A DNA stretch of 44,468 nucleotides from a virus. The DNA is taken from positions 1 to 44,468 of the IMG/VR virus record IMGVR_UViG_3300041409_000371. One strand, given 5' to 3'. This document shows, piece after piece, positions 1 to 44,468 of this stretch (positions within the stretch are counted from its first letter, which is position 1; the number at the start of each line of letters is the position of its first letter). Under the pieces are notes generated by a model, which was not told where the DNA came from, did not search any database, and worked only from the letters and a program-made list of their open reading frames with translations. The position numbers and the translations under genes were made by a program.

Positions 1-68
1 TAGATTCGAGTGCAACCGCGACGAGAGACAAGCCGGGTTTCTCCAAGTCCCCGATCAAGCTGACGCCG
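1..68. repeat. 68-bp direct terminal overlap (left copy)
   Basis: These bases are identical to 44401-44468. The reading frame of the lysin gene continues through the repeat from the right end into the left end. This is what a circular or circularly permuted genome looks like after assembly. The unit genome is then 44,400 bp. It is short for a true packaged terminal repeat and is more likely an assembly overlap. Confidence 0.93.
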
Positions 69-206
69 AACCAGAAAGCCCATCGGACCCTGAAAAAGCT
101 GGCTCAGCTAGGAGCGGGTGTCTCTCGGCCATCTAAGGGAAGCACGGAGGACAAAGGCGCGATCCTCAAGCAACTTGAAGCTACTTACGGGAAGAAGGCG
201 GCCTGA
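1..206 (+). CDS. C-terminal end of virion-associated peptidoglycan hydrolase (continues from 42783-44468)
   Basis: The frame opened at 42783 is still open at 44400. Joined across the terminal overlap it continues here from base 3 (codons for DSSATATRDK...) and stops at TGA 204-206, giving a 607-residue protein in the circular genome. This tail is basic and low in complexity, outside the catalytic domains. Its last 26 bases overlap the convergent minus-strand gene ending at 181. The main description is under the entry at 42783. Confidence 0.85.
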   Translation, partial: DSSATATRDKPGFSKSPIKLTPNQKAHRTLKKLAQLGAGVSRPSKGSTEDKGAILKQLEATYGKKAA

Positions 207-363
207 CTGGATGCTTGGGTGACATGTTCATGAGCCATCCCGTGCAGGAGAACTGACCGCAATCGCACTTTTCAGCCCTGAGTCCCAAATCGTGAACCTG
301 CTCTAGCGTTAGCCCATCGGCTTCCGCCCAGCGGGTTTCGAATTTCTCGGCCGTCTCTTTCAT
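181..363 (-). CDS. small Cys-containing protein, 60 aa
   Basis: The start is the ATG at 363-361, which overlaps the stop of the upstream lipoprotein gene (ATGA), so translational coupling is likely. Longer upstream starts exist but lack a ribosome site. The protein contains a KCDCGQFSCTGW segment (three Cys within eight residues) that could bind a metal, followed by a short basic tail. No family recognised. It is the last gene of a four-gene minus-strand cluster and runs convergently into the lysin gene. Confidence 0.55.
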   Translation of the reverse strand: MKETAEKFETRWAEADGLTLEQVHDLGLRAEKCDCGQFSCTGWLMNMSPKHPVRPPSSRK

Positions 364-563
364 TCCACTTCCCATTCCATAGACCCTGGGTTGACATAGC
401 CGTGATTCCCTCCGGCCTCTTCGTCTGAACAATACGTTCCCCCTCCGTATTGCGAGGGGATGTTCCAGCAGCGGGCTTCTGAGGCGTTGGGACCGGAGCT
501 AGAGCCGCAGGCTGCGAGGAAAAGAGCCACGGCAAGCACGGGTAGGAGGAGAAGGCGTCTCAT
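360..563 (-). CDS. predicted phage-encoded lipoprotein, 67 aa
   Basis: The N-terminus MRRLLLLPVLAVALFLAACG is a textbook lipoprotein signal: positively charged n-region, hydrophobic stretch at residues 4-15, and lipobox LAAC at residues 16-19 with Cys19 as the lipidation site. The mature part (about 48 residues) is Ser/Gly/Asn-rich with two further Cys. Its start overlaps the upstream stop (TAATG), and its stop overlaps the next start (ATGA). Phage lipoproteins of this size are often expressed in the host and can cause superinfection exclusion; that role is inference. Its setting as an opposite-strand moron next to late genes fits. Confidence 0.72.
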   Translation of the reverse strand: MRRLLLLPVLAVALFLAACGSSSGPNASEARCWNIPSQYGGGTYCSDEEAGGNHGYVNPGSMEWEVE

Positions 564-826
564 TACTCCGTCCAGAGAAGGCTTTTACCAACGCGGGTAG
601 GTTGGATTTGGCCCTCGCCCCGACGCGATGCCAAGGCCGCCGCCTCACGGGTTCCATTTAGCTCCAGCAACCCTCGGAAATGCTCTTGTGCTTTGTTGAA
701 GCCGCGGATTTCAGCGGCATTCTCTCTGCGCCGATATTCCTGCTTAGGCTCTTTCTCTGGAGGGTGGACGCTCATTTCAAGGAACGCCTCAACACAAGCT
801 TTGATTCCCAGCTTTTTCTTCGCCAT
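563..826 (-). CDS. hypothetical charged protein, 87 aa
   Basis: ATG at 826-824 is preceded by an AAGGGAG ribosome-binding site about eight bases upstream. The protein is basic, helical and hydrophilic (MAKKKLGIKACVEAFLEMSV...), without transmembrane segments or recognisable motifs. It overlaps the following lipoprotein gene by one base (TAATG). It is the second gene of the minus-strand cluster 181-1008. No function can be assigned. Confidence 0.6.
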   Translation of the reverse strand: MAKKKLGIKACVEAFLEMSVHPPEKEPKQEYRRRENAAEIRGFNKAQEHFRGLLELNGTREAAALASRRGEGQIQPTRVGKSLLWTE

Positions 827-867
827 GCGTCTCTCTCCCTTCGTTGAATTACGGACATGGTCTCGTG

Positions 868-1008
868 TTAGGCCATGTCCTCATCATCAGCTCGCTCCAT
901 CAAGCGATTGACCACTTCTCGGATCGGTGGCCTTCCTTCATTGAGATTGCGCTCGGATGCTTTGAGCGCCTTTATCAAGTCCTCTAGTGCTTTCTCCCAT
1001 CGGTCCAT
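868..1008 (-). CDS. hypothetical acidic helical protein, 46 aa
   Basis: A 46-codon gene (MDRWEKALEDLIKALKASER...) with AGGAG placed six bases before the ATG at 1008-1006. It is predominantly helical and highly charged. It is the first gene of the minus-strand cluster, about 27 bases downstream of the inferred transcription start of the promoter at 1042-1047. No family recognised. Confidence 0.55.
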   Translation of the reverse strand: MDRWEKALEDLIKALKASERNLNEGRPPIREVVNRLMERADDEDMA

Positions 1009-1031
1009 CCGTTCTCCTCGCTCTCGCTCTT

Positions 1032-1047
1032 GATTATGGACATAATA
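1032..1047. promoter_or_regulatory. candidate bidirectional promoter core between terL and the minus-strand moron cluster
   Basis: The arms ATTATG and CATAAT form an inverted repeat with a two-base centre at 1033-1046. Read leftward, TATTAT (complement of 1042-1047) is a near-consensus -10 box for the 868-1008 gene cluster. Read rightward, GATTAT (1032-1037) is a -10-like box placed so that RNA would start around 1044, six bases before the terminase ATG. No clear -35 box is seen on either side. Confidence 0.45.
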
Positions 1048-1049
1048 TC

Positions 1050-2636
1050 ATGAATCAGACTACAGCCCCACGGATTGAAGCGACCGATCCGTCTGCTCTT
1101 AGCGACCCTGCTGTCCAGCAGGAAATCGCTCAGATATCGCAAGCGCTTGAAGCCAACCCGCTCTGGGGCTACAGGCCGCATCCGAAGCAATACGCGTTCC
1201 ATGCAGCGAGGACTCGGCTGCGCTGCTACTTCGGCGGGAACCGCTCAGGGAAGACGGCGGGTGGTGGCATTGACGACATCATCCAATGCGTCGATAGAGA
1301 ATCGGTGCCGGACCACCTGAAGCGCTTCAAGCGCTTGGAACCTCCGGTACGCGGTCGCATCGTAGTCCCGGACTTCGGTCTTCCCCTGCAAGCCATTGTG
1401 GAGACCTTGATGCGTTGGTGCCCAAGCTTTGAATTCAAGGGCGGCTCGTGGGAAACAGCGTGGTCCCAGCGCGAGCACCGGTTGAGCTTCGGCAACGGCT
1501 CCTTCCTGGAGATCCTCTCCTACGAGCAGGATGTTTCAAAGTTCGGCGGCGTCACCCGCGATTTCTGCCACTACGACGAGGAGCCTGACGGCGAGAAGGG
1601 CCAGGCGATTCGCCAGGAGTGCAAGATGCGGCTGATGGAGTCGCGAGGCTATGAGATCTTCACCTTCACCCCGCTTAAGGGTCTCGGCTGGACTTTCGAT
1701 GAGTTCGAAGAACAGAAGGGGCCGGAAGTCGAAAAGAACGTCTGGTTGGACGAGAAAATGCTCGTTGTCAGAGCCTCTGTGCGAGACAACCCGGCGATCC
1801 CCCCGGAGGAGATCGATTTGGCGATGGCGGGTCTCCCCGAACTCGTCAGACGCGCCAGGGAAGACGGAGAGTTTCTCCACATGGAGGGCTTGGTCTACCC
1901 GATGTTCGACAAGGACCTGCATTGCGTAAACGCCGAGTGGCTGCGCTCAGACGCGGGCAAAGACCATGTCCAGCGTCTCGAAACCTATGAGGCGATAGAT
2001 CCGGGCTACAACACGACGGCGATCCTCTTCGCGGGCTTTGACAAGGACAACCGGCTGCTGATCTACGACGAGCTTTACCTGACCGAATCAGCCGCGATCC
2101 CCGAGAACGCGGCTAAACGGATCTTGGAGAAGCGCCAGGCGTGGGGGACCGGCAAGCCCGTTCTGACCCTGATCGACCCCTCAGCCCGCAACCACTCCCT
2201 CACCGCCACCGAAATCGAAGGCGTGACGCGCCAGGACACGGTTGAGGCTGCTTACTACCGCGCAGGTATCCCCAACGTTCGGGCCAACAACGATAAAGAG
2301 GGCGGCGTCTTCGAGGTCATGCGTCGCTTGGAGTACAAGGACAAAGAAGGTGAGTCCGACCCGCTGATCTTGATGGGGGAAAACTGCACCGCCTTGAAGC
2401 GAGAGATGCGACGTTATCGCCTCAAGCCGAAAGAGGACGGCAGCTTCGATGTGGTCAAGAGAGATGATCACGGGGTCGACTGCACCCGCTATCTCTGCAA
2501 TCACCGGCCATTGAACAGGCCGAAAGCGATGAGCATGGCCCAGCGCAGGCCAGAACAATGGGAGCCGAATACCGCGCCTCCCTCGCCTACGAAACCGGCT
2601 GCTGAGCCGGTAGGACCGCTAGGAAAGTTCGCCTAG
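1050..2636 (+). CDS. terL: terminase large subunit, 528 aa
   Basis: This is the ATP-driven DNA-packaging motor with its headful nuclease. The Walker A loop FGGNRSGKT lies at residues 61-69, and a Walker B-type HYDEEP at about 174-179. A TFTP motif near 204 fits the coupling motif. The C-terminal nuclease domain shows acidic motifs AIDPGYN (Asp near 317), LIDPS (near 375) and DDHGVD (near 471), as in RNase-H-fold terminases. Its length is typical. I start at ATG 1050; a GTG at 987 in frame would add 21 residues without similarity. No Shine-Dalgarno precedes 1050, which fits a very short leader. The 3' end overlaps a minus-strand mini-gene by 18 bases. A small-subunit candidate lies far away at 37044. 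Confidence 0.93.
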   Translation: MNQTTAPRIEATDPSALSDPAVQQEIAQISQALEANPLWGYRPHPKQYAFHAARTRLRCYFGGNRSGKTAGGGIDDIIQCVDRESVPDHLKRFKRLEPPVRGRIVVPDFGLPLQAIVETLMRWCPSFEFKGGSWETAWSQREHRLSFGNGSFLEILSYEQDVSKFGGVTRDFCHYDEEPDGEKGQAIRQECKMRLMESRGYEIFTFTPLKGLGWTFDEFEEQKGPEVEKNVWLDEKMLVVRASVRDNPAIPPEEIDLAMAGLPELVRRAREDGEFLHMEGLVYPMFDKDLHCVNAEWLRSDAGKDHVQRLETYEAIDPGYNTTAILFAGFDKDNRLLIYDELYLTESAAIPENAAKRILEKRQAWGTGKPVLTLIDPSARNHSLTATEIEGVTRQDTVEAAYYRAGIPNVRANNDKEGGVFEVMRRLEYKDKEGESDPLILMGENCTALKREMRRYRLKPKEDGSFDVVKRDDHGVDCTRYLCNHRPLNRPKAMSMAQRRPEQWEPNTAPPSPTKPAAEPVGPLGKFA

Positions 2637-2792
2637 CTGCCGCTTGTATTCCTCCGCCAGTGCTTTCCACATGATCGCGTCTGCGCAGAACTTATTGCGT
2701 TCGAAGGTTAGACACTCGGTCGGTCCTGGCCCCTTGGGCCGAACCTGGACGTAGCTTTCAGCTACTGGGCCTACTGGTTCGATTCGCTTCAT
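2619..2792 (-). CDS. hypothetical leaderless mini-protein, 57 aa
   Basis: ATG at 2792-2790 follows a TAGAAT box with exactly six bases between (2793-2804, complement), so the mRNA would start at the ATG. The protein (MKRIEPVGPVAESYVQVRPK...) has two Cys and a helical C-terminus. No family recognised. Its stop lies inside the 3' end of the terminase gene. It fills what would otherwise be an empty 180-base gap. Confidence 0.55.
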   Translation of the reverse strand: MKRIEPVGPVAESYVQVRPKGPGPTECLTFERNKFCADAIMWKALAEEYKRQLGELS

Positions 2793-2804
2793 GTCCACAT
2801 TCTA
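2793..2804 (-). promoter_or_regulatory. leaderless-type promoter: TAGAAT then 6 bp then ATG
   Basis: On the minus strand the sequence reads TAGAAT, GTGGAC, ATG. TAGAAT matches a sigma-70/SigA -10 box in five of six positions (TATAAT). No good -35 hexamer is visible 16-18 bp upstream. Six-base spacing places the start of RNA at the ATG. The same GTGGACAT string follows the TAAGAT box at 3351-3356. Confidence 0.5.
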
Positions 2805-2816
2805 CCAAAGGACAAC

Positions 2817-3206
2817 ATGCCTCGCTTGACCAAAGGACCGCTCCCCTTTTCTCCGTACCGTTGTCTTGTAACCGGATCGGAGGATGGAGAGCTAATCGAC
2901 TTCGAAAGAGACTTCATCGGCATCGACCCAAGGGTCTACCTTCGCCGCGAGGTTGTGGAAGAGGCAGCGCGTGAGACCTGCAACATGGTCTCAGCGGACG
3001 AAGTCCAGGAGGTCCGCAGGCAGCTAGCCGAATTCGGCAAGAAGCTGGACGAGACCCTGGCCGACCTTGACCTGACAAAGGACTTCGAATCCAAATTTAG
3101 CCAGTCGCTTGAAGCTGGCGTTACGGCGGGTATAGAAGTCGAAGCCGCTAGTACCAGCGGCCCTTCCGAGATTAAACCCGTGTCGATTCGTCCCTCAGAA
3201 GTCTGA
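2817..3206 (+). CDS. hypothetical virion-module protein, 129 aa
   Basis: ATG follows AAAGGA with six bases of spacing. The N-terminal half is mixed; residues about 60-95 form an amphipathic helix likely to be a coiled coil (EVQEVRRQLAEFGKKLDETLADLDL), and the C-terminus is Ser/Pro-rich. It lies between terminase and the fibre-like cluster, so a head- or tail-associated role is possible. No family recognised. Its 3' end overlaps a minus-strand mini-gene by 35 bases. Confidence 0.6.
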   Translation: MPRLTKGPLPFSPYRCLVTGSEDGELIDFERDFIGIDPRVYLRREVVEEAARETCNMVSADEVQEVRRQLAEFGKKLDETLADLDLTKDFESKFSQSLEAGVTAGIEVEAASTSGPSEIKPVSIRPSEV

Positions 3207-3324
3207 GGGCATCCTCAATCAGCCAACTGGCGACCGTAACGCCTGCTCCACCCTTGAGAGCCGCTAGAGCTTCCGCTAGATGCCCCTCGGCGTATTTGGC
3301 TCTTTCCTCAAGGGTTAGGCTCAT
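3172..3324 (-). CDS. hypothetical mini-protein, 50 aa
   Basis: I choose the ATG at 3324-3322, preceded by purine-rich GGAGAAGGGG. The longer upstream extension lies beyond the promoter. The protein is compact, helical and acidic ([20 protein letters not shown]...). It is an opposite-strand moron with its own promoter at 3351-3378. No family recognised. Confidence 0.5.
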
Positions 3325-3350
3325 CTTTTCCCCTTCTCCATTATGTCCAC

Positions 3351-3378
3351 ATCTTATCAAAGGAGGCCCTAGTGCCAA
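3351..3378 (-). promoter_or_regulatory. SigA-like promoter for the 3172-3324 gene (TTGGCA, 16 bp, TAAGAT)
   Basis: On the minus strand TTGGCA (complement of 3373-3378) lies 16 bp from TAAGAT (complement of 3351-3356). Both are close to the sigma-70 consensus. It is the best two-box promoter among the minus-strand morons. The -35 box overlaps the GTG start of the plus-strand gene at 3372. Confidence 0.6.
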
Positions 3379-3815
3379 CTGTCTTCACTCTCAATATTCA
3401 GGACTCAAAGGCTCTGGAGGCTCCCGTGCGCGAGATCTCCGTAGGCGTCGGCTCCGTTCTCGTCACCCGCAAAATCCCGACTGATGAGGATGGCGGCTAC
3501 AAAATCGAGAATACGCTCGTTGACAAAGAGAAGGCCTACGACGGCAAAGACACGCCCTCCCTGGCTCTCTACAGCCCAGACGGTGCTCACGTGACGGTTC
3601 TCTACGCAAGCGAGTTCCCGATCGTTCAGGAGCCACCGGAGACCTCCTCAGGGGTATCTCCTGCTGCTGAGCGTGGCGATACTGGCGGTCAGAGTGGCTC
3701 CTTTGAGTCCCGCACGGTCGATGAGTTGCACGATTTGGCTAAAGAGCGAGGGATCAAAGGTCAGTCGAGTCAGAACAAGGATGAGCTAATCGAGGCTCTG
3801 AGGGGTCAGAAGTAG
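3372..3815 (+). CDS. hypothetical protein with C-terminal SAP/Rho-N-like motif, 147 aa
   Basis: GTG start with AGGAGG five bases upstream. Residues 1-90 look like a beta-rich virion-type domain. A Gly/Ser/Glu-rich linker (about 90-112) leads to a C-terminal helix-extended-helix segment, [20 protein letters not shown] then KDELIEALR. It resembles SAP or Rho N-terminal motifs seen at the ends of phage structural proteins, where they may touch nucleic acid. The position just before the fibre-like genes suggests a virion role (inference). Confidence 0.62.
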
Positions 3816-3818
3816 CCG

Positions 3819-4112
3819 ATGGCCTTCGCCCAGCAAAGCGGCTCCAGCACAGAAGCCCGGATACCCAAGGGGAAACTGACGGCTAAAACGGAATCGAAAG
3901 AATTGGTCAAAGCCAACGGGGACCGGATTGAACTGATCGTTACGAACGAAGGGACGAAAGACATCTGGCTCTGCCTTGGCGCTGCCGCTGTGGCTAAAGA
4001 AGGCCCCTATCTGAAAAAGGAAGGCGGAGCGCTGACGCTGGGAAGCTACTCTGGAGCGATCTTCGCGATCACGGCTGAAGGCGAATCCAACGTAACGTTT
4101 GCCGAAATCTGA
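3819..4112 (+). CDS. putative small beta-rich virion protein, 97 aa
   Basis: Four bases after the previous stop. The sequence alternates hydrophobic strands with Gly and Thr turns (residues about 33-95) and lacks helices or membrane segments, as in small head-decoration or fibre-accessory proteins. Two bases separate it from the next gene. The role is inferred from context only. Confidence 0.58.
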   Translation: MAFAQQSGSSTEARIPKGKLTAKTESKELVKANGDRIELIVTNEGTKDIWLCLGAAAVAKEGPYLKKEGGALTLGSYSGAIFAITAEGESNVTFAEI

Positions 4113-4114
4113 CG

Positions 4115-5317
4115 ATGGGCTTTCTCTTCAATCCGCAGTCGCTCTCCGGCGATGAAGCTGCACTTAAAGACCTGAACCTAGGCAGTACCTGGGGCACGGG
4201 AGACCTCCTTGGCGCTCGGGTTACGATTCCGCCCGCCGCTCACAAGCTCGATCAGCGGGACGGTACAGGGGCGGCTCCGGTCAAAATCGGCACCAGCGCC
4301 AGCTTCAGCCGTACCGACGCCACGACCCGCGCGGAAGTCAACGAAATGGGGCCGACCGGGACTGACGGCCCAGACGGTGCGACGGCCTTCCGCGCGACGA
4401 TCAAGGGGACCGCCGCCTCTCAGGTCCAGGTCTGCGCCGGGGTCTTCACCGCCTGGCAGACAGGCGAATCGAATGGCGGGGAAGGAAGCGCTGACGCCTG
4501 TCCGGTCTATGGCTTCGCGCGCACGACGGGAAGTGCGGTGGGTCGAGCTATTCCGGCTTACTTTGAGTCCAGCCGCGAGACGGCAACCAGTGGCGGACAG
4601 CAGGCTTTGGAGCTACGAGTCAAAAACAGTTCGGGGTCTTCGGACTCCTACACGCCCGGTTCTCCTTCTAAATCAATGGGAATCTGGCTCTGCGCTTCTT
4701 CTGGCGGGACGGCGGACTCTGCCTGCGCCTTCCAGGTCGGCAAAGCTTTCTCTCGTCAGTTCGACGTAGGCCTGGGCTTCAACGAAGCGTCGATCAAGAC
4801 TTCGACTTATCGCGACGACTCTTCCTCCCTGCGCTCTCTCTTCGTCAATGGCGCTCACGAAAAAGGTGCTTTGGTCGTCAACAAAGCAGCGGGCCAGGTC
4901 ATCTTCGGCCGAGAAGAAGCTCAGCAGGCCACGCCGCTCTTCGAAGTCTTCTCCGAAACAGGACTAGACCCGATCGTCAGTTTCGGCTCCAACACGGGAG
5001 CCAGCCATCGTTCCCAGTTGATCCGCAACTCGACCGGCAACCTTGGGGCCTTCGCTTCGAACGTCTCCAATGGATTCCTCACCGGCACGGCGCAGGGAGA
5101 CACGGGTCTGACCTTTACGGCTGGCAAGATCTTCCACGTTGGCGCGGCGACGAAAACATCTCAGTTCCGCATGTCGGAAACCGGGATCGGCTTCTACTCG
5201 ACCACGCCACAGACCAAGCAGGAAGTCACCGGCTCCAGGGCCACCGGTGCTGCGCTAACGTCTCTCTTGGAAAAACTAGCGACTATCGGCTTGATCACAA
5301 ATGGGAGCACGGCATGA
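4115..5317 (+). CDS. fibre-like or head-appendage protein, 400 aa
   Basis: The protein is rich in Gly, Ser, Thr and Ala with strand-turn periodicity throughout and almost no charged helices, as in phage fibres. The C-terminus TGSRATGAALTSLLEKLATI followed by GLITNGS matches a motif familiar from phage and actinobacterial fibre-like proteins (TGSRGGNAALASLL...GLI). It begins MGFLFNP, echoed by MGFIANP in the gene at 5508. The next gene overlaps by four bases (ATGA). Adsorption or head decoration are both possible. Confidence 0.68.
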   Translation: MGFLFNPQSLSGDEAALKDLNLGSTWGTGDLLGARVTIPPAAHKLDQRDGTGAAPVKIGTSASFSRTDATTRAEVNEMGPTGTDGPDGATAFRATIKGTAASQVQVCAGVFTAWQTGESNGGEGSADACPVYGFARTTGSAVGRAIPAYFESSRETATSGGQQALELRVKNSSGSSDSYTPGSPSKSMGIWLCASSGGTADSACAFQVGKAFSRQFDVGLGFNEASIKTSTYRDDSSSLRSLFVNGAHEKGALVVNKAAGQVIFGREEAQQATPLFEVFSETGLDPIVSFGSNTGASHRSQLIRNSTGNLGAFASNVSNGFLTGTAQGDTGLTFTAGKIFHVGAATKTSQFRMSETGIGFYSTTPQTKQEVTGSRATGAALTSLLEKLATIGLITNGSTA

Positions 5318-5508
5318 ATGCAGCAGCGGTTCTTTCCCTCATCGGCGATCTTTACGCGCAGATCGAAGCGCTCCAGAAGGAAAATGAGGCAACGCTGCAA
5401 ACTGCCGATGAACTCAACGCGAAGGTTCTGGATATGCAGAAGTCGTTCGATCCTCTCGGCGGTCCGGAGGAGGCCGCAGCATTGGCACGCAAGGAAGCCG
5501 AAGGCTGA
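5314..5508 (+). CDS. short coiled-coil protein, 64 aa
   Basis: Overlaps the fibre-like gene by four bases. Residues 5-45 carry heptad-like leucines and alternating charges (LIGDLYAQIEALQKENEATL), indicating a coiled coil. It may trimerise or act as an accessory to the fibre. Overlaps the next gene by one base (TGATG). Confidence 0.58.
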   Translation: MNAAAVLSLIGDLYAQIEALQKENEATLQTADELNAKVLDMQKSFDPLGGPEEAAALARKEAEG

Positions 5509-5750
5509 TGGGCTTTATCGCGAATCCGGCCTCCTCCGGCGCAGGAGGCCCCTTCGGCACGGCCTACACCCAGACCTATGCTACGTCGGCGCGCTCTCAC
5601 GTCAAAGAAGCACTGGCGACGAATATCAGCCTCGCCCTTCTGACCGAAGTAGCTCCGATCCTCAACAAACAAAACGAAACGATCAACGAGTTGAAGACCT
5701 TGCTGAATAGCGTCATAGACGACTTGCAGACCGGAAAAATCCTAAGCTGA
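5508..5750 (+). CDS. fibre-associated small protein, 80 aa
   Basis: The N-terminus MGFIANPASSGAGG resembles the MGFLFNPQSLSG start of the 4115 gene, suggesting a shared attachment tip. The rest is helical, with a coiled-coil C-terminal half (NKQNETINELKTLLNSVIDD). One-base overlaps (TGATG) join it to both neighbours. It probably belongs to the same appendage. Confidence 0.57.
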   Translation: MGFIANPASSGAGGPFGTAYTQTYATSARSHVKEALATNISLALLTEVAPILNKQNETINELKTLLNSVIDDLQTGKILS

Positions 5751-5992
5751 TGGAGCTAGCTCTAGGATTCAATTTTCTCGTTGTTATAGCCTTGATCGCC
5801 TTCGGAGTCTGGGAGCGCGAGCAGTGGCGCAAGGAGCGCGGAGAATTGCTCTTGAGGATTCAAGCTCCGGAGCGTGCGGCGATCCTAGACGGGCGCAAGC
5901 TGGACGCTCAGCCGGTAGCTCCTATCGCTCTAGACGACGATCAGGCTTACGAGAAGCTACGGCTGGAGCGACAGGGCTTGGCTAGGGATTAG
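5750..5992 (+). CDS. single-pass membrane protein, 80 aa
   Basis: Residues 3-20 (LALGFNFLVVIALIAFGV) form one transmembrane helix, followed by a basic then acidic cytoplasmic-type tail (WEREQWRKERGELLLRIQ...). Its position ahead of the portal, far from the lysis cassette, argues against a holin; a membrane-associated ejection or assembly role is possible. No family recognised. Confidence 0.57.
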   Translation: MELALGFNFLVVIALIAFGVWEREQWRKERGELLLRIQAPERAAILDGRKLDAQPVAPIALDDDQAYEKLRLERQGLARD

Positions 5993-6243
5993 CTGATGAC
6001 ATTTCGTTCCTCGGCCAGCCCGTGCACCGGGCATGCCGAGCCTGAATAGTCTTCCGGACTCCAGTCTTCAAGTGGCAATCCACAGCGACAGAACCCGTCC
6101 CCTACGCCTCGAAACTTGATCTCAAGCCCTGTAGTGAGATTGAGTTTTTCGCCGGGTTGTAGCTCCAAGCAGCTTTCTGAAAGTCCGTAGACCTTGACGA
6201 CGCCTTTGTCGTTCTCAACGCTGATTCCCATTGAATAATTCAT
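5989..6243 (-). CDS. hypothetical Cys-rich moron protein, 84 aa
   Basis: ATG at 6243-6241 has AAGGAG five bases upstream. The N-terminal half is beta-rich. The C-terminal half has CRCG (residues 53-55) and a later CPVH (near 70), a possible one-metal zinc site. It is an opposite-strand gene inside the late operon with its own -10 box at 6269-6274. It overlaps the 5750 gene end by four bases (convergent). Function unknown. Confidence 0.58.
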   Translation of the reverse strand: MNYSMGISVENDKGVVKVYGLSESCLELQPGEKLNLTTGLEIKFRGVGDGFCRCGLPLEDWSPEDYSGSACPVHGLAEERNVIS

Positions 6244-6268
6244 TGGCTCTCCTTATTGGATGGCCTCC

Positions 6269-6274
6269 ATTTTA
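6269..6274 (-). promoter_or_regulatory. -10 box (TAAAAT) for the 5989-6243 gene
   Basis: TAAAAT on the minus strand matches five of six consensus positions. A start about seven bases downstream would leave a leader of about 20 bases carrying the AAGGAG site. No convincing -35 box. Confidence 0.45.
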
Positions 6275-6287
6275 TCTGAAAGGCTGA

Positions 6288-8408
6288 ATGGCAGTTCTTG
6301 ACAAGATTGAGCAGAAGGCAGAAGAGGCTCTAGATGCCTTGCGTCCTGCGGCCATGCCGATCCCGAAGGACGTGCAGGAACGGATCACGCGCGGCAAATC
6401 CCGCCTGGAAGAACTGAAGCCACAGCGTCGCCTCGCCGTCGAGTTCGCGGACGGCAAACACTACGGCTACCTGAGCGAAGACGGCGGCTCGGTCAAACAC
6501 CTAGCCACCCTTACCCAGCTTCTTGGCGGTAAGAAGGCCGATCACCGCGTCAGGCGCTCTCACGACCTGATCGGACCGATGGTCCAGTCCAAGGTCTCAG
6601 CCGCCACGCAGCGGGTCCCCGGCTACGAAGTCAATCCTTCGACAAACGACCCAGAGGACTGGACGGCGGCTCAGATCGCCAAAAAGATCGCCTACGCCGG
6701 TTTCGAACTCTGGCGGATCAAGCGAGCCACACAGAAGCTCGTCTGGAACGCTCTGGTCACCGAAGAGGGCTTCATCATGGCCTACTGGGATTCCTCGATA
6801 GGTCCCTACGTAGATGTGCAGATGGACCCTGAGGGAGAGCCTGAGCACGTAGGTATCGGCGACGTGCGAATCGGCGTCTGGAACGGTCTGGAAGTAATGT
6901 GGGAGCCAGGCGTGGACTTTGAGGAGAGCCGCTGGTGGGCGATAGAACACGCCCGGCCACGGGATCAGGTCGAAGCCGAACCAGGCTACGTGGGCGGCAA
7001 ACTTCCCGCCAACGCGGAACTCGAAGGCTCGATGAAGAAAGCTGAGTCCTCGAACCTCTGCATGGTTACCGAGTACTTGGAGCGCCCCTCAGCCAAGTTT
7101 CCCCAGGGCCGCAGGCTCTTCTCCGCCGCTGACAAGCAGATCTTCCCTGAAGAGGGCTATCCGTTGACCGACGCGAAAGGCCAAGTCGTGGATGAGCCTT
7201 GCATCCACCGCCTTGGCTACACGGTCAACCCCGCTTCAGACCGCGATAAGGGCCTGGTCCGCTCTCTGATCGAGAGCATGCGGACGTATGACTTTGCCCA
7301 GAACAAGATCGCTGAGTTTGCGCAAGAGGGGCTTGTGCCTAAGACCCTCGCGCCCATTGGCGCATTCAAGGCTCCGGCGACAGACGAACCCGGAGCGCGG
7401 GAAGAATACGACCCGACAGTCCTGATGGGCGGCAAAATCGAATTCGCCCCTACGCAGGGCATCCCGGCGGAGCTGTTCAAACTCAAAGAAGAAGCGCTTT
7501 CCGAGATGCGCTTCGAGGCGCACGACAACGAAGTCCCGTCCCAGGTTTCGGCCAATCAGGCCGTGCAAAGCATCCTCCAGAAGGACGAAATCGCCTGGGA
7601 GGACTTGATCGCCAATCTCGCCGAAGTCCATAGCCGGATCATGAGGGACAGCCTCACGCTCGTACAGCGCCATTACACCGAGGACCGGATGCTGAAGTTC
7701 CGGGGCCGCACCGGCTGGATGCCGATCGAAGACTTTAAGGGCGCGGACCTACGCGACCAGACGGACGTACGAGTTCAGCCCGGTTCTCTTACACCCTTCA
7801 CTCGTCAGGCCCAGGAACAGCGAATCAAAGATATTTACCAGATGTACCCGAGCTATTTCCCGCCGGAGGTTCTCCTGTCGGCTCTCAATAGCGGCAATGC
7901 CGAAGGCTTGATCGAAGGTTACGAAGAGGATGTGGGCCGGGCTAACTATATCGTCGCGCAGATCCGTTCGGGCCAGATCGACCAGATGCCGATGCGTCCT
8001 GTGTGGCCCGGCGAGGAAGCCGGGATCAAGCTCAATCCCGAAACCGAACAGCCGGAAATCAACCCGGCGACAGAGGAACCTGAACTTGAGACTGAAGTGC
8101 CTGGCTGGATGCCACGGCCCTTCGACAACCCGAAAGTTTTTCGCTCCGTGCTGGAGAACTGGTTCAAGAGCGACGAATGGGCGAAACTCCCCGAAGAAGC
8201 GCAGAAGACCTCAATGTTCATCTACGGCGCATTGCGCGATATGGAAATGAAGGAAGCCCAGCGAGAACAGGAACTTCAAACGAATATGGCAGAAGAAGCG
8301 GGCCTGTCGAACGCGGCGGCATCCCCTCAGAAGCCCATGCCTTCGCTCCCAAGGGCCGGAGGCACCTCAGAAGGGTCCGGGTCCCCAGAACTTGGTTCAG
8401 GGGCTTAG
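6288..8408 (+). CDS. portal protein, 706 aa (P22 gp1-like size)
   Basis: This is the dodecameric head-to-tail channel through which DNA enters and leaves. Recognition rests on length (P22 portal is about 725 residues), on its place before scaffold and capsid, and on portal-like segments: an N-terminal helical region with RGKSRLEELKPQRRLA, an HDLIGPMVQSKVSA stretch, a beta/alpha wing (about 130-270), and a helical stem/crown region (about 390-520). The C-terminus is Pro/Glu/Gly-rich from about 590 onward and probably disordered, perhaps a crown or barrel extension. AAAGG lies five bases before the ATG. About 310 non-coding bases follow. Confidence 0.85.
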   Translation: MAVLDKIEQKAEEALDALRPAAMPIPKDVQERITRGKSRLEELKPQRRLAVEFADGKHYGYLSEDGGSVKHLATLTQLLGGKKADHRVRRSHDLIGPMVQSKVSAATQRVPGYEVNPSTNDPEDWTAAQIAKKIAYAGFELWRIKRATQKLVWNALVTEEGFIMAYWDSSIGPYVDVQMDPEGEPEHVGIGDVRIGVWNGLEVMWEPGVDFEESRWWAIEHARPRDQVEAEPGYVGGKLPANAELEGSMKKAESSNLCMVTEYLERPSAKFPQGRRLFSAADKQIFPEEGYPLTDAKGQVVDEPCIHRLGYTVNPASDRDKGLVRSLIESMRTYDFAQNKIAEFAQEGLVPKTLAPIGAFKAPATDEPGAREEYDPTVLMGGKIEFAPTQGIPAELFKLKEEALSEMRFEAHDNEVPSQVSANQAVQSILQKDEIAWEDLIANLAEVHSRIMRDSLTLVQRHYTEDRMLKFRGRTGWMPIEDFKGADLRDQTDVRVQPGSLTPFTRQAQEQRIKDIYQMYPSYFPPEVLLSALNSGNAEGLIEGYEEDVGRANYIVAQIRSGQIDQMPMRPVWPGEEAGIKLNPETEQPEINPATEEPELETEVPGWMPRPFDNPKVFRSVLENWFKSDEWAKLPEEAQKTSMFIYGALRDMEMKEAQREQELQTNMAEEAGLSNAAASPQKPMPSLPRAGGTSEGSGSPELGSGA

Positions 8409-8717
8409 AGAGCGCTACGGGACTTCGCGAAGAACCGGCGTGTTTACGCGGTGACGGACCCTCCGGCGAGCCTCTTGCTGGGCTACCCGCCACCGACTCC
8501 CCAGACTTCCTCGGCGCACTCCCTAATCCGGGGTGCGGTGCGCCTACTAAAGACCCTCCGCAGTGCTCGCGTCGTCGCCTCGGGTGGGTTCCCAAAACTT
8601 ATCAGCGGACAAGCTTCTTCGGAGGCCCCGTTCAACGCGGACAAGCTCAACTCGTCCAGATGGAATTAGTTTTCTCCATCCTGGACAAGGCAGCCCCGCC
8701 AATCAAAGGAAGCACGA
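8409..8717 (+). other. 309-bp gap between portal and scaffold; one weak ORF
   Basis: All three plus frames stay partly open here. The only self-contained ORF starts at GTG 8451 and ends at 8669 (72 codons, Pro/Ser/Leu-rich). It has no ribosome site and no familiar features. Another open frame runs from inside the portal gene into the scaffold gene and is probably a shadow. An AAAGGA ribosome site for the scaffold gene lies near 8706. I see no promoter or terminator. Confidence 0.4.
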
Positions 8718-9578
8718 ATGCCAGACAGCATCAAGGCCCCTGTTCTACAGGACAAGCCTGAGGACTATTTCCGCTCGCTTCTAGCTGCGCGAGGGATGCC
8801 TATCTTTGCCGGTGGGTCACCCGAGGTAGACAAGGGAACGGAGGAGTCTTCAGAGAGCACCGAGGTCCCCGAGATGGGACAAACCGAGGAGGCTCAGGAG
8901 TCCTTCACGGACTTCGACCCTGAGCAGATACCAGAGGATGCCCGCCCGCACGTAGAAGCCTTGCAGAAACAGTGGCAGGCCAACTACACGAAAACGCGAC
9001 AAGCGGAGACTCAGGCGATTGCGCAGGAGCGCCAAGAAGCGCAGGAATACCGTGATTTCATCACGGCAATACAGAATGACCCCGCCGCACGAGATGCCTG
9101 GCTCCAACAGGAGTTCGGCTATGAATTCGAGGACGACGGCGCAGAGGAGTTTCTTGACCCCGAGGAAGAACTAGCCGCACGGGTCGAGCAACTGGAAGGC
9201 CATCTCACCCAGCAACAGCAGGCCGAGCTTGCCTCTCAACAAGAGAGCGAGATCACCGAGTTTGTCGCTGAGGAGATCGAAGGGCTTGAGAAAGCCCAGG
9301 GGAAGGATTTTGAGTTCAGCCCCGAAGAACTGGCCTTCATCTCCACCTATGCCCACACCCATCCACAGCCCAACGGCACCCCGGACGTGAAGGGCGCGAA
9401 TGATGCCCTGAGCAACATCCTGGACAAGCGCCAAGAGCAGTGGATCGCCTCGAAGAAGTCCGGTCGGCGGATAAGTCAGGGAAGCCCTGCGAAAAAGGCG
9501 TTTGACCCTACGAATCAAGAGGAGCGTTTTAAGTTCTATGACGAAGTGGCAGAGGAAGCCGCTCCGTCGCTTGAATAG
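8718..9578 (+). CDS. capsid scaffolding protein, 286 aa
   Basis: The protein is very acidic and Gln/Glu-rich, with long predicted helices and coiled coil (about 85-190) and a basic C-terminal patch (KSGRRISQGSPAKKAF near 250). That is the classic layout of a podoviral scaffold, in which the basic end binds capsid protein. It lies directly before the capsid gene. Scaffolding proteins guide procapsid assembly and leave or are cleaved before DNA packaging. No protease motif was noticed. Confidence 0.8.
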   Translation: MPDSIKAPVLQDKPEDYFRSLLAARGMPIFAGGSPEVDKGTEESSESTEVPEMGQTEEAQESFTDFDPEQIPEDARPHVEALQKQWQANYTKTRQAETQAIAQERQEAQEYRDFITAIQNDPAARDAWLQQEFGYEFEDDGAEEFLDPEEELAARVEQLEGHLTQQQQAELASQQESEITEFVAEEIEGLEKAQGKDFEFSPEELAFISTYAHTHPQPNGTPDVKGANDALSNILDKRQEQWIASKKSGRRISQGSPAKKAFDPTNQEERFKFYDEVAEEAAPSLE

Positions 9579-9605
9579 CGCTTCCAAATCCATAAGGAGC
9601 CTTTG

Positions 9606-10835
9606 ATGTCCGTTTCGACATTCGAAGTCGCTGAAGCCGGAGCCAAGCAGGTTTGGACAGGCGATAACTTCGAGAAGCAGTTCTATTCGAAAGACCCGAT
9701 GCTGGAAGAGGTTTTAAGACTAAAACCAGAAATCCAGATCGGTCTTGAAGCCCTCACTCCTGTCCAGACCGGACGCGGTGGCGGCGTCACCTGGGTCCCC
9801 AAAACAGGATCGGCAGCCCTCAACGAAGCAGCCCCGCAGCAGACCACACGGGCGAAATGGGAATACAAGCGCCAGTGGGGCATGATCGAAATGGATACCG
9901 CTGCGATTGAGCGGACCAAAGACGCCGCGAAGGCGATCATGCGACAGCTTGACCTTGAAGTCGAAGGCAAGCTCTCAGACATGCGCAAGCAGCTCACCCG
10001 CACCCTGTTCGGGGACGGCACGGCGCTGATCGCCCAGTGCGCAAAAGAAGAATCCGAATCGAAAACGATTAACCTGCTCAAAACCGGGTTCGGCTACCAG
10101 GCACTGCGTAATGGCTACCTGCCTGTCGGTCAGGTCATCGATATCGGTTCCAAAACAGAAGAGGGACTCCGGGCCGCTGACAAAGCGATCCTGGCCTTCT
10201 CCGAATCGGAAACGACGCCGACGCTGGAAATCGCCACCAAAGTCAAAACGGCGGAAACCGACTATGTCTCACTGGCCAACTCCCGTTCGGGGGAAACCAG
10301 CTATGAGAACAACGGCTGGGGCAACCTCGCCTCGGAAACCACGACCCTGGGTGGTCTGAAACCGGAAACGACCGGTTCTTGGAAGGGCATCGTGGAAGAA
10401 GCCAAATCAACCCCGATCACACGCCAGAAGGTGATTAAACTGCGGCGCAGGGTCCGCCAGAAGGGCGAAACCCCCGATTGGGCCTTCACTGCCCTAGTGC
10501 AGATCGCCAATCTGGAAAACGAAAGCTACACCCAGGTCCGCTTCCCAGATACCAACGCTCAGAACACGGGCGACGGGGAGTCGATCATGGTCGGAGGTCT
10601 CAAGGTTCAGGGCCATCAGGACTGCCCGGATAAAGACTTCTACATGGCCGTGAAGAAACACGTCTTCATCCTGCGCGGCGGTGCGCCGGAGTGGGCCAAC
10701 GAGAAGTACGGAGGGAAAGGCATCCTCCAGTACATCCCGAAAACCACGTATGTGAATGGCGCGATTGAGGCTTTTCTGGAGTTTGCGACCAATCGGAGGA
10801 ATTCGATTGGGAGACTCACAGAACTCTCGGTCTAA
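9606..10835 (+). CDS. major capsid protein, 409 aa
   Basis: AAGGAG lies six bases before ATG 9606; a TTG three bases upstream is less likely. The sequence fits an HK97-fold capsid of the kind found in P22-like or other podoviruses: an N-terminal helix region, a long spine helix (residues about 95-140, rich in basic and acidic pairs), a domain with two glycine/serine loops (about 210-260) and a C-terminal ALVQIANLEN...RFPDTN segment. It is placed immediately after the scaffold and followed by a GC-rich hairpin. It should be the most abundant virion protein. Confidence 0.85.
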   Translation: MSVSTFEVAEAGAKQVWTGDNFEKQFYSKDPMLEEVLRLKPEIQIGLEALTPVQTGRGGGVTWVPKTGSAALNEAAPQQTTRAKWEYKRQWGMIEMDTAAIERTKDAAKAIMRQLDLEVEGKLSDMRKQLTRTLFGDGTALIAQCAKEESESKTINLLKTGFGYQALRNGYLPVGQVIDIGSKTEEGLRAADKAILAFSESETTPTLEIATKVKTAETDYVSLANSRSGETSYENNGWGNLASETTTLGGLKPETTGSWKGIVEEAKSTPITRQKVIKLRRRVRQKGETPDWAFTALVQIANLENESYTQVRFPDTNAQNTGDGESIMVGGLKVQGHQDCPDKDFYMAVKKHVFILRGGAPEWANEKYGGKGILQYIPKTTYVNGAIEAFLEFATNRRNSIGRLTELSV

Positions 10836-10841
10836 GCATCT

Positions 10842-10871
10842 GCCCGCCTCTGGCTAGCGCTGGGGGCGGGC
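10842..10871 (+). terminator. GC-rich hairpin after the capsid gene
   Basis: GCCCGCC (10842-10848) pairs perfectly with GGCGGGC (10865-10871) across a 16-base loop. The bases after it (TTCAAATCTTC) contain only a broken T-run, so this may be a partial terminator or an RNA-stabilising end for the highly expressed capsid message. Confidence 0.5.
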
Positions 10872-10899
10872 TTCAAATCTTCTAGAAGGAAGGACTCTC

Positions 10900-11220
10900 T
10901 TGGCCGTAACGACCACAATCATCGACCAGCCTCGTATCCCAGGAGCACGGAGGCAGGTCGTAGCCGAAGTTCTGCTTGACAGCTCGTACCTTGAAGGCGG
11001 AGAGCCTCTTACCGCCGCGGAACTTGGCCTAAAGCGCGTTGTCTGGGGGCATTGCCACATCATCAACGGCTCTGAATCGGAAGCGGTAGAAGTGGGCTGG
11101 GCCAGGTATAACGCTTCCAAAGAACTAATCGAAGTTTTTAATTACAAAAGCCAAAAAGCAATAGCTTCGGGGAAAGATCTTAGTAAATGTAATGTCCTAG
11201 TCGTGGCCTACGGTTATTGA
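10900..11220 (+). CDS. hypothetical head-associated protein, 106 aa
   Basis: TTG start with AGGAAGGA seven or so bases upstream; no ATG or GTG nearby fits better. The protein is beta-rich with one Cys-His pair (WGHCHI) and hydrophobic strands. Many phages have a small decoration or stabilising protein directly downstream of the capsid gene; that role is inferred from position only. Confidence 0.6.
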   Translation: MAVTTTIIDQPRIPGARRQVVAEVLLDSSYLEGGEPLTAAELGLKRVVWGHCHIINGSESEAVEVGWARYNASKELIEVFNYKSQKAIASGKDLSKCNVLVVAYGY

Positions 11221-11223
11221 GCC

Positions 11224-11754
11224 ATGCCCCTCGCTCTCCCCGAGTCCTACGAAGCCCAACAGATCAACCGCGAAATCGAGCAACAGGTAGACGCTCAGAT
11301 CGAAGAGGCTGCTCACTGGAATAAGGAGTTGAAGCGGATCGATCCTGGGCTATCGCTGGTCCTAGGCAAGGAAAACGCCGACGACACGGAGCTACGTGCT
11401 GGCTACTGGTCGATTAGGAAACGGGTCCCGGGAGGCGTGGATGCCTACATCGTCCTCCAGGGGCCAGAGGGCCAGTACCGCGAACCGGGAGCCTGGATGC
11501 TTGAGATGCTGCAAGCCGCCGATATGTGGAACGACCGGGTTAAGGACGAACGCAAGCGTATCCAGCGCCATGTGGCCGAAGCGAAGACCCGTGCCAGGGC
11601 CACAGAGAAGGAACAAGCCCTAGATGAAGCCGATGTAGCGATGAGAGCCGCCAAGCGCCTTCGAGGTCCCGAGGGCTTTGCAAAACGGACGGATCTCAAG
11701 GGCCATGCTTCTAGAAGCTCTTCCCCCCGCAGATACGCTCCCGAGAAACCCTGA
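11224..11754 (+). CDS. hypothetical helical protein, 176 aa
   Basis: Starts four bases after the previous stop. It is strongly helical and charged at both ends (REIEQQVDAQIEEAAHWNKE and KDERKRIQRHVAEAKTRARA), with a short mixed core (about 60-95) and a basic, Ser-rich C-terminal tail. Located between the capsid and the head-tail adaptor. Perhaps a minor head or DNA-associated protein; no family recognised. Confidence 0.6.
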   Translation: MPLALPESYEAQQINREIEQQVDAQIEEAAHWNKELKRIDPGLSLVLGKENADDTELRAGYWSIRKRVPGGVDAYIVLQGPEGQYREPGAWMLEMLQAADMWNDRVKDERKRIQRHVAEAKTRARATEKEQALDEADVAMRAAKRLRGPEGFAKRTDLKGHASRSSSPRRYAPEKP

Positions 11755-11759
11755 CGTTT

Positions 11760-11984
11760 ATGGACTGCGAGACTTATTTCTCAGCCGGGGAACCCGTCCA
11801 GCTTCTCCGCTGTCTGAGCGACAGGCGTAAGGCTTGCCGCAATCGCTACGAGGGATGCTGTGCGCAATGCAAGACGACGAAGCACCCCAGGGAGCGCTGC
11901 GAGATCGTGCGGATGGCTCATAAGCGAGAGATCGACTTCGATGAAGTGATCGCCGAGATCCAGGCGGGGGTGCATGACGAATGA
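11760..11984 (+). CDS. Cys-rich putative zinc-binding protein, 74 aa
   Basis: Six Cys in the N-terminal two thirds, including CCAQC (residues about 33-37) and flanking C/H residues, suggest one compact zinc site. The C-terminus is an acidic helix. It sits between head genes and overlaps the adaptor gene start by four bases. Function unknown. Confidence 0.58.
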   Translation: MDCETYFSAGEPVQLLRCLSDRRKACRNRYEGCCAQCKTTKHPRERCEIVRMAHKREIDFDEVIAEIQAGVHDE

Positions 11985-12574
11985 CCTTCGAACAGCTAGT
12001 GCAGGAGGTCAATGAACGCGGGTACCAGTACCTGGCTGCGAGCCGGGTCGAACTCTTCGTCCAGCGGGCCTATCAGAAGCTGGAAGCCAAATACCCGTGG
12101 CCCTGGCGCGAAGCGACAAAAGAAGGCGTAGCGCCCCTCGAAATCAAAGACCTGAGAGACGTGCTCTCGGTTGCCAATACGACGCAGGAACGGCCGATCT
12201 ACGGGCAGACCCGACAATGGCTGGCCGAACGCTACTCCGACCTCGAAGAAAGCGGCTCTCCAACGTGGTGGTGGCTTGACAACCTGACTCTGCGGGTCTT
12301 TCCCACGAGCACTAGCGAAAACATCTCGGTTCGCTACGCTAAAAAACCGGAAGCCCTGACGGCCAAAGCGGAACCCACGATGCCCTCCGAATGGCATGGG
12401 CTGATCGTGGACCTGGCGGTTGTGGAATGTCTCAAGGACAACGACCAGCTCGAAGAGGCCAGGGAATTGAAAGAAAGCGCTGCCGTCGATCTACAAGAAA
12501 TGATTGCATCAGAATTGCAGAGAGACTTGCAATCGCCACGTCTTATGGTCCGCACTGGGTCGTTCTACCTCTGA
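11981..12574 (+). CDS. head-to-tail adaptor / head completion protein (P22 gp4-like), 197 aa
   Basis: MTFEQLVQEVNERGY, then FVQRAYQKLEAKYPWPWRE, is the helical signature seen at the start of gp4-like podoviral adaptors. A central beta region contains WWWLDNLTLRVFPTST, and C-terminal helices follow. These proteins form the dodecameric ring below the portal. Gene order portal-scaffold-capsid-adaptor-hub supports the call. Its stop lies one base before the native start of the interrupted tail-hub gene at 12576. Confidence 0.72.
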   Translation: MTFEQLVQEVNERGYQYLAASRVELFVQRAYQKLEAKYPWPWREATKEGVAPLEIKDLRDVLSVANTTQERPIYGQTRQWLAERYSDLEESGSPTWWWLDNLTLRVFPTSTSENISVRYAKKPEALTAKAEPTMPSEWHGLIVDLAVVECLKDNDQLEEARELKESAAVDLQEMIASELQRDLQSPRLMVRTGSFYL

Positions 12575-12575
12575 G

Positions 12576-12641
12576 ATGGCTCCGCAGAGGCCTGGATACC
12601 AAAGTCTCCCGTTTGAAGGATTTGGGAAGGGGATCAGGTAG
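12576..12641 (+). pseudogene. cut-off native 5' end of the tail-hub gene (21 codons)
   Basis: ATG lies one base after the adaptor stop, as expected for the original operon spacing. It encodes 21 residues, including YQSLPFEGFGKGI, then stops at TAG 12639. The same peptide, YQSLPFEGFGRGI, begins the intact tail-hub gene 600 bases downstream at 13230. Between them lies an HNH endonuclease gene on the opposite strand. I read this stretch as the original start of the hub gene, stranded by insertion of the endonuclease element. Confidence 0.82.
12597..12635 (+). repeat. native copy of duplicated hub-gene 5' codons
   Basis: Thirteen codons (Y to I) match 13239-13277 at twelve of thirteen amino acids, but eight of those twelve identical residues use different codons. 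The conservation is at the protein level rather than in DNA, which argues against recent simple duplication. Confidence 0.85.
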
Positions 12642-13200
12642 GAACGCTGCCGTCCTTCCAAGTTCTGCCCTTGAGAACGTCCTCAACGCAATACCAAGAG
12701 ACTGCGTATCGAGGGGCAATCCGCTTGGCGAAGCTAGCTCGACTCCCACCGTCCTCCCTGAATTCTCTACGGATGGTCTTAACCATTTCTGCGGTGAGCT
12801 TCGTGTTAGCGCCTCTTCGGACATTCTCGCGTCGAGTGACGACCTCTAGATGATCTGGATTGACGCATAGGCGTTCTCGGCAAAGATGATCAAGTTGGTA
12901 GCCAGCCGGGATCGGCCCCTTGGCTCGTTCAAAGTAAACGCGATGGGCTAGTCGGCCCTTGCCAGCGTCGCGCATCATCGCGTAACCGCTCCAAGCCTTC
13001 GTTCGCCGCCAAATCCAACATCCAGTATCTGTGATCTCGTAAGGGGCGGCGTCAGCCAGCCGGGTAATGGTCCTCCCCTTCATGGCATGGCCGTGACGAT
13101 ACCGCGTAGGTTGTCCCTTCACGGCTCCACGATGCTTAGCGGTGTATTTGGAAATTGGAGTTTTCTCCCCGCAGCCACAAAGGCAATATCCGTCATTCAT
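12634..13200 (-). CDS. HNH homing endonuclease inserted in the tail-hub gene, 188 aa
   Basis: A Cys-rich N-terminus, CLCGCGEKTPISK (residues 6-18), is followed by basic GRTITRL, an RRTKAWSGYAMM strand region, and an HNH core: LDHLCRERLCVNPDHLEVV (residues about 102-120) with the catalytic His in LDH, Cys residues and the Asn-Pro-x-His pair. This is the HNH_3-like class. A basic C-terminal region looks DNA-binding. AGGGA precedes the ATG, and a TAGGCT box lies just upstream. It is antisense to its neighbours and lies between two copies of the hub gene start. It shares its N-terminal domain with the HNH protein at 33230. Confidence 0.88.
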   Translation of the reverse strand: MNDGYCLCGCGEKTPISKYTAKHRGAVKGQPTRYRHGHAMKGRTITRLADAAPYEITDTGCWIWRRTKAWSGYAMMRDAGKGRLAHRVYFERAKGPIPAGYQLDHLCRERLCVNPDHLEVVTRRENVRRGANTKLTAEMVKTIRREFREDGGSRASFAKRIAPRYAVSWYCVEDVLKGRTWKDGSVPT

Positions 13201-13229
13201 AGTCCCTAGCCTACACGAAAGACCGCCGA

Positions 13230-14804
13230 ATGCCTAGTTATCAAAGCTTGCCTTTCGAAGGGTTTGGGCGCGGAATTAACCTTGTAGATAAGTCAGACAG
13301 CGTTGATCCTGCCGAGGCCGTCGATTGTCTCAATGTCCTCTACTCCCAGCGCGGAGCGATCGAATCGCGCCCCGGCTACAACAATGGCACCGCCTCAGAA
13401 CTTACGAATCGGGCTGAAAGCCTCTCCCCGTACTACACGGCCGCTGGGACTAAGCAGCTTGTGGCTGGGTGCGGAACGCGCCTAGAGGCCCTCAACTCTT
13501 CCTTCGAAGTCGTGGCCAGCGCCACCGGCTTGACCAAAGCGGTCTGGGACTTCGTCAGATTTGGCAAACCCAACGAAGAGGTGGTCTACGCTGGCAACGG
13601 CACTGATAGCCTTCGCAAGTGGAATGGCACCGAATGGACGAACCCAACGATCACCGTCGACGGAGCCGCAGCTAAAACCGGCGTCAAGGCAGCCTCCCTG
13701 GCGACGCTTCCCGCCTATAACCGTCTCGTATGCGGAGGATTCTCAACTAAAACCGGAGGTCCAGGCGGAGCTGAAAGCTCTCCAAGCCATGTGTACTTCT
13801 CAGAAGAAGGCAACCCCGAGGCCTTCGAAAGCACCGCCTATATCCAGTTCACGCCAGGCGACGGGGAGAAAGTCCAAGCGGTCGTAACCTGGCGAGAATT
13901 CGTCTTCGTCTTCAAGGAATCGAAGTTCTTCGTAATCACCGACCAGGCCCGCGATTCCGAAAACAAACCGGAATTCGTCTTCCAAACGATTGAAACCGGC
14001 GTAGGCCTCGCCTCCCCACGAGCCGTCTGCATCCATCAGTCCGGCGTCTACTTCATGAGCCGCGAGGGCGTCTATCGGACCACGGGCTCCGAGCCTGAAC
14101 AGGTCTCCAGTCTCGTGGAACCAATCTGGTCCGGGGATACGAGCCTCTTCTACAAAGGCGGTGTCCTGGCCTTCAGCGCGATCACCAACTGCGCGATGGA
14201 AACCTGGGACGAAAAGATCTATCTCAGCTTCCCCACCGCCAGCGCTAACAACCGCCAGCTTGTCTACAGCCCCGAATACAAATGGTGGTCAGTCCTCAAC
14301 CTCCCCGCCTCTTGCCTGGCCACCTTCCGAGCCGAAAACGAAACCGAGCTTATCTTCGGCTACTCCAGCGGAGAAAAGATGATCGGTCGGCATAAAACCA
14401 GCTACGCGAATGACGATGGGGTAGCCATCAAAGAGCGCTGGAGATCGGGCTGGTTCGATCTTGGCTCAGCCGATATCAAGAAGGTTCGCGCGGCGAAGAT
14501 ATGGGGCACCGGCAAGGTCACGATGGAGATCGACAAAGATTTCGCGGAATCGACCGGTAAACCAGAAGAACTAGATCTCTCTGGAGCCTCCGGCTCCCTC
14601 TTCGCTGGAGCGGGGACGTTCGGCGGAGAAGGCTTCTTTGCGGATTCCTCGGCAGGCTTGGTGGGCAAAGAGCGTCGTGTCGCCCAACGAGGGACGGTCT
14701 TCTCGGTCCTCTTCACCAACGAAACGCTGAACCAAGAGTTCCAGATTCATCGCAACGAGCTTTTGGTGCCGGGACTCTCCGAACCGGCCCGCATAACTGC
14801 GTAG
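13230..14804 (+). CDS. tail hub / tail needle-knob-type protein (P22 gp10-like), 524 aa
   Basis: Repeated strand-rich blades with conserved aromatic, Gly and Asp residues from about residue 60 to 480 fit the beta-propeller of P22 gp10-like tail proteins, which plug the tail tube below gp4. The N-terminal segment DPAEAVDCLNVLYSQRGAIE then RPGY is typical of this family. The start MPSYQSLPFEGFGRG is a recoded copy of the stranded 5' end at 12576. There is no good ribosome site before ATG 13230, so its new translation signal may be weak. Confidence 0.78.
   Translation: MPSYQSLPFEGFGRGINLVDKSDSVDPAEAVDCLNVLYSQRGAIESRPGYNNGTASELTNRAESLSPYYTAAGTKQLVAGCGTRLEALNSSFEVVASATGLTKAVWDFVRFGKPNEEVVYAGNGTDSLRKWNGTEWTNPTITVDGAAAKTGVKAASLATLPAYNRLVCGGFSTKTGGPGGAESSPSHVYFSEEGNPEAFESTAYIQFTPGDGEKVQAVVTWREFVFVFKESKFFVITDQARDSENKPEFVFQTIETGVGLASPRAVCIHQSGVYFMSREGVYRTTGSEPEQVSSLVEPIWSGDTSLFYKGGVLAFSAITNCAMETWDEKIYLSFPTASANNRQLVYSPEYKWWSVLNLPASCLATFRAENETELIFGYSSGEKMIGRHKTSYANDDGVAIKERWRSGWFDLGSADIKKVRAAKIWGTGKVTMEIDKDFAESTGKPEELDLSGASGSLFAGAGTFGGEGFFADSSAGLVGKERRVAQRGTVFSVLFTNETLNQEFQIHRNELLVPGLSEPARITA
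13239..13277 (+). repeat. recoded copy of duplicated hub-gene 5' codons
   Basis: Partner of 12597-12635. It encodes the same peptide except K to R, with eight synonymous codon changes. It is fused in frame to the rest of the hub gene, so this is the copy that is used. Confidence 0.85.
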
Positions 14805-14838
14805 GGCCTGCCTGAGTCCTTTCCGGCCCTGCCAGATC

Positions 14839-14902
14839 GCCCCGGCGCGTCTTTTGCCAGCGCTGCCGGGGCCGCCCCTTCCTAGAAGTCCTCACGACTT
14901 CT
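14839..14902 (+). other. two RNA hairpins downstream of the tail-hub gene
   Basis: GCCCCGGC (14839-14846) pairs perfectly with GCCGGGGC (14865-14872). AGAAGT (14884-14889) pairs with ACTTCT (14897-14902), ending just before ATG 14904. Neither has a T-run, so processing or translational control is more likely than termination. Confidence 0.5.
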
Positions 14903-14903
14903 C

Positions 14904-15612
14904 ATGACAAGAAACGCTAGGGTTCGCCAAGATGCGCCAAATGGCGCGCTGACGACTAAATAGAAACGAGAAGATCGCTATCTCTGGAACATATGAAATC
15001 CCCGCTGAAGGTTCGCCTAACTCCAGCGAGGAGCCGAAGATCAAAACCTTCCTCAAAGGCTGGAACGAAAAGCTCAACTCAGAAAACGACTTGGAAGACA
15101 CGGGCCTAGCGAGTCCTAATAACTCGGCGTATCGGACGATCTATGCGACTTCTACTCAGGCGCGAAGTGTCTGGGCTGCGGGGACGTATTGGCTTGCTCC
15201 CTCCACGGGGAATCCATCGCTCTCGGGATCATCCGTAGAAGGCGGCAATACCCTCCCCTTCTTTCAATTTGCGAAAGCTGATTATGAAGTAGCCAACAAG
15301 ACGCAGAAATTGAGGCTACGGGCGCAGATAGGAGCCAACGCAACGAAACCGACGATCAAATTCACTTTTGGGCTCTATCCCGTTACGGTTGCCGGTGCCG
15401 CCAAAAACCTGGCGGTAACCCTGGGGGCTGCGGTGTCGGGCTCGACGCTCGAATTCAACGAACCGGCGGCTTCTACGTTCACGTCGAAAGAAACCTCTGA
15501 CTTCACGATTCCTGCCGATGGAGTCTATGCGTTTGGCATTGTGACAAGCGCTGAAATCACGGTTAATGCGGCGGTCTTCCTGAGCACGCAGCTTCAGACT
15601 CGGAGCGTCTAA
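14904..15612 (+). CDS. putative tail/appendage protein needing a +1 shift near 14960
   Basis: The frame that ends at 15612 is open from 14953 and looks coding throughout (NEKIAISGTYEIPAEGSPN...), yet has no ATG, GTG or TTG before a TTG at 15091. An ATG at 14904 opens 19 codons (MTRNARVRQDAPNGALTTK) ending at TAG 14961-14963 in the frame one base earlier. Skipping one base at AAA-TAG joins them into one protein of about 235 residues. Either ribosomes shift, or there is a one-base insertion in the sequence or genome. The C-terminal part is a beta-rich jelly-roll-like fibre domain (about residues 80-235). It precedes two receptor-binding-type genes. Confidence 0.6.
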
Positions 15613-16688
15613 TGGCGGTCCTAGACGCGAAGAAACCTGCTTGGCAGGCTTCCACGAAAGCTATCAGCCCAACCAAAGCTGAAGCGAAACTCCTCGAAGG
15701 CAAAGCCCCCCTCCTCCCGGACGGCGGGGGGGCTCTCCCCCTGGAAACCCGGGTTCTGCTCAAGGACCAGGCCAAAGCCGAGCAGAACGGCCTGTTCGAA
15801 GTCACGAAGAATGAATGCTTCGGAGGGGAAGGCAAATTCGCAGGTGCCGGCAACTTCGCAAAAGGCGAAAACTGGGCATTGAAACGTCCCGAAGACGCCG
15901 ATTCCGGGGCAGACGTGACGCATGGGATGACCGTCCCGGTCGAAGATGGCGTGACCAACGAATCCACAACCTGGATTCAGGTCACCCCTGATCCGATCGA
16001 AGTAGGCGTTACCGCGCAGACTTTCGAAGCTCTTCGCGCGCATCCGGGAGGCGTAGCCGGCGGGGGTCTCGAAGGCAAGTACGCGGCCCCAGAGCTATCG
16101 ACCCCCGTGGAGCTCCCGGAGGGTGAGGCGATCAAATGGGAGTCGGAAGGCAAGACGGTTGCTGAAGTCGTCGGGCTGCTCCTTGAAAAAGGCACGTACA
16201 GCCTCGTAGAGCTTCTCTCCGCGATGGAAGGGGCCGACAATGCCGCAGTGGTTGCGACGGCGCAGAGCAAATCCCAAGGCGCGGTCACGGGCGTCCAGTC
16301 GCTCTCAAGCACCTCTGCCGCCAACTCCTACGTGCAGGCGCTGGCCTCTGGCAACGTCCCCTACATCATCAAGGGAGACGGGAAATCGGATTTCCTGCGG
16401 CTTCCCTCGACCGCCAATCGACGCATGGTCTCTGGCCAGATCAATGCTGCTGGCTCCGTAGTCCTGGGCTCCGGCTTTACCTGCACGCGCACGGCAACAG
16501 GGAAGTACACAATCAAATTCAATGAAGCATTGGCAAGCGCCCCTATCGTGACCGGCAACCATTGCGGAGATGAAGGCTGGACTTTTTTCACTTGTCAGGA
16601 ATCCAGTGCCAAAGAAGCCAAGATCATCATCCGGGACGGCGCTGCGGCTCTCGCAAACGAAGCTTTTAACTTCTACGCGATGGGCTAA
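15612..16688 (+). CDS. tail fibre / receptor-binding-type protein, 358 aa
   Basis: Residues about 35-70 contain LETRVLLKDQAKAEQNGLFE, the 'vLLKDQ...qNG' motif common at the base of phage tail fibres. A Gly/Glu-rich middle region and a short helix (VAEVVGLLLEKGTYSLVELL) follow. The C-terminal 95 residues form a beta-rich domain starting SGQINAAGSVVLGSGFTCTR. That domain is repeated in the next gene. It overlaps the previous gene by one base and the next by one (TAATG). Probably contacts the host surface. Confidence 0.72.
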   Translation: MAVLDAKKPAWQASTKAISPTKAEAKLLEGKAPLLPDGGGALPLETRVLLKDQAKAEQNGLFEVTKNECFGGEGKFAGAGNFAKGENWALKRPEDADSGADVTHGMTVPVEDGVTNESTTWIQVTPDPIEVGVTAQTFEALRAHPGGVAGGGLEGKYAAPELSTPVELPEGEAIKWESEGKTVAEVVGLLLEKGTYSLVELLSAMEGADNAAVVATAQSKSQGAVTGVQSLSSTSAANSYVQALASGNVPYIIKGDGKSDFLRLPSTANRRMVSGQINAAGSVVLGSGFTCTRTATGKYTIKFNEALASAPIVTGNHCGDEGWTFFTCQESSAKEAKIIIRDGAAALANEAFNFYAMG

Positions 16689-17113
16689 TGACTAATTGGC
16701 CCGTAGCGGGGGGGACTGTACGAGACATCGCGGTCGAACGGAACCTGCGGGACATTCGCAGGCGCGGAGGCGAGCTAGCCGCCTCCGCGCTCTCCAAAGT
16801 CGAAGCCAAAGAACTCTTCCCTCAGCTCGTCGCGCCTGCGAAACGACAGCTTATCTTCGGAGAGATCAGCGCGACTGGAACGATAGTTCTCGGTGCCGGA
16901 TTCTCCAGCGAAAAAACCGCCGCCGGCAGCTACACGATCACATTGGCTACCGAAGCTGCCAGCACCTTGGTCGTCACGGCTACTTGCAAGACGACTTTCG
17001 GTGGTCTCACCATCGCAGTCTCGGAAACAACCAAAAAAGTGATCAAAATCAGAACTTTCGATACGACAAACAATTTGGCTGATGTCGCCTTCACCTTTCA
17101 CGCAGTCGGATAG
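16688..17113 (+). CDS. short receptor-binding-type paralogue, 141 aa
   Basis: The C-terminal 90 residues (GEISATGTIVLGAGFSSEKT... ending FTFHAVG) align with the C-terminal domain of the 15612 protein (GQINAAGSVVLGSGF... ending FNFYAMG). The N-terminal 45 residues are a basic helix replacing the fibre base. This looks like a duplication of the tip domain onto a different attachment segment. Confidence 0.68.
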   Translation: MTNWPVAGGTVRDIAVERNLRDIRRRGGELAASALSKVEAKELFPQLVAPAKRQLIFGEISATGTIVLGAGFSSEKTAAGSYTITLATEAASTLVVTATCKTTFGGLTIAVSETTKKVIKIRTFDTTNNLADVAFTFHAVG

Positions 17114-17120
17114 GAGCCAG

Positions 17121-17192
17121 ATGCCAGGCGCTAGAGGACGCAGCTCAAAGAGCGCTTTGAAAACTGCAACCGCCCTCAAAGGAGCGCGATGA
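17121..17192 (+). CDS. basic micro-protein, 23 aa
   Basis: AGGAG four bases before ATG; codes MPGARGRSSKSALKTATALK followed by GAR, with stop overlapping the next start (ATGA). Highly basic. Its good ribosome site suggests it is translated, perhaps mainly to couple translation of the following gene. Confidence 0.45.
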   Translation: MPGARGRSSKSALKTATALKGAR

Positions 17193-17626
17193 GTCGAAGA
17201 ACGCAAATCATGCAGGGAATAGGCAGGAGCGGCGGCACCGAGGCACCCAGCTCGCGGCGGTCTCAGATCAAGAAAGCGCTGGGAGGCTCTCTCCCCCCTA
17301 TGCGCTACCCAGATCCGCGAGGGAGCGGCAGGCCGCATCCCGGCGCTCCCATTCGCCAACCTGGCTCCCCCGCTGTAGGCAGGGCCATGCAACCACGTCT
17401 GGGCGCGCAGCTCTCCAACCGCGTGGCGAGCGGGAGGATCTCGCAGAGCCAGGGGCAGAAAACTGCTCAACAGCGCCAGATGCTCGCCAAAGCCTTTGGC
17501 TCAGACTGGCGCGACAAGGTTTTCGGTCAGGGCGGCGCGAAAGGAATCTCCGGCCCCTTTGCCACGGCGCAGGTCCGGACGAAGCGCTCTCAGGCCTTGG
17601 AACGCGCTAAGCGAAAGCTTTACTAG
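17189..17626 (+). CDS. basic, disordered virion-module protein, 145 aa
   Basis: Rich in Arg, Gly, Pro, Ser and Gln with a short helical C-terminus (QVRTKRSQALERAKRKLY). Low complexity and strongly basic, so it may bind DNA or be ejected with it. It begins the run of ejection-type genes. No family recognised. Confidence 0.58.
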   Translation: MSRRTQIMQGIGRSGGTEAPSSRRSQIKKALGGSLPPMRYPDPRGSGRPHPGAPIRQPGSPAVGRAMQPRLGAQLSNRVASGRISQSQGQKTAQQRQMLAKAFGSDWRDKVFGQGGAKGISGPFATAQVRTKRSQALERAKRKLY

Positions 17627-17632
17627 GCCTAT

Positions 17633-18421
17633 ATGGCTCGCCCTCGCAGAGCGGTCATACGCGCAGCCGTAGCTTCCAGCGCGCCCAAATTGAATCCGCA
17701 GGGCACCGGCTGGCGCAACCCTCCGGGCGGGCAGGCGAGAGGCGCAGGCGGTGGCAAAGCCGCGCGGCCCTCTAACGCCCAGAGAGGCGTGGGAAGGGGT
17801 GGAGCAGGGGCAGGCGCTCCGAGCGCCTCTACGGGCCTCCCGCAAAGCTCTACGGCTATGCCCTGGGATTCTCAGGCGACTCTCGAATCGGCGGGAGGCT
17901 ACCGCAACGCGGAGGACAAACTTGCGGGGCTGCGTGGCAACTGGGACGCGGAACAGCGCTCTATCGGACTTGGGCAGGGCTATGAAAACAATCCCTACTC
18001 CCAAGCTTCGCTACTTCAGAGGCAAAGGGAAATTGGCACACGGGGCATCAACCAGCGCCCCGGTCAGCTTTATTCCGGAGCCACGATCAACCATCTGGGT
18101 CAGACCGAACACGGCTACTCAGAAGGTCGCGCCCACCTGCAGGAAAACTACGAGGCAAGGCGCGCTCAGGTCGAACGAGAAGAACAGGCCACTCAGCACG
18201 AAGTCCAGACCGAGCAAGAAGAAGCCCAACTGGCGGCTATTGAACGGGCGAGGGAAGAAGCGCCAGAACCCGCGGCTCTTGGAGGATCTTCCTACTCCGG
18301 TCCTCGCGGCGTGACGAGGCCGGGAAGTGGGCCAACCAGGGGGCCGAGCAAAAAAGTCAATCCCCCGGGCACCGGCTGGCGCAATCCACCTGGCCAATCG
18401 GGCGGAAGGAAGAAGCGATGA
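17633..18421 (+). CDS. putative internal/ejection protein with terminal repeats, 262 aa
   Basis: The segment NPQGTGWRNPPGG near residue 21 recurs as NPPGTGWRNPPGQ near residue 243, so the protein is bracketed by the same motif. The centre (about 85-160) has GGYRNAEDKLAGLRGNWDAE and NNPYSQASLLQRQREIGTRG, which I associate with minor tail/virion proteins of actinophages. A charged helix (about 170-215) follows. The start lies six bases after the previous stop. Confidence 0.62.
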   Translation: MARPRRAVIRAAVASSAPKLNPQGTGWRNPPGGQARGAGGGKAARPSNAQRGVGRGGAGAGAPSASTGLPQSSTAMPWDSQATLESAGGYRNAEDKLAGLRGNWDAEQRSIGLGQGYENNPYSQASLLQRQREIGTRGINQRPGQLYSGATINHLGQTEHGYSEGRAHLQENYEARRAQVEREEQATQHEVQTEQEEAQLAAIERAREEAPEPAALGGSSYSGPRGVTRPGSGPTRGPSKKVNPPGTGWRNPPGQSGGRKKR

Positions 18422-18549
18422 TCCTGCTGCGTGCGATGGCGCTTATCTCATGGATCTTTTTGCGACTTAATCCACGCTGCGCCAACAAGCCTTCTCTGCG
18501 TCAGTTGTGGAAAGGGCTCGCCCATCCAGAAAAGGAACCCTTCTCTTGA
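18418..18549 (+). CDS. small hydrophobic/basic protein, 43 aa
   Basis: ATGA overlap with the previous gene and TTGA overlap with the next. An N-terminal hydrophobic stretch (ILLRAMALISWIFLRL) might insert in a membrane. The rest is basic. Too short to classify. Confidence 0.45.
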   Translation: MILLRAMALISWIFLRLNPRCANKPSLRQLWKGLAHPEKEPFS

Positions 18550-19712
18550 AGAGACGAAACCAGATCAATCGTCAACTGCGGCGTGAAACGCGGGAACGCA
18601 AATCCCAGCAGGACTTCATAAAACTTCCGACTGCGAAGCGCGCGCGGCGCACCGCTGCGGCTGAGGCCAATGTCCAGTACAAGCCCGTGCTCCGTGGTCT
18701 GCGCAGCGAAATCGCCGGTTCCAGGAAGCGCGAAGGAGAGCTGAAGAGTTGGTACGGGGGGCTAACGGCTCAGAACGCGGCAGCGCAGCAAAGCGCCGCT
18801 ACGTCCTCCCAGGCGCAGGAGTCTGCGCTGACGCAGCGGCTTGCTAATGCTAGCGCCTCGGACTCCGCCAACCTCCAAGACCTCGCTTCGAAAAATGAAG
18901 CAACGGCGAAACTCCTCGGTGGTCCCACGAACAGCCGTGGTCTCGCCGAAGCGGCTGCGGGGAACACCGCCGTAGCGCAGCAGCGTGTGGCTCTCACGTC
19001 GCCCCTCACCGCCGAAAGGGCTTCTCAGCAGGGCTACCTGGCCCAGCGCGGCATCTCGGCTACGGAACGCGGCATAGAGGCTCGCAAAGCAGAGACCTCG
19101 CGCAGGCGCAAAATCAAGGAAGACCTTCGGGCAGGGAAGAAGGAGCGCGGTCAGGCGGTCGTCGGGAACCTGGAGAAGCTGCGGGAAGGCGCGCGGGACT
19201 ACGCGATCCAGAAACAGGCGTTCGGTCAGAAGGGCAAGGAACTGGGCCAGGAGGCGCGTGAAGGAGCTGCGGACCGCAGGCTGAAAGCACGAGAAGGCGC
19301 AGCGGACCGCTCGATAGACCAGGCGAAGCTAGGGATCTCTCAGGCAAAACTTGGGCTCGAACAACGTAAAACGAACCAAGCCGGTAGGAAAGTCCGGCGC
19401 GAAGCTCGGGAAACTGGGGGCAAGAACGGTGTTAGTCATAAGGCATACGCTGCTGCCAAGAGTCATTACGAAACTGGAACAACGCGCAAAATCCTGAACA
19501 AGAAGACCGGCGAATGGGAAACGCGCGACAACCTTCCCTACAAGAGTTGGGGCGAATTGGCCAATGAAGTCACCAAAGAAAGCGAAATCAATTCCGTCGA
19601 AGCGAGACGTGCCGTCGCTCGGATCCGCAAAGAAGCCGAAGCCCAAGAACGCCGTATAGGGGCTGAGAAACAAGCGAAGGCTAAGGCAGCGCTAGGGCAC
19701 AGTCACCGCTGA
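18546..19712 (+). CDS. putative internal/ejection protein, Ala/Arg/Gln-rich helical, 388 aa
   Basis: I start at TTG 18546, which overlaps the upstream stop (TTGA); a GTG at 18507 in frame would overlap the upstream gene by 43 bases. The protein is almost wholly helical, with repeated charged segments including near-tandem EGAADRRLKAR/EGAADRSIDQ (about residues 238-258) and AKLGISQAKLGLEQ. It has the composition of the inner-virion proteins that podoviruses eject with DNA. One-base overlap with the following giant gene. Confidence 0.63.
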   Translation: MKRRNQINRQLRRETRERKSQQDFIKLPTAKRARRTAAAEANVQYKPVLRGLRSEIAGSRKREGELKSWYGGLTAQNAAAQQSAATSSQAQESALTQRLANASASDSANLQDLASKNEATAKLLGGPTNSRGLAEAAAGNTAVAQQRVALTSPLTAERASQQGYLAQRGISATERGIEARKAETSRRRKIKEDLRAGKKERGQAVVGNLEKLREGARDYAIQKQAFGQKGKELGQEAREGAADRRLKAREGAADRSIDQAKLGISQAKLGLEQRKTNQAGRKVRREARETGGKNGVSHKAYAAAKSHYETGTTRKILNKKTGEWETRDNLPYKSWGELANEVTKESEINSVEARRAVARIRKEAEAQERRIGAEKQAKAKAALGHSHR

Positions 19713-22700
19713 TGGCCAAGAGAGTCAAGCGGCCAGTCAAGGTAGCCGTACCATTTGCTCCGACTGCTAGGGGGAAGGCGGCGGAAGAACGGGCTAAACG
19801 GGTCGCAGGGCCAAAGCGCTCGGAGTCCTCGATACCAAGCATTAAGCATCCGAACGCCGCGAGTTCGCCGTCGCCGTCGCGTTCGTCAAGTACCGAGCCC
19901 TTCGCTGTCCCTTCGCTGCCCAAAGCCATCGCGAAGACCCGTCGCAAACTGCATTCGGAAACACAACGCAAGATCGTCAAGCAGCAGAACTTGCTTAAGT
20001 TGCAGGAGACCCTTCATGCCACACAGAGAAAACTCCCACCTGAGCCGCATACGATCTATCAACAGGCGCGCTATGGAGCAAAGCAGCCGCCTGCCTCTGA
20101 GCGGCGAAGTTTTCCGAGAGCCTACAAACGTGCAGAGCAGATTGCTCTGGCCAAACTCTCCTCCAAAGAGGGGCTGAAGGAAGATCCCCTAGCAGAACTA
20201 GCGATCTCGACTATCGCTACGGCTGGCCTAGGCGCTGGGGCTAAGCTAGCTGCCACAGGCGCTGAGAGTGGCGCTGCGGCCCTTCTGGCCCGTGGAGGCA
20301 GCAAGGTGGCCTCCAAGGGAGTCACCGCCGCGGAGAGCGCCGTAGAACGCGGGGCTAAGGCGGTTGTCTCCGGAGCGAAGGGGAAGGTTGCCAAAGTCCG
20401 AGCTACTCCTGCTAGGGTCAGAAGCGCACCGAAGCGCGCGCGACGGGCAGTCGCGACTCAACAGGGACGCCGGGCTGCTGCGCAGTCAACCGCACGTTCG
20501 GCCCGGCGTCATCCTGTACGCTCCGTGTATGGGGCAGCGGCTATCAGTCCCGTCCCGCTTCCGGGGGATGCCGACAAGCGGGCCAGGGCTTTCGCAGAGG
20601 GAAGCGCTAAAGCTCTTGTCGGACGTACCGGAGAAACTCTGGAGACAACTGGACGATCTCTCGCCGGGGCAATTACTGGTCCTGCGGCGCTACTTGGGGC
20701 AGCGGCTTCGTCAGTAAAGCACGGCACCCCTGAGCCTCTTGTCAATACGGCAGAAGAGCAAGCCAAGGGCATAGGCCACATCGTTGGCCAAGCCTTCTCG
20801 GGGGACGTGAAGAAGGCTGAAGAAGCGGCGCGCAAGGAAGGCTCCCTGGCGCTAGCTACCCCGCTCCCTGCCCTTACCCGCCTCGGTAAGTACGAGAAAG
20901 CCCGTGGGCGCATTCGAGAGACGGCAGCCAAGGGACGACGCAAGATCGCGAAGCGCAGCGAGAAGGCAAACCGCAACGTGCGCCATGCGCCTGCGGGCGT
21001 AGAGCAGCACGTCTCAGGAATTCTAGGCCGACACGAGCACCGCAAGCAAACGGCTCTTCTCAAGCAGCGAGTCGATAACCCGCTCCGGGTCAAACGTGCC
21101 CATCATGAGGCGGCGATATCTCATGCCATCGCGAAGACTCCTGAGGGTTCTCACGTAGCGCTACAGACCCTGGCCGAGTACGGGGTCAGGGGGCCGAAGG
21201 GCGCTGCCCTCGTGCGCCACAGAGGCCCCGGCGATAAACAACTGATCGCAGCGCTAGACTACGCTGATGCCCATCCCGAGATCTACAAAAGCAAAGATTT
21301 CGAGCGAGCCCTTGGAGCCGTCGACCGTGCGGCCACCACTGCGCCAGCAGCCCTTGTCGGCAAGGGAGAGCGCGCAAGGCTCTTGGCTCAAGGAGACCTC
21401 TTGGGACTCCCTCGGCCCGAGGCGATGGTCCCCCTTCGAGCGCGGGCGCACACAAGTGCCCAATCACGCGAGGCTGCCTGGGACGACCTCCATCAGCGGG
21501 ACCTTCAGCTCAAAGCCCTAAAGCGCCAGGGTCGGGAGAAGTTCAACCAGGCCAAAGTCCTCAAAGGGCTTGAGGCGCGCCAGGTTCACGATGAGGGTAA
21601 GGCGATCTACGCCCAGGCCCGCAAGCTTCAGCGCGACAACAAGGCGCTCTATGACGCTTTGAGTCCCTATACGCATCCGGAGCACAGCATCGACCAATCC
21701 AAACGGATGGTCTACGACGACAAGATGCTGGCCGAGTACAAGCGCCAGGTCGAAGCCGCTCGTAAGCAGGCCGGGCTAGCCCCTGCCATCTGGACCCACC
21801 ATGGTCCTGTAGATCAGGCAGGCTCAGGGATGGTCGGGGCCTACTCAAGGGCTCCGGGCATAGAGCACATGCGCGAGGGATCTCTCGCGGCTGGCGACAA
21901 CCTGGACCGCTCGCTAGAGGGACTGATCCGAGGTACCGTCCACCTTCCAAGGCAGCGAGAGGCTGCTCGCCAGTTCGTCCGAGCGCTGGCCGACCACTTC
22001 AAGACGCCCTTCACGATTGATGGAAAGCAGAAGTTCGTAGGCCAGGGTTCCAAGGATTGGAACGAGATCACCAAACAGGGTGGTCAGTTCGACCCGAAGT
22101 CCTGGGGACGCTTGGCCTACCGCGAGTGGAAGAATGCTCTCAACGATCCTTACCTTTCCGAGGCAGAGCGCTCCTCCAAGCTCCAGAGCCTTCTTGCCGA
22201 TGCTGAGAGCGGGAAGGTCAAGGGCCATGAGCCCTGGATACTGATGCCGAGAGAGGCTATCAAGGAGGCGAAAGCTCAGGTCAACCCCGAGCAGGGTGGC
22301 GTGAGTAGCCTCTTCAATACCCTGGGCCGTACTGCCAACCGTGCCATCCTGGGAACCAACCCCGCCTGGGAGGTAGCGCAGGTAGTGGCCGAGGGCATTC
22401 CCATCGTTCTCGCTCACCCCGAGCTTCTCCTAGACCCGACCCGTGTAGCTCGCCTTGAGCGAGATATCTGGAAGTACCGCAAGCAGAATCCCGAGAAAGC
22501 CCTAGAGCTACAGGCAATGGCCGGGGCTACTCCGATCTCAGGTGCGGCCCTGAGGACACCTGCGGATATGCAGGAGACCTACACGCCTGTGCAATGGGCA
22601 GACGGAGCGAAAGAGCTGACACGAGGGAAAACGGCCCGAGAGGCGCTGGGCTTCGCTAAGCTGAGGACCCTTGGCAAGATCGACGCCCTCAGACAGAATG

Positions 22701-24025
22701 AGTACCGAACCGTCCTCCTTGCGGCTGAGTCCGACCGGCGTTTTCGTTCGTGGCATGCTGGGCTTACTGGACTCTTCGACACTCAGGCGAAGCTTTCGAA
22801 ACGGTTCAAGTCACGGGGTGAGCTATGGGATTGGCTCCAGCACGACCCCAAGGGCAAAGCCGAGCGAGTCAAACTCGAAGACTACGTTGACAACGTAGCG
22901 GGCAACTGGACCGCCTTCTCCCGCTACGAGCGTGACTTCGCTCCACTTGCGATCTTCTATGGCTTCCTCCGCTACTCGCTGCGCTGGTCAACCTGGACCT
23001 TCCCGAAGACTCATCCGATCATGGCGACCTGGGCCTATATGCTGGGCCAGGCCAACGCCAACCAGATTGATAAGTTGACGGGAGAAGGACTCCATGAAGC
23101 AGGACTCGCCAAAACCGGAGCTGCGCAAAAGCCGTCCAACCCACTTGCTTATGCATTTCCGGTTTACTCGGGCATGGACGGAGATCGAAGCGTGCTACCC
23201 GGAGGATCTCGTATTTCTCCAGGTCAGTCATCTCTCACCCAGGCTCTCTCTTCCGGTAACCCGGCGGCAGTCCTAAGCTCCGCCAATCCCTTTCTTGGCG
23301 CGGGAATCGAGGCACTGACCGGCGTTGAATCCTTCACGGGAGAAAAGACCACGAAACCGCAGGGCTGGGCCGCGCTTGAACAGATCACTGGTCTCTCCTA
23401 CCCAGCTAGGGCAAAGCTGCCGATCCTTGGGCTTGACAAAGAAAGCCTTTCCGAAAAGGTACTTGGAGCACTGGGTGCACCGCCGCGTGGGCCTGCATCT
23501 AAGGCCTACGAAGCCCTAGACAAAAACAAGAACATCCGTCAGGGGATCTATCCCGGCGCTCCGCAGTCCGGTAAGGACTTTGGTCGCACAGAAGCCCTCT
23601 CGAAGAGCTTCGACCTGAAGTACGGAGAAGGCAAGATCCCCTATTACGGCGATTCGCCACTGTTTCAGAAGGTTATGTACGGGCACAACGGTGGCCCCAA
23701 CCTAAACCCTGTAGCTCGTAAGCGAGAAATCGCGGAAGCGATCACGAAGATCCATGCGGCCGAAATGGGCAGCAACGTCGCGAAAGGCTACGAGCAACCA
23801 TTTTATTCGCCTTCCAAGGGGATTCCCAAATCGATAGAAAAAGAAATCCGGGAAGCCTTCGAGAATGCTTGGAAGACGGGGCCTTCGGGAACCCCCAAGA
23901 AGATCAAACGCGGTGGTATAGGCGGAACAGGAGGCAGTATCGGAGGCCCAAGCACAGGCTCAATCGGAGGACCGGCTAGCGGAGGCATCGGCGGTCCAAA
24001 CGGCATCTCGATCGGTGGGCCATGA
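19712..24025 (+). CDS. large ejection/internal virion protein, 1437 aa
   Basis: The largest gene of the genome, in the position of the big DNA-ejection protein of podoviruses. The N-terminal 300 residues are basic and Ala/Arg-rich, with small-residue helices that could cross a membrane (IATAGLGAGAKLAATGAESG; AGAITGPAALLGAAASS). The centre (about 870-1110) has conserved-looking helices NPAWEVAQVVAEGIPIVLAH, YVDNVAGNWTAFSRYERDFA and FYGFLRYSLRWSTWTFPKTH, a pattern I associate with large virion proteins of actinophages. The C-terminus repeats IGGP units (last 40 residues). Whether it contains a lytic domain cannot be told by eye. Confidence 0.72.
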   Translation: MAKRVKRPVKVAVPFAPTARGKAAEERAKRVAGPKRSESSIPSIKHPNAASSPSPSRSSSTEPFAVPSLPKAIAKTRRKLHSETQRKIVKQQNLLKLQETLHATQRKLPPEPHTIYQQARYGAKQPPASERRSFPRAYKRAEQIALAKLSSKEGLKEDPLAELAISTIATAGLGAGAKLAATGAESGAAALLARGGSKVASKGVTAAESAVERGAKAVVSGAKGKVAKVRATPARVRSAPKRARRAVATQQGRRAAAQSTARSARRHPVRSVYGAAAISPVPLPGDADKRARAFAEGSAKALVGRTGETLETTGRSLAGAITGPAALLGAAASSVKHGTPEPLVNTAEEQAKGIGHIVGQAFSGDVKKAEEAARKEGSLALATPLPALTRLGKYEKARGRIRETAAKGRRKIAKRSEKANRNVRHAPAGVEQHVSGILGRHEHRKQTALLKQRVDNPLRVKRAHHEAAISHAIAKTPEGSHVALQTLAEYGVRGPKGAALVRHRGPGDKQLIAALDYADAHPEIYKSKDFERALGAVDRAATTAPAALVGKGERARLLAQGDLLGLPRPEAMVPLRARAHTSAQSREAAWDDLHQRDLQLKALKRQGREKFNQAKVLKGLEARQVHDEGKAIYAQARKLQRDNKALYDALSPYTHPEHSIDQSKRMVYDDKMLAEYKRQVEAARKQAGLAPAIWTHHGPVDQAGSGMVGAYSRAPGIEHMREGSLAAGDNLDRSLEGLIRGTVHLPRQREAARQFVRALADHFKTPFTIDGKQKFVGQGSKDWNEITKQGGQFDPKSWGRLAYREWKNALNDPYLSEAERSSKLQSLLADAESGKVKGHEPWILMPREAIKEAKAQVNPEQGGVSSLFNTLGRTANRAILGTNPAWEVAQVVAEGIPIVLAHPELLLDPTRVARLERDIWKYRKQNPEKALELQAMAGATPISGAALRTPADMQETYTPVQWADGAKELTRGKTAREALGFAKLRTLGKIDALRQNEYRTVLLAAESDRRFRSWHAGLTGLFDTQAKLSKRFKSRGELWDWLQHDPKGKAERVKLEDYVDNVAGNWTAFSRYERDFAPLAIFYGFLRYSLRWSTWTFPKTHPIMATWAYMLGQANANQIDKLTGEGLHEAGLAKTGAAQKPSNPLAYAFPVYSGMDGDRSVLPGGSRISPGQSSLTQALSSGNPAAVLSSANPFLGAGIEALTGVESFTGEKTTKPQGWAALEQITGLSYPARAKLPILGLDKESLSEKVLGALGAPPRGPASKAYEALDKNKNIRQGIYPGAPQSGKDFGRTEALSKSFDLKYGEGKIPYYGDSPLFQKVMYGHNGGPNLNPVARKREIAEAITKIHAAEMGSNVAKGYEQPFYSPSKGIPKSIEKEIREAFENAWKTGPSGTPKKIKRGGIGGTGGSIGGPSTGSIGGPASGGIGGPNGISIGGP

Positions 24026-24028
24026 GCG

Positions 24029-24223
24029 ATGCCTCAGAAAACGACCGACTTGCCGCCGCGCGATTGGCCAGTCCTCGGACTCATTCTCTGCATCATCTAC
24101 TTGACCCTGCTGTTGCCACCCGCCGTCTTCCTGGGAGCAAAACCAGAGATCCTGGGGGGAGCAATCTTCATTCTCACATCGACTCTGGGTGGGATCATCG
24201 GCGTAAGGGCGGCCCGCAAATGA
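24029..24223 (+). CDS. holin-like membrane protein with two TM helices, 64 aa
   Basis: Residues about 13-35 (WPVLGLILCIIYLTLLLPPA) and 40-60 (EILGGAIFILTSTLGGIIGV) are membrane helices with a short turn and a basic C-terminus (RAARK), as in small class II-type holins. It is the first gene of the lysis cassette and overlaps the next by four bases. An ATG seven bases upstream opens a different frame. One of several holin candidates in the cluster. Confidence 0.65.
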   Translation: MPQKTTDLPPRDWPVLGLILCIIYLTLLLPPAVFLGAKPEILGGAIFILTSTLGGIIGVRAARK

Positions 24224-24360
24224 GCTATCACAACAAGGTCGCCAGAGAGCTTGAAAAGGTCTACGAGGAACTCTTGAAAACTCCCCCCATCGTGATGCTC
24301 ATACTTTCCTGTCTGGCCGTTCTACTCGTAGGAGCGATAGTCGTAGGGGCTACCCGGTGA
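24220..24360 (+). CDS. single-pass membrane protein, 46 aa
   Basis: N-terminal charged helix (MSYHNKVARELEKVYEELLK) followed by a transmembrane stretch (PPIVMLILSCLAVLLVGAIVVGA) and a final Arg. It might be an antiholin or a class III holin. It overlaps both neighbours by four bases (ATGA; GTGA), so translation is coupled. Confidence 0.6.
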   Translation: MSYHNKVARELEKVYEELLKTPPIVMLILSCLAVLLVGAIVVGATR

Positions 24361-25169
24361 GGCGTCCTCCCGTAGTCCTAGGCATGGCGGCGATCACGAT
24401 CCTCGCTCTCCTCGTTGCGGTCGCGCTGATCCTTTTCTCAGTCAACCCGACTCAGAAAACCAACCAGGACCAAATCAAAAAGACCCAAGCCGAGATCGAG
24501 AAGACAGTGATGAGCCAGCACGCGATCATCTGCGCTCAGGTTCAGAACACCGCGAACTCCTACAGGTTTCGGTCCTTGACGCCGAGCGGTCAGGTTGAGC
24601 CGATTCGCCACTTCCTGACCAGGATGCAGGCCCAGCAGCAGACGCTGCGTCTAGCGCGAGGCTCTGAATGCCGCAGCGCTCCAGGTTTCCCTCCCGTCGG
24701 CCTACAGGTTCGCCGCGCCCTGGGACAAATCCATCGCATCCTGCAGTCCTTCGAGCCCCGCTTGCGACGACCGGTGGCCCAGAGACAAATCCCTCATAAC
24801 CCCTCATTCAGACACCCGGGTTTCTCGCCAGCCTACTCTGCGCCCTCTAACGCCGGGGTAGGAGAGGAAGGGGTACCGGCCACCCTCAAGCAGGACCTGG
24901 GCTCTCAGACGCCCCCGGGAGGCTCAGGAGGGCACCCTGGGCCGCACAAGGAAGGGGCTCCCCCGCCGTTGAACCCGCAACCGCCCGAGAGTGCCCCATC
25001 CCCGCCTGAAGCGACCCCGGTCGCTCCGGCCCCAAGCCAACCAGGCAAAGGCGGTCGAATCGAAGTGCCCGGGTTGGTCGAAGGGGAAGTTGAATTCTCG
25101 TTGCCTGAAACGGTCTGGAACACCGAAAGCAGCCTTGAGATAAACGTAAAACCAGGAGGTTCTGAATGA
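24357..25169 (+). CDS. membrane-anchored proline-rich protein, 270 aa
   Basis: GTG start inside GTGA. After RRPP comes a TM helix (residues about 8-29, GMAAITILALLVAVALILFS), then a short coiled coil with QKTNQDQIKKTQAEIEKTVM, then a long Pro/Gly/Ala-rich external region (about 150-240) and a short beta-like end. The layout, anchor plus coiled coil plus Pro-rich linker, suits a spanin-like or cell-wall-spanning lysis factor, but no family is recognised. Overlaps the endolysin by four bases. Confidence 0.58.
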   Translation: MRRPPVVLGMAAITILALLVAVALILFSVNPTQKTNQDQIKKTQAEIEKTVMSQHAIICAQVQNTANSYRFRSLTPSGQVEPIRHFLTRMQAQQQTLRLARGSECRSAPGFPPVGLQVRRALGQIHRILQSFEPRLRRPVAQRQIPHNPSFRHPGFSPAYSAPSNAGVGEEGVPATLKQDLGSQTPPGGSGGHPGPHKEGAPPPLNPQPPESAPSPPEATPVAPAPSQPGKGGRIEVPGLVEGEVEFSLPETVWNTESSLEINVKPGGSE

Positions 25170-26017
25170 CCCGGTTCCGGGCACGTCTCGCCAAGCTTGC
25201 CGAAAGACTGAAAAGCAACGAAGCCCAGCTTGCGAAGGCGAGGCGTAGGGCCAAGGCCAATCGGTCAAGGGCGACGAAGTTCCATAAGCGCCAGATCGCT
25301 TTTCAGAAACAGGCCGATGAGGAAGCGGCTATCGGAGGGGACTACGCTTCTGGACCGGCGCGCCTGTACTCGCTCTATGCGGCCAAAGCGAAGCGCAAGG
25401 CCGAAAGGGCGCACGACAAAGCGATCTACTGGCGGGGGCGGATCAAGGCCTGCGTTCAGAAAATCGAGGGGCTTGAGGCGCGTCAGGAAATGCTCAAGAG
25501 CGCGCTGACCAAGTGGCAGAAGACGCATGGCGTCACCATCGAAGACAACAAGGTCGTAGGAGGCACTCCCGGCCAGCGCTGGAAAGTCGCCTGCCTGGTC
25601 TCTGTCGCGAATTGCTCCAACGGCTCTCGTCGTAACTTCTACTCACAATCAGGTAGCTGGGATATTGACCACGAACTCGTAGGCGGCCCCGAGTACGGCC
25701 ATCGATCCGATTGCTCCTCGACCGTCACCGGCTGGGCCAAGGCCTGCGGCCTACCCGATCCCAACGGAGAAGACTGGCACGGTGGCTACACGGGGACGCT
25801 CGTAGGCCAGCACAACGGCTGGAAGCAGGTCTCTCAGCACTACATGGAAACCTCTGGGAAGCCCGGCTACATCGTTTATGGGCCGGGCGTCGGTCATCAC
25901 GTAGAGGCTTACCTTGGTCCCGGCACTCGGACTGCGGGGCACGGGTCGAGTCCAGTGGATTTTGGGGTAGTTGCTCTGTTCGGAGATTCCGATTACAGGT
26001 GCTTCGCCCTGGAGTAG
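25166..26017 (+). CDS. endolysin: coiled coil plus NlpC/P60- or CHAP-like peptidase, 283 aa
   Basis: Residues 1-125 are a basic coiled coil (RLAKLAERLKSNEAQLAKAR). The C-terminal 150 residues carry the catalytic signature: Cys near 182 in HRSDCSSTVTGW, an aromatic/Gly-rich core, and His near 243 in GPGVGHHVEAYLG. This Cys-His arrangement cleaves peptide stems of peptidoglycan. It overlaps the membrane-protein gene upstream by four bases and is followed by two more holin-like genes, making a compact lysis module. Confidence 0.82.
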   Translation: MTRFRARLAKLAERLKSNEAQLAKARRRAKANRSRATKFHKRQIAFQKQADEEAAIGGDYASGPARLYSLYAAKAKRKAERAHDKAIYWRGRIKACVQKIEGLEARQEMLKSALTKWQKTHGVTIEDNKVVGGTPGQRWKVACLVSVANCSNGSRRNFYSQSGSWDIDHELVGGPEYGHRSDCSSTVTGWAKACGLPDPNGEDWHGGYTGTLVGQHNGWKQVSQHYMETSGKPGYIVYGPGVGHHVEAYLGPGTRTAGHGSSPVDFGVVALFGDSDYRCFALE

Positions 26018-26026
26018 GGTGTAGCC

Positions 26027-26146
26027 ATGAACAAGAACGTGCAGCACCTAGAAACCCATAGACGATGGCTGGAAACGTTTAACCAGCCGCTCGTGACCAT
26101 GCGCCAAGAACTCGTTGGCTTAATCAAGGAAAAGGAAGTCAATTGA
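26027..26146 (+). CDS. small helical protein, 39 aa
   Basis: Soluble, amphipathic, helix-forming protein (MNKNVQHLETHRRWLETFNQ...). Its stop is overlapped by the TTG start of the next membrane protein. It may regulate lysis; no family recognised. Confidence 0.5.
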   Translation: MNKNVQHLETHRRWLETFNQPLVTMRQELVGLIKEKEVN

Positions 26147-26331
26147 AATTCTTGGATGATCTTCCAGTTGGCACGATCACAGCCCTGGGCGGGGGCATCC
26201 TTGCCCTAATCGGCTACTTGAATCACGATATCTCCATCTTCGAGGCGCTAGCTGCCTGGGGCATCACAAGCGCGGGCGGTGGAGGTATAGGCTTGGCCCG
26301 TAACGGGGCCGGCAGAGGATTGAGGAAATGA
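26143..26331 (+). CDS. holin-like membrane protein, 62 aa
   Basis: TTG start in a TTGA overlap, with purine-rich AAGGAAAAGGAAG upstream. Hydrophobic segments at about residues 9-25 (VGTITALGGGILALIGY) and 30-48, Gly-rich, with a basic end (GAGRGLRK). Typical of small phage holins. Overlaps the next gene by four bases. Confidence 0.6.
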   Translation: MKFLDDLPVGTITALGGGILALIGYLNHDISIFEALAAWGITSAGGGGIGLARNGAGRGLRK

Positions 26332-26390
26332 TCACGACCCTACTTGTCATCCTGCTGATTGTTGTGATCGTAGTCCTGCTCGTGCGGTGA
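26328..26390 (+). CDS. 20-residue transmembrane micro-protein
   Basis: MITTLLVILLIVVIVVLLVR is one pure hydrophobic helix with a terminal Arg. Its ATG overlaps the preceding stop (ATGA), so ribosomes can pass directly onto it. A canonical pinholin is longer, but a lone membrane helix in a lysis cassette is suggestive. Confidence 0.5.
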   Translation: MITTLLVILLIVVIVVLLVR

Positions 26391-26415
26391 ACACGACTTC
26401 TGAAGAGACAGGGCA

Positions 26416-26733
26416 ATGAGCGCTGTGCAACGTGGTCACGCACGAGAGCGCGACGTGAAGCGCTATCTCGAATCTGCGCCTGGAGGCTCCTGGTGGGTCC
26501 TACGCTCCCCGGCTTCGAAGGGCTCGGCCGACCTCGTTGCCTTGAAAGCCGGGGAGATGCCTCGCTTCATCGAGGTCAAGGCAAATGTCTCGGGCGGTCC
26601 CTTCATGAACTTCCGGGTGGGGGAAAGAGCTGACCTATTGCTAGCGGCCTTGAAGGCGGGAGCCAAGGCCGAGCTTTGCTACTGGCCACCTCATGGGGAA
26701 AGGCGCTTCCTGCCTTCCTCGGAGTGGCCTTGA
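26416..26733 (+). CDS. Holliday-junction-resolvase-like (Hjc/VRR-NUC-type) nuclease, 105 aa
   Basis: Short PD-(D/E)XK fold: Glu11 in GHARERDVKRYLE, SPASKGSADLVAL with Asp39, and FIEVKAN with Glu53 and Lys55. This spacing, plus the preceding SKGSAD loop and the length, matches archaeal Hjc and phage VRR-NUC resolvases. It would cut branched DNA during recombination or before packaging. It is the last gene of the late strand before the terminator at 26814. Confidence 0.82.
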   Translation: MSAVQRGHARERDVKRYLESAPGGSWWVLRSPASKGSADLVALKAGEMPRFIEVKANVSGGPFMNFRVGERADLLLAALKAGAKAELCYWPPHGERRFLPSSEWP

Positions 26734-26813
26734 CACCGCATGGTAGGCTCTAGCCGAGTCTCATCTCACTGACTCTCTATTCCTGTAGTTACGGTTGTGA
26801 CTGGTAGAAGGAT

Positions 26814-26848
26814 AAAGCGCTTCGCTCGAAAGGGCGGGGCGCTTTTTT
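26814..26848 (+). terminator. Rho-independent terminator ending the late operon
   Basis: AAAGCGC (26814-26820) pairs with GCGCTTT (26839-26845), and six T residues run from 26843. A shorter T-run on the other strand may let it also stop the convergent minus-strand gene, whose stop codon lies at 26847-26849. Confidence 0.85.
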
Positions 26849-27518
26849 ATTGGTCTTCGGGATAGAGGACGTGCAATTCATGGGGAAGGCCCAAGCCCGT
26901 AAGAAGAGCATCAACGGTGCTAAGCGAGACACCGGCTTGATTGCGCCTGAGAATATCGTAGATTCGCTTTTCCCCAATTTGGGTCCGTTCGGCGATGACT
27001 CTCTGAGCGCTTCCATTAAGAAGCAGGGATTCGATCTCTCCTTCTAGGAGCTGCGCAATCGGCTCCACCGGGAGACGGTCTCCCGTCTGGGCCATTTGCG
27101 CTCCGGCCCGGGAGCCCCGAACGGGCCGGCCCTCTCGTCGGCGCTTAGTCGCAGCCCACTCCCGTCGTCTTTCATGCGCCCGTCTTTTCTTATCAGGGTC
27201 AGCCAAGTATTTTTGGCGATACCCTTGTTCTAAGCGCTTGAGGTCGACGCCTTCTGCTCTCTGCTGTGCTCGCTTTGCCTGCTGCTGAGCACGAATGCAT
27301 ACCTTACAACGAGCTTCGATTCGTTCGATTGGACCGGTTTTCAGCTTGACCTTGCGCCAGTAGTACTCGGATCTAGGCTTTGTTCCCCCACAGCCCGGAC
27401 AACGCTTGACCGTAGGCTCGGCCACGGTCAAGGCGCGATTTTCGAGATAGCGGCGTTCCTGTCCCCTCCGCATTCGCTCCCGCACTGCTCGCGAAGTTCG
27501 TTGTCCCTTGCCGGCCAC
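26847..27518 (-). CDS. zinc-finger plus helix-turn-helix DNA-binding protein, 223 aa
   Basis: GTG start at 27518-27516, six bases after TAGGGT. Residues about 39-75 hold a CPGCGG...CKVC zinc finger and a long basic helical region (about 75-140). This pairing also occurs in the HNH endonuclease at 30856 but here no HNH follows. Instead the C-terminal 70 residues contain a helix-turn-helix (RVIAERTQIGEKRIYDILRR) and an LSTVDALLTGLGLPHELHVL end, like phage repressor/activator-type proteins. It is divergent from the early operon, so it may control it. A candidate early/late switch. Confidence 0.68.
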   Translation of the reverse strand: MAGKGQRTSRAVRERMRRGQERRYLENRALTVAEPTVKRCPGCGGTKPRSEYYWRKVKLKTGPIERIEARCKVCIRAQQQAKRAQQRAEGVDLKRLEQGYRQKYLADPDKKRRAHERRREWAATKRRREGRPVRGSRAGAQMAQTGDRLPVEPIAQLLEGEIESLLLNGSAQRVIAERTQIGEKRIYDILRRNQAGVSLSTVDALLTGLGLPHELHVLYPEDQ

Positions 27519-27563
27519 GCTGGCACCCTACCTCACGTCCGCAAGCTACGCTAGGTTGTGTCC
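27519..27563. promoter_or_regulatory. divergent leaderless promoters
   Basis: Leftward, TAGGGT (complement of 27525-27530) lies six bases from the GTG at 27518. Rightward, TAGGTT (27552-27557) lies six bases from ATG 27564. Both genes would be leaderless and share a 45-bp control region. No convincing -35 boxes. Confidence 0.55.
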
Positions 27564-27758
27564 ATGAAACAACTACGCGCAGAAGGAGTTCAGAAGCTGG
27601 CAGAGGCGCTGCAAGAGGACTGTCGCCACCTAGAACGCTTGAGCCGGGACGATCCGGGGATAGGCGAAAGAGCCAACCAGGCTTCTGGCTGGCTAGGTCA
27701 GATTGTCAATCGGATCAATGAGGTTCATCTAAAAGAGGGAGAGAACGAAGATGCTTAA
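27564..27758 (+). CDS. hypothetical helical protein, 64 aa
   Basis: ATG exactly six bases after TAGGTT; the in-frame GTG at 27558 would fall inside the promoter. Helical and charged (MKQLRAEGVQKLAEALQEDC...). First gene of the plus-strand early operon. Overlaps the next by eight bases. Confidence 0.6.
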   Translation: MKQLRAEGVQKLAEALQEDCRHLERLSRDDPGIGERANQASGWLGQIVNRINEVHLKEGENEDA

Positions 27759-27930
27759 GAGAGTCGTGCTAACGAATGGGTGGCAGTTTTATACCGACCG
27801 GCTTGAATGGGACGAAGGCGGTTGGCTGAGAGCCAAGGGCCGTTGGGACACCCCAGGGGGGCCGGAGGGAGATCTACACGCGCCTCCAACGGCCATCGTT
27901 TGCATCCGAACGGAGAACACAGATGCCTGA
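27751..27930 (+). CDS. hypothetical protein, 59 aa
   Basis: GAACGAAG-type purine stretch precedes the ATG. Beta-rich, Trp/Gly-rich (LTNGWQFYTDRLEWDEGGWL). Its end overlaps the SSB-like gene by eight bases. No family recognised. Confidence 0.55.
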   Translation: MLKRVVLTNGWQFYTDRLEWDEGGWLRAKGRWDTPGGPEGDLHAPPTAIVCIRTENTDA

Positions 27931-28456
27931 TTTTCAAGTCGTACGAGCGGATCACAAGGAAGACTGGAGCGGGAAATTCGGTCCGATGAGCACCTATGCC
28001 CTGGAACTACAGGAGGTCGGTGACGGGTCCGGAATCGTTCGTCAGGTAGAGATGAACCAGAAGCCCACTACAGCCCCTCCACAGGCCGGAGAAACGCTCT
28101 CAGGGACCATCACGCCCAGCTCCAACCTGGACTTCGCCGATAAGTTCAAGAAGGAGTTCAAGGAGGGCGGCTTCTCAGGGGGAGGTGGGCCGAAGGGCGG
28201 AGGCATCTTTAAACCCCGCGATCCTTCAGAAATCGCAGGAGCGAGGCACGCTCACAACCTCCTCGTGGCGGCCCATAGCTTTCCTCCTATGGAGTTCATG
28301 AGTGGAGGGAACAACGCCCAAGTAGTCCAGGAGCGCCTAGACGACCTAGAGGCTTTCGCCTGCGTCCTAGACGAAAAGACCGCAGCGATCAGCGATGCGG
28401 CTAAGGCGCAACCGGCGGCCGAGAAGAAGGACGACTCGGACTCGCTGCCCTTCTAG
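27923..28456 (+). CDS. single-stranded DNA-binding-like protein, 177 aa
   Basis: The last residues, KKDDSDSLPF, copy the acidic tail of bacterial SSB proteins (DDDIPF-type), which recruits replication and repair partners. Residues about 20-70 are strand-rich with TYALELQEVGDGSGIVRQVE and PPQAGETLSGTI, compatible with an OB-fold. A Gly-rich loop (about 83-95) and a helical region (PRDPSEIAGARHAHNLLVAA) follow. It is the clearest replication-type protein here. A terminator follows at 28487. Confidence 0.68.
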   Translation: MPDFQVVRADHKEDWSGKFGPMSTYALELQEVGDGSGIVRQVEMNQKPTTAPPQAGETLSGTITPSSNLDFADKFKKEFKEGGFSGGGGPKGGGIFKPRDPSEIAGARHAHNLLVAAHSFPPMEFMSGGNNAQVVQERLDDLEAFACVLDEKTAAISDAAKAQPAAEKKDDSDSLPF

Positions 28457-28486
28457 CTGATAGTCCTGAATTCTCGGGTCCTTGTT

Positions 28487-28517
28487 GAGCCACTCTCTCC
28501 GGAGGGTGGCTCTTTTT
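28487..28517 (+). terminator. Rho-independent terminator after the SSB-like gene
   Basis: GAGCCAC (28487-28493) pairs with GTGGCTC (28506-28512), loop closed by CTCC/GGAG pairing, followed by five T residues. Confidence 0.9.
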
Positions 28518-28528
28518 CTTTGTAGTTC

Positions 28529-28556
28529 TTGACAGTTCCTCCTGATTCTGTATGGT
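28529..28556 (+). promoter_or_regulatory. SigA-type promoter (TTGACA, 16 bp, TATGGT)
   Basis: Perfect -35 TTGACA at 28529-28534 and TATGGT at 28551-28556, directly after the terminator. RNA would begin near 28563, leaving a leader of about 30 bases that carries AGGGAG before ATG 28594. It starts a separate transcription unit for the winged-helix gene. Confidence 0.8.
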
Positions 28557-28593
28557 CTAAGAAGCACTGACCAACAACGTAGGGAGAGAACCT

Positions 28594-28806
28594 ATGGAAT
28601 ACCGACTTGGCTGGAGCGCTAGCTCCAACATCTCGTTTCGAGGAGAGACCGAGTGGACAGCTTGGAATGAGCCGGAGGATGACTCCGCCGCGATTGAAGA
28701 TGCATTGACCAAAGGCTCGGGCTCCCTCGGAGACGGACTGGAGATCGTTCTTCAGGAATCTGGCTTTGAGTGGTGGGTTGAGACTCGGGAGACCGAGAAT
28801 GCCTAA
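28594..28806 (+). CDS. hypothetical acidic protein, 70 aa
   Basis: AGGGAG seven bases before ATG. Acidic and Trp-rich, with alternating strand/helix character (LGWSASSNISFRGETEWTAW; GLEIVLQESGFEWWVE). Possibly a small anti-host or regulatory protein. Overlaps the next gene by eight bases. Confidence 0.6.
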   Translation: MEYRLGWSASSNISFRGETEWTAWNEPEDDSAAIEDALTKGSGSLGDGLEIVLQESGFEWWVETRETENA

Positions 28807-29194
28807 GTCCGAAAAGAGCGCAATGGCCCTCGTAGACGCCTGTCGCACTCCGATGCGCCGCAAGATCATGATCCTGGCCGAGGAAGCCAAGGCGCGAGAA
28901 GAGACTGTCACCGCCAAGGGGATGGCCGACAAGCTGCACCTGAACCTCAACGGCCTGAGCTACCACGTCAAAGAGCTGGCGAAAGCCGGAGCCTTGGAAG
29001 TCGTAGGAGGAGAGCAGCTGCGTGGTGCTTGGCAGAAGCACTACTTGCCCACCGAGGCCTTCCAGGCCACGATGACCGACACCGTAGCTCTGGATCAGAT
29101 CGCGGAACTGGTTGAGGAAGGGATCTCTTTCGCCAAGAACCAAGCGGAGCTCTTCGAGATCGTCCGAGCTACCGGCCGTCCCGTGGAGGCTTGA
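28799..29194 (+). CDS. ArsR-like winged-helix regulator, 131 aa
   Basis: Residues about 8-75 show a winged-helix order: ALVDACRTPMRRKIMILAEE, then TAKGMADKLHLNLNGLSYHV with the recognition helix in NLNGLSYHVKEL, then a wing around KAGALEVVGG. The C-terminal 55 residues are helical and may dimerise. ArsR-type folds bind operators and often sense a signal, but no metal-site Cys pair is visible here. Strong promoter upstream. Confidence 0.72.
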   Translation: MPKSEKSAMALVDACRTPMRRKIMILAEEAKAREETVTAKGMADKLHLNLNGLSYHVKELAKAGALEVVGGEQLRGAWQKHYLPTEAFQATMTDTVALDQIAELVEEGISFAKNQAELFEIVRATGRPVEA

Positions 29195-29196
29195 GC

Positions 29197-29379
29197 GTGG
29201 ACGCCAGGGAAGAAGCAGCGTCGATTCTTAAACAAGCGCAGGCTACCGGAATGATTGAGGGAGACTGGACCAGCTTGGTCGTCCTTGCCGTCAAGCGCCA
29301 CCTAGACGCCATAGACGAGGATCTCCAGAAGCTACGCAAGGAACTGCGGACCCGAAACGGAGGAGGCGAGAATGCCTGA
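29197..29379 (+). CDS. hypothetical helical protein, 60 aa
   Basis: I prefer GTG 29197 because GGAGG lies seven bases before it; a TTG at 29191 is too close. Fully helical and charged (DAREEAASILKQAQATGMIE; AIDEDLQKLRKELRTR). Overlaps the next gene by eight bases. Confidence 0.55.
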   Translation: MDAREEAASILKQAQATGMIEGDWTSLVVLAVKRHLDAIDEDLQKLRKELRTRNGGGENA

Positions 29380-29974
29380 GATGCCCAAACGCGAGGATTC
29401 TGCGGCATTTGCAGCCTCCCTAGCGCACGGAGGAAAGAGGCAGCCAGGAGGGTGGAGTGGTTCCCTCCTTGGTTCCGGACGCGAATCTTTTCGCCTCAGC
29501 CGAGAGGAGAGGGATCACATCGCAGGTCATGCCTTGGATTCGATCAACGATCTATCGAGGAAGCTTACCGCAGCATCTGAGCCGTGTGAGCGTGAGACAG
29601 CACGAATCCAGGCTGGCTCCGGCGTAGCCCGCAAGATTGCGGCCCTCTCCAACCTCCTAGGGGATATCGGCTGGGAGCGAGAGGGTACTGGGCCACGAGA
29701 AGGTTCCGTAGCCGGGATGCACCCTCCTGCCTGGATTCTCGGAGAACTCTTCCCGGTGGCCCAGCTAAGGCCCTGGCTGGAGGAGTGGCAGCGTCAGGAC
29801 GACGAGGCTCTCAAGCTGGCCGAAGGAGTACTGGAGGTCGCAAAGGTCGCCGTGAACAGTTGCGAGGCCGAGCCAACGGCCCGTATAGCGGTCTCTGATG
29901 CCCAGACCAGGCTAGGCACCGGGGCGATCCTCCTGGCCCGAATCGAAAAGTGGATGGCTTCTCATGAAAACTAA
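29372..29974 (+). CDS. hypothetical early protein, 200 aa
   Basis: Basic/Gly-rich first 40 residues, then helices (REERDHIAGHALDSINDLSR; LRPWLEEWQRQDDEALKLAE). Three Cys, no pattern. One of the largest early proteins but without any family I recognise. Confidence 0.58.
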   Translation: MPEMPKREDSAAFAASLAHGGKRQPGGWSGSLLGSGRESFRLSREERDHIAGHALDSINDLSRKLTAASEPCERETARIQAGSGVARKIAALSNLLGDIGWEREGTGPREGSVAGMHPPAWILGELFPVAQLRPWLEEWQRQDDEALKLAEGVLEVAKVAVNSCEAEPTARIAVSDAQTRLGTGAILLARIEKWMASHEN

Positions 29975-30155
29975 GGATGGCCGTATTTCGATTGCGTCGT
30001 GGGAGCTCCGGGAAGAACTCGAAACCGCATGGCTACGAGGGTGGAGGGCATCAAACTTGCATCCAGGCACTGGTCACGCTGAGCTCAATGAAATGGCCGC
30101 CTTCTACGCAGAGCGAGTCCTAGGAGGCTCTACGAGACCCGAGAGGCCAGCATGA
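29964..30155 (+). CDS. hypothetical protein, 63 aa
   Basis: Overlaps the previous gene by 11 bases and the next by four. Helical, Trp/Glu-rich (SWELREELETAWLRGWRASN). No family recognised. Confidence 0.52.
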   Translation: MKTKDGRISIASWELREELETAWLRGWRASNLHPGTGHAELNEMAAFYAERVLGGSTRPERPA

Positions 30156-30295
30156 GTTGCTCAGCATGCAAACGGTTGGAGCTTGAAGTGCAGAAACTCC
30201 GAGAGGAACAACGCGCCGCCATAGCTCACGACGAGTTCGCTTGGGACAAGATCCCAGCCTCTCTGGCCCCCGAGAGGCCGGAGGTTGAGCGATGA
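30152..30295 (+). CDS. small coiled-coil protein with CxxC, 47 aa
   Basis: Starts MSCSACKRLELEVQKLREEQ: a CSAC pair followed by a leucine-heptad helix. ATGA overlaps on both sides indicate a tightly coupled operon. Confidence 0.5.
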   Translation: MSCSACKRLELEVQKLREEQRAAIAHDEFAWDKIPASLAPERPEVER

Positions 30296-30429
30296 ACGCT
30301 AAGGAGAAGGAGTTCATCCACCTGGCCATCTACCACCTACGCAACGCTACGAGGGAGCTAGAGGACGCTCTAGGCGATCCTAGGCCGGACCCGCTACCTA
30401 CCCCTTCAAAAGACGAGAACGCCGCTTAG
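30292..30429 (+). CDS. small helical protein, 45 aa
   Basis: MNAKEKEFIHLAIYHLRNAT... with a Pro-rich tail. Last gene before the hairpins and terminator at 30430-30522. Confidence 0.5.
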   Translation: MNAKEKEFIHLAIYHLRNATRELEDALGDPRPDPLPTPSKDENAA

Positions 30430-30462
30430 GAGCTTAGGCAGAAGCTCTCAGAGATATCTGAG
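30430..30462 (+). other. two adjacent perfect hairpins
   Basis: GAGCTT (30430-30435) pairs with AAGCTC (30442-30447); CTCAGA (30447-30452) pairs with TCTGAG (30457-30462) over a GATA loop. They sit between the last codon of the operon and its terminator, and may stabilise the mRNA end or form a small regulatory element. Confidence 0.5.
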
Positions 30463-30484
30463 CCTCTGCTGACGACGGTGGACT

Positions 30485-30522
30485 GGCCCGTTGCTCTCTA
30501 GGTTGAGGGCGGCGGGCCTTTT
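30485..30522 (+). terminator. Rho-independent terminator
   Basis: GGCCCG (30485-30490) pairs with CGGGCC (30513-30518), followed by TTTT. The downstream 130 bases to 30653 contain a repeated AGAGCCAAAA (near 30555 and 30583) and no gene I trust. Confidence 0.75.
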
Positions 30523-30653
30523 ACGTCCAGTCGTCGACGTCTCTTTTCGGCGTCCCAGAGCCAAAAGTCGACGAAATAAGAGCCAAAATGGTCTCAATCG
30601 TCGCCTCCGCCGCCCATGCTTGCGATTAAGGCCCGTGATACGCTCTGTTTCTG

Positions 30654-30863
30654 ATGCCCGAGCGTGTCCACAAACGGCTATACGTGTCGCTACCCGTTTG
30701 CCCGGAGCCCACTTGCCATCGGATTGGGAAGGTGGCCAAGCACGGCATGGGCAACTCCATGCGCGAGTGGTGCACGGGCGGCGTTGAGAACCCGCACAAG
30801 AAAACGCGGGTCACCCACCGTCTCTTCGTGGAGTCTAGAGCCAAAGTGGCCGTGAATGGCTGA
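30654..30863 (+). CDS. small putative zinc-binding protein with replaced 3' end, 69 aa
   Basis: Contains CPEPTC (residues 15-20) and a later single Cys and His residues, as in zinc-binding mini-proteins of actinophages. It ends RLFVESRAKVAVNG. The stretch RLFVESRAKV recurs at the end of the HNH protein next door (31408-31437) with nine of ten codons different. I infer that the original gene ended at 31446 and that the HNH element inserted near codon 55, bringing this recoded end. Confidence 0.68.
   Translation: MPERVHKRLYVSLPVCPEPTCHRIGKVAKHGMGNSMREWCTGGVENPHKKTRVTHRLFVESRAKVAVNG
30819..30848 (+). repeat. recoded copy of duplicated gene end (RLFVESRAKV)
   Basis: Ten codons with the same amino acids as 31408-31437, nine of ten codons synonymous but different; only GAG is shared. 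This copy completes the upstream small gene. Confidence 0.88.
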
Positions 30864-31446
30864 GAAGACCTGTAACCGCTGCAACGTGGCGAAGCCCTTA
30901 GCAAACTTCTACCCCCACAAACAAACGCGTGATGGCTATCTGAATCAGTGCAAGGAATGCACTAAACGAGCCAACCAAGAGAACTACCTTCGCGAAAAAG
31001 AGCGAGCTAAGGAACGAGCTAGTACTTGGTACCGCGAGAATAAATCTCGTGCCTTGGAACTCGCGGAGGAGTGGAAGAAGGCAAACCCCGAGCGGGTGGC
31101 GCAAACGCGAGAGCGCTATAGCCCGCGTCGGGCTGAACTGACCAAAGAATATCGAGCCAAAAATCCTGAGCGATTTGCCGAGGCGCAGCGACGACATGCG
31201 AAGCGCCATCCCGAGAAGGCTCGCGCCCGCAGCACGGTAACGCGCGCGGTCCACGAAGGCCGGTTGTCAAAGCCCAGGCATTGCGAAGATTGCAAAAAGG
31301 CCGTGGCTAATCCGGTCGATCTCCACGGCCACCACGAGGACTACGGCAAGCCCTTAGATATTGAATGGCTATGTCGAGGGTGCCACAACCAGCGACACTC
31401 CTCCAAGAGGCTATTTGTCGAGAGTCGGGCGAAGGTCAAGGCGTGA
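30856..31446 (+). CDS. HNH homing endonuclease inserted at a gene 3' end, 196 aa
   Basis: N-terminal zinc finger (CNRC...CKEC, residues 6-35), long basic helical linker (about 40-130) and C-terminal HNH: HCEDC, then LHGHHEDYGKPLDIEWLCRG and CHNQRH (about 140-183) with the HHxD catalytic pair. The last 12 residues, RLFVESRAKVKA, are not part of the endonuclease; they are the displaced native end of the upstream gene, read in frame. The stop still overlaps the next start (GTGA), the native arrangement. Confidence 0.87.
   Translation: MAEKTCNRCNVAKPLANFYPHKQTRDGYLNQCKECTKRANQENYLREKERAKERASTWYRENKSRALELAEEWKKANPERVAQTRERYSPRRAELTKEYRAKNPERFAEAQRRHAKRHPEKARARSTVTRAVHEGRLSKPRHCEDCKKAVANPVDLHGHHEDYGKPLDIEWLCRGCHNQRHSSKRLFVESRAKVKA
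31408..31437 (+). repeat. native copy of duplicated gene end (RLFVESRAKV)
   Basis: Partner of 30819-30848. It keeps the GTGA overlap with the following gene at 31443, so it is likely the ancestral 3' end, now fused in frame to the HNH gene. Confidence 0.85.
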
Positions 31447-31589
31447 GGGACTACGTTTTTCATCATCTCTGCTTGCGTTGTCGGACGCACTGGTGCCTGC
31501 TTGACCATGCGGTCTGCCCGTCCTGCGGAACCTGGGCGCATAGCCGAGGACCTGTCTTCTCCTTCGAGGAAGTCAAAGCAGATGCCTGA
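31443..31589 (+). CDS. zinc-ribbon mini-protein, 48 aa
   Basis: GTG start overlapping the HNH stop. CLRC (residues 10-13) and CPSC (25-28) form a classic two-knuckle zinc ribbon with flanking His. Overlaps the next gene by eight bases. Confidence 0.6.
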   Translation: MRDYVFHHLCLRCRTHWCLLDHAVCPSCGTWAHSRGPVFSFEEVKADA

Positions 31590-31788
31590 TCTCAATGCCA
31601 AGCGGCAGGAATCCTTTGACGAAGGCTGGTACGCGCCTATTCGGCGTGCCGAGGAAGCTAAGACCTGGAAAGACTTGGGCTACCGGGCCTTTCAGAAGCA
31701 GCTTGCCTCAAAAGAAAGACCGCCCCGAAGGACGGCCTCTCAAAAGTCGACAACGACCCTGACACGGAAGGGTCAACGCGAAGCGTAG
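31582..31788 (+). CDS. hypothetical basic protein, 68 aa
   Basis: MPDLNAKRQESFDEGWYAPI... with a basic, Thr/Lys-rich C-terminus. A CCGCCC-CGAA-GGACGG hairpin lies within its coding region near 31722. No family recognised. Confidence 0.5.
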   Translation: MPDLNAKRQESFDEGWYAPIRRAEEAKTWKDLGYRAFQKQLASKERPPRRTASQKSTTTLTRKGQREA

Positions 31789-32041
31789 CACAGTCCGGCA
31801 ACGCCGATGACATTCCTTGTGGACTGAGCAGGGGCGCGTGGGGGTGAGCCTTGACGCGGCGAGCGGATCAGGCGGGATTCGGATGGGTCTTACGGAGGCG
31901 TTACAGCCCGTAAGCAGCGCGATACCCCTCTACCTGACGAGCTTGGGGGCACCGGAGACATTCGATTCCTGTTTGGCTTGGAGGGAGTTATAGGTTCCCG
32001 CTACCCCCTGGCCTTCATTACCGGAGACAGAAGCCCCCACT
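31789..32041. other. 253-bp intergenic region with a hairpin
   Basis: No gene is supported. TTACG (31889-31893) pairs with CGTAA (31908-31912), with an inner GGC/GCC stem, giving a bulged hairpin. Some stretches look faintly tRNA-like on the minus strand, but no cloverleaf closes. Confidence 0.45.
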
Positions 32042-32284
32042 ATGCCCAAAACGCCGACAAGAGCGGAAATACAAGCGAAGCGCCCGACACGAAAGCAACT
32101 CATTCAATGGGGCGTTGGCTGGCCCCCTCCGAAGAACTGGCGCAAGCGGCTCAAGAGGAAGTCGGACCTAGTTTACGGAGCAAAGAACAACCCGCCGCTT
32201 CAGAGGAAGGGGTTGGAACCGGGCCAGCTCCATCCCTATTGGCCTGAATGGCGCTGGGATGGCGAAGCTTTCGAGCGCGCGTGA
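32042..32284 (+). CDS. hypothetical basic protein, 80 aa
   Basis: Strongly basic and Trp/Pro-rich (GVGWPPPKNWRKRLKRKSDL). Possibly nucleic-acid-binding. No good ribosome site near the ATG. Ends shortly before a leaderless promoter at 32285. Confidence 0.52.
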   Translation: MPKTPTRAEIQAKRPTRKQLIQWGVGWPPPKNWRKRLKRKSDLVYGAKNNPPLQRKGLEPGQLHPYWPEWRWDGEAFERA

Positions 32285-32290
32285 TAGAAC
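32285..32290 (+). promoter_or_regulatory. leaderless-type -10 box (TAGAAC) six bases before GTG 32297
   Basis: TAGAAC, then AGTGGC, then GTG. Same geometry as the sites before 27564, 36769, 40667 and 41382. No -35 box visible. Confidence 0.4.
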
Positions 32291-32296
32291 AGTGGC

Positions 32297-32524
32297 GTGC
32301 AAGGCGAGGGGACTGAGCAATGCTGCAAGGAGGCGTATCAAGCTGGCCGTAGAGACGAGTGGCTCAAACAGATCGCCTTGGTCGAGGCCTACAAAGCGCG
32401 CTTCGAGGTCTTGAAGGACATCATGGTCTGCGTCAGCGGCCCGAAGGAAGTCGGAGAGGTCGAGCGACTAGACGAGATCCTGATGAGCGCCGTTAGGCGC
32501 GCTTGGGTGGAGCAGGACGCTTGA
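32297..32524 (+). CDS. hypothetical protein, 75 aa
   Basis: GTG start directly after the promoter spacing. Has QCCKEA near the N-terminus and a helical body (EWLKQIALVEAYKARFEVLK). TTGA overlap with the next gene. Confidence 0.55.
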   Translation: MQGEGTEQCCKEAYQAGRRDEWLKQIALVEAYKARFEVLKDIMVCVSGPKEVGEVERLDEILMSAVRRAWVEQDA

Positions 32525-32727
32525 AGCTCGAAATCAGAACACTGCGCTCGGAATACTTTGAGATTCGGCCTAAGCATTGGTGGAGCCAGAAGGATCGCAA
32601 GGCTGCCCGGCTGAGCCTGAAGGTGCTTGAGAGCCAACGCGAGGAGGTCTTCAAGGAGACCAGTAAGCGGCTAGCTAGAGAGCTGTTCTTTGGCGAGAGC
32701 TATGTCCGGAAGGATTGGAAAGCTTGA
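32521..32727 (+). CDS. hypothetical basic protein, 68 aa
   Basis: TTG start in a TTGA overlap with the upstream stop. Basic, aromatic and helical (PKHWWSQKDRKAARLSLKVL). TTGA overlap downstream as well. Unknown. Confidence 0.52.
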   Translation: MKLEIRTLRSEYFEIRPKHWWSQKDRKAARLSLKVLESQREEVFKETSKRLARELFFGESYVRKDWKA

Positions 32728-33233
32728 GTCGCCGCCCTCTGCTCGGCGTCGTTTCACCGCAGACCGGAGAGGTCGTCTCGTGCCCTCAGTGTCAGCATCG
32801 CGAGGACGCCCTGCAAGGGCTGGAGAGGGACTTGCGGGTTAAGAACGCGAAGATCAAAGAATTGGAGCGCGACATTGAGACCGACGCTCGCAGGGATCCA
32901 GTGTGGCATGAGGCGGAATGTCTTTGGACGTGGTGGGCCTTGTCTTGTGGCCACGAAGGCTGCAAGTTCGAGGCCGAGGAGTTGTATCTAGCCAAGCCGC
33001 ACTTGAAACGAGAGGGGCTGATAGGGTGCCTCAAGGCGGTAGCAGGCGCAGCCTTTGACCCCTACGTGGGGGAACTGAAAAATGGGAATGCGGACCGCAA
33101 GGATGACTTCGAGCTTATTTTCCGGAACAAGGCCAAGTTCGAGAGTTTTGTGAAGCGCGCACCCGGAGGAGAGGGGGACGAGATCACATGGAGGCGGTTC
33201 CTAGCCCAGCGGATCGGATCGAGCTTCAGGTGA
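32724..33233 (+). CDS. CxxC plus coiled-coil protein, 169 aa
   Basis: I choose TTG 32724 (TTGA overlap) over TTG 32715. CPQC at residues about 20-23 is followed by a coiled coil (LQGLERDLRVKNAKIKELER). The C-terminal 100 residues are mixed helical with HEGCKFEAEE. No family recognised. GTGA overlap with the following HNH gene. Confidence 0.55.
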   Translation: MSRRPLLGVVSPQTGEVVSCPQCQHREDALQGLERDLRVKNAKIKELERDIETDARRDPVWHEAECLWTWWALSCGHEGCKFEAEELYLAKPHLKREGLIGCLKAVAGAAFDPYVGELKNGNADRKDDFELIFRNKAKFESFVKRAPGGEGDEITWRRFLAQRIGSSFR

Positions 33234-33709
33234 AGCTTTGCGAGTGCGGTTGCACGTCTCCCGCACCCATCGCGAAGATGACGAATCGAAAGTTAGGTCA
33301 TGTTCGTGGTCAACCTGTGCGCTTTGTAAGAGGCCATGCGGCTAGGGTTAACCCGCGCAAGCCTCAAGGATTTGGTCTGTTGCAAGGGAGAGAAGGTCGG
33401 TGGGCGATCTGGTGCTGCGATGGCTCCCGTGTCTATTTTTCTAGAGCGGTAATGGAAGCAGAGTTACGACGGCCATTGCGCGGTGACGAGGAGGTTCATC
33501 ACATCAACCGGAACCCAACGGATGATCGTTGCGAGAACCTAGAAGTCCTGAGTCACCGGGAGCACGCTCAGCGCCATCGGCCCTCGCATTGCAGGCGCGG
33601 CCACCCACTAAGTGGGGAGAACCTCTATACGAGTCCTGATGGGCGCAATCAATGTCGCATTTGCGCTCGAATGCGCAATCGCAAACGTGCCAGGACCGTG
33701 GTGGCTTGA
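33230..33709 (+). CDS. HNH endonuclease, 159 aa
   Basis: GTG in a GTGA overlap with the previous stop. The N-terminus CECGCTSPAPIAK...GQPVRFVRGHA resembles that of the HNH protein at 12634 (CLCGCGEKTPISK...GQPTRYRHGHA). The HNH core VHHINRNPTDDRCENLEVLS (residues about 88-108) carries HH, Asn and Asn-Leu. A C-terminal zinc motif (HCRRGHP...CRIC) completes it. Unlike the other two HNH genes, it lies between genes rather than inside one. TTGA overlap with the next gene. Confidence 0.85.
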   Translation: MKLCECGCTSPAPIAKMTNRKLGHVRGQPVRFVRGHAARVNPRKPQGFGLLQGREGRWAIWCCDGSRVYFSRAVMEAELRRPLRGDEEVHHINRNPTDDRCENLEVLSHREHAQRHRPSHCRRGHPLSGENLYTSPDGRNQCRICARMRNRKRARTVVA

Positions 33710-33906
33710 CTCTCTCCCTCACCCGCCAGCAACGCAAAGCTCTCGTTTGCCCGCAGGGCCACGAGACGCGAGAGCTAACCCCCCAGCGTCAGCAGTTCTT
33801 TGGCCCCGGCTGGGTCTATTGCGATAGATGCGAGGTACGCTCCGCGAATTGCAAGCGTTCGTACAAAGGCATGTATTACCAGCGCCGTCTTTTGGAGTCG
33901 TCGTGA
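33706..33906 (+). CDS. zinc-finger mini-protein sharing its start with the next gene, 66 aa
   Basis: Starts TLSLTRQQRKALVCPQGHE; the next gene starts TLALTRAQRKALF. After the shared start comes a CPQGHE...CDRCE zinc pair and a basic tail. It may be a third duplicated gene end with a small inserted segment, or a paralogue. Confidence 0.55.
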   Translation: MTLSLTRQQRKALVCPQGHETRELTPQRQQFFGPGWVYCDRCEVRSANCKRSYKGMYYQRRLLESS

Positions 33907-34481
33907 CGTTGGCGTTGACACGCGCGCAGCGCAAAGCTCTGTTTGCGGGAGAACATCCAAGGATCACGGTTCCGGAGTCCTGGGAGTGGATTGGGAACCT
34001 TGAGCACAGACTTTCAACCAAAGTCTCGATTAGCATCGTCGGCGTTGAAACTCAGGACGACGAACGAGTCTTGCACTACGTCCTTCAGGACTTCCGCCCC
34101 CGCCTCCTACGTGCTAGGACTCGCAGTGCTGGCTACGAAGAGGGCCTGAGGGACGATCTCGTGGGCGCTGAGCTTGTCAAAGCCTCTGAGGCGTCTGGGT
34201 ACACCCACAGCCCTGGAGCAGCCCTTCGAGGCTCTGGGGAGGAAGTCTCAAGGGCAGAGCAGGAACGCTTCAAGAAACAGAGCAGTGATCCGGCGCTCCA
34301 GGAGTTGAGAGGCCATCGCGCAGATGTCAAAGCAACCTTGGACCGCATTCGAGATAACCCGCTCTTGCATGGCCGTGGTACCTTTGGATCGGAACTTCGG
34401 TTTGCCGAGAGAAAGATCGAGAAGGTCTTGAGCAAGCTGGAATCTAGGATCAACGAGACGGCGAGGAGATCAGCAGCATGA
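33903..34481 (+). CDS. hypothetical early protein, 192 aa
   Basis: GTG in a GTGA overlap. Residues 1-75 are beta-rich (VSISIVGVETQDDERVLHYV); the rest is helical (EVSRAEQERFKKQSSDPALQ; FAERKIEKVLSKLESRINET). No family recognised. Confidence 0.6.
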   Translation: MTLALTRAQRKALFAGEHPRITVPESWEWIGNLEHRLSTKVSISIVGVETQDDERVLHYVLQDFRPRLLRARTRSAGYEEGLRDDLVGAELVKASEASGYTHSPGAALRGSGEEVSRAEQERFKKQSSDPALQELRGHRADVKATLDRIRDNPLLHGRGTFGSELRFAERKIEKVLSKLESRINETARRSAA

Positions 34482-34675
34482 CTACCTATCGAGCGGTTGT
34501 GAAGTATCCCCTAGACGCTTCGAATGTAGGGAAGGCCCAAGTGTTGAAGCTGGGGATAGCCGAGTGCGCGCTAGAGCTTTACGAGATCGGCTTGACTGTT
34601 GGGGACATTGAAACCTGCTTCGAAGAGGCTTTGGGAGAGGTAGAACACGAAGACGCGAGGGTGGCGGAGGCATGA
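34478..34675 (+). CDS. hypothetical protein, 65 aa
   Basis: Small alpha/beta protein (TYRAVVKYPLDASNVGKAQV...). ATGA overlaps at both ends. Unknown. Confidence 0.55.
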   Translation: MTTYRAVVKYPLDASNVGKAQVLKLGIAECALELYEIGLTVGDIETCFEEALGEVEHEDARVAEA

Positions 34676-34941
34676 ACCCCCAAGAAGCCAGAGAGCGCAC
34701 TGAGCAAGAAACAGCGGATCAGGCTGAAGAGGAACGAGTAGCGCGAGAGGACAAGGCGTGGCGGGAAGACCAGCCCCAGAGGGAACACCTAGGGGACCGC
34801 TCTCCGCTCCCTCCGGTCCCACCCATGCCGCCCTGGCTCTTTGCGGATGAGCGCTCTCAGCGCAAGGCCGAGGCGATGGCCCGAGAAGAACGCCCTTGGG
34901 ACGATTATTCGCCTTGGCAGAACGAACAGCTATTCCGATGA
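34672..34941 (+). CDS. hypothetical acidic protein with Pro-rich centre, 89 aa
   Basis: Glu/Arg-rich helix (1-40), PLPPVPPMPPWLF near 46-57, and an acidic end. ATGA overlap with the next gene. Unknown. Confidence 0.52.
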   Translation: MNPQEARERTEQETADQAEEERVAREDKAWREDQPQREHLGDRSPLPPVPPMPPWLFADERSQRKAEAMAREERPWDDYSPWQNEQLFR

Positions 34942-35123
34942 ACGAGGAGAGCTACCCGAAGCGAGAGCTTGGTTTATGTCGCCATTGTGGCTCTCCGGTC
35001 GTCTTCGTCTATCCCATGCCTCGCCAGAACCACTTGCTAGAGGCTTTGGTAGATCCTCTTTCAGAAGAGGAACGGACTTTCTATGAGGAGTGTCGGCGTT
35101 CAATCGTAGAGGCGCGTCGATGA
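34938..35123 (+). CDS. CxxC mini-protein, 61 aa
   Basis: CRHCGSP at residues 14-20 and a later Cys near 53, with a helical acidic C-terminus. Possible zinc site. ATGA overlaps with neighbours. Confidence 0.55.
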   Translation: MNEESYPKRELGLCRHCGSPVVFVYPMPRQNHLLEALVDPLSEEERTFYEECRRSIVEARR

Positions 35124-35479
35124 GTAACCCCGAGGTCATGGACTTGGACCAAAGGCGCAAGGCCGACCGCTCCATTGCAGAAGACCGCCGAGCGGCTCGG
35201 CGAGACTACGTGCGCCACTCGGAAGAAGCTGCCAAGGAAGACCTGGCCTATCGCAAAACGAAGGCAATCAAGCTTGTCGAATACCGCGCGGCGGGAGAAC
35301 CGGCAGGGGTAGCGCAGATACGAGCCGAAGCAGATGCAGCGGAACACAAGTACAAGCGGGAACTAGCGGCTTCTCTCGCCAAGGCATCGCTTCTGAAGGT
35401 CGATGAGACCGAACGAGAGGCGACGACTGTCCGTGATCTACACAAAACTTCGGAGAGGATCGATGGCCTTAATCCCTGA
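35120..35479 (+). CDS. hypothetical charged helical protein, 119 aa
   Basis: Start ATG 35120 overlaps the previous stop. Almost entirely helical and highly charged (QRRKADRSIAEDRRAARRDY; AEADAAEHKYKRELAASLAK), probably coiled coil. Overlaps the next gene by 17 bases. Confidence 0.57.
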   Translation: MSNPEVMDLDQRRKADRSIAEDRRAARRDYVRHSEEAAKEDLAYRKTKAIKLVEYRAAGEPAGVAQIRAEADAAEHKYKRELAASLAKASLLKVDETEREATTVRDLHKTSERIDGLNP

Positions 35480-35639
35480 AAAAGAGGGTTGGGAGTTCAT
35501 CGAGGCTACGCGCCAACTCCTACGAGAAGCGGAAAGACGGACGGACTGGAGTTTCTCCGAGCCTGCTCAGCGGCGTGCGTTGCTAGCAATGGCGGATGCG
35601 GAAGATGCACTGGAAGATGCGCCGGATGCCACTGCATAA
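35463..35639 (+). CDS. hypothetical acidic protein, 58 aa
   Basis: MALIPEKEGWEFIEATRQLL... with an acidic, Ala-rich C-terminus. Helical. Overlaps the next gene by 14 bases. Unknown. Confidence 0.5.
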   Translation: MALIPEKEGWEFIEATRQLLREAERRTDWSFSEPAQRRALLAMADAEDALEDAPDATA

Positions 35640-35970
35640 GCCCTACAAGGACAATGGAGCAGGCGGCTGGGTCCCGCAGGCGCTTTCGAAGGAGATTGCT
35701 AGCGTCTCTGACGCAGTCAAGGTCTTGAGTACCGCCGAGGCGAAACGAGAGGGGGTTCTGGCGAGAGTCTTCCACGAAAATGGCTGGTTCTCCCTGAGTG
35801 CCGTGGCTATGGACCTGCGGGCTCGCGGGTATGAAGTCCGTCTCTTTGAAGACGAGGAGGAAGACGAATGGATCAAGCTGGTGGCTCATCCGGCAGCGGG
35901 AGCGAAGCGCCGCAAGAAGGATCAGATGAGCCTTCTGGGCGATCCGAAACCGGCGGGGCCATATGGCTAA
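35626..35970 (+). CDS. hypothetical protein, 114 aa
   Basis: Several ATGs compete (35596, 35605, 35617, 35626); I take 35626 as it leaves least overlap. A winged-helix-like order is possible (RVFHENGWFSLSAVAMDLRA then RGYEVRLFEDEEE), ending in a basic KRRKKD segment. Weak evidence for a regulator. Confidence 0.52.
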   Translation: MPLHKPYKDNGAGGWVPQALSKEIASVSDAVKVLSTAEAKREGVLARVFHENGWFSLSAVAMDLRARGYEVRLFEDEEEDEWIKLVAHPAAGAKRRKKDQMSLLGDPKPAGPYG

Positions 35971-36082
35971 TCTCCTCGAACTCCTCTGCGCCCAGGGTTT
36001 TCACGATCTTGTTTGCTCAACCAGCAGTCTCAGCAGCCACTGTCGCCGCAAGGGCTGCTCCTATCAATGGGAATACGACTGA
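35963..36082 (+). CDS. Cys-rich mini-protein, 39 aa
   Basis: Four Cys (CAQG, CSTS, HCRRKGC) ending SYQWEYD. Probably a single zinc knuckle. Overlaps the 35626 gene by eight bases; TGATG overlap with the next. Confidence 0.5.
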   Translation: MANLLELLCAQGFHDLVCSTSSLSSHCRRKGCSYQWEYD

Positions 36083-36291
36083 TGGGCGATAGCTACCTAG
36101 GGCCAGGGTGGACGAGCTTAAGTCGTTCGGCCGAACTGGCTGAGCAACGAGCGAGAGGCAATCGCCACCAGGCGGAAGCCATGCGGGGGAGAGGACCGCT
36201 CAGGGGCTACAAGGAATGCTTATTTGAACGCTGTGGGTGCTTCAATCCTCCCGGCGCAACTAAGTGCCGGGAGTGCTCGCATCGTCTATGA
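36082..36291 (+). CDS. C-terminal zinc-ribbon protein, 69 aa
   Basis: TGATG start. Helical N-terminus; CLFERCGCFNPPGATKCREC near the end is a zinc-ribbon/RanBP2-like double CxxC. Possibly RNA- or protein-binding. Confidence 0.55.
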   Translation: MGDSYLGPGWTSLSRSAELAEQRARGNRHQAEAMRGRGPLRGYKECLFERCGCFNPPGATKCRECSHRL

Positions 36292-36374
36292 GCGCCTCCT
36301 TCTTGGCCGAACTGCTATGTTTCTGCACTAGCTGGAGCGCCATAAGATCGCGCTTGCCCGTGAATACCCAATAG
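36288..36374 (+). CDS. possible micro-protein, 28 aa
   Basis: ATGA overlap with the previous gene; MSASFLAELLCFCTSWSAIR... No other support. It opens a 477-base region without a confident gene. Confidence 0.3.
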   Translation: MSASFLAELLCFCTSWSAIRSRLPVNTQ

Positions 36375-36449
36375 CGGGGGGTCGTTGCTAGGACAGGATG
36401 GCCCGGAGGCCGGATATCGGCGTGCCGGGTGCATTGCCTCGTTTTCCGG

Positions 36450-36639
36450 TAGAATCCGCTTCGGCGTTGTCGCAGGGAAGCTCTCGACCGCTATCGCGCG
36501 TAGGTCCAAACGGAAGCGCCACAACGTCCGTCTTGATGAGTCGTCCGTTCTTCCCCGACTCATATGTTTGCGGTTCTCTCCCGCAATGCCACCGCTCGTA
36601 GAGCCTCCTCGCCGTTGATCCTGCGAGCGGTGGAGTTTT
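36450..36639 (+). ncRNA. candidate structured small RNA, about 180 nt
   Basis: Between a TAGAAT box (36450-36455) and a strong terminator (36589-36639) lie several perfect stems and no plausible gene. ATGAGTCG (36536-36543) pairs with CGACTCAT (36556-36563); TTGCGG (36568-36573) pairs with CCGCAA (36581-36586); ACGGA near 36510 pairs with TCCGT near 36527. The density of perfect hairpins with a promoter-like start and a terminator end suggests a stable RNA. I do not recognise a family, and no tRNA cloverleaf fits. Confidence 0.5.
36589..36639 (+). terminator. strong Rho-independent terminator
   Basis: CCACCGCTCG (36589-36598) pairs perfectly over ten bases with CGAGCGGTGG (36624-36633), then AGTTTT. 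It closes the candidate small RNA. Confidence 0.75.
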
Positions 36640-36642
36640 CGA

Positions 36643-36668
36643 TAGAATGGCTGCGCTTAAGCCGCAGC
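36643..36668 (+). promoter_or_regulatory. TAGAAT box followed at once by a hairpin
   Basis: TAGAAT at 36643-36648 repeats the box at 36450, with GTTTTC upstream in both. GCTGCG (36650-36655) pairs with CGCAGC (36663-36668) right where RNA would start, so a transcript would begin with a 5' hairpin. Confidence 0.42.
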
Positions 36669-36756
36669 GATCATTAAGGGTCTTCGGACACTGCGCGACG
36701 GTCACGCTGGGTCGGGCGGGGCCGGAAACTTCTTGTCTTATGTCCACGTCCTGCGA

Positions 36757-36762
36757 TAGGAT
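36757..36762 (+). promoter_or_regulatory. leaderless-type -10 box (TAGGAT) six bases before ATG 36769
   Basis: TAGGAT, CGTGGC, ATG. A TTGTCT hexamer 18 bp upstream (36733-36738) could serve as -35, making this one of the more complete sites. Confidence 0.55.
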
Positions 36763-36768
36763 CGTGGC

Positions 36769-37047
36769 ATGAAAGACCTTTTGCGCAAGGTGCGAAGGCT
36801 GCGGGTTTATGATCGGGAAGGGGATCTTTGGCCTTTGCCGTTCCTGCGCTGGGAAGCTGAACACTTCCTCGACCAAGCAACCTGGGAGTGGCCTGAGTGG
36901 AAAGGTTGCCCTACCGACCAGATGTACTTCTGGACGGCTGAGTGGCAACGCGGTGGGCGCGAATCACTAAAGGCGCTCCGCGAAGGTGACTACGTTGAGT
37001 TTGATGGGCCAGATCCTGGCGAAGTCGTGCGGTGGTTCGCTTCGTGA
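36769..37047 (+). CDS. hypothetical protein, 92 aa
   Basis: Leaderless start after TAGGAT. Trp/Arg-rich alpha/beta protein (LRVYDREGDLWPLPFLRWEA; EGDYVEFDGPDPGEVVRWFA). GTGA overlap with the next gene. Unknown. Confidence 0.6.
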   Translation: MKDLLRKVRRLRVYDREGDLWPLPFLRWEAEHFLDQATWEWPEWKGCPTDQMYFWTAEWQRGGRESLKALREGDYVEFDGPDPGEVVRWFAS

Positions 37048-37577
37048 ATCAGGCAACCATGCAGCGCACCCTCTCTGTCCCCGAGATAGAGCACATGCTT
37101 GAGTCCCTAGCCGTCAACGCAGGCAACCTAGCCGCCACGACGCGCCAGCTAGGCGATGAAGGCTACCCGGTCTCCAAGGACCGCCTCAAGAAGCTCGCAC
37201 GCGTTGAACACCCTGGCAAGTACCGCGCAGCCCGTGTCAAGCGAGCGCAGGACGTTAAAGAATTCCTTGCCGACAAGCACCACGCAGCGGCTATCAGGGA
37301 CTTGGAGCTTGAGGAACAGGTCACACAGCGTCTCACCGCCAAACTTGAGGCCGGAGAGCTTAAGCCCGAGGCTGAACTGACGCTCAAGGGCAAAGCTGGC
37401 CTAGGCTCGGCGATCCATACCGACAAGGGCCAGCAGCTCGACGGAGAGCGGACGCCTACGGTTCAGGTCAACATCACGCAGAACATCGCCAACCTGGCTA
37501 ACAAGGGCATCCGCGTGGTTTGGCCTGGAGAAGAGATTGAGGGCGAAGCCGAGGAGGTTAAGGACTCAGCGGCTTAG
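37044..37577 (+). CDS. possible terminase small subunit, 177 aa
   Basis: GTG in a GTGA overlap; longer starts exist. Residues about 18-60 form a helix-turn-helix-like region (GNLAATTRQLGDEGYPVSKD). A middle helix follows, then AELTLKGKAGLGSAIHTDKG and TVQVNITQNIANL near the end, a layout I associate with small terminase/DNA-recognition proteins (HTH, oligomerising helices, beta C-terminus). If correct, it lies about 8.4 kb upstream of terL in the circular map. Alternatively a transcription factor. It ends tail-to-tail with the minus-strand operon. Confidence 0.5.
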   Translation: MNQATMQRTLSVPEIEHMLESLAVNAGNLAATTRQLGDEGYPVSKDRLKKLARVEHPGKYRAARVKRAQDVKEFLADKHHAAAIRDLELEEQVTQRLTAKLEAGELKPEAELTLKGKAGLGSAIHTDKGQQLDGERTPTVQVNITQNIANLANKGIRVVWPGEEIEGEAEEVKDSAA

Positions 37578-37699
37578 TCTTCGCTCTCTTGGTCAGCGAT
37601 GTGTTCAAGAAGTTCGATCATGGCCCGAAGCCCGATTCCTTCGCGGAGCGCCTCTCGCGCGATGCCCTTGAACTCCTGTTCTAGCTCCTCTGCTCTCAT
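37574..37699 (-). CDS. small acidic helical protein, 41 aa
   Basis: GGAGGAG before ATG 37699-37697. MRAEELEQEFKGIAREALRE... ATGA overlap with the upstream gene. Last gene of the minus-strand mini-gene operon; four-base convergent overlap with the 37044 gene. Confidence 0.55.
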   Translation of the reverse strand: MRAEELEQEFKGIAREALREGIGLRAMIELLEHIADQESED

Positions 37700-37914
37700 T
37701 TCTCCTCCAGTAGCCCTAGATGTTTGGCAACGGACCAATAGGTCCCAGCCAGCTTGATTGCTTCGTTCATCGATACCTCTGGGTTGTGCCGAGCCTCAAG
37801 CAGCCATCGCTTGAGTTCAACGGCGTTCTTGTTCTTCGCCCCGCGAGCCTTGACCTTCTCGTAGCCGATACGGCTAAGTTCAGCCCTGATCTTCTCAGGG
37901 CTTGGCTGGTCCAT
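37696..37914 (-). CDS. putative HTH-like small protein, 72 aa
   Basis: ATG in a TGATG overlap at 37914. Basic helices with VSMNEAIKLAGTYWSVAKHL at the end suggest a helix-turn-helix. Possible operon regulator; uncertain. Confidence 0.55.
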   Translation of the reverse strand: MDQPSPEKIRAELSRIGYEKVKARGAKNKNAVELKRWLLEARHNPEVSMNEAIKLAGTYWSVAKHLGLLEEK

Positions 37915-38078
37915 CAGGCCCAACGCCTGAGTTCAAGCGGCCCTACGCGGTAGCAGGCGCTGTAAATCTTTCCTTCGTTCGGTCCATCCTTTGGATAGGG
38001 AATGCCATGAAGCCGTAGGCGCAACCAACGCTTCCGATGTCCAAAGCCCCACCAGACCACTTGCCACCTCTCTCTCAT
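37914..38078 (-). CDS. basic Trp-rich mini-protein, 54 aa
   Basis: MRERWQVVWWGFGHRKRWLR... Very basic and aromatic. ATGA overlap with the micro-protein upstream. Unknown. Confidence 0.5.
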   Translation of the reverse strand: MRERWQVVWWGFGHRKRWLRLRLHGIPYPKDGPNEGKIYSACYRVGPLELRRWA

Positions 38079-38146
38079 ATCCAGTGAACTAGGACGAAGA
38101 TCAAACAGGCTCCAAAAAGGATGCCTAGAGCGTCTGAGCGGTCCAT
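38075..38146 (-). CDS. 23-residue single-TM micro-protein
   Basis: MDRSDALGILFGACLIFVLV followed by HWI: one membrane helix. TGATG overlap upstream and ATGA downstream make translation within the operon nearly certain if the operon is used. Confidence 0.5.
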   Translation of the reverse strand: MDRSDALGILFGACLIFVLVHWI

Positions 38147-38496
38147 CAGCGACCCTCGCGATTTAGCTCGTGAGCCTCGCTATCGGCTAGCCATTCCGAG
38201 CCATAGGCGTCTGCTAGTAGAACCCCTTGCTCGTTGTCCTTGATCTGCCATCCCTCAGTCGTCAGCTCGACGGTGTAGCGAGGCCTGACTTCAGCCCCTG
38301 TGTCGGCGGCTGAAGTTGGCTCCCACTCGAATTCTTGACTTGGTAGTGAGAAGCAGTCCTCGTTCTTGCACTGAGCTTTTTGCAGAGCGCAACCTCCCAA
38401 CTCCTGCTTATTTATGGCTTCATGAGCGAGCAGCTTGGCCTCTACCTCGTTCTCTGCGTCGACTTCTAGGATCGTGCGGAAGCGGTAGCTAGGCAT
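38146..38496 (-). CDS. mini-operon protein with shared C-terminal domain, 116 aa
   Basis: Residues 1-60 are alpha/beta (YRFRTILEVDAENEVEAKLL) with two Cys. The C-terminal 45 residues, RYTVELTTEGWQIKD...SEAHELNREGR, match the C-terminal part of the next gene upstream (RYVVVRTTRGWQIRD...DEARHMNREGR). TAATG and TGATG overlaps. Confidence 0.6.
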   Translation of the reverse strand: MPSYRFRTILEVDAENEVEAKLLAHEAINKQELGGCALQKAQCKNEDCFSLPSQEFEWEPTSAADTGAEVRPRYTVELTTEGWQIKDNEQGVLLADAYGSEWLADSEAHELNREGR

Positions 38497-38723
38497 TAGA
38501 GACTCCCTCTCCCCTCTCGGTTCATGTGCCGCGCTTCGTCTTCAGCGGCTTCCTTGGAGCCAAAGGCATGGACGAGCGTGGCTTGGCGTGCTAGCCCTCC
38601 TCGTAGGAAACCCGCGTTGAGGTCCCTGATCTGCCAACCTCTCGTGGTGCGAACGACTACATAGCGTTGAGAAGCCGCAGGAGCCTCCCTAACGCCTTTC
38701 GTTGTCTTCTGAGCGTCAGACAC
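38496..38723 (-). CDS. paralogue of the 38146 gene's C-terminal domain, 75 aa
   Basis: GTG start at 38723-38721 with AAGGA upstream. Residues 21-72 align with the end of the neighbour: TTRGWQIRD, AFGSKEAAEDEARHMNREG. Tandem duplication with divergence. Role unknown. Confidence 0.6.
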   Translation of the reverse strand: MSDAQKTTKGVREAPAASQRYVVVRTTRGWQIRDLNAGFLRGGLARQATLVHAFGSKEAAEDEARHMNREGRGSL

Positions 38724-38928
38724 TGCCTTGTCCTTTCTTAGTCTTAGAAATCTCTACAGGGGCTTTGCGAGAAACGTTGGTGTCTCGAAAGCGAGCGCGG
38801 TTAAGTGCATCGAGAGCGTTTTCGGTCGCTCGACAGTCCATTCCGTTTTCAGACCGGAATTCAAGCTGGCCGCTAAGCGCTATAGCGACCTCGTCGGCTT
38901 GAGCCACAGTGAAGCTCGGTTTGATCAT
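38716..38928 (-). CDS. hypothetical protein, 70 aa
   Basis: GGAGAGGG before ATG. N-terminal strand plus helix (IKPSFTVAQADEVAIALSGQ) and a basic, Lys-rich end. Overlaps both neighbours. Unknown. Confidence 0.52.
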   Translation of the reverse strand: MIKPSFTVAQADEVAIALSGQLEFRSENGMDCRATENALDALNRARFRDTNVSRKAPVEISKTKKGQGSV

Positions 38929-39143
38929 CCCTCTCCGATCTCTAGACGATCCGCAGCCCTTAGGGCGCTTGCGTAGGAGCCGTAGCGGATCAACTTGCCG
39001 TTAGGGCCATAGTGGTAGCGCTCTGTCACGTCCTCGGCATTTCGGAAGAGGAACCAGCGACGCGCACCGGCCCCGTTTGAGGCAGGACGCCACTCAGCCT
39101 GCGCGCGTTCATCGGGCAGCGGAATCGGATTCCCGGCCTTCAT
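38925..39143 (-). CDS. hypothetical protein, 72 aa
   Basis: Trp/Arg/Tyr-rich beta-like core (RRWFLFRNAEDVTERYHYGP) and a short C-terminal helix. ATGA overlaps with neighbours. The DGKxxxYxS-type layout (NGKLIRYGSYASALRAADRL) resembles that of the 38146/38496 pair, perhaps a distant third copy. Confidence 0.52.
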   Translation of the reverse strand: MKAGNPIPLPDERAQAEWRPASNGAGARRWFLFRNAEDVTERYHYGPNGKLIRYGSYASALRAADRLEIGEG

Positions 39144-39334
39144 TGCTCCACCTCGTAAAGCTCGCGGTACAGGTGAGCTAGTCGTTCTTCTAGCTGTTCG
39201 CAGAAGGCTCCGACGATCTCCCGCTCTCCTAGACCTTCTTCAGAAAGCTCATTGCCCCAAGCCATAAGCTCAGCGCGAACGATCTCAAGCTCCAGGTCAG
39301 CGCTCTTCTCGGCTAGCGAGCGTTGGTCAAGCAT
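39140..39334 (-). CDS. helical acidic protein, 64 aa
   Basis: I start at ATG 39334, which overlaps the upstream stop; a longer ORF to 39469 would overlap that gene. MLDQRSLAEKSADLELEIVR... is a coiled coil. Unknown. Confidence 0.5.
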   Translation of the reverse strand: MLDQRSLAEKSADLELEIVRAELMAWGNELSEEGLGEREIVGAFCEQLEERLAHLYRELYEVEQ

Positions 39335-39506
39335 CGCTGAACTCGCTTCCAACGAGCGCGTAGAAGGCTGTTGCTTCAACCGAGGCACGCCTAGCCCATT
39401 CCTCAGCCTTCGGCGCATCTCCCTGATCAGCCCAGTATCGGGCCATCTGGATTGCCTTGCGAGCTTCAACGCCAGTTTGCTCGCGTGCCTTTCGTATTGT
39501 CGTCAC
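39327..39506 (-). CDS. helical mini-protein, first gene of the minus operon, 59 aa
   Basis: GTG start at 39506-39504 with GGAGG six bases upstream. VTTIRKAREQTGVEARKAIQ...; helical, helix-turn-helix length. The promoter at 39540-39568 lies just upstream. Confidence 0.5.
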   Translation of the reverse strand: MTTIRKAREQTGVEARKAIQMARYWADQGDAPKAEEWARRASVEATAFYALVGSEFSDA

Positions 39507-39539
39507 CTATCCTCCTCGCATTGCTTTGTCTTCTACAGC

Positions 39540-39568
39540 ACAGTAGACCCTAGGAACCTGAAAAGCAA
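39540..39568 (-). promoter_or_regulatory. promoter for the minus-strand mini-gene operon (TTGCTT, 17 bp, TACTGT)
   Basis: On the minus strand TTGCTT (complement of 39563-39568) is 17 bp from TACTGT (complement of 39540-39545). A leader of about 30 bases with GGAGG would precede GTG 39506. Confidence 0.5.
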
Positions 39569-39587
39569 ACACAGAGCGGTTTGCTGG

Positions 39588-39593
39588 TAGGAT
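39588..39593 (+). promoter_or_regulatory. TAGGAT -10 box seven bases before ATG 39601
   Basis: TAGGAT, then TGAGGCT, then ATG. Same class as the other leaderless sites but with one extra base. Divergent from the promoter at 39540-39568. Confidence 0.42.
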
Positions 39594-39600
39594 TGAGGCT

Positions 39601-39849
39601 ATGAGCGAGGAGAGAGATCTAGGTATGAGCTACGGCGAGATTGATGCTGAAGCAGCTTTTCCTCGCGATCCCTCTGAACGGATATGCGTCTTCCCATGCG
39701 AAGGAACCGGCCTAACCATCGCCGCAACAGGCCCACCTTCGCAGCCTCACACACGTGGAAGCCAGGTCATTTGCCCAGGCTGCCCGGACTGTGGAAAGCA
39801 GGTAACTGCTAACAGGGATTGGCTAAGCCAAAGGGTAAGTAAGAAGTGA
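39601..39849 (+). CDS. zinc-binding-type small protein, 82 aa
   Basis: CVFPCEGTG near residue 29 and CPGCPDCGKQ near 58-67 provide two Cys pairs. No family recognised. First gene of the plus-strand group 39601-41372. Confidence 0.57.
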   Translation: MSEERDLGMSYGEIDAEAAFPRDPSERICVFPCEGTGLTIAATGPPSQPHTRGSQVICPGCPDCGKQVTANRDWLSQRVSKK

Positions 39850-39856
39850 ACCGGCG

Positions 39857-40003
39857 ATGGCGCTTAGAGAGCCAAAGGCGGTTCAGATGTGCCCCCACGG
39901 GCTAAGTGCTGCAAGCCATTACGTCAAGCCTAATGGCGAAGTGGTCTGCCGTCTCTGCTCCAAGCTCGTCCCTGCTCCGTTCGGCCTACATGTGCGCTCT
40001 TAA
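39857..40003 (+). CDS. Cys-pair mini-protein, 48 aa
   Basis: MCPHG at residues 11-15 and CRLCSKL near 32-38. Zinc-ribbon-like. Overlaps the next gene by 14 bases. Confidence 0.5.
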   Translation: MALREPKAVQMCPHGLSAASHYVKPNGEVVCRLCSKLVPAPFGLHVRS

Positions 40004-40163
40004 ACGTCAATCCCTCCCCGATGACTACATTGAGGGCCTTTGGCCACTTGTAGCTCGTTACGAGCAAGTCCTTAGCCGTATTGGCGTAGAACTAACAGAC
40101 GATGGCAGGGTCGTATTGGAATCCAATGTGAGGAAAGCGTCGCAAGAAGAGGGCAAAGAGTGA
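39990..40163 (+). CDS. hypothetical protein, 57 aa
   Basis: I start at ATG 39990; longer in-frame starts overlap the zinc mini-gene. Helical then strand-like (YIEGLWPLVARYEQVLSRIG; VELTDDGRVVLESN). GTGA overlap with the next ORF. Confidence 0.48.
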   Translation: MCALKRQSLPDDYIEGLWPLVARYEQVLSRIGVELTDDGRVVLESNVRKASQEEGKE

Positions 40164-40303
40164 GCGTCTGCTGTGACGAAGAAGCTCTCTATTGCTTAAT
40201 CAAATGCCAGCTATCCCCCTTCCCAAGCCAAATGAATAGCTTCCTACCCGAGGTACCTCAATTGCCGTTAGGACGTCTTACAGAGCGTCTGAGGGGTATC
40301 TAG
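40160..40303 (+). CDS. possible Cys-rich mini-protein, 47 aa
   Basis: GTG in GTGA. VSVCCDEEALYCLIKCQLS... four Cys early. Weakly supported beyond the overlap. Confidence 0.4.
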   Translation: MSVCCDEEALYCLIKCQLSPFPSQMNSFLPEVPQLPLGRLTERLRGI

Positions 40304-40305
40304 GC

Positions 40306-40410
40306 ATGGACGTAGGGACCCTGTTGACAGGCAGCGGCGTAGGCTGGATCGCAGCGCGTCTCTTCGACCGCACGCTCCTACGCGCTACCCCGCATGACAG
40401 AGCCAAATGA
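40306..40410 (+). CDS. mini-protein, 34 aa
   Basis: GAGGGG precedes ATG by about nine bases. MDVGTLLTGSGVGWIAARLF... may form one amphipathic helix. Confidence 0.4.
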   Translation: MDVGTLLTGSGVGWIAARLFDRTLLRATPHDRAK

Positions 40411-40422
40411 GGCAGGTATGAC

Positions 40423-40515
40423 ATGACGCAGTTGCTAGCTCTATGGCTAGCCGTGCGCCTTGCGTATCGCATGGGAACGCGCAAAGCCTTCCTCGGTGTG
40501 CTCAAACGGCTCTAG
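40423..40515 (+). CDS. mini-protein with hydrophobic helix, 30 aa
   Basis: MTQLLALWLAVRLAYRMGTR followed by a basic tail; likely membrane-associated helix. Confidence 0.4.
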   Translation: MTQLLALWLAVRLAYRMGTRKAFLGVLKRL

Positions 40516-40666
40516 CAAGCCATAGGGGGGCGGGGGAGTGGTGGCTGTGCGCGGTGTTGCTTATTTATTTATAGGGCCGAGTTGCACAAGCCCAGGCGTA
40601 ATAGCCTATGTAGTGACACCACAGCTAGGTATTGACATTACGTAGGAACTCAGCTAACGTGGTGTC
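40516..40666. promoter_or_regulatory. intergenic control region with AT-rich tract and hairpin
   Basis: Begins with a G-run (GGGGGGCGGGGG near 40527-40538) followed by an AT-rich tract (TTATTTATTTATA near 40561-40573) that is rare in this genome, then AGGC-GTAATA-GCCT, then the promoter. An origin of replication or control region is possible; no iterons were seen. Confidence 0.42.
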
Positions 40667-40667
40667 A
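40614..40667 (+). promoter_or_regulatory. operator-like 9-bp inverted repeat around the 40632 promoter
   Basis: TGACACCAC (40614-40622) and GTGGTGTCA (40659-40667) are perfect inverted copies, centred on the promoter, the right one covering the end of the -10 box and the first base of ATG 40667. A dimeric repressor could bind both arms, or the RNA/DNA could fold. The ribbon-helix-helix protein two genes downstream is a candidate binder. Confidence 0.55.
40632..40660 (+). promoter_or_regulatory. SigA-type leaderless promoter (TTGACA, 17 bp, TAACGT, 6 bp, ATG)
   Basis: Perfect -35 at 40632-40637, 17-bp spacer, TAACGT at 40655-40660, then GGTGTC and ATG 40667. The best evidence that transcripts in this genome start at the start codon. 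Confidence 0.75.
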
Positions 40668-40861
40668 TGACAAACAAGAAGCTGGAAGAGAAGTTGATGG
40701 ATGGGCAAGTGATCTGGTCAGTAGCCAGAGCGCTCTACGAAAACAGGGAGAGGCCCGGCAACTGCGGATGGAACGGCCTGGTCTCCGACCAACGCGAGTT
40801 CTGGCGGACTAACGCGAGAGGGGCGATTCGGACCGCTCTCCAGGAGGCACGGAAGCTATGA
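40667..40861 (+). CDS. hypothetical leaderless-gene protein, 64 aa
   Basis: ATG is the expected first base of the transcript. Helical, Trp/Arg-rich (VIWSVARALYENRERPGNCG). First gene under the strong promoter. ATGA overlap with the next gene. Confidence 0.62.
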   Translation: MTNKKLEEKLMDGQVIWSVARALYENRERPGNCGWNGLVSDQREFWRTNARGAIRTALQEARKL

Positions 40862-41214
40862 GCCGCGAGACCACTATCCAGGTCCGGGTCAGTCATGAGG
40901 AGAAGGCGCGGATCGTCGAGAACGCTGAAGACTTCGGAGTGTCTCCGAGCGACTACCTTCGCTCCCAGGCCCTCTTCGCTAGACCCGATGCTCCAGTTCG
41001 CTACGAGACCGAGCACGACCGCGAGAACAAAGCCAAGGTTCGCGAAGCCGTTGAGAACGAAGAACCCTACGAGGTCAAGATCGAGCCTGGAACATCTCGG
41101 CCCGACCATGAGACTTGGGTCAAGCAGGAGACCATCCGGTTGAAAGCCAGGATGTCTACCCGCCGCGCAGAAGCAGAGGCCGAGAAGAACTGGGAGAAAC
41201 TTCCACTCCCGTGA
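40858..41214 (+). CDS. ribbon-helix-helix (MobC/Arc-like) DNA-binding protein, 118 aa
   Basis: Residues 5-38 read TTIQVRVSHEEKARIVENAE then DFGVSPSDYLRSQAL: a strand, then two helices, the RHH fold also found in MobC-type proteins. The C-terminal 80 residues are charged. Could repress its own promoter at the 9-bp inverted repeat. GTGA overlap downstream. Confidence 0.68.
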   Translation: MSRETTIQVRVSHEEKARIVENAEDFGVSPSDYLRSQALFARPDAPVRYETEHDRENKAKVREAVENEEPYEVKIEPGTSRPDHETWVKQETIRLKARMSTRRAEAEAEKNWEKLPLP

Positions 41215-41372
41215 AAGAGCTTCGCATTGTCTGCTCCGGCCCACCCGGCCCCTACTCGCCGGTGTTCCTTGAGATTGAGGACGAGAACGGGAAGTCTCGC
41301 AACGTCGGGGAGTGGCGGGAACGAGAAGACGGCCTCTGGGAGCTTGTAGTTATTGTGGACACGTTGCGCTAG
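41211..41372 (+). CDS. hypothetical protein, 53 aa
   Basis: GTG in GTGA. Beta-rich (ELRIVCSGPPGPYSPVFLEI...WELVVIVDTLR). Its stop TAG overlaps the -10 box of the next gene. Unknown. Confidence 0.52.
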   Translation: MKELRIVCSGPPGPYSPVFLEIEDENGKSRNVGEWREREDGLWELVVIVDTLR

Positions 41373-41375
41373 ACT
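41370..41375 (+). promoter_or_regulatory. leaderless-type -10 box (TAGACT) six bases before ATG 41382
   Basis: TAGACT, CGCCGC, ATG. The first three bases are also the stop codon of the previous gene. A TTGTAG hexamer 20 bp upstream is only a weak -35. Confidence 0.42.
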
Positions 41376-41381
41376 CGCCGC

Positions 41382-41702
41382 ATGGCTAAGCCCCTTCGCA
41401 ACGTCCGCTTTATCTTGCCCCTCGTCGTCTGGGAGAAGAACCAGCTCGACCGGCTGGCAAGAGACGCCAATCTCAATACCTCCGACTACGTGCGAGAAAA
41501 GCTTGGCCTGAGAAAGGCCAGGAAGACTCGCAACCAGCGAGATGAGAAGCTTGAGAACCCCGAAGGCGATCCCGATAACGCCGTGGACGTGGAGGAACTG
41601 GCGCGAGGGATTTACGCCGAGGGAGAGAAGCAGCTCAACGGCTTTCCAACGATGGTTGAAGCTCGCCGTGAGGCGAAGCGCAGGTTGGCGAAGCGAGCTT
41701 GA
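41382..41702 (+). CDS. second ribbon-helix-helix protein, 106 aa
   Basis: Residues 6-42, NVRFILPLVVWEKNQLDRLA then RDANLNTSDYVREKLGL, parallel the RHH segment of the 40858 protein. The rest is charged, ending in basic KRRLAKRA. TGATG overlap with the next gene. Possible regulator of the late operon. Confidence 0.65.
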   Translation: MAKPLRNVRFILPLVVWEKNQLDRLARDANLNTSDYVREKLGLRKARKTRNQRDEKLENPEGDPDNAVDVEELARGIYAEGEKQLNGFPTMVEARREAKRRLAKRA

Positions 41703-41899
41703 TGCCAACGATCATCGATTTCCTCAAGCAGGAACTGCTCACGGTCATTGACGAGCGCAATCGCTATGAGCGGGAACGTGACGACCTTCTCGCTGCTCTT
41801 TTCTCTAGCTACGATGTCCGCCTTCGTCTTTCAGCGACTCTTCTAGGAGACCATGAACCAACGCAGACAACAGATCCTCAAGAGCCTCCAAGGGACTAA
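41702..41899 (+). CDS. hypothetical helical protein, 65 aa
   Basis: ATG in a TGATG overlap. MPTIIDFLKQELLTVIDERN... a coiled-coil helix with a Thr/Pro-rich tail. Overlaps the next gene by 47 bases in another frame. Confidence 0.5.
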   Translation: MPTIIDFLKQELLTVIDERNRYERERDDLLAALFSSYDVRLRLSATLLGDHEPTQTTDPQEPPRD

Positions 41900-42338
41900 G
41901 CCCCAATCGGGTCCGTACCGCGTTCCCAAGCAGCCTTCCTTCTTTCAGCCGATTCGAGAGCGCGCCGCATCCCCCCTTCAGCAAACGGGCCGGGACGAGG
42001 GCAACATCAAGCCCGACCTGGGGACTGAATTCAAGGAAGGCGCGAAACGCCAACACGCCCGCAAGGTCCGCAAGCATAGAGAACGCGAACGGAGCTATTA
42101 CAACTACGATCCGAACGCTGGTGTGAGAACCGATAACGGATATAAGACTCTCGCTCGGTCGTCAGGCTATGCATCACCCCTTCAGCAAACGGGCCGAGAC
42201 GAGGGGAGCTTGAAGCCGAGCGTTGGCAGGGAATTCCGCGAAGGGGCGCGCCGCAACAAACGGCGTAAACAGCAGCTCCACCTTACTGAGAAGGCCGCTG
42301 CGCTCTACCACATCGCACATGGACTTCAGAGCACCTGA
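41853..42338 (+). CDS. repeat-containing basic protein, 161 aa
   Basis: Two copies of a 28-residue unit (residues 39-66 and 107-134), each ASPLQQTGRDEG... then FKEGAKR/FREGARR. Basic and hydrophilic throughout. It may bind DNA or pack into the virion; it begins the genes that lead to the virion lysin. Confidence 0.6.
   Translation: MNQRRQQILKSLQGTKPQSGPYRVPKQPSFFQPIRERAASPLQQTGRDEGNIKPDLGTEFKEGAKRQHARKVRKHRERERSYYNYDPNAGVRTDNGYKTLARSSGYASPLQQTGRDEGSLKPSVGREFREGARRNKRRKQQLHLTEKAAALYHIAHGLQST
41967..42050 (+). repeat. 84-bp coding repeat, copy 1
   Basis: Unit encoding ASPLQQTGRDEG...; partner at 42171-42254. The first 30 bases are nearly identical; the rest has diverged. Confidence 0.75.
42171..42254 (+). 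repeat. 84-bp coding repeat, copy 2
   Basis: Partner of 41967-42050 within the same gene. Confidence 0.75.
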
Positions 42339-42502
42339 TGCCAAGCCGCTCGCTCGCTCAGGATCGCTTTGTGCGCGCCAAGGCGGCTGAAGGCATCGAC
42401 TGGGCCAAGCAGTGGGTAGCTGACGAGCACGGGATGAAGATCCCCCACGTCCAGCACGTTCGCAAGGTCAAGCGACGTAGGAAGAAGCTGAGGAGAGGTT
42501 GA
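42338..42502 (+). CDS. basic small protein, 54 aa
   Basis: TGATG start. Ends in KVKRRRKKLRRG, strongly basic. May bind nucleic acid. TGATG overlap with the next gene. Confidence 0.5.
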   Translation: MPSRSLAQDRFVRAKAAEGIDWAKQWVADEHGMKIPHVQHVRKVKRRRKKLRRG

Positions 42503-42783
42503 TGGAACACAAAGAGGCGAGAGAGGCAGCACTTGCGCTAATCGAATCAGCCCTGCATGAACCTTTTGAGGAATCCGATCCTGGAGTTACTGATTCTGAT
42601 AGTGACTTCCTGGCTAGCGCACAAGCGCGTAAGGCGCAGACAGGGCGTTGGGAAGCCTTCAGGATTGTAGAAGTCGAGGACGAGGCTCTCGCTAGCGATC
42701 CGGGTCTAGCGCTTGAGATTCTGGGCGGGGCTGAAGATATGGCTCGAAGTTTTGCTCGCCTTCGTAAGCTGCGCAATGGTTGA
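42502..42783 (+). CDS. hypothetical acidic protein, 93 aa
   Basis: AGGAGAGG shortly before ATG 42502. Acidic and helical (EAREAALALIESALHEPFEE). One-base overlap with the lysin gene. Its acidity next to a basic neighbour may mean they interact. Confidence 0.55.
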   Translation: MEHKEAREAALALIESALHEPFEESDPGVTDSDSDFLASAQARKAQTGRWEAFRIVEVEDEALASDPGLALEILGGAEDMARSFARLRKLRNG

Positions 42784-44468
42784 TGCCTCTTCGCACCGGC
42801 AACACCTATGTCATCCCCGGCAAAGGGGTTGTCAATACGAAGAAGAAGACCTATTCCGGCAAGGGCAAAGAGCCGGCTGAAACGAAGAAGGTCAAGGCCC
42901 CGCCAATCGCCGCCGTCCCGGTTGTGACGACAAGTCCCACCGGCCACGTCTCGACCCAGAACTTCCCTTCCCCACGCGCCGCTTCCCAAGCTAAGAGACA
43001 AGCGCGTTCCTCTCAACGTCGCGTAAGGCGCATAGAGGCCCAGCAGGTCTCGGCCCTAGGGCTCCACCGCAGAACCCAGCAGAGGGCCTCTGAGGGCCTA
43101 GCTGCGACTCAGAAAGCAATCCGTAAGACAGAAGCTCAGCTTGCGAGGGTCACTGAGGCGCTTGCAGCTCCGAAGTCCGATGCTAAGCTGGCTGCGCTCG
43201 GAGCGACGAGTACCCAGGGGTCGCAACCGCATAGCGCGTCGCGGCCGAGCTATAAACCTCCGAAGTTCCAGGGGGTTAAGACGGCCGGGTCGCCTACTTA
43301 CAAAGAATTGCAAGTAGCTGATAAGCAGGGGAAGATTCGGTTCAACAAGCGGGGTTATGTGACGACTCCAGCCGTCCGTAGCGTTTCAAGTAGCTTGGAG
43401 CGACTAGAATCGAAGGCGGTTGCGTCCGCAGGACCGCTCCCCGGCCTCACCACTTCGCAAAGCAAGAACGCGAGGACGGTGCTGCGCCGGGGAGTTAAAG
43501 CCGGAGCTATGAAGAAGGAGTTGCTCGCCGCAGCGGAGACAGGATTGGTGGAGGCTCCGTACTTTGCTAATCCGGCAGGCGGTGGTGCCGACTCAGAAGG
43601 TTGGCGGCAAGAGCGCCGCCAGTACTATCCAAACCCGCGCAACGTCAAAGCTTCGGCGGATCGGTTCTTCCAGGAGAGCGTTTCGGATACCGGTGGCGCT
43701 CGCGGGAAAGGACAGACGGCCGGAGAACTGGCGCAGACGATCCAAGCCAGCGCCTACCCAGAACGCTATGACGCTGTGAAGCCGGAAGCGAATGCGATCG
43801 TCAAGGCCTTCGAGCGCGGGGGACTCGAGCCAGCGCAGCAGCGCAAGCTTGCCGCAACCCAAGCGAAGGCTCAGAAACTTGGGTTGGCAGTTGGCAACCA
43901 AAGAAACCTTGGCCCAGCGCCGAAGAAGGTCGTAACGCGCTTCAAGGCGATCAAGGCTGCCGCTGGAGCCTTGACCAAGCGTCATATCCCCTACGTCTGG
44001 GGCGGCGGTCACGGTTCAATCGAGAGCGTGCCTACGGGCCTAGACTGCTCCGGCGCAGTCTCCTGGGTTCTGAACAAAGCAGGCATTCTCAAGACTCCGC
44101 TCACGTCAGGGTCGATGGGCTCAGTCCTCAAGCCCGGCCCAGGGGCCGTTACGGTCTTCTACAACGCCGATCACACCTTCATGAAGATCGGGGACGAATA
44201 TTGGGGCACAAGCGTGGGAGACAGCGGTGCAGGAGGACTCGGCCCCCACCCAGCCCCCTCAGCTGGCTACTTGGCCCAGTACAGCGTGGGCCACGTCCCA
44301 GGGCTCGGCAAGAAGCAAGCGCTTCAGCTTGGCTTCTCCCCCACCGCCTCAGAATCTTTCCCCGGCATGATCCTCTCGGCAAGTGGCACGACAGCTACCG
44401 TAGATTCGAGTGCAACCGCGACGAGAGACAAGCCGGGTTTCTCCAAGTCCCCGATCAAGCTGACGCCG
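42783..44468 (+). CDS. virion-associated peptidoglycan hydrolase (lysozyme-like plus NlpC/P60), 5' part of a 607-aa protein
   Basis: Opens at ATG 42783 (TGATG) and continues across the circular junction to base 206. Residues 1-230 are basic, Ala/Arg-rich and partly coiled coil. Near 269-290, DSEGWRQERRQYYPNPRNVK is a motif I associate with lysozyme/transglycosylase-like regions of actinophage tail lysins. From about 395 comes an NlpC/P60 peptidase: YVWGGGHG, Cys near 421 in GLDCSGAVSWVL, and His near 462 in DHTFMKIG. A C-terminal extension follows. It probably opens the wall during infection. Confidence 0.82.
   Translation, partial: MPLRTGNTYVIPGKGVVNTKKKTYSGKGKEPAETKKVKAPPIAAVPVVTTSPTGHVSTQNFPSPRAASQAKRQARSSQRRVRRIEAQQVSALGLHRRTQQRASEGLAATQKAIRKTEAQLARVTEALAAPKSDAKLAALGATSTQGSQPHSASRPSYKPPKFQGVKTAGSPTYKELQVADKQGKIRFNKRGYVTTPAVRSVSSSLERLESKAVASAGPLPGLTTSQSKNARTVLRRGVKAGAMKKELLAAAETGLVEAPYFANPAGGGADSEGWRQERRQYYPNPRNVKASADRFFQESVSDTGGARGKGQTAGELAQTIQASAYPERYDAVKPEANAIVKAFERGGLEPAQQRKLAATQAKAQKLGLAVGNQRNLGPAPKKVVTRFKAIKAAAGALTKRHIPYVWGGGHGSIESVPTGLDCSGAVSWVLNKAGILKTPLTSGSMGSVLKPGPGAVTVFYNADHTFMKIGDEYWGTSVGDSGAGGLGPHPAPSAGYLAQYSVGHVPGLGKKQALQLGFSPTASESFPGMILSASGTTATVDSSATATRDKPGFSKSPIKLTP
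44401..44468. repeat. 68-bp direct terminal overlap (right copy)
   Basis: Identical to bases 1-68; see that entry. Only one copy should be counted in the circular genome. Confidence 0.93.

Follow-up and report, generated by a model that had tools for sequence, protein, structure and literature searches.

The locus at positions 30,654 to 31,446 of the window (the whole 44,468-nucleotide stretch analyzed here, IMG/VR record IMGVR_UViG_3300041409_000371) is best described as a mobile HNH element of about 590 bp, which carries a replacement gene end, restores with it the small gene into which it has inserted, and uses the displaced end of that gene as its own C-terminus; a probability of roughly 0.85 is assigned to this reading. 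What keeps the host gene whole is an alternative 3′ end, spelled almost completely differently, in front of the HNH gene (HNH2), and the native-like end forms the last 12 residues of the HNH2 protein. As judged from sequence comparison, the build is found again in unrelated phages, at 3′ as well as 5′ gene ends and with the HNH gene in either orientation. The coordinates of the features are collected in Table 1.

The duplication of the gene end is readily apparent from the translations. The peptide RLFVESRAKV is encoded at 30819-30848, close to the end of the small gene (MPERVHKR...THRLFVESRAKVAVNG, with the C-terminal end RLFVESRAKVAVNG), and again at 31408-31437, close to the end of the HNH2 gene (...HSSKRLFVESRAKVKA). 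All ten residues agree, while nine of the ten codons differ: the upstream copy reads CGT CTC TTC GTG GAG TCT AGA GCC AAA GTG and the downstream copy AGG CTA TTT GTC GAG AGT CGG GCG AAG GTC, GAG being the sole codon common to both. The 3′ end of the small gene is spelled TCTAGAGCCAAAGTGGCC...TGA. The duplication with identical residues and differing codons is exact as first described, and when the window was scanned without bias for peptide repeats lying close together on one strand, this pair was recovered together with the pair at HNH1. An exact ten-residue match between the ends of neighbouring genes is far more than chance would produce. At full synonymous saturation under the codon usage of the window, 3.4 ± 1.4 identical codons would be expected, against the one in ten that is seen. 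The initial annotation correctly recognized the small gene and the duplication of its end, but not its length, given as 68 codons; there are 69 plus the stop. The upstream copy is full length and ends in AVNG in place of KADA. Searches of Pfam, PHROG and NCBIfam with the small host gene gave no match, and neither did a search of INPHARED with the 69-aa protein. RNA folding of the region shows nothing unusual (z = -1.3).

Relatives of the small gene are present in four viral contigs, with protein identities of 86% (L002), about 61-62% (L003), 60% (L018) and 58% (L004). The most conserved stretch of the protein is RLFVESRA, and in all four relatives the 3′ end is uninterrupted, in the form RLFVESRA[KE]VK, as expected if the element inserted near the 3′ end of the gene. 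The DNA stretch AGYCGGGCGRAGGTCAAGG is common to the four relatives and the HNH2 tail, and the upstream copy of the window (TCTAGAGCCAAAGTG) departs from it; the DNA of the downstream copy is common to L002, L003 and L004 and, with small changes, is found in L018. Since AGYCGGGCGRAGGTCAAGG is kept only in the downstream copy, the comparison identifies this copy as native-like, in line with the original proposal, and the upstream copy as a foreign or recoded replacement. It is difficult to place the left boundary of the replacement, because the RLFVE codons of both copies are found in different relatives: the upstream copy still agrees with L002 at CTCTTCGTGGAG, with the codons CTC TTC GTG GAG directly before 30834 matching L002, and the downstream copy matches L004 at TTTGTCGAG. 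Within 30834-30863, codon identity to L002 drops from about two thirds to 1 of 6 conserved residues. The foreign stretch surely covers this interval and may start as early as about 30798. The nucleotide-level conservation of AGYCGGGCGRAGGTCAAGG in L002, L003, L004 and L018, most of whose proteins are only about 60% identical, is a separate observation; the stretch is probably in part the ribosome-binding site of the next gene and is perhaps the nuclease target.

The HNH2 protein (P0002) matches the endonuclease family phrog_2340 over residues 1-185 of its 196 (E = 1e-32). All 17 columns that are invariant among 28 homologues are present, mostly zinc or catalytic residues, and both the zinc cysteines and the HH.DY..P....W.C...H...H residues are retained. 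The predicted structure has a core with pLDDT above 90 and is confident to about residue 180, the last two blocks falling to 66 and 54; a fold search against solved structures returned a weak match to the beta-beta-alpha-metal nuclease Hpy99I (E = 0.12). The tail RLFVESRAKVKA corresponds to residues 185-196, the last 12, and starts where the phrog_2340 profile ends, which marks it as an addition to the family. A tail of this type occurs in none of the other 342 HNH ORFs among the 343 examined. The case that the initial annotation itself had named as decisive against it, namely RLFVESRAKV as a normal tail of free HNH proteins, was therefore not encountered, and the view that the native end now serves as the C-terminus of HNH2 is borne out. 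A scan of viral contigs with the HNH2 protein alone found no relative.

With its motif and zinc cysteines intact, and with uninterrupted alleles in L002, L003 (at the 3′ end), L004 and L018, HNH2 is a putative phage HNH homing endonuclease, which would be predicted to cut the uninterrupted allele and to be inherited preferentially. Three other classes of insertion were considered and rejected. For an intron-encoded endonuclease of group I, the Rfam search of the window gave no match, which indicates that no known intron family is present at the locus, and the host gene has its own complete end. An intein is excluded by the stop codon of the host gene; HNH2, in addition, has its own start in a frame other than that of the host. 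As for gene-end insertion of the integrase type (e14 in icd), the insert consists of the HNH gene and the replacement end only, without a site-specific integrase.

The downstream side of the locus differs from the initial annotation. The HNH2 stop shares bases with the GTG at which the next ORF starts (31443), and this GTGA overlap had been taken as the mark of the native end, HNH2 having borrowed the native stop. Neither point can be maintained: in the relatives the native small gene instead ends in KVKADA or KVKAHA, overlapping ATGCCTGA-type starts, and in the window this KVKADA-type junction now lies at about 31572-31589, beyond HNH2 and at the end of the small ORF 31443-31589, so that the native stop is not the one that HNH2 uses. 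The junction DNA is GTCAAAGCAGATGCCTGA in the window ORF and GTCAAGGCAGATGCCTGA in L003. The small ORF is apparently an insertion in itself. At the stop/start junction of the host gene, two small non-HNH ORFs that are unrelated to each other are inserted, one in the window (31443-31589) and one in L018 (about 5190-5400); both end in VKADA with the common DNA GTCAARGCAGATGCC, which points to a hot spot for gene insertion.

Table 1. Features of the three HNH loci of the window, in order of position, followed by further loci in other contigs.
Feature	Position	Strand	Remarks
HNH1 relic, displaced native start of the structural gene	12576..12641	+	MAPQRPGYQSLPFEGFGKGIR, then stop
HNH1, HNH_3-type endonuclease	12634..13200	-	antisense to host; PF13392, E = 1e-16; phrog_826
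HNH1 host gene, virion structural protein	13230..14804	+	replacement start MPSYQSLPFEGFGRGI
Small host gene	30654..30863	+	69 aa; Cys/His-rich; intact via replacement end
Replacement 3′ end, SRAKVAVNG, then stop	30834..30863	+	surely foreign part; left boundary uncertain, about 30798-30833
HNH2, zinc-finger/HNH endonuclease	30856..31446	+	196 aa; ATG overlaps host stop (AATGGCTGA)
Displaced native-like host 3′ end	31408..31446	+	RLFVESRAKVKA, then stop; now C-terminal tail of HNH2
Small ORF	31443..31589	+	48 aa; ends EEVKADA; holds original host-gene stop/start junction
Next gene (MPDLNAK...)	31582..31788	+	start overlaps original host stop; same ATGCCTGA overlap in L003
HNH3 host gene	32724..33233	+	last 22 codons replaced (about 33168-33233)
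HNH3 endonuclease	33230..33709	+	at 3′ end of same host gene as in G006; relic lost
L200			viral HNH locus; 3′ case; HNH antisense
L167			viral HNH locus; 5′ case; HNH antisense
L195			viral HNH locus; 5′ case; HNH antisense; 72 codons duplicated
L332/L333			viral HNH loci; 3′ case; cytosine-methylase-like end
L252, L255, G007			viral HNH loci; 5′ cases; HNH starting on native start
L430, Pseudonocardia pini			bacterial genome contig; 5′ case; HNH antisense; 40 codons
L394			bacterial genome contig; 5′ case; HNH sense

The same build is seen at the other two HNH genes of the window. At HNH1, the replacement start of the host gene and the relic have 5 of 13 conserved codons identical. Seventeen relatives of this host gene start without this duplication, one of them, L034, carrying instead a degenerate HNH remnant in front of it. 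The mirror image that had been proposed at 12634, with an HNH gene of another family (phrog_826 vs phrog_2340), is supported, and relatives lack the insertion there. A degenerate HNH remnant is found in G012 (34053-34373), between a gene and the structural gene that hosts HNH1 in the window; it begins with an apparent native start (VSV), and the structural gene restarts at TTG TCC GTG, as in a decayed 5′ case. At HNH3, codon identity of the host gene to G004 is high until the last 22 codons, where both codons and residues abruptly diverge.

Comparison of gene ends located the same arrangement in 13 curated HNH loci, which cover 3′ and 5′ ends, sense and antisense HNH genes and several HNH subfamilies. 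The cleanest proof of the build is provided by G006, where an HNH gene lies at the 3′ end of the gene that hosts HNH3 in the window and the uninterrupted homologue is available from G005. The stretch of the G006 host gene that leads up to GACGACTTC has the same codons as G005; this is followed by a 3′ end in another spelling, which has its own stop (AATGGCTAA, overlapping with the start of the HNH gene), by the HNH gene, and by a relic whose beginning is nucleotide-identical to the native G005 end. The AATGGCTAA overlap parallels that of AATGGCTGA in the window. An independent and exact parallel of the HNH2 arrangement is L388, a 3′ case from a Gemmatimonadetes MAG and, like L430 and L394, drawn from bacterial genome contigs: the HNH gene continues in frame into RFESVAACRRMVPQPRRATVRK, and the host gene ends in RFETVAACRRMVPVARRATVK. 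The small gene that is interrupted at its 3′ end in the window has a related HNH gene at its 5′ end in L003. This HNH protein opens with MAERLHK, which is how the small gene natively starts, and the small gene itself restarts at a GTG. The two copies in L255 have none of seven codons identical (0/7), and for the weaker cases L255, G007 and L394 the support comes from gene architecture as much as from the score.

Several candidates were discarded, L381 because it consists of two adjacent paralogues, and L085, L309, L312, L313 and L315 because they represent low-complexity frames or zinc-finger repeats. A somewhat different situation is observed in L344, L329 and L325 (and L190), where the HNH gene lies inside a DNA-methylase-like gene and the motif LKPA.EPI..ARKP is duplicated on both sides. 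The methylase frame is open throughout the HNH gene, in a frame different from that of HNH; synonymous shuffles leave it open in 7% (L344), 0.08% (L329) and 10% (L325) of trials, and dual coding at these loci may be selected.

To evaluate the enrichment of paired ends, 290 unique HNH loci were used, and the score between both flanks of a locus was set against scores obtained after permuting flanks across the loci. A first flank scan, based on gapped alignments, was swamped by low-complexity frames and HNH-HNH matches and was replaced by ungapped paired-versus-permuted tests. At a score of at least 48, paired flank copies are present at 14 of the 290 loci, compared with 1.8 expected from permuted partners. 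Upon inspection, five of the 14 prove spurious (low-complexity frames or HNH zinc-finger motifs), leaving about nine real ones. Some of the strongest permuted scores derive from true homologues, as similar genes adjoin HNH genes in different phages. The enrichment of paired ends around HNH genes is real, and the end-replaced state is a minority one, since the arrangement is absent from the 14 cultured-phage loci sampled (15 HNH genes, T7 included).

Pooled over all pairs, codon identity at conserved residues amounts to 76 of 214, compared with 88.1 expected for random synonymous choice; tested on these pooled pairs, avoidance of shared codons beyond saturation is not significant (z = -1.86). 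The replacement ends are therefore at full synonymous saturation, and avoidance is at most hinted at. Composition was analyzed for the 13 loci having both copies. The mean GC3 is 0.66 for native copies, 0.56 for replacements, 0.59 for HNH genes and 0.68 for the contigs, and it is lower in the replacement than in the native copy in 11 of 13 pairs (Wilcoxon p = 0.010). Replacements thus resemble HNH genes in average GC3, which supports their travelling together. Locus by locus, the size of the GC3 shift does not track the difference between HNH gene and contig (Spearman -0.21), and a drift to rarer codons driven by recoding would look similar.

The following course of events is proposed for such elements. 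The HNH nuclease would cut the uninterrupted allele of a conserved gene in co-infecting phages, and repair of the break would copy the HNH element together with the replacement end. Insertion would be cheap, because the coding sequence of the host gene is kept. The occupied allele would in turn escape renewed cutting, and recombination between the copies would not easily remove the element, as the replacement no longer matches the native DNA. In the 5′ mirror form, an HNH gene in sense orientation takes over the start codon and initial residues of the native gene, which then restarts on a start brought by the element.

Where the altered spelling comes from is a narrower matter. The chances are about even that the replacement is a long-diverged homologue which homing and co-conversion transferred from another phage along with the HNH gene, its spelling unselected; this concerns only the origin of the spelling and is compatible with the element model. 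Such a donor would explain a pooled codon identity at the random synonymous level, the HNH-like composition of the replacements, and the fact that several of them differ also in amino acids, and the fungal mitochondrial cases discussed below have been read as horizontal transfer (PMC3630166). Nevertheless, no donor phage with such a replacement end was found, AGYCGGGCGRAGGTCAAGG is wholly given up in the window replacement despite being common to four relatives of 58-86% identity, and the codon identities of 1/10 in the window and 0/7 in L255 lie below the random expectation. Active recoding, in which selected synonymous changes destroy the endonuclease site and block recombination, as a natural counterpart of home-and-rescue, appears rather unlikely. 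It would be consistent with the retention of residues while synonymous sites are saturated, with the insertion lying where the small host protein is most conserved, and with the overall z value, which leans the same way; the deficit in codon identity, however, falls short of significance, with differences in GC3 as a confounder, and a recognition site would already be split by the insertion alone. The word recoded, if taken in the sense of selected to differ, is consequently too strong: codon identity is at the level of random choice, and a diverged donor homologue explains it equally well. The more general picture of a widespread natural home-and-rescue system in phages, made up of compact HNH elements whose ends are selected to respell nearly every codon with the protein retained, giving immunity and a recombination block, and whose nuclease takes up the displaced native start or end, is offered only tentatively.

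Explanations that dispense with the endonuclease fare considerably worse. Ordinary reshuffling of small genes at stop/start junctions, the repeated peptide being a boundary remnant, is improbable. Other small ORFs do sit at the junction in L018 and in the window, ending in KVKADA/VKADA with the DNA GTCAARGCAGATGCC, but boundary repeats are DNA repeats, whereas the two ends at this locus agree in protein and differ in DNA; moreover, HNH genes show an excess of the pattern in their surroundings, and it reappears in genes and phages that are not related. Still more improbable, to the point of being nearly negligible, is a partial duplication of the gene end in place, later diverged and unrelated to the HNH gene. 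Although both copies lie within 0.6 kb, the relic is close in DNA to the uninterrupted homologue (G006/G005), which places the divergence on the replacement side, and the copies flank the HNH gene in every curated case.

For a mobile HNH element with a replacement gene end, the nearest precedent is that of fungal mitochondrial endonuclease ORFs (mORFs), which replace C-termini in Allomyces atp6 and in Glomus atp6, atp9, cox2 and nad3; there, the native ends match the DNA of a close relative at 91-98% and the inserted ends at only 64-81% (PMC3630166). In both systems an endonuclease ORF lies near the 3′ end of a gene, an in-frame replacement C-terminus is supplied, and the native C-terminus is displaced downstream. 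The window element accordingly shares with end-replacing ORFs the in-frame, element-borne terminus and the displaced native one, but not the mitochondrial LAGLIDADG or GIY-YIG nuclease. The fungal ORFs belong to these two families, and their described cases are 3′ only, whereas the genes considered here are phage HNH genes, for which 5′ and antisense arrangements occur too, and whose product can take the displaced end as its own terminus. The relation was therefore rated as the same logic in another nuclease family and genetic system, with extra 5′ and antisense forms.

The T4 Mob proteins and the Skunavirus HNH endonucleases are likewise encoded by genes packed against phage genes, with a start overlapping the upstream stop, but insert between genes or split them, as mobE does with nrdA (PMC2988022, PMC12724721). 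A term search of the T4 mobile-element review (PMC2988022) and the Skunavirus HNH survey (PMC12724721) revealed no duplicated or replaced gene end. In E. coli, e14 is inserted after codon 362 of icd and supplies an alternative 3′ end (165 bp, with 12 nucleotide differences and 2 amino acid changes), the native end (icdC) being located on the far side, as with HNH2 (PMC11148124). Unlike HNH2, e14 is a cryptic prophage with its own putative integrase rather than a single nuclease gene, and its two icd ends are still about 93% identical in DNA, in contrast to the respelled copies of the window (PMC11148124). Literature searches, mainly of openly available papers, yielded no phage HNH precedent for end replacement, and no earlier description of the 5′ mirror and antisense forms was found.

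Synthetic home-and-rescue and cleave-and-rescue drives resemble the phage elements in combining a nuclease directed at a conserved gene with a recoded rescue copy that moves along with it. The drives are engineered, whereas in the phage elements the gene end alone is supplied and selection for recoding is hypothetical.

These results suggest a route by which homing endonuclease genes lacking an intron could enter conserved, probably essential phage genes, namely by carrying the piece that they break; invasion would then not be confined to the gaps between genes. What has been described for a few mitochondrial genes of fungi would thereby be extended to phage HNH elements. The codon-swapped pairs represent ready-made substrates for testing immunity to a selfish nuclease by synonymous spelling, an issue built into the design of synthetic gene drives. 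The build also accounts for puzzling peptide duplications in phage genomes and for gene ends that are wrongly annotated there.

Other repeats are present elsewhere in the window. Two adjacent small genes share a common start, LTRQQRKAL/LTRAQRKAL, at 33718-33744 and 33915-33941; the gene pair is also found in G001, and one copy in G006. A tandem peptide repeat, ASPLQQTGRDEG, is encoded at 41964-42005 and 42168-42209, the two copies being 83% identical in DNA and 204 bases apart.
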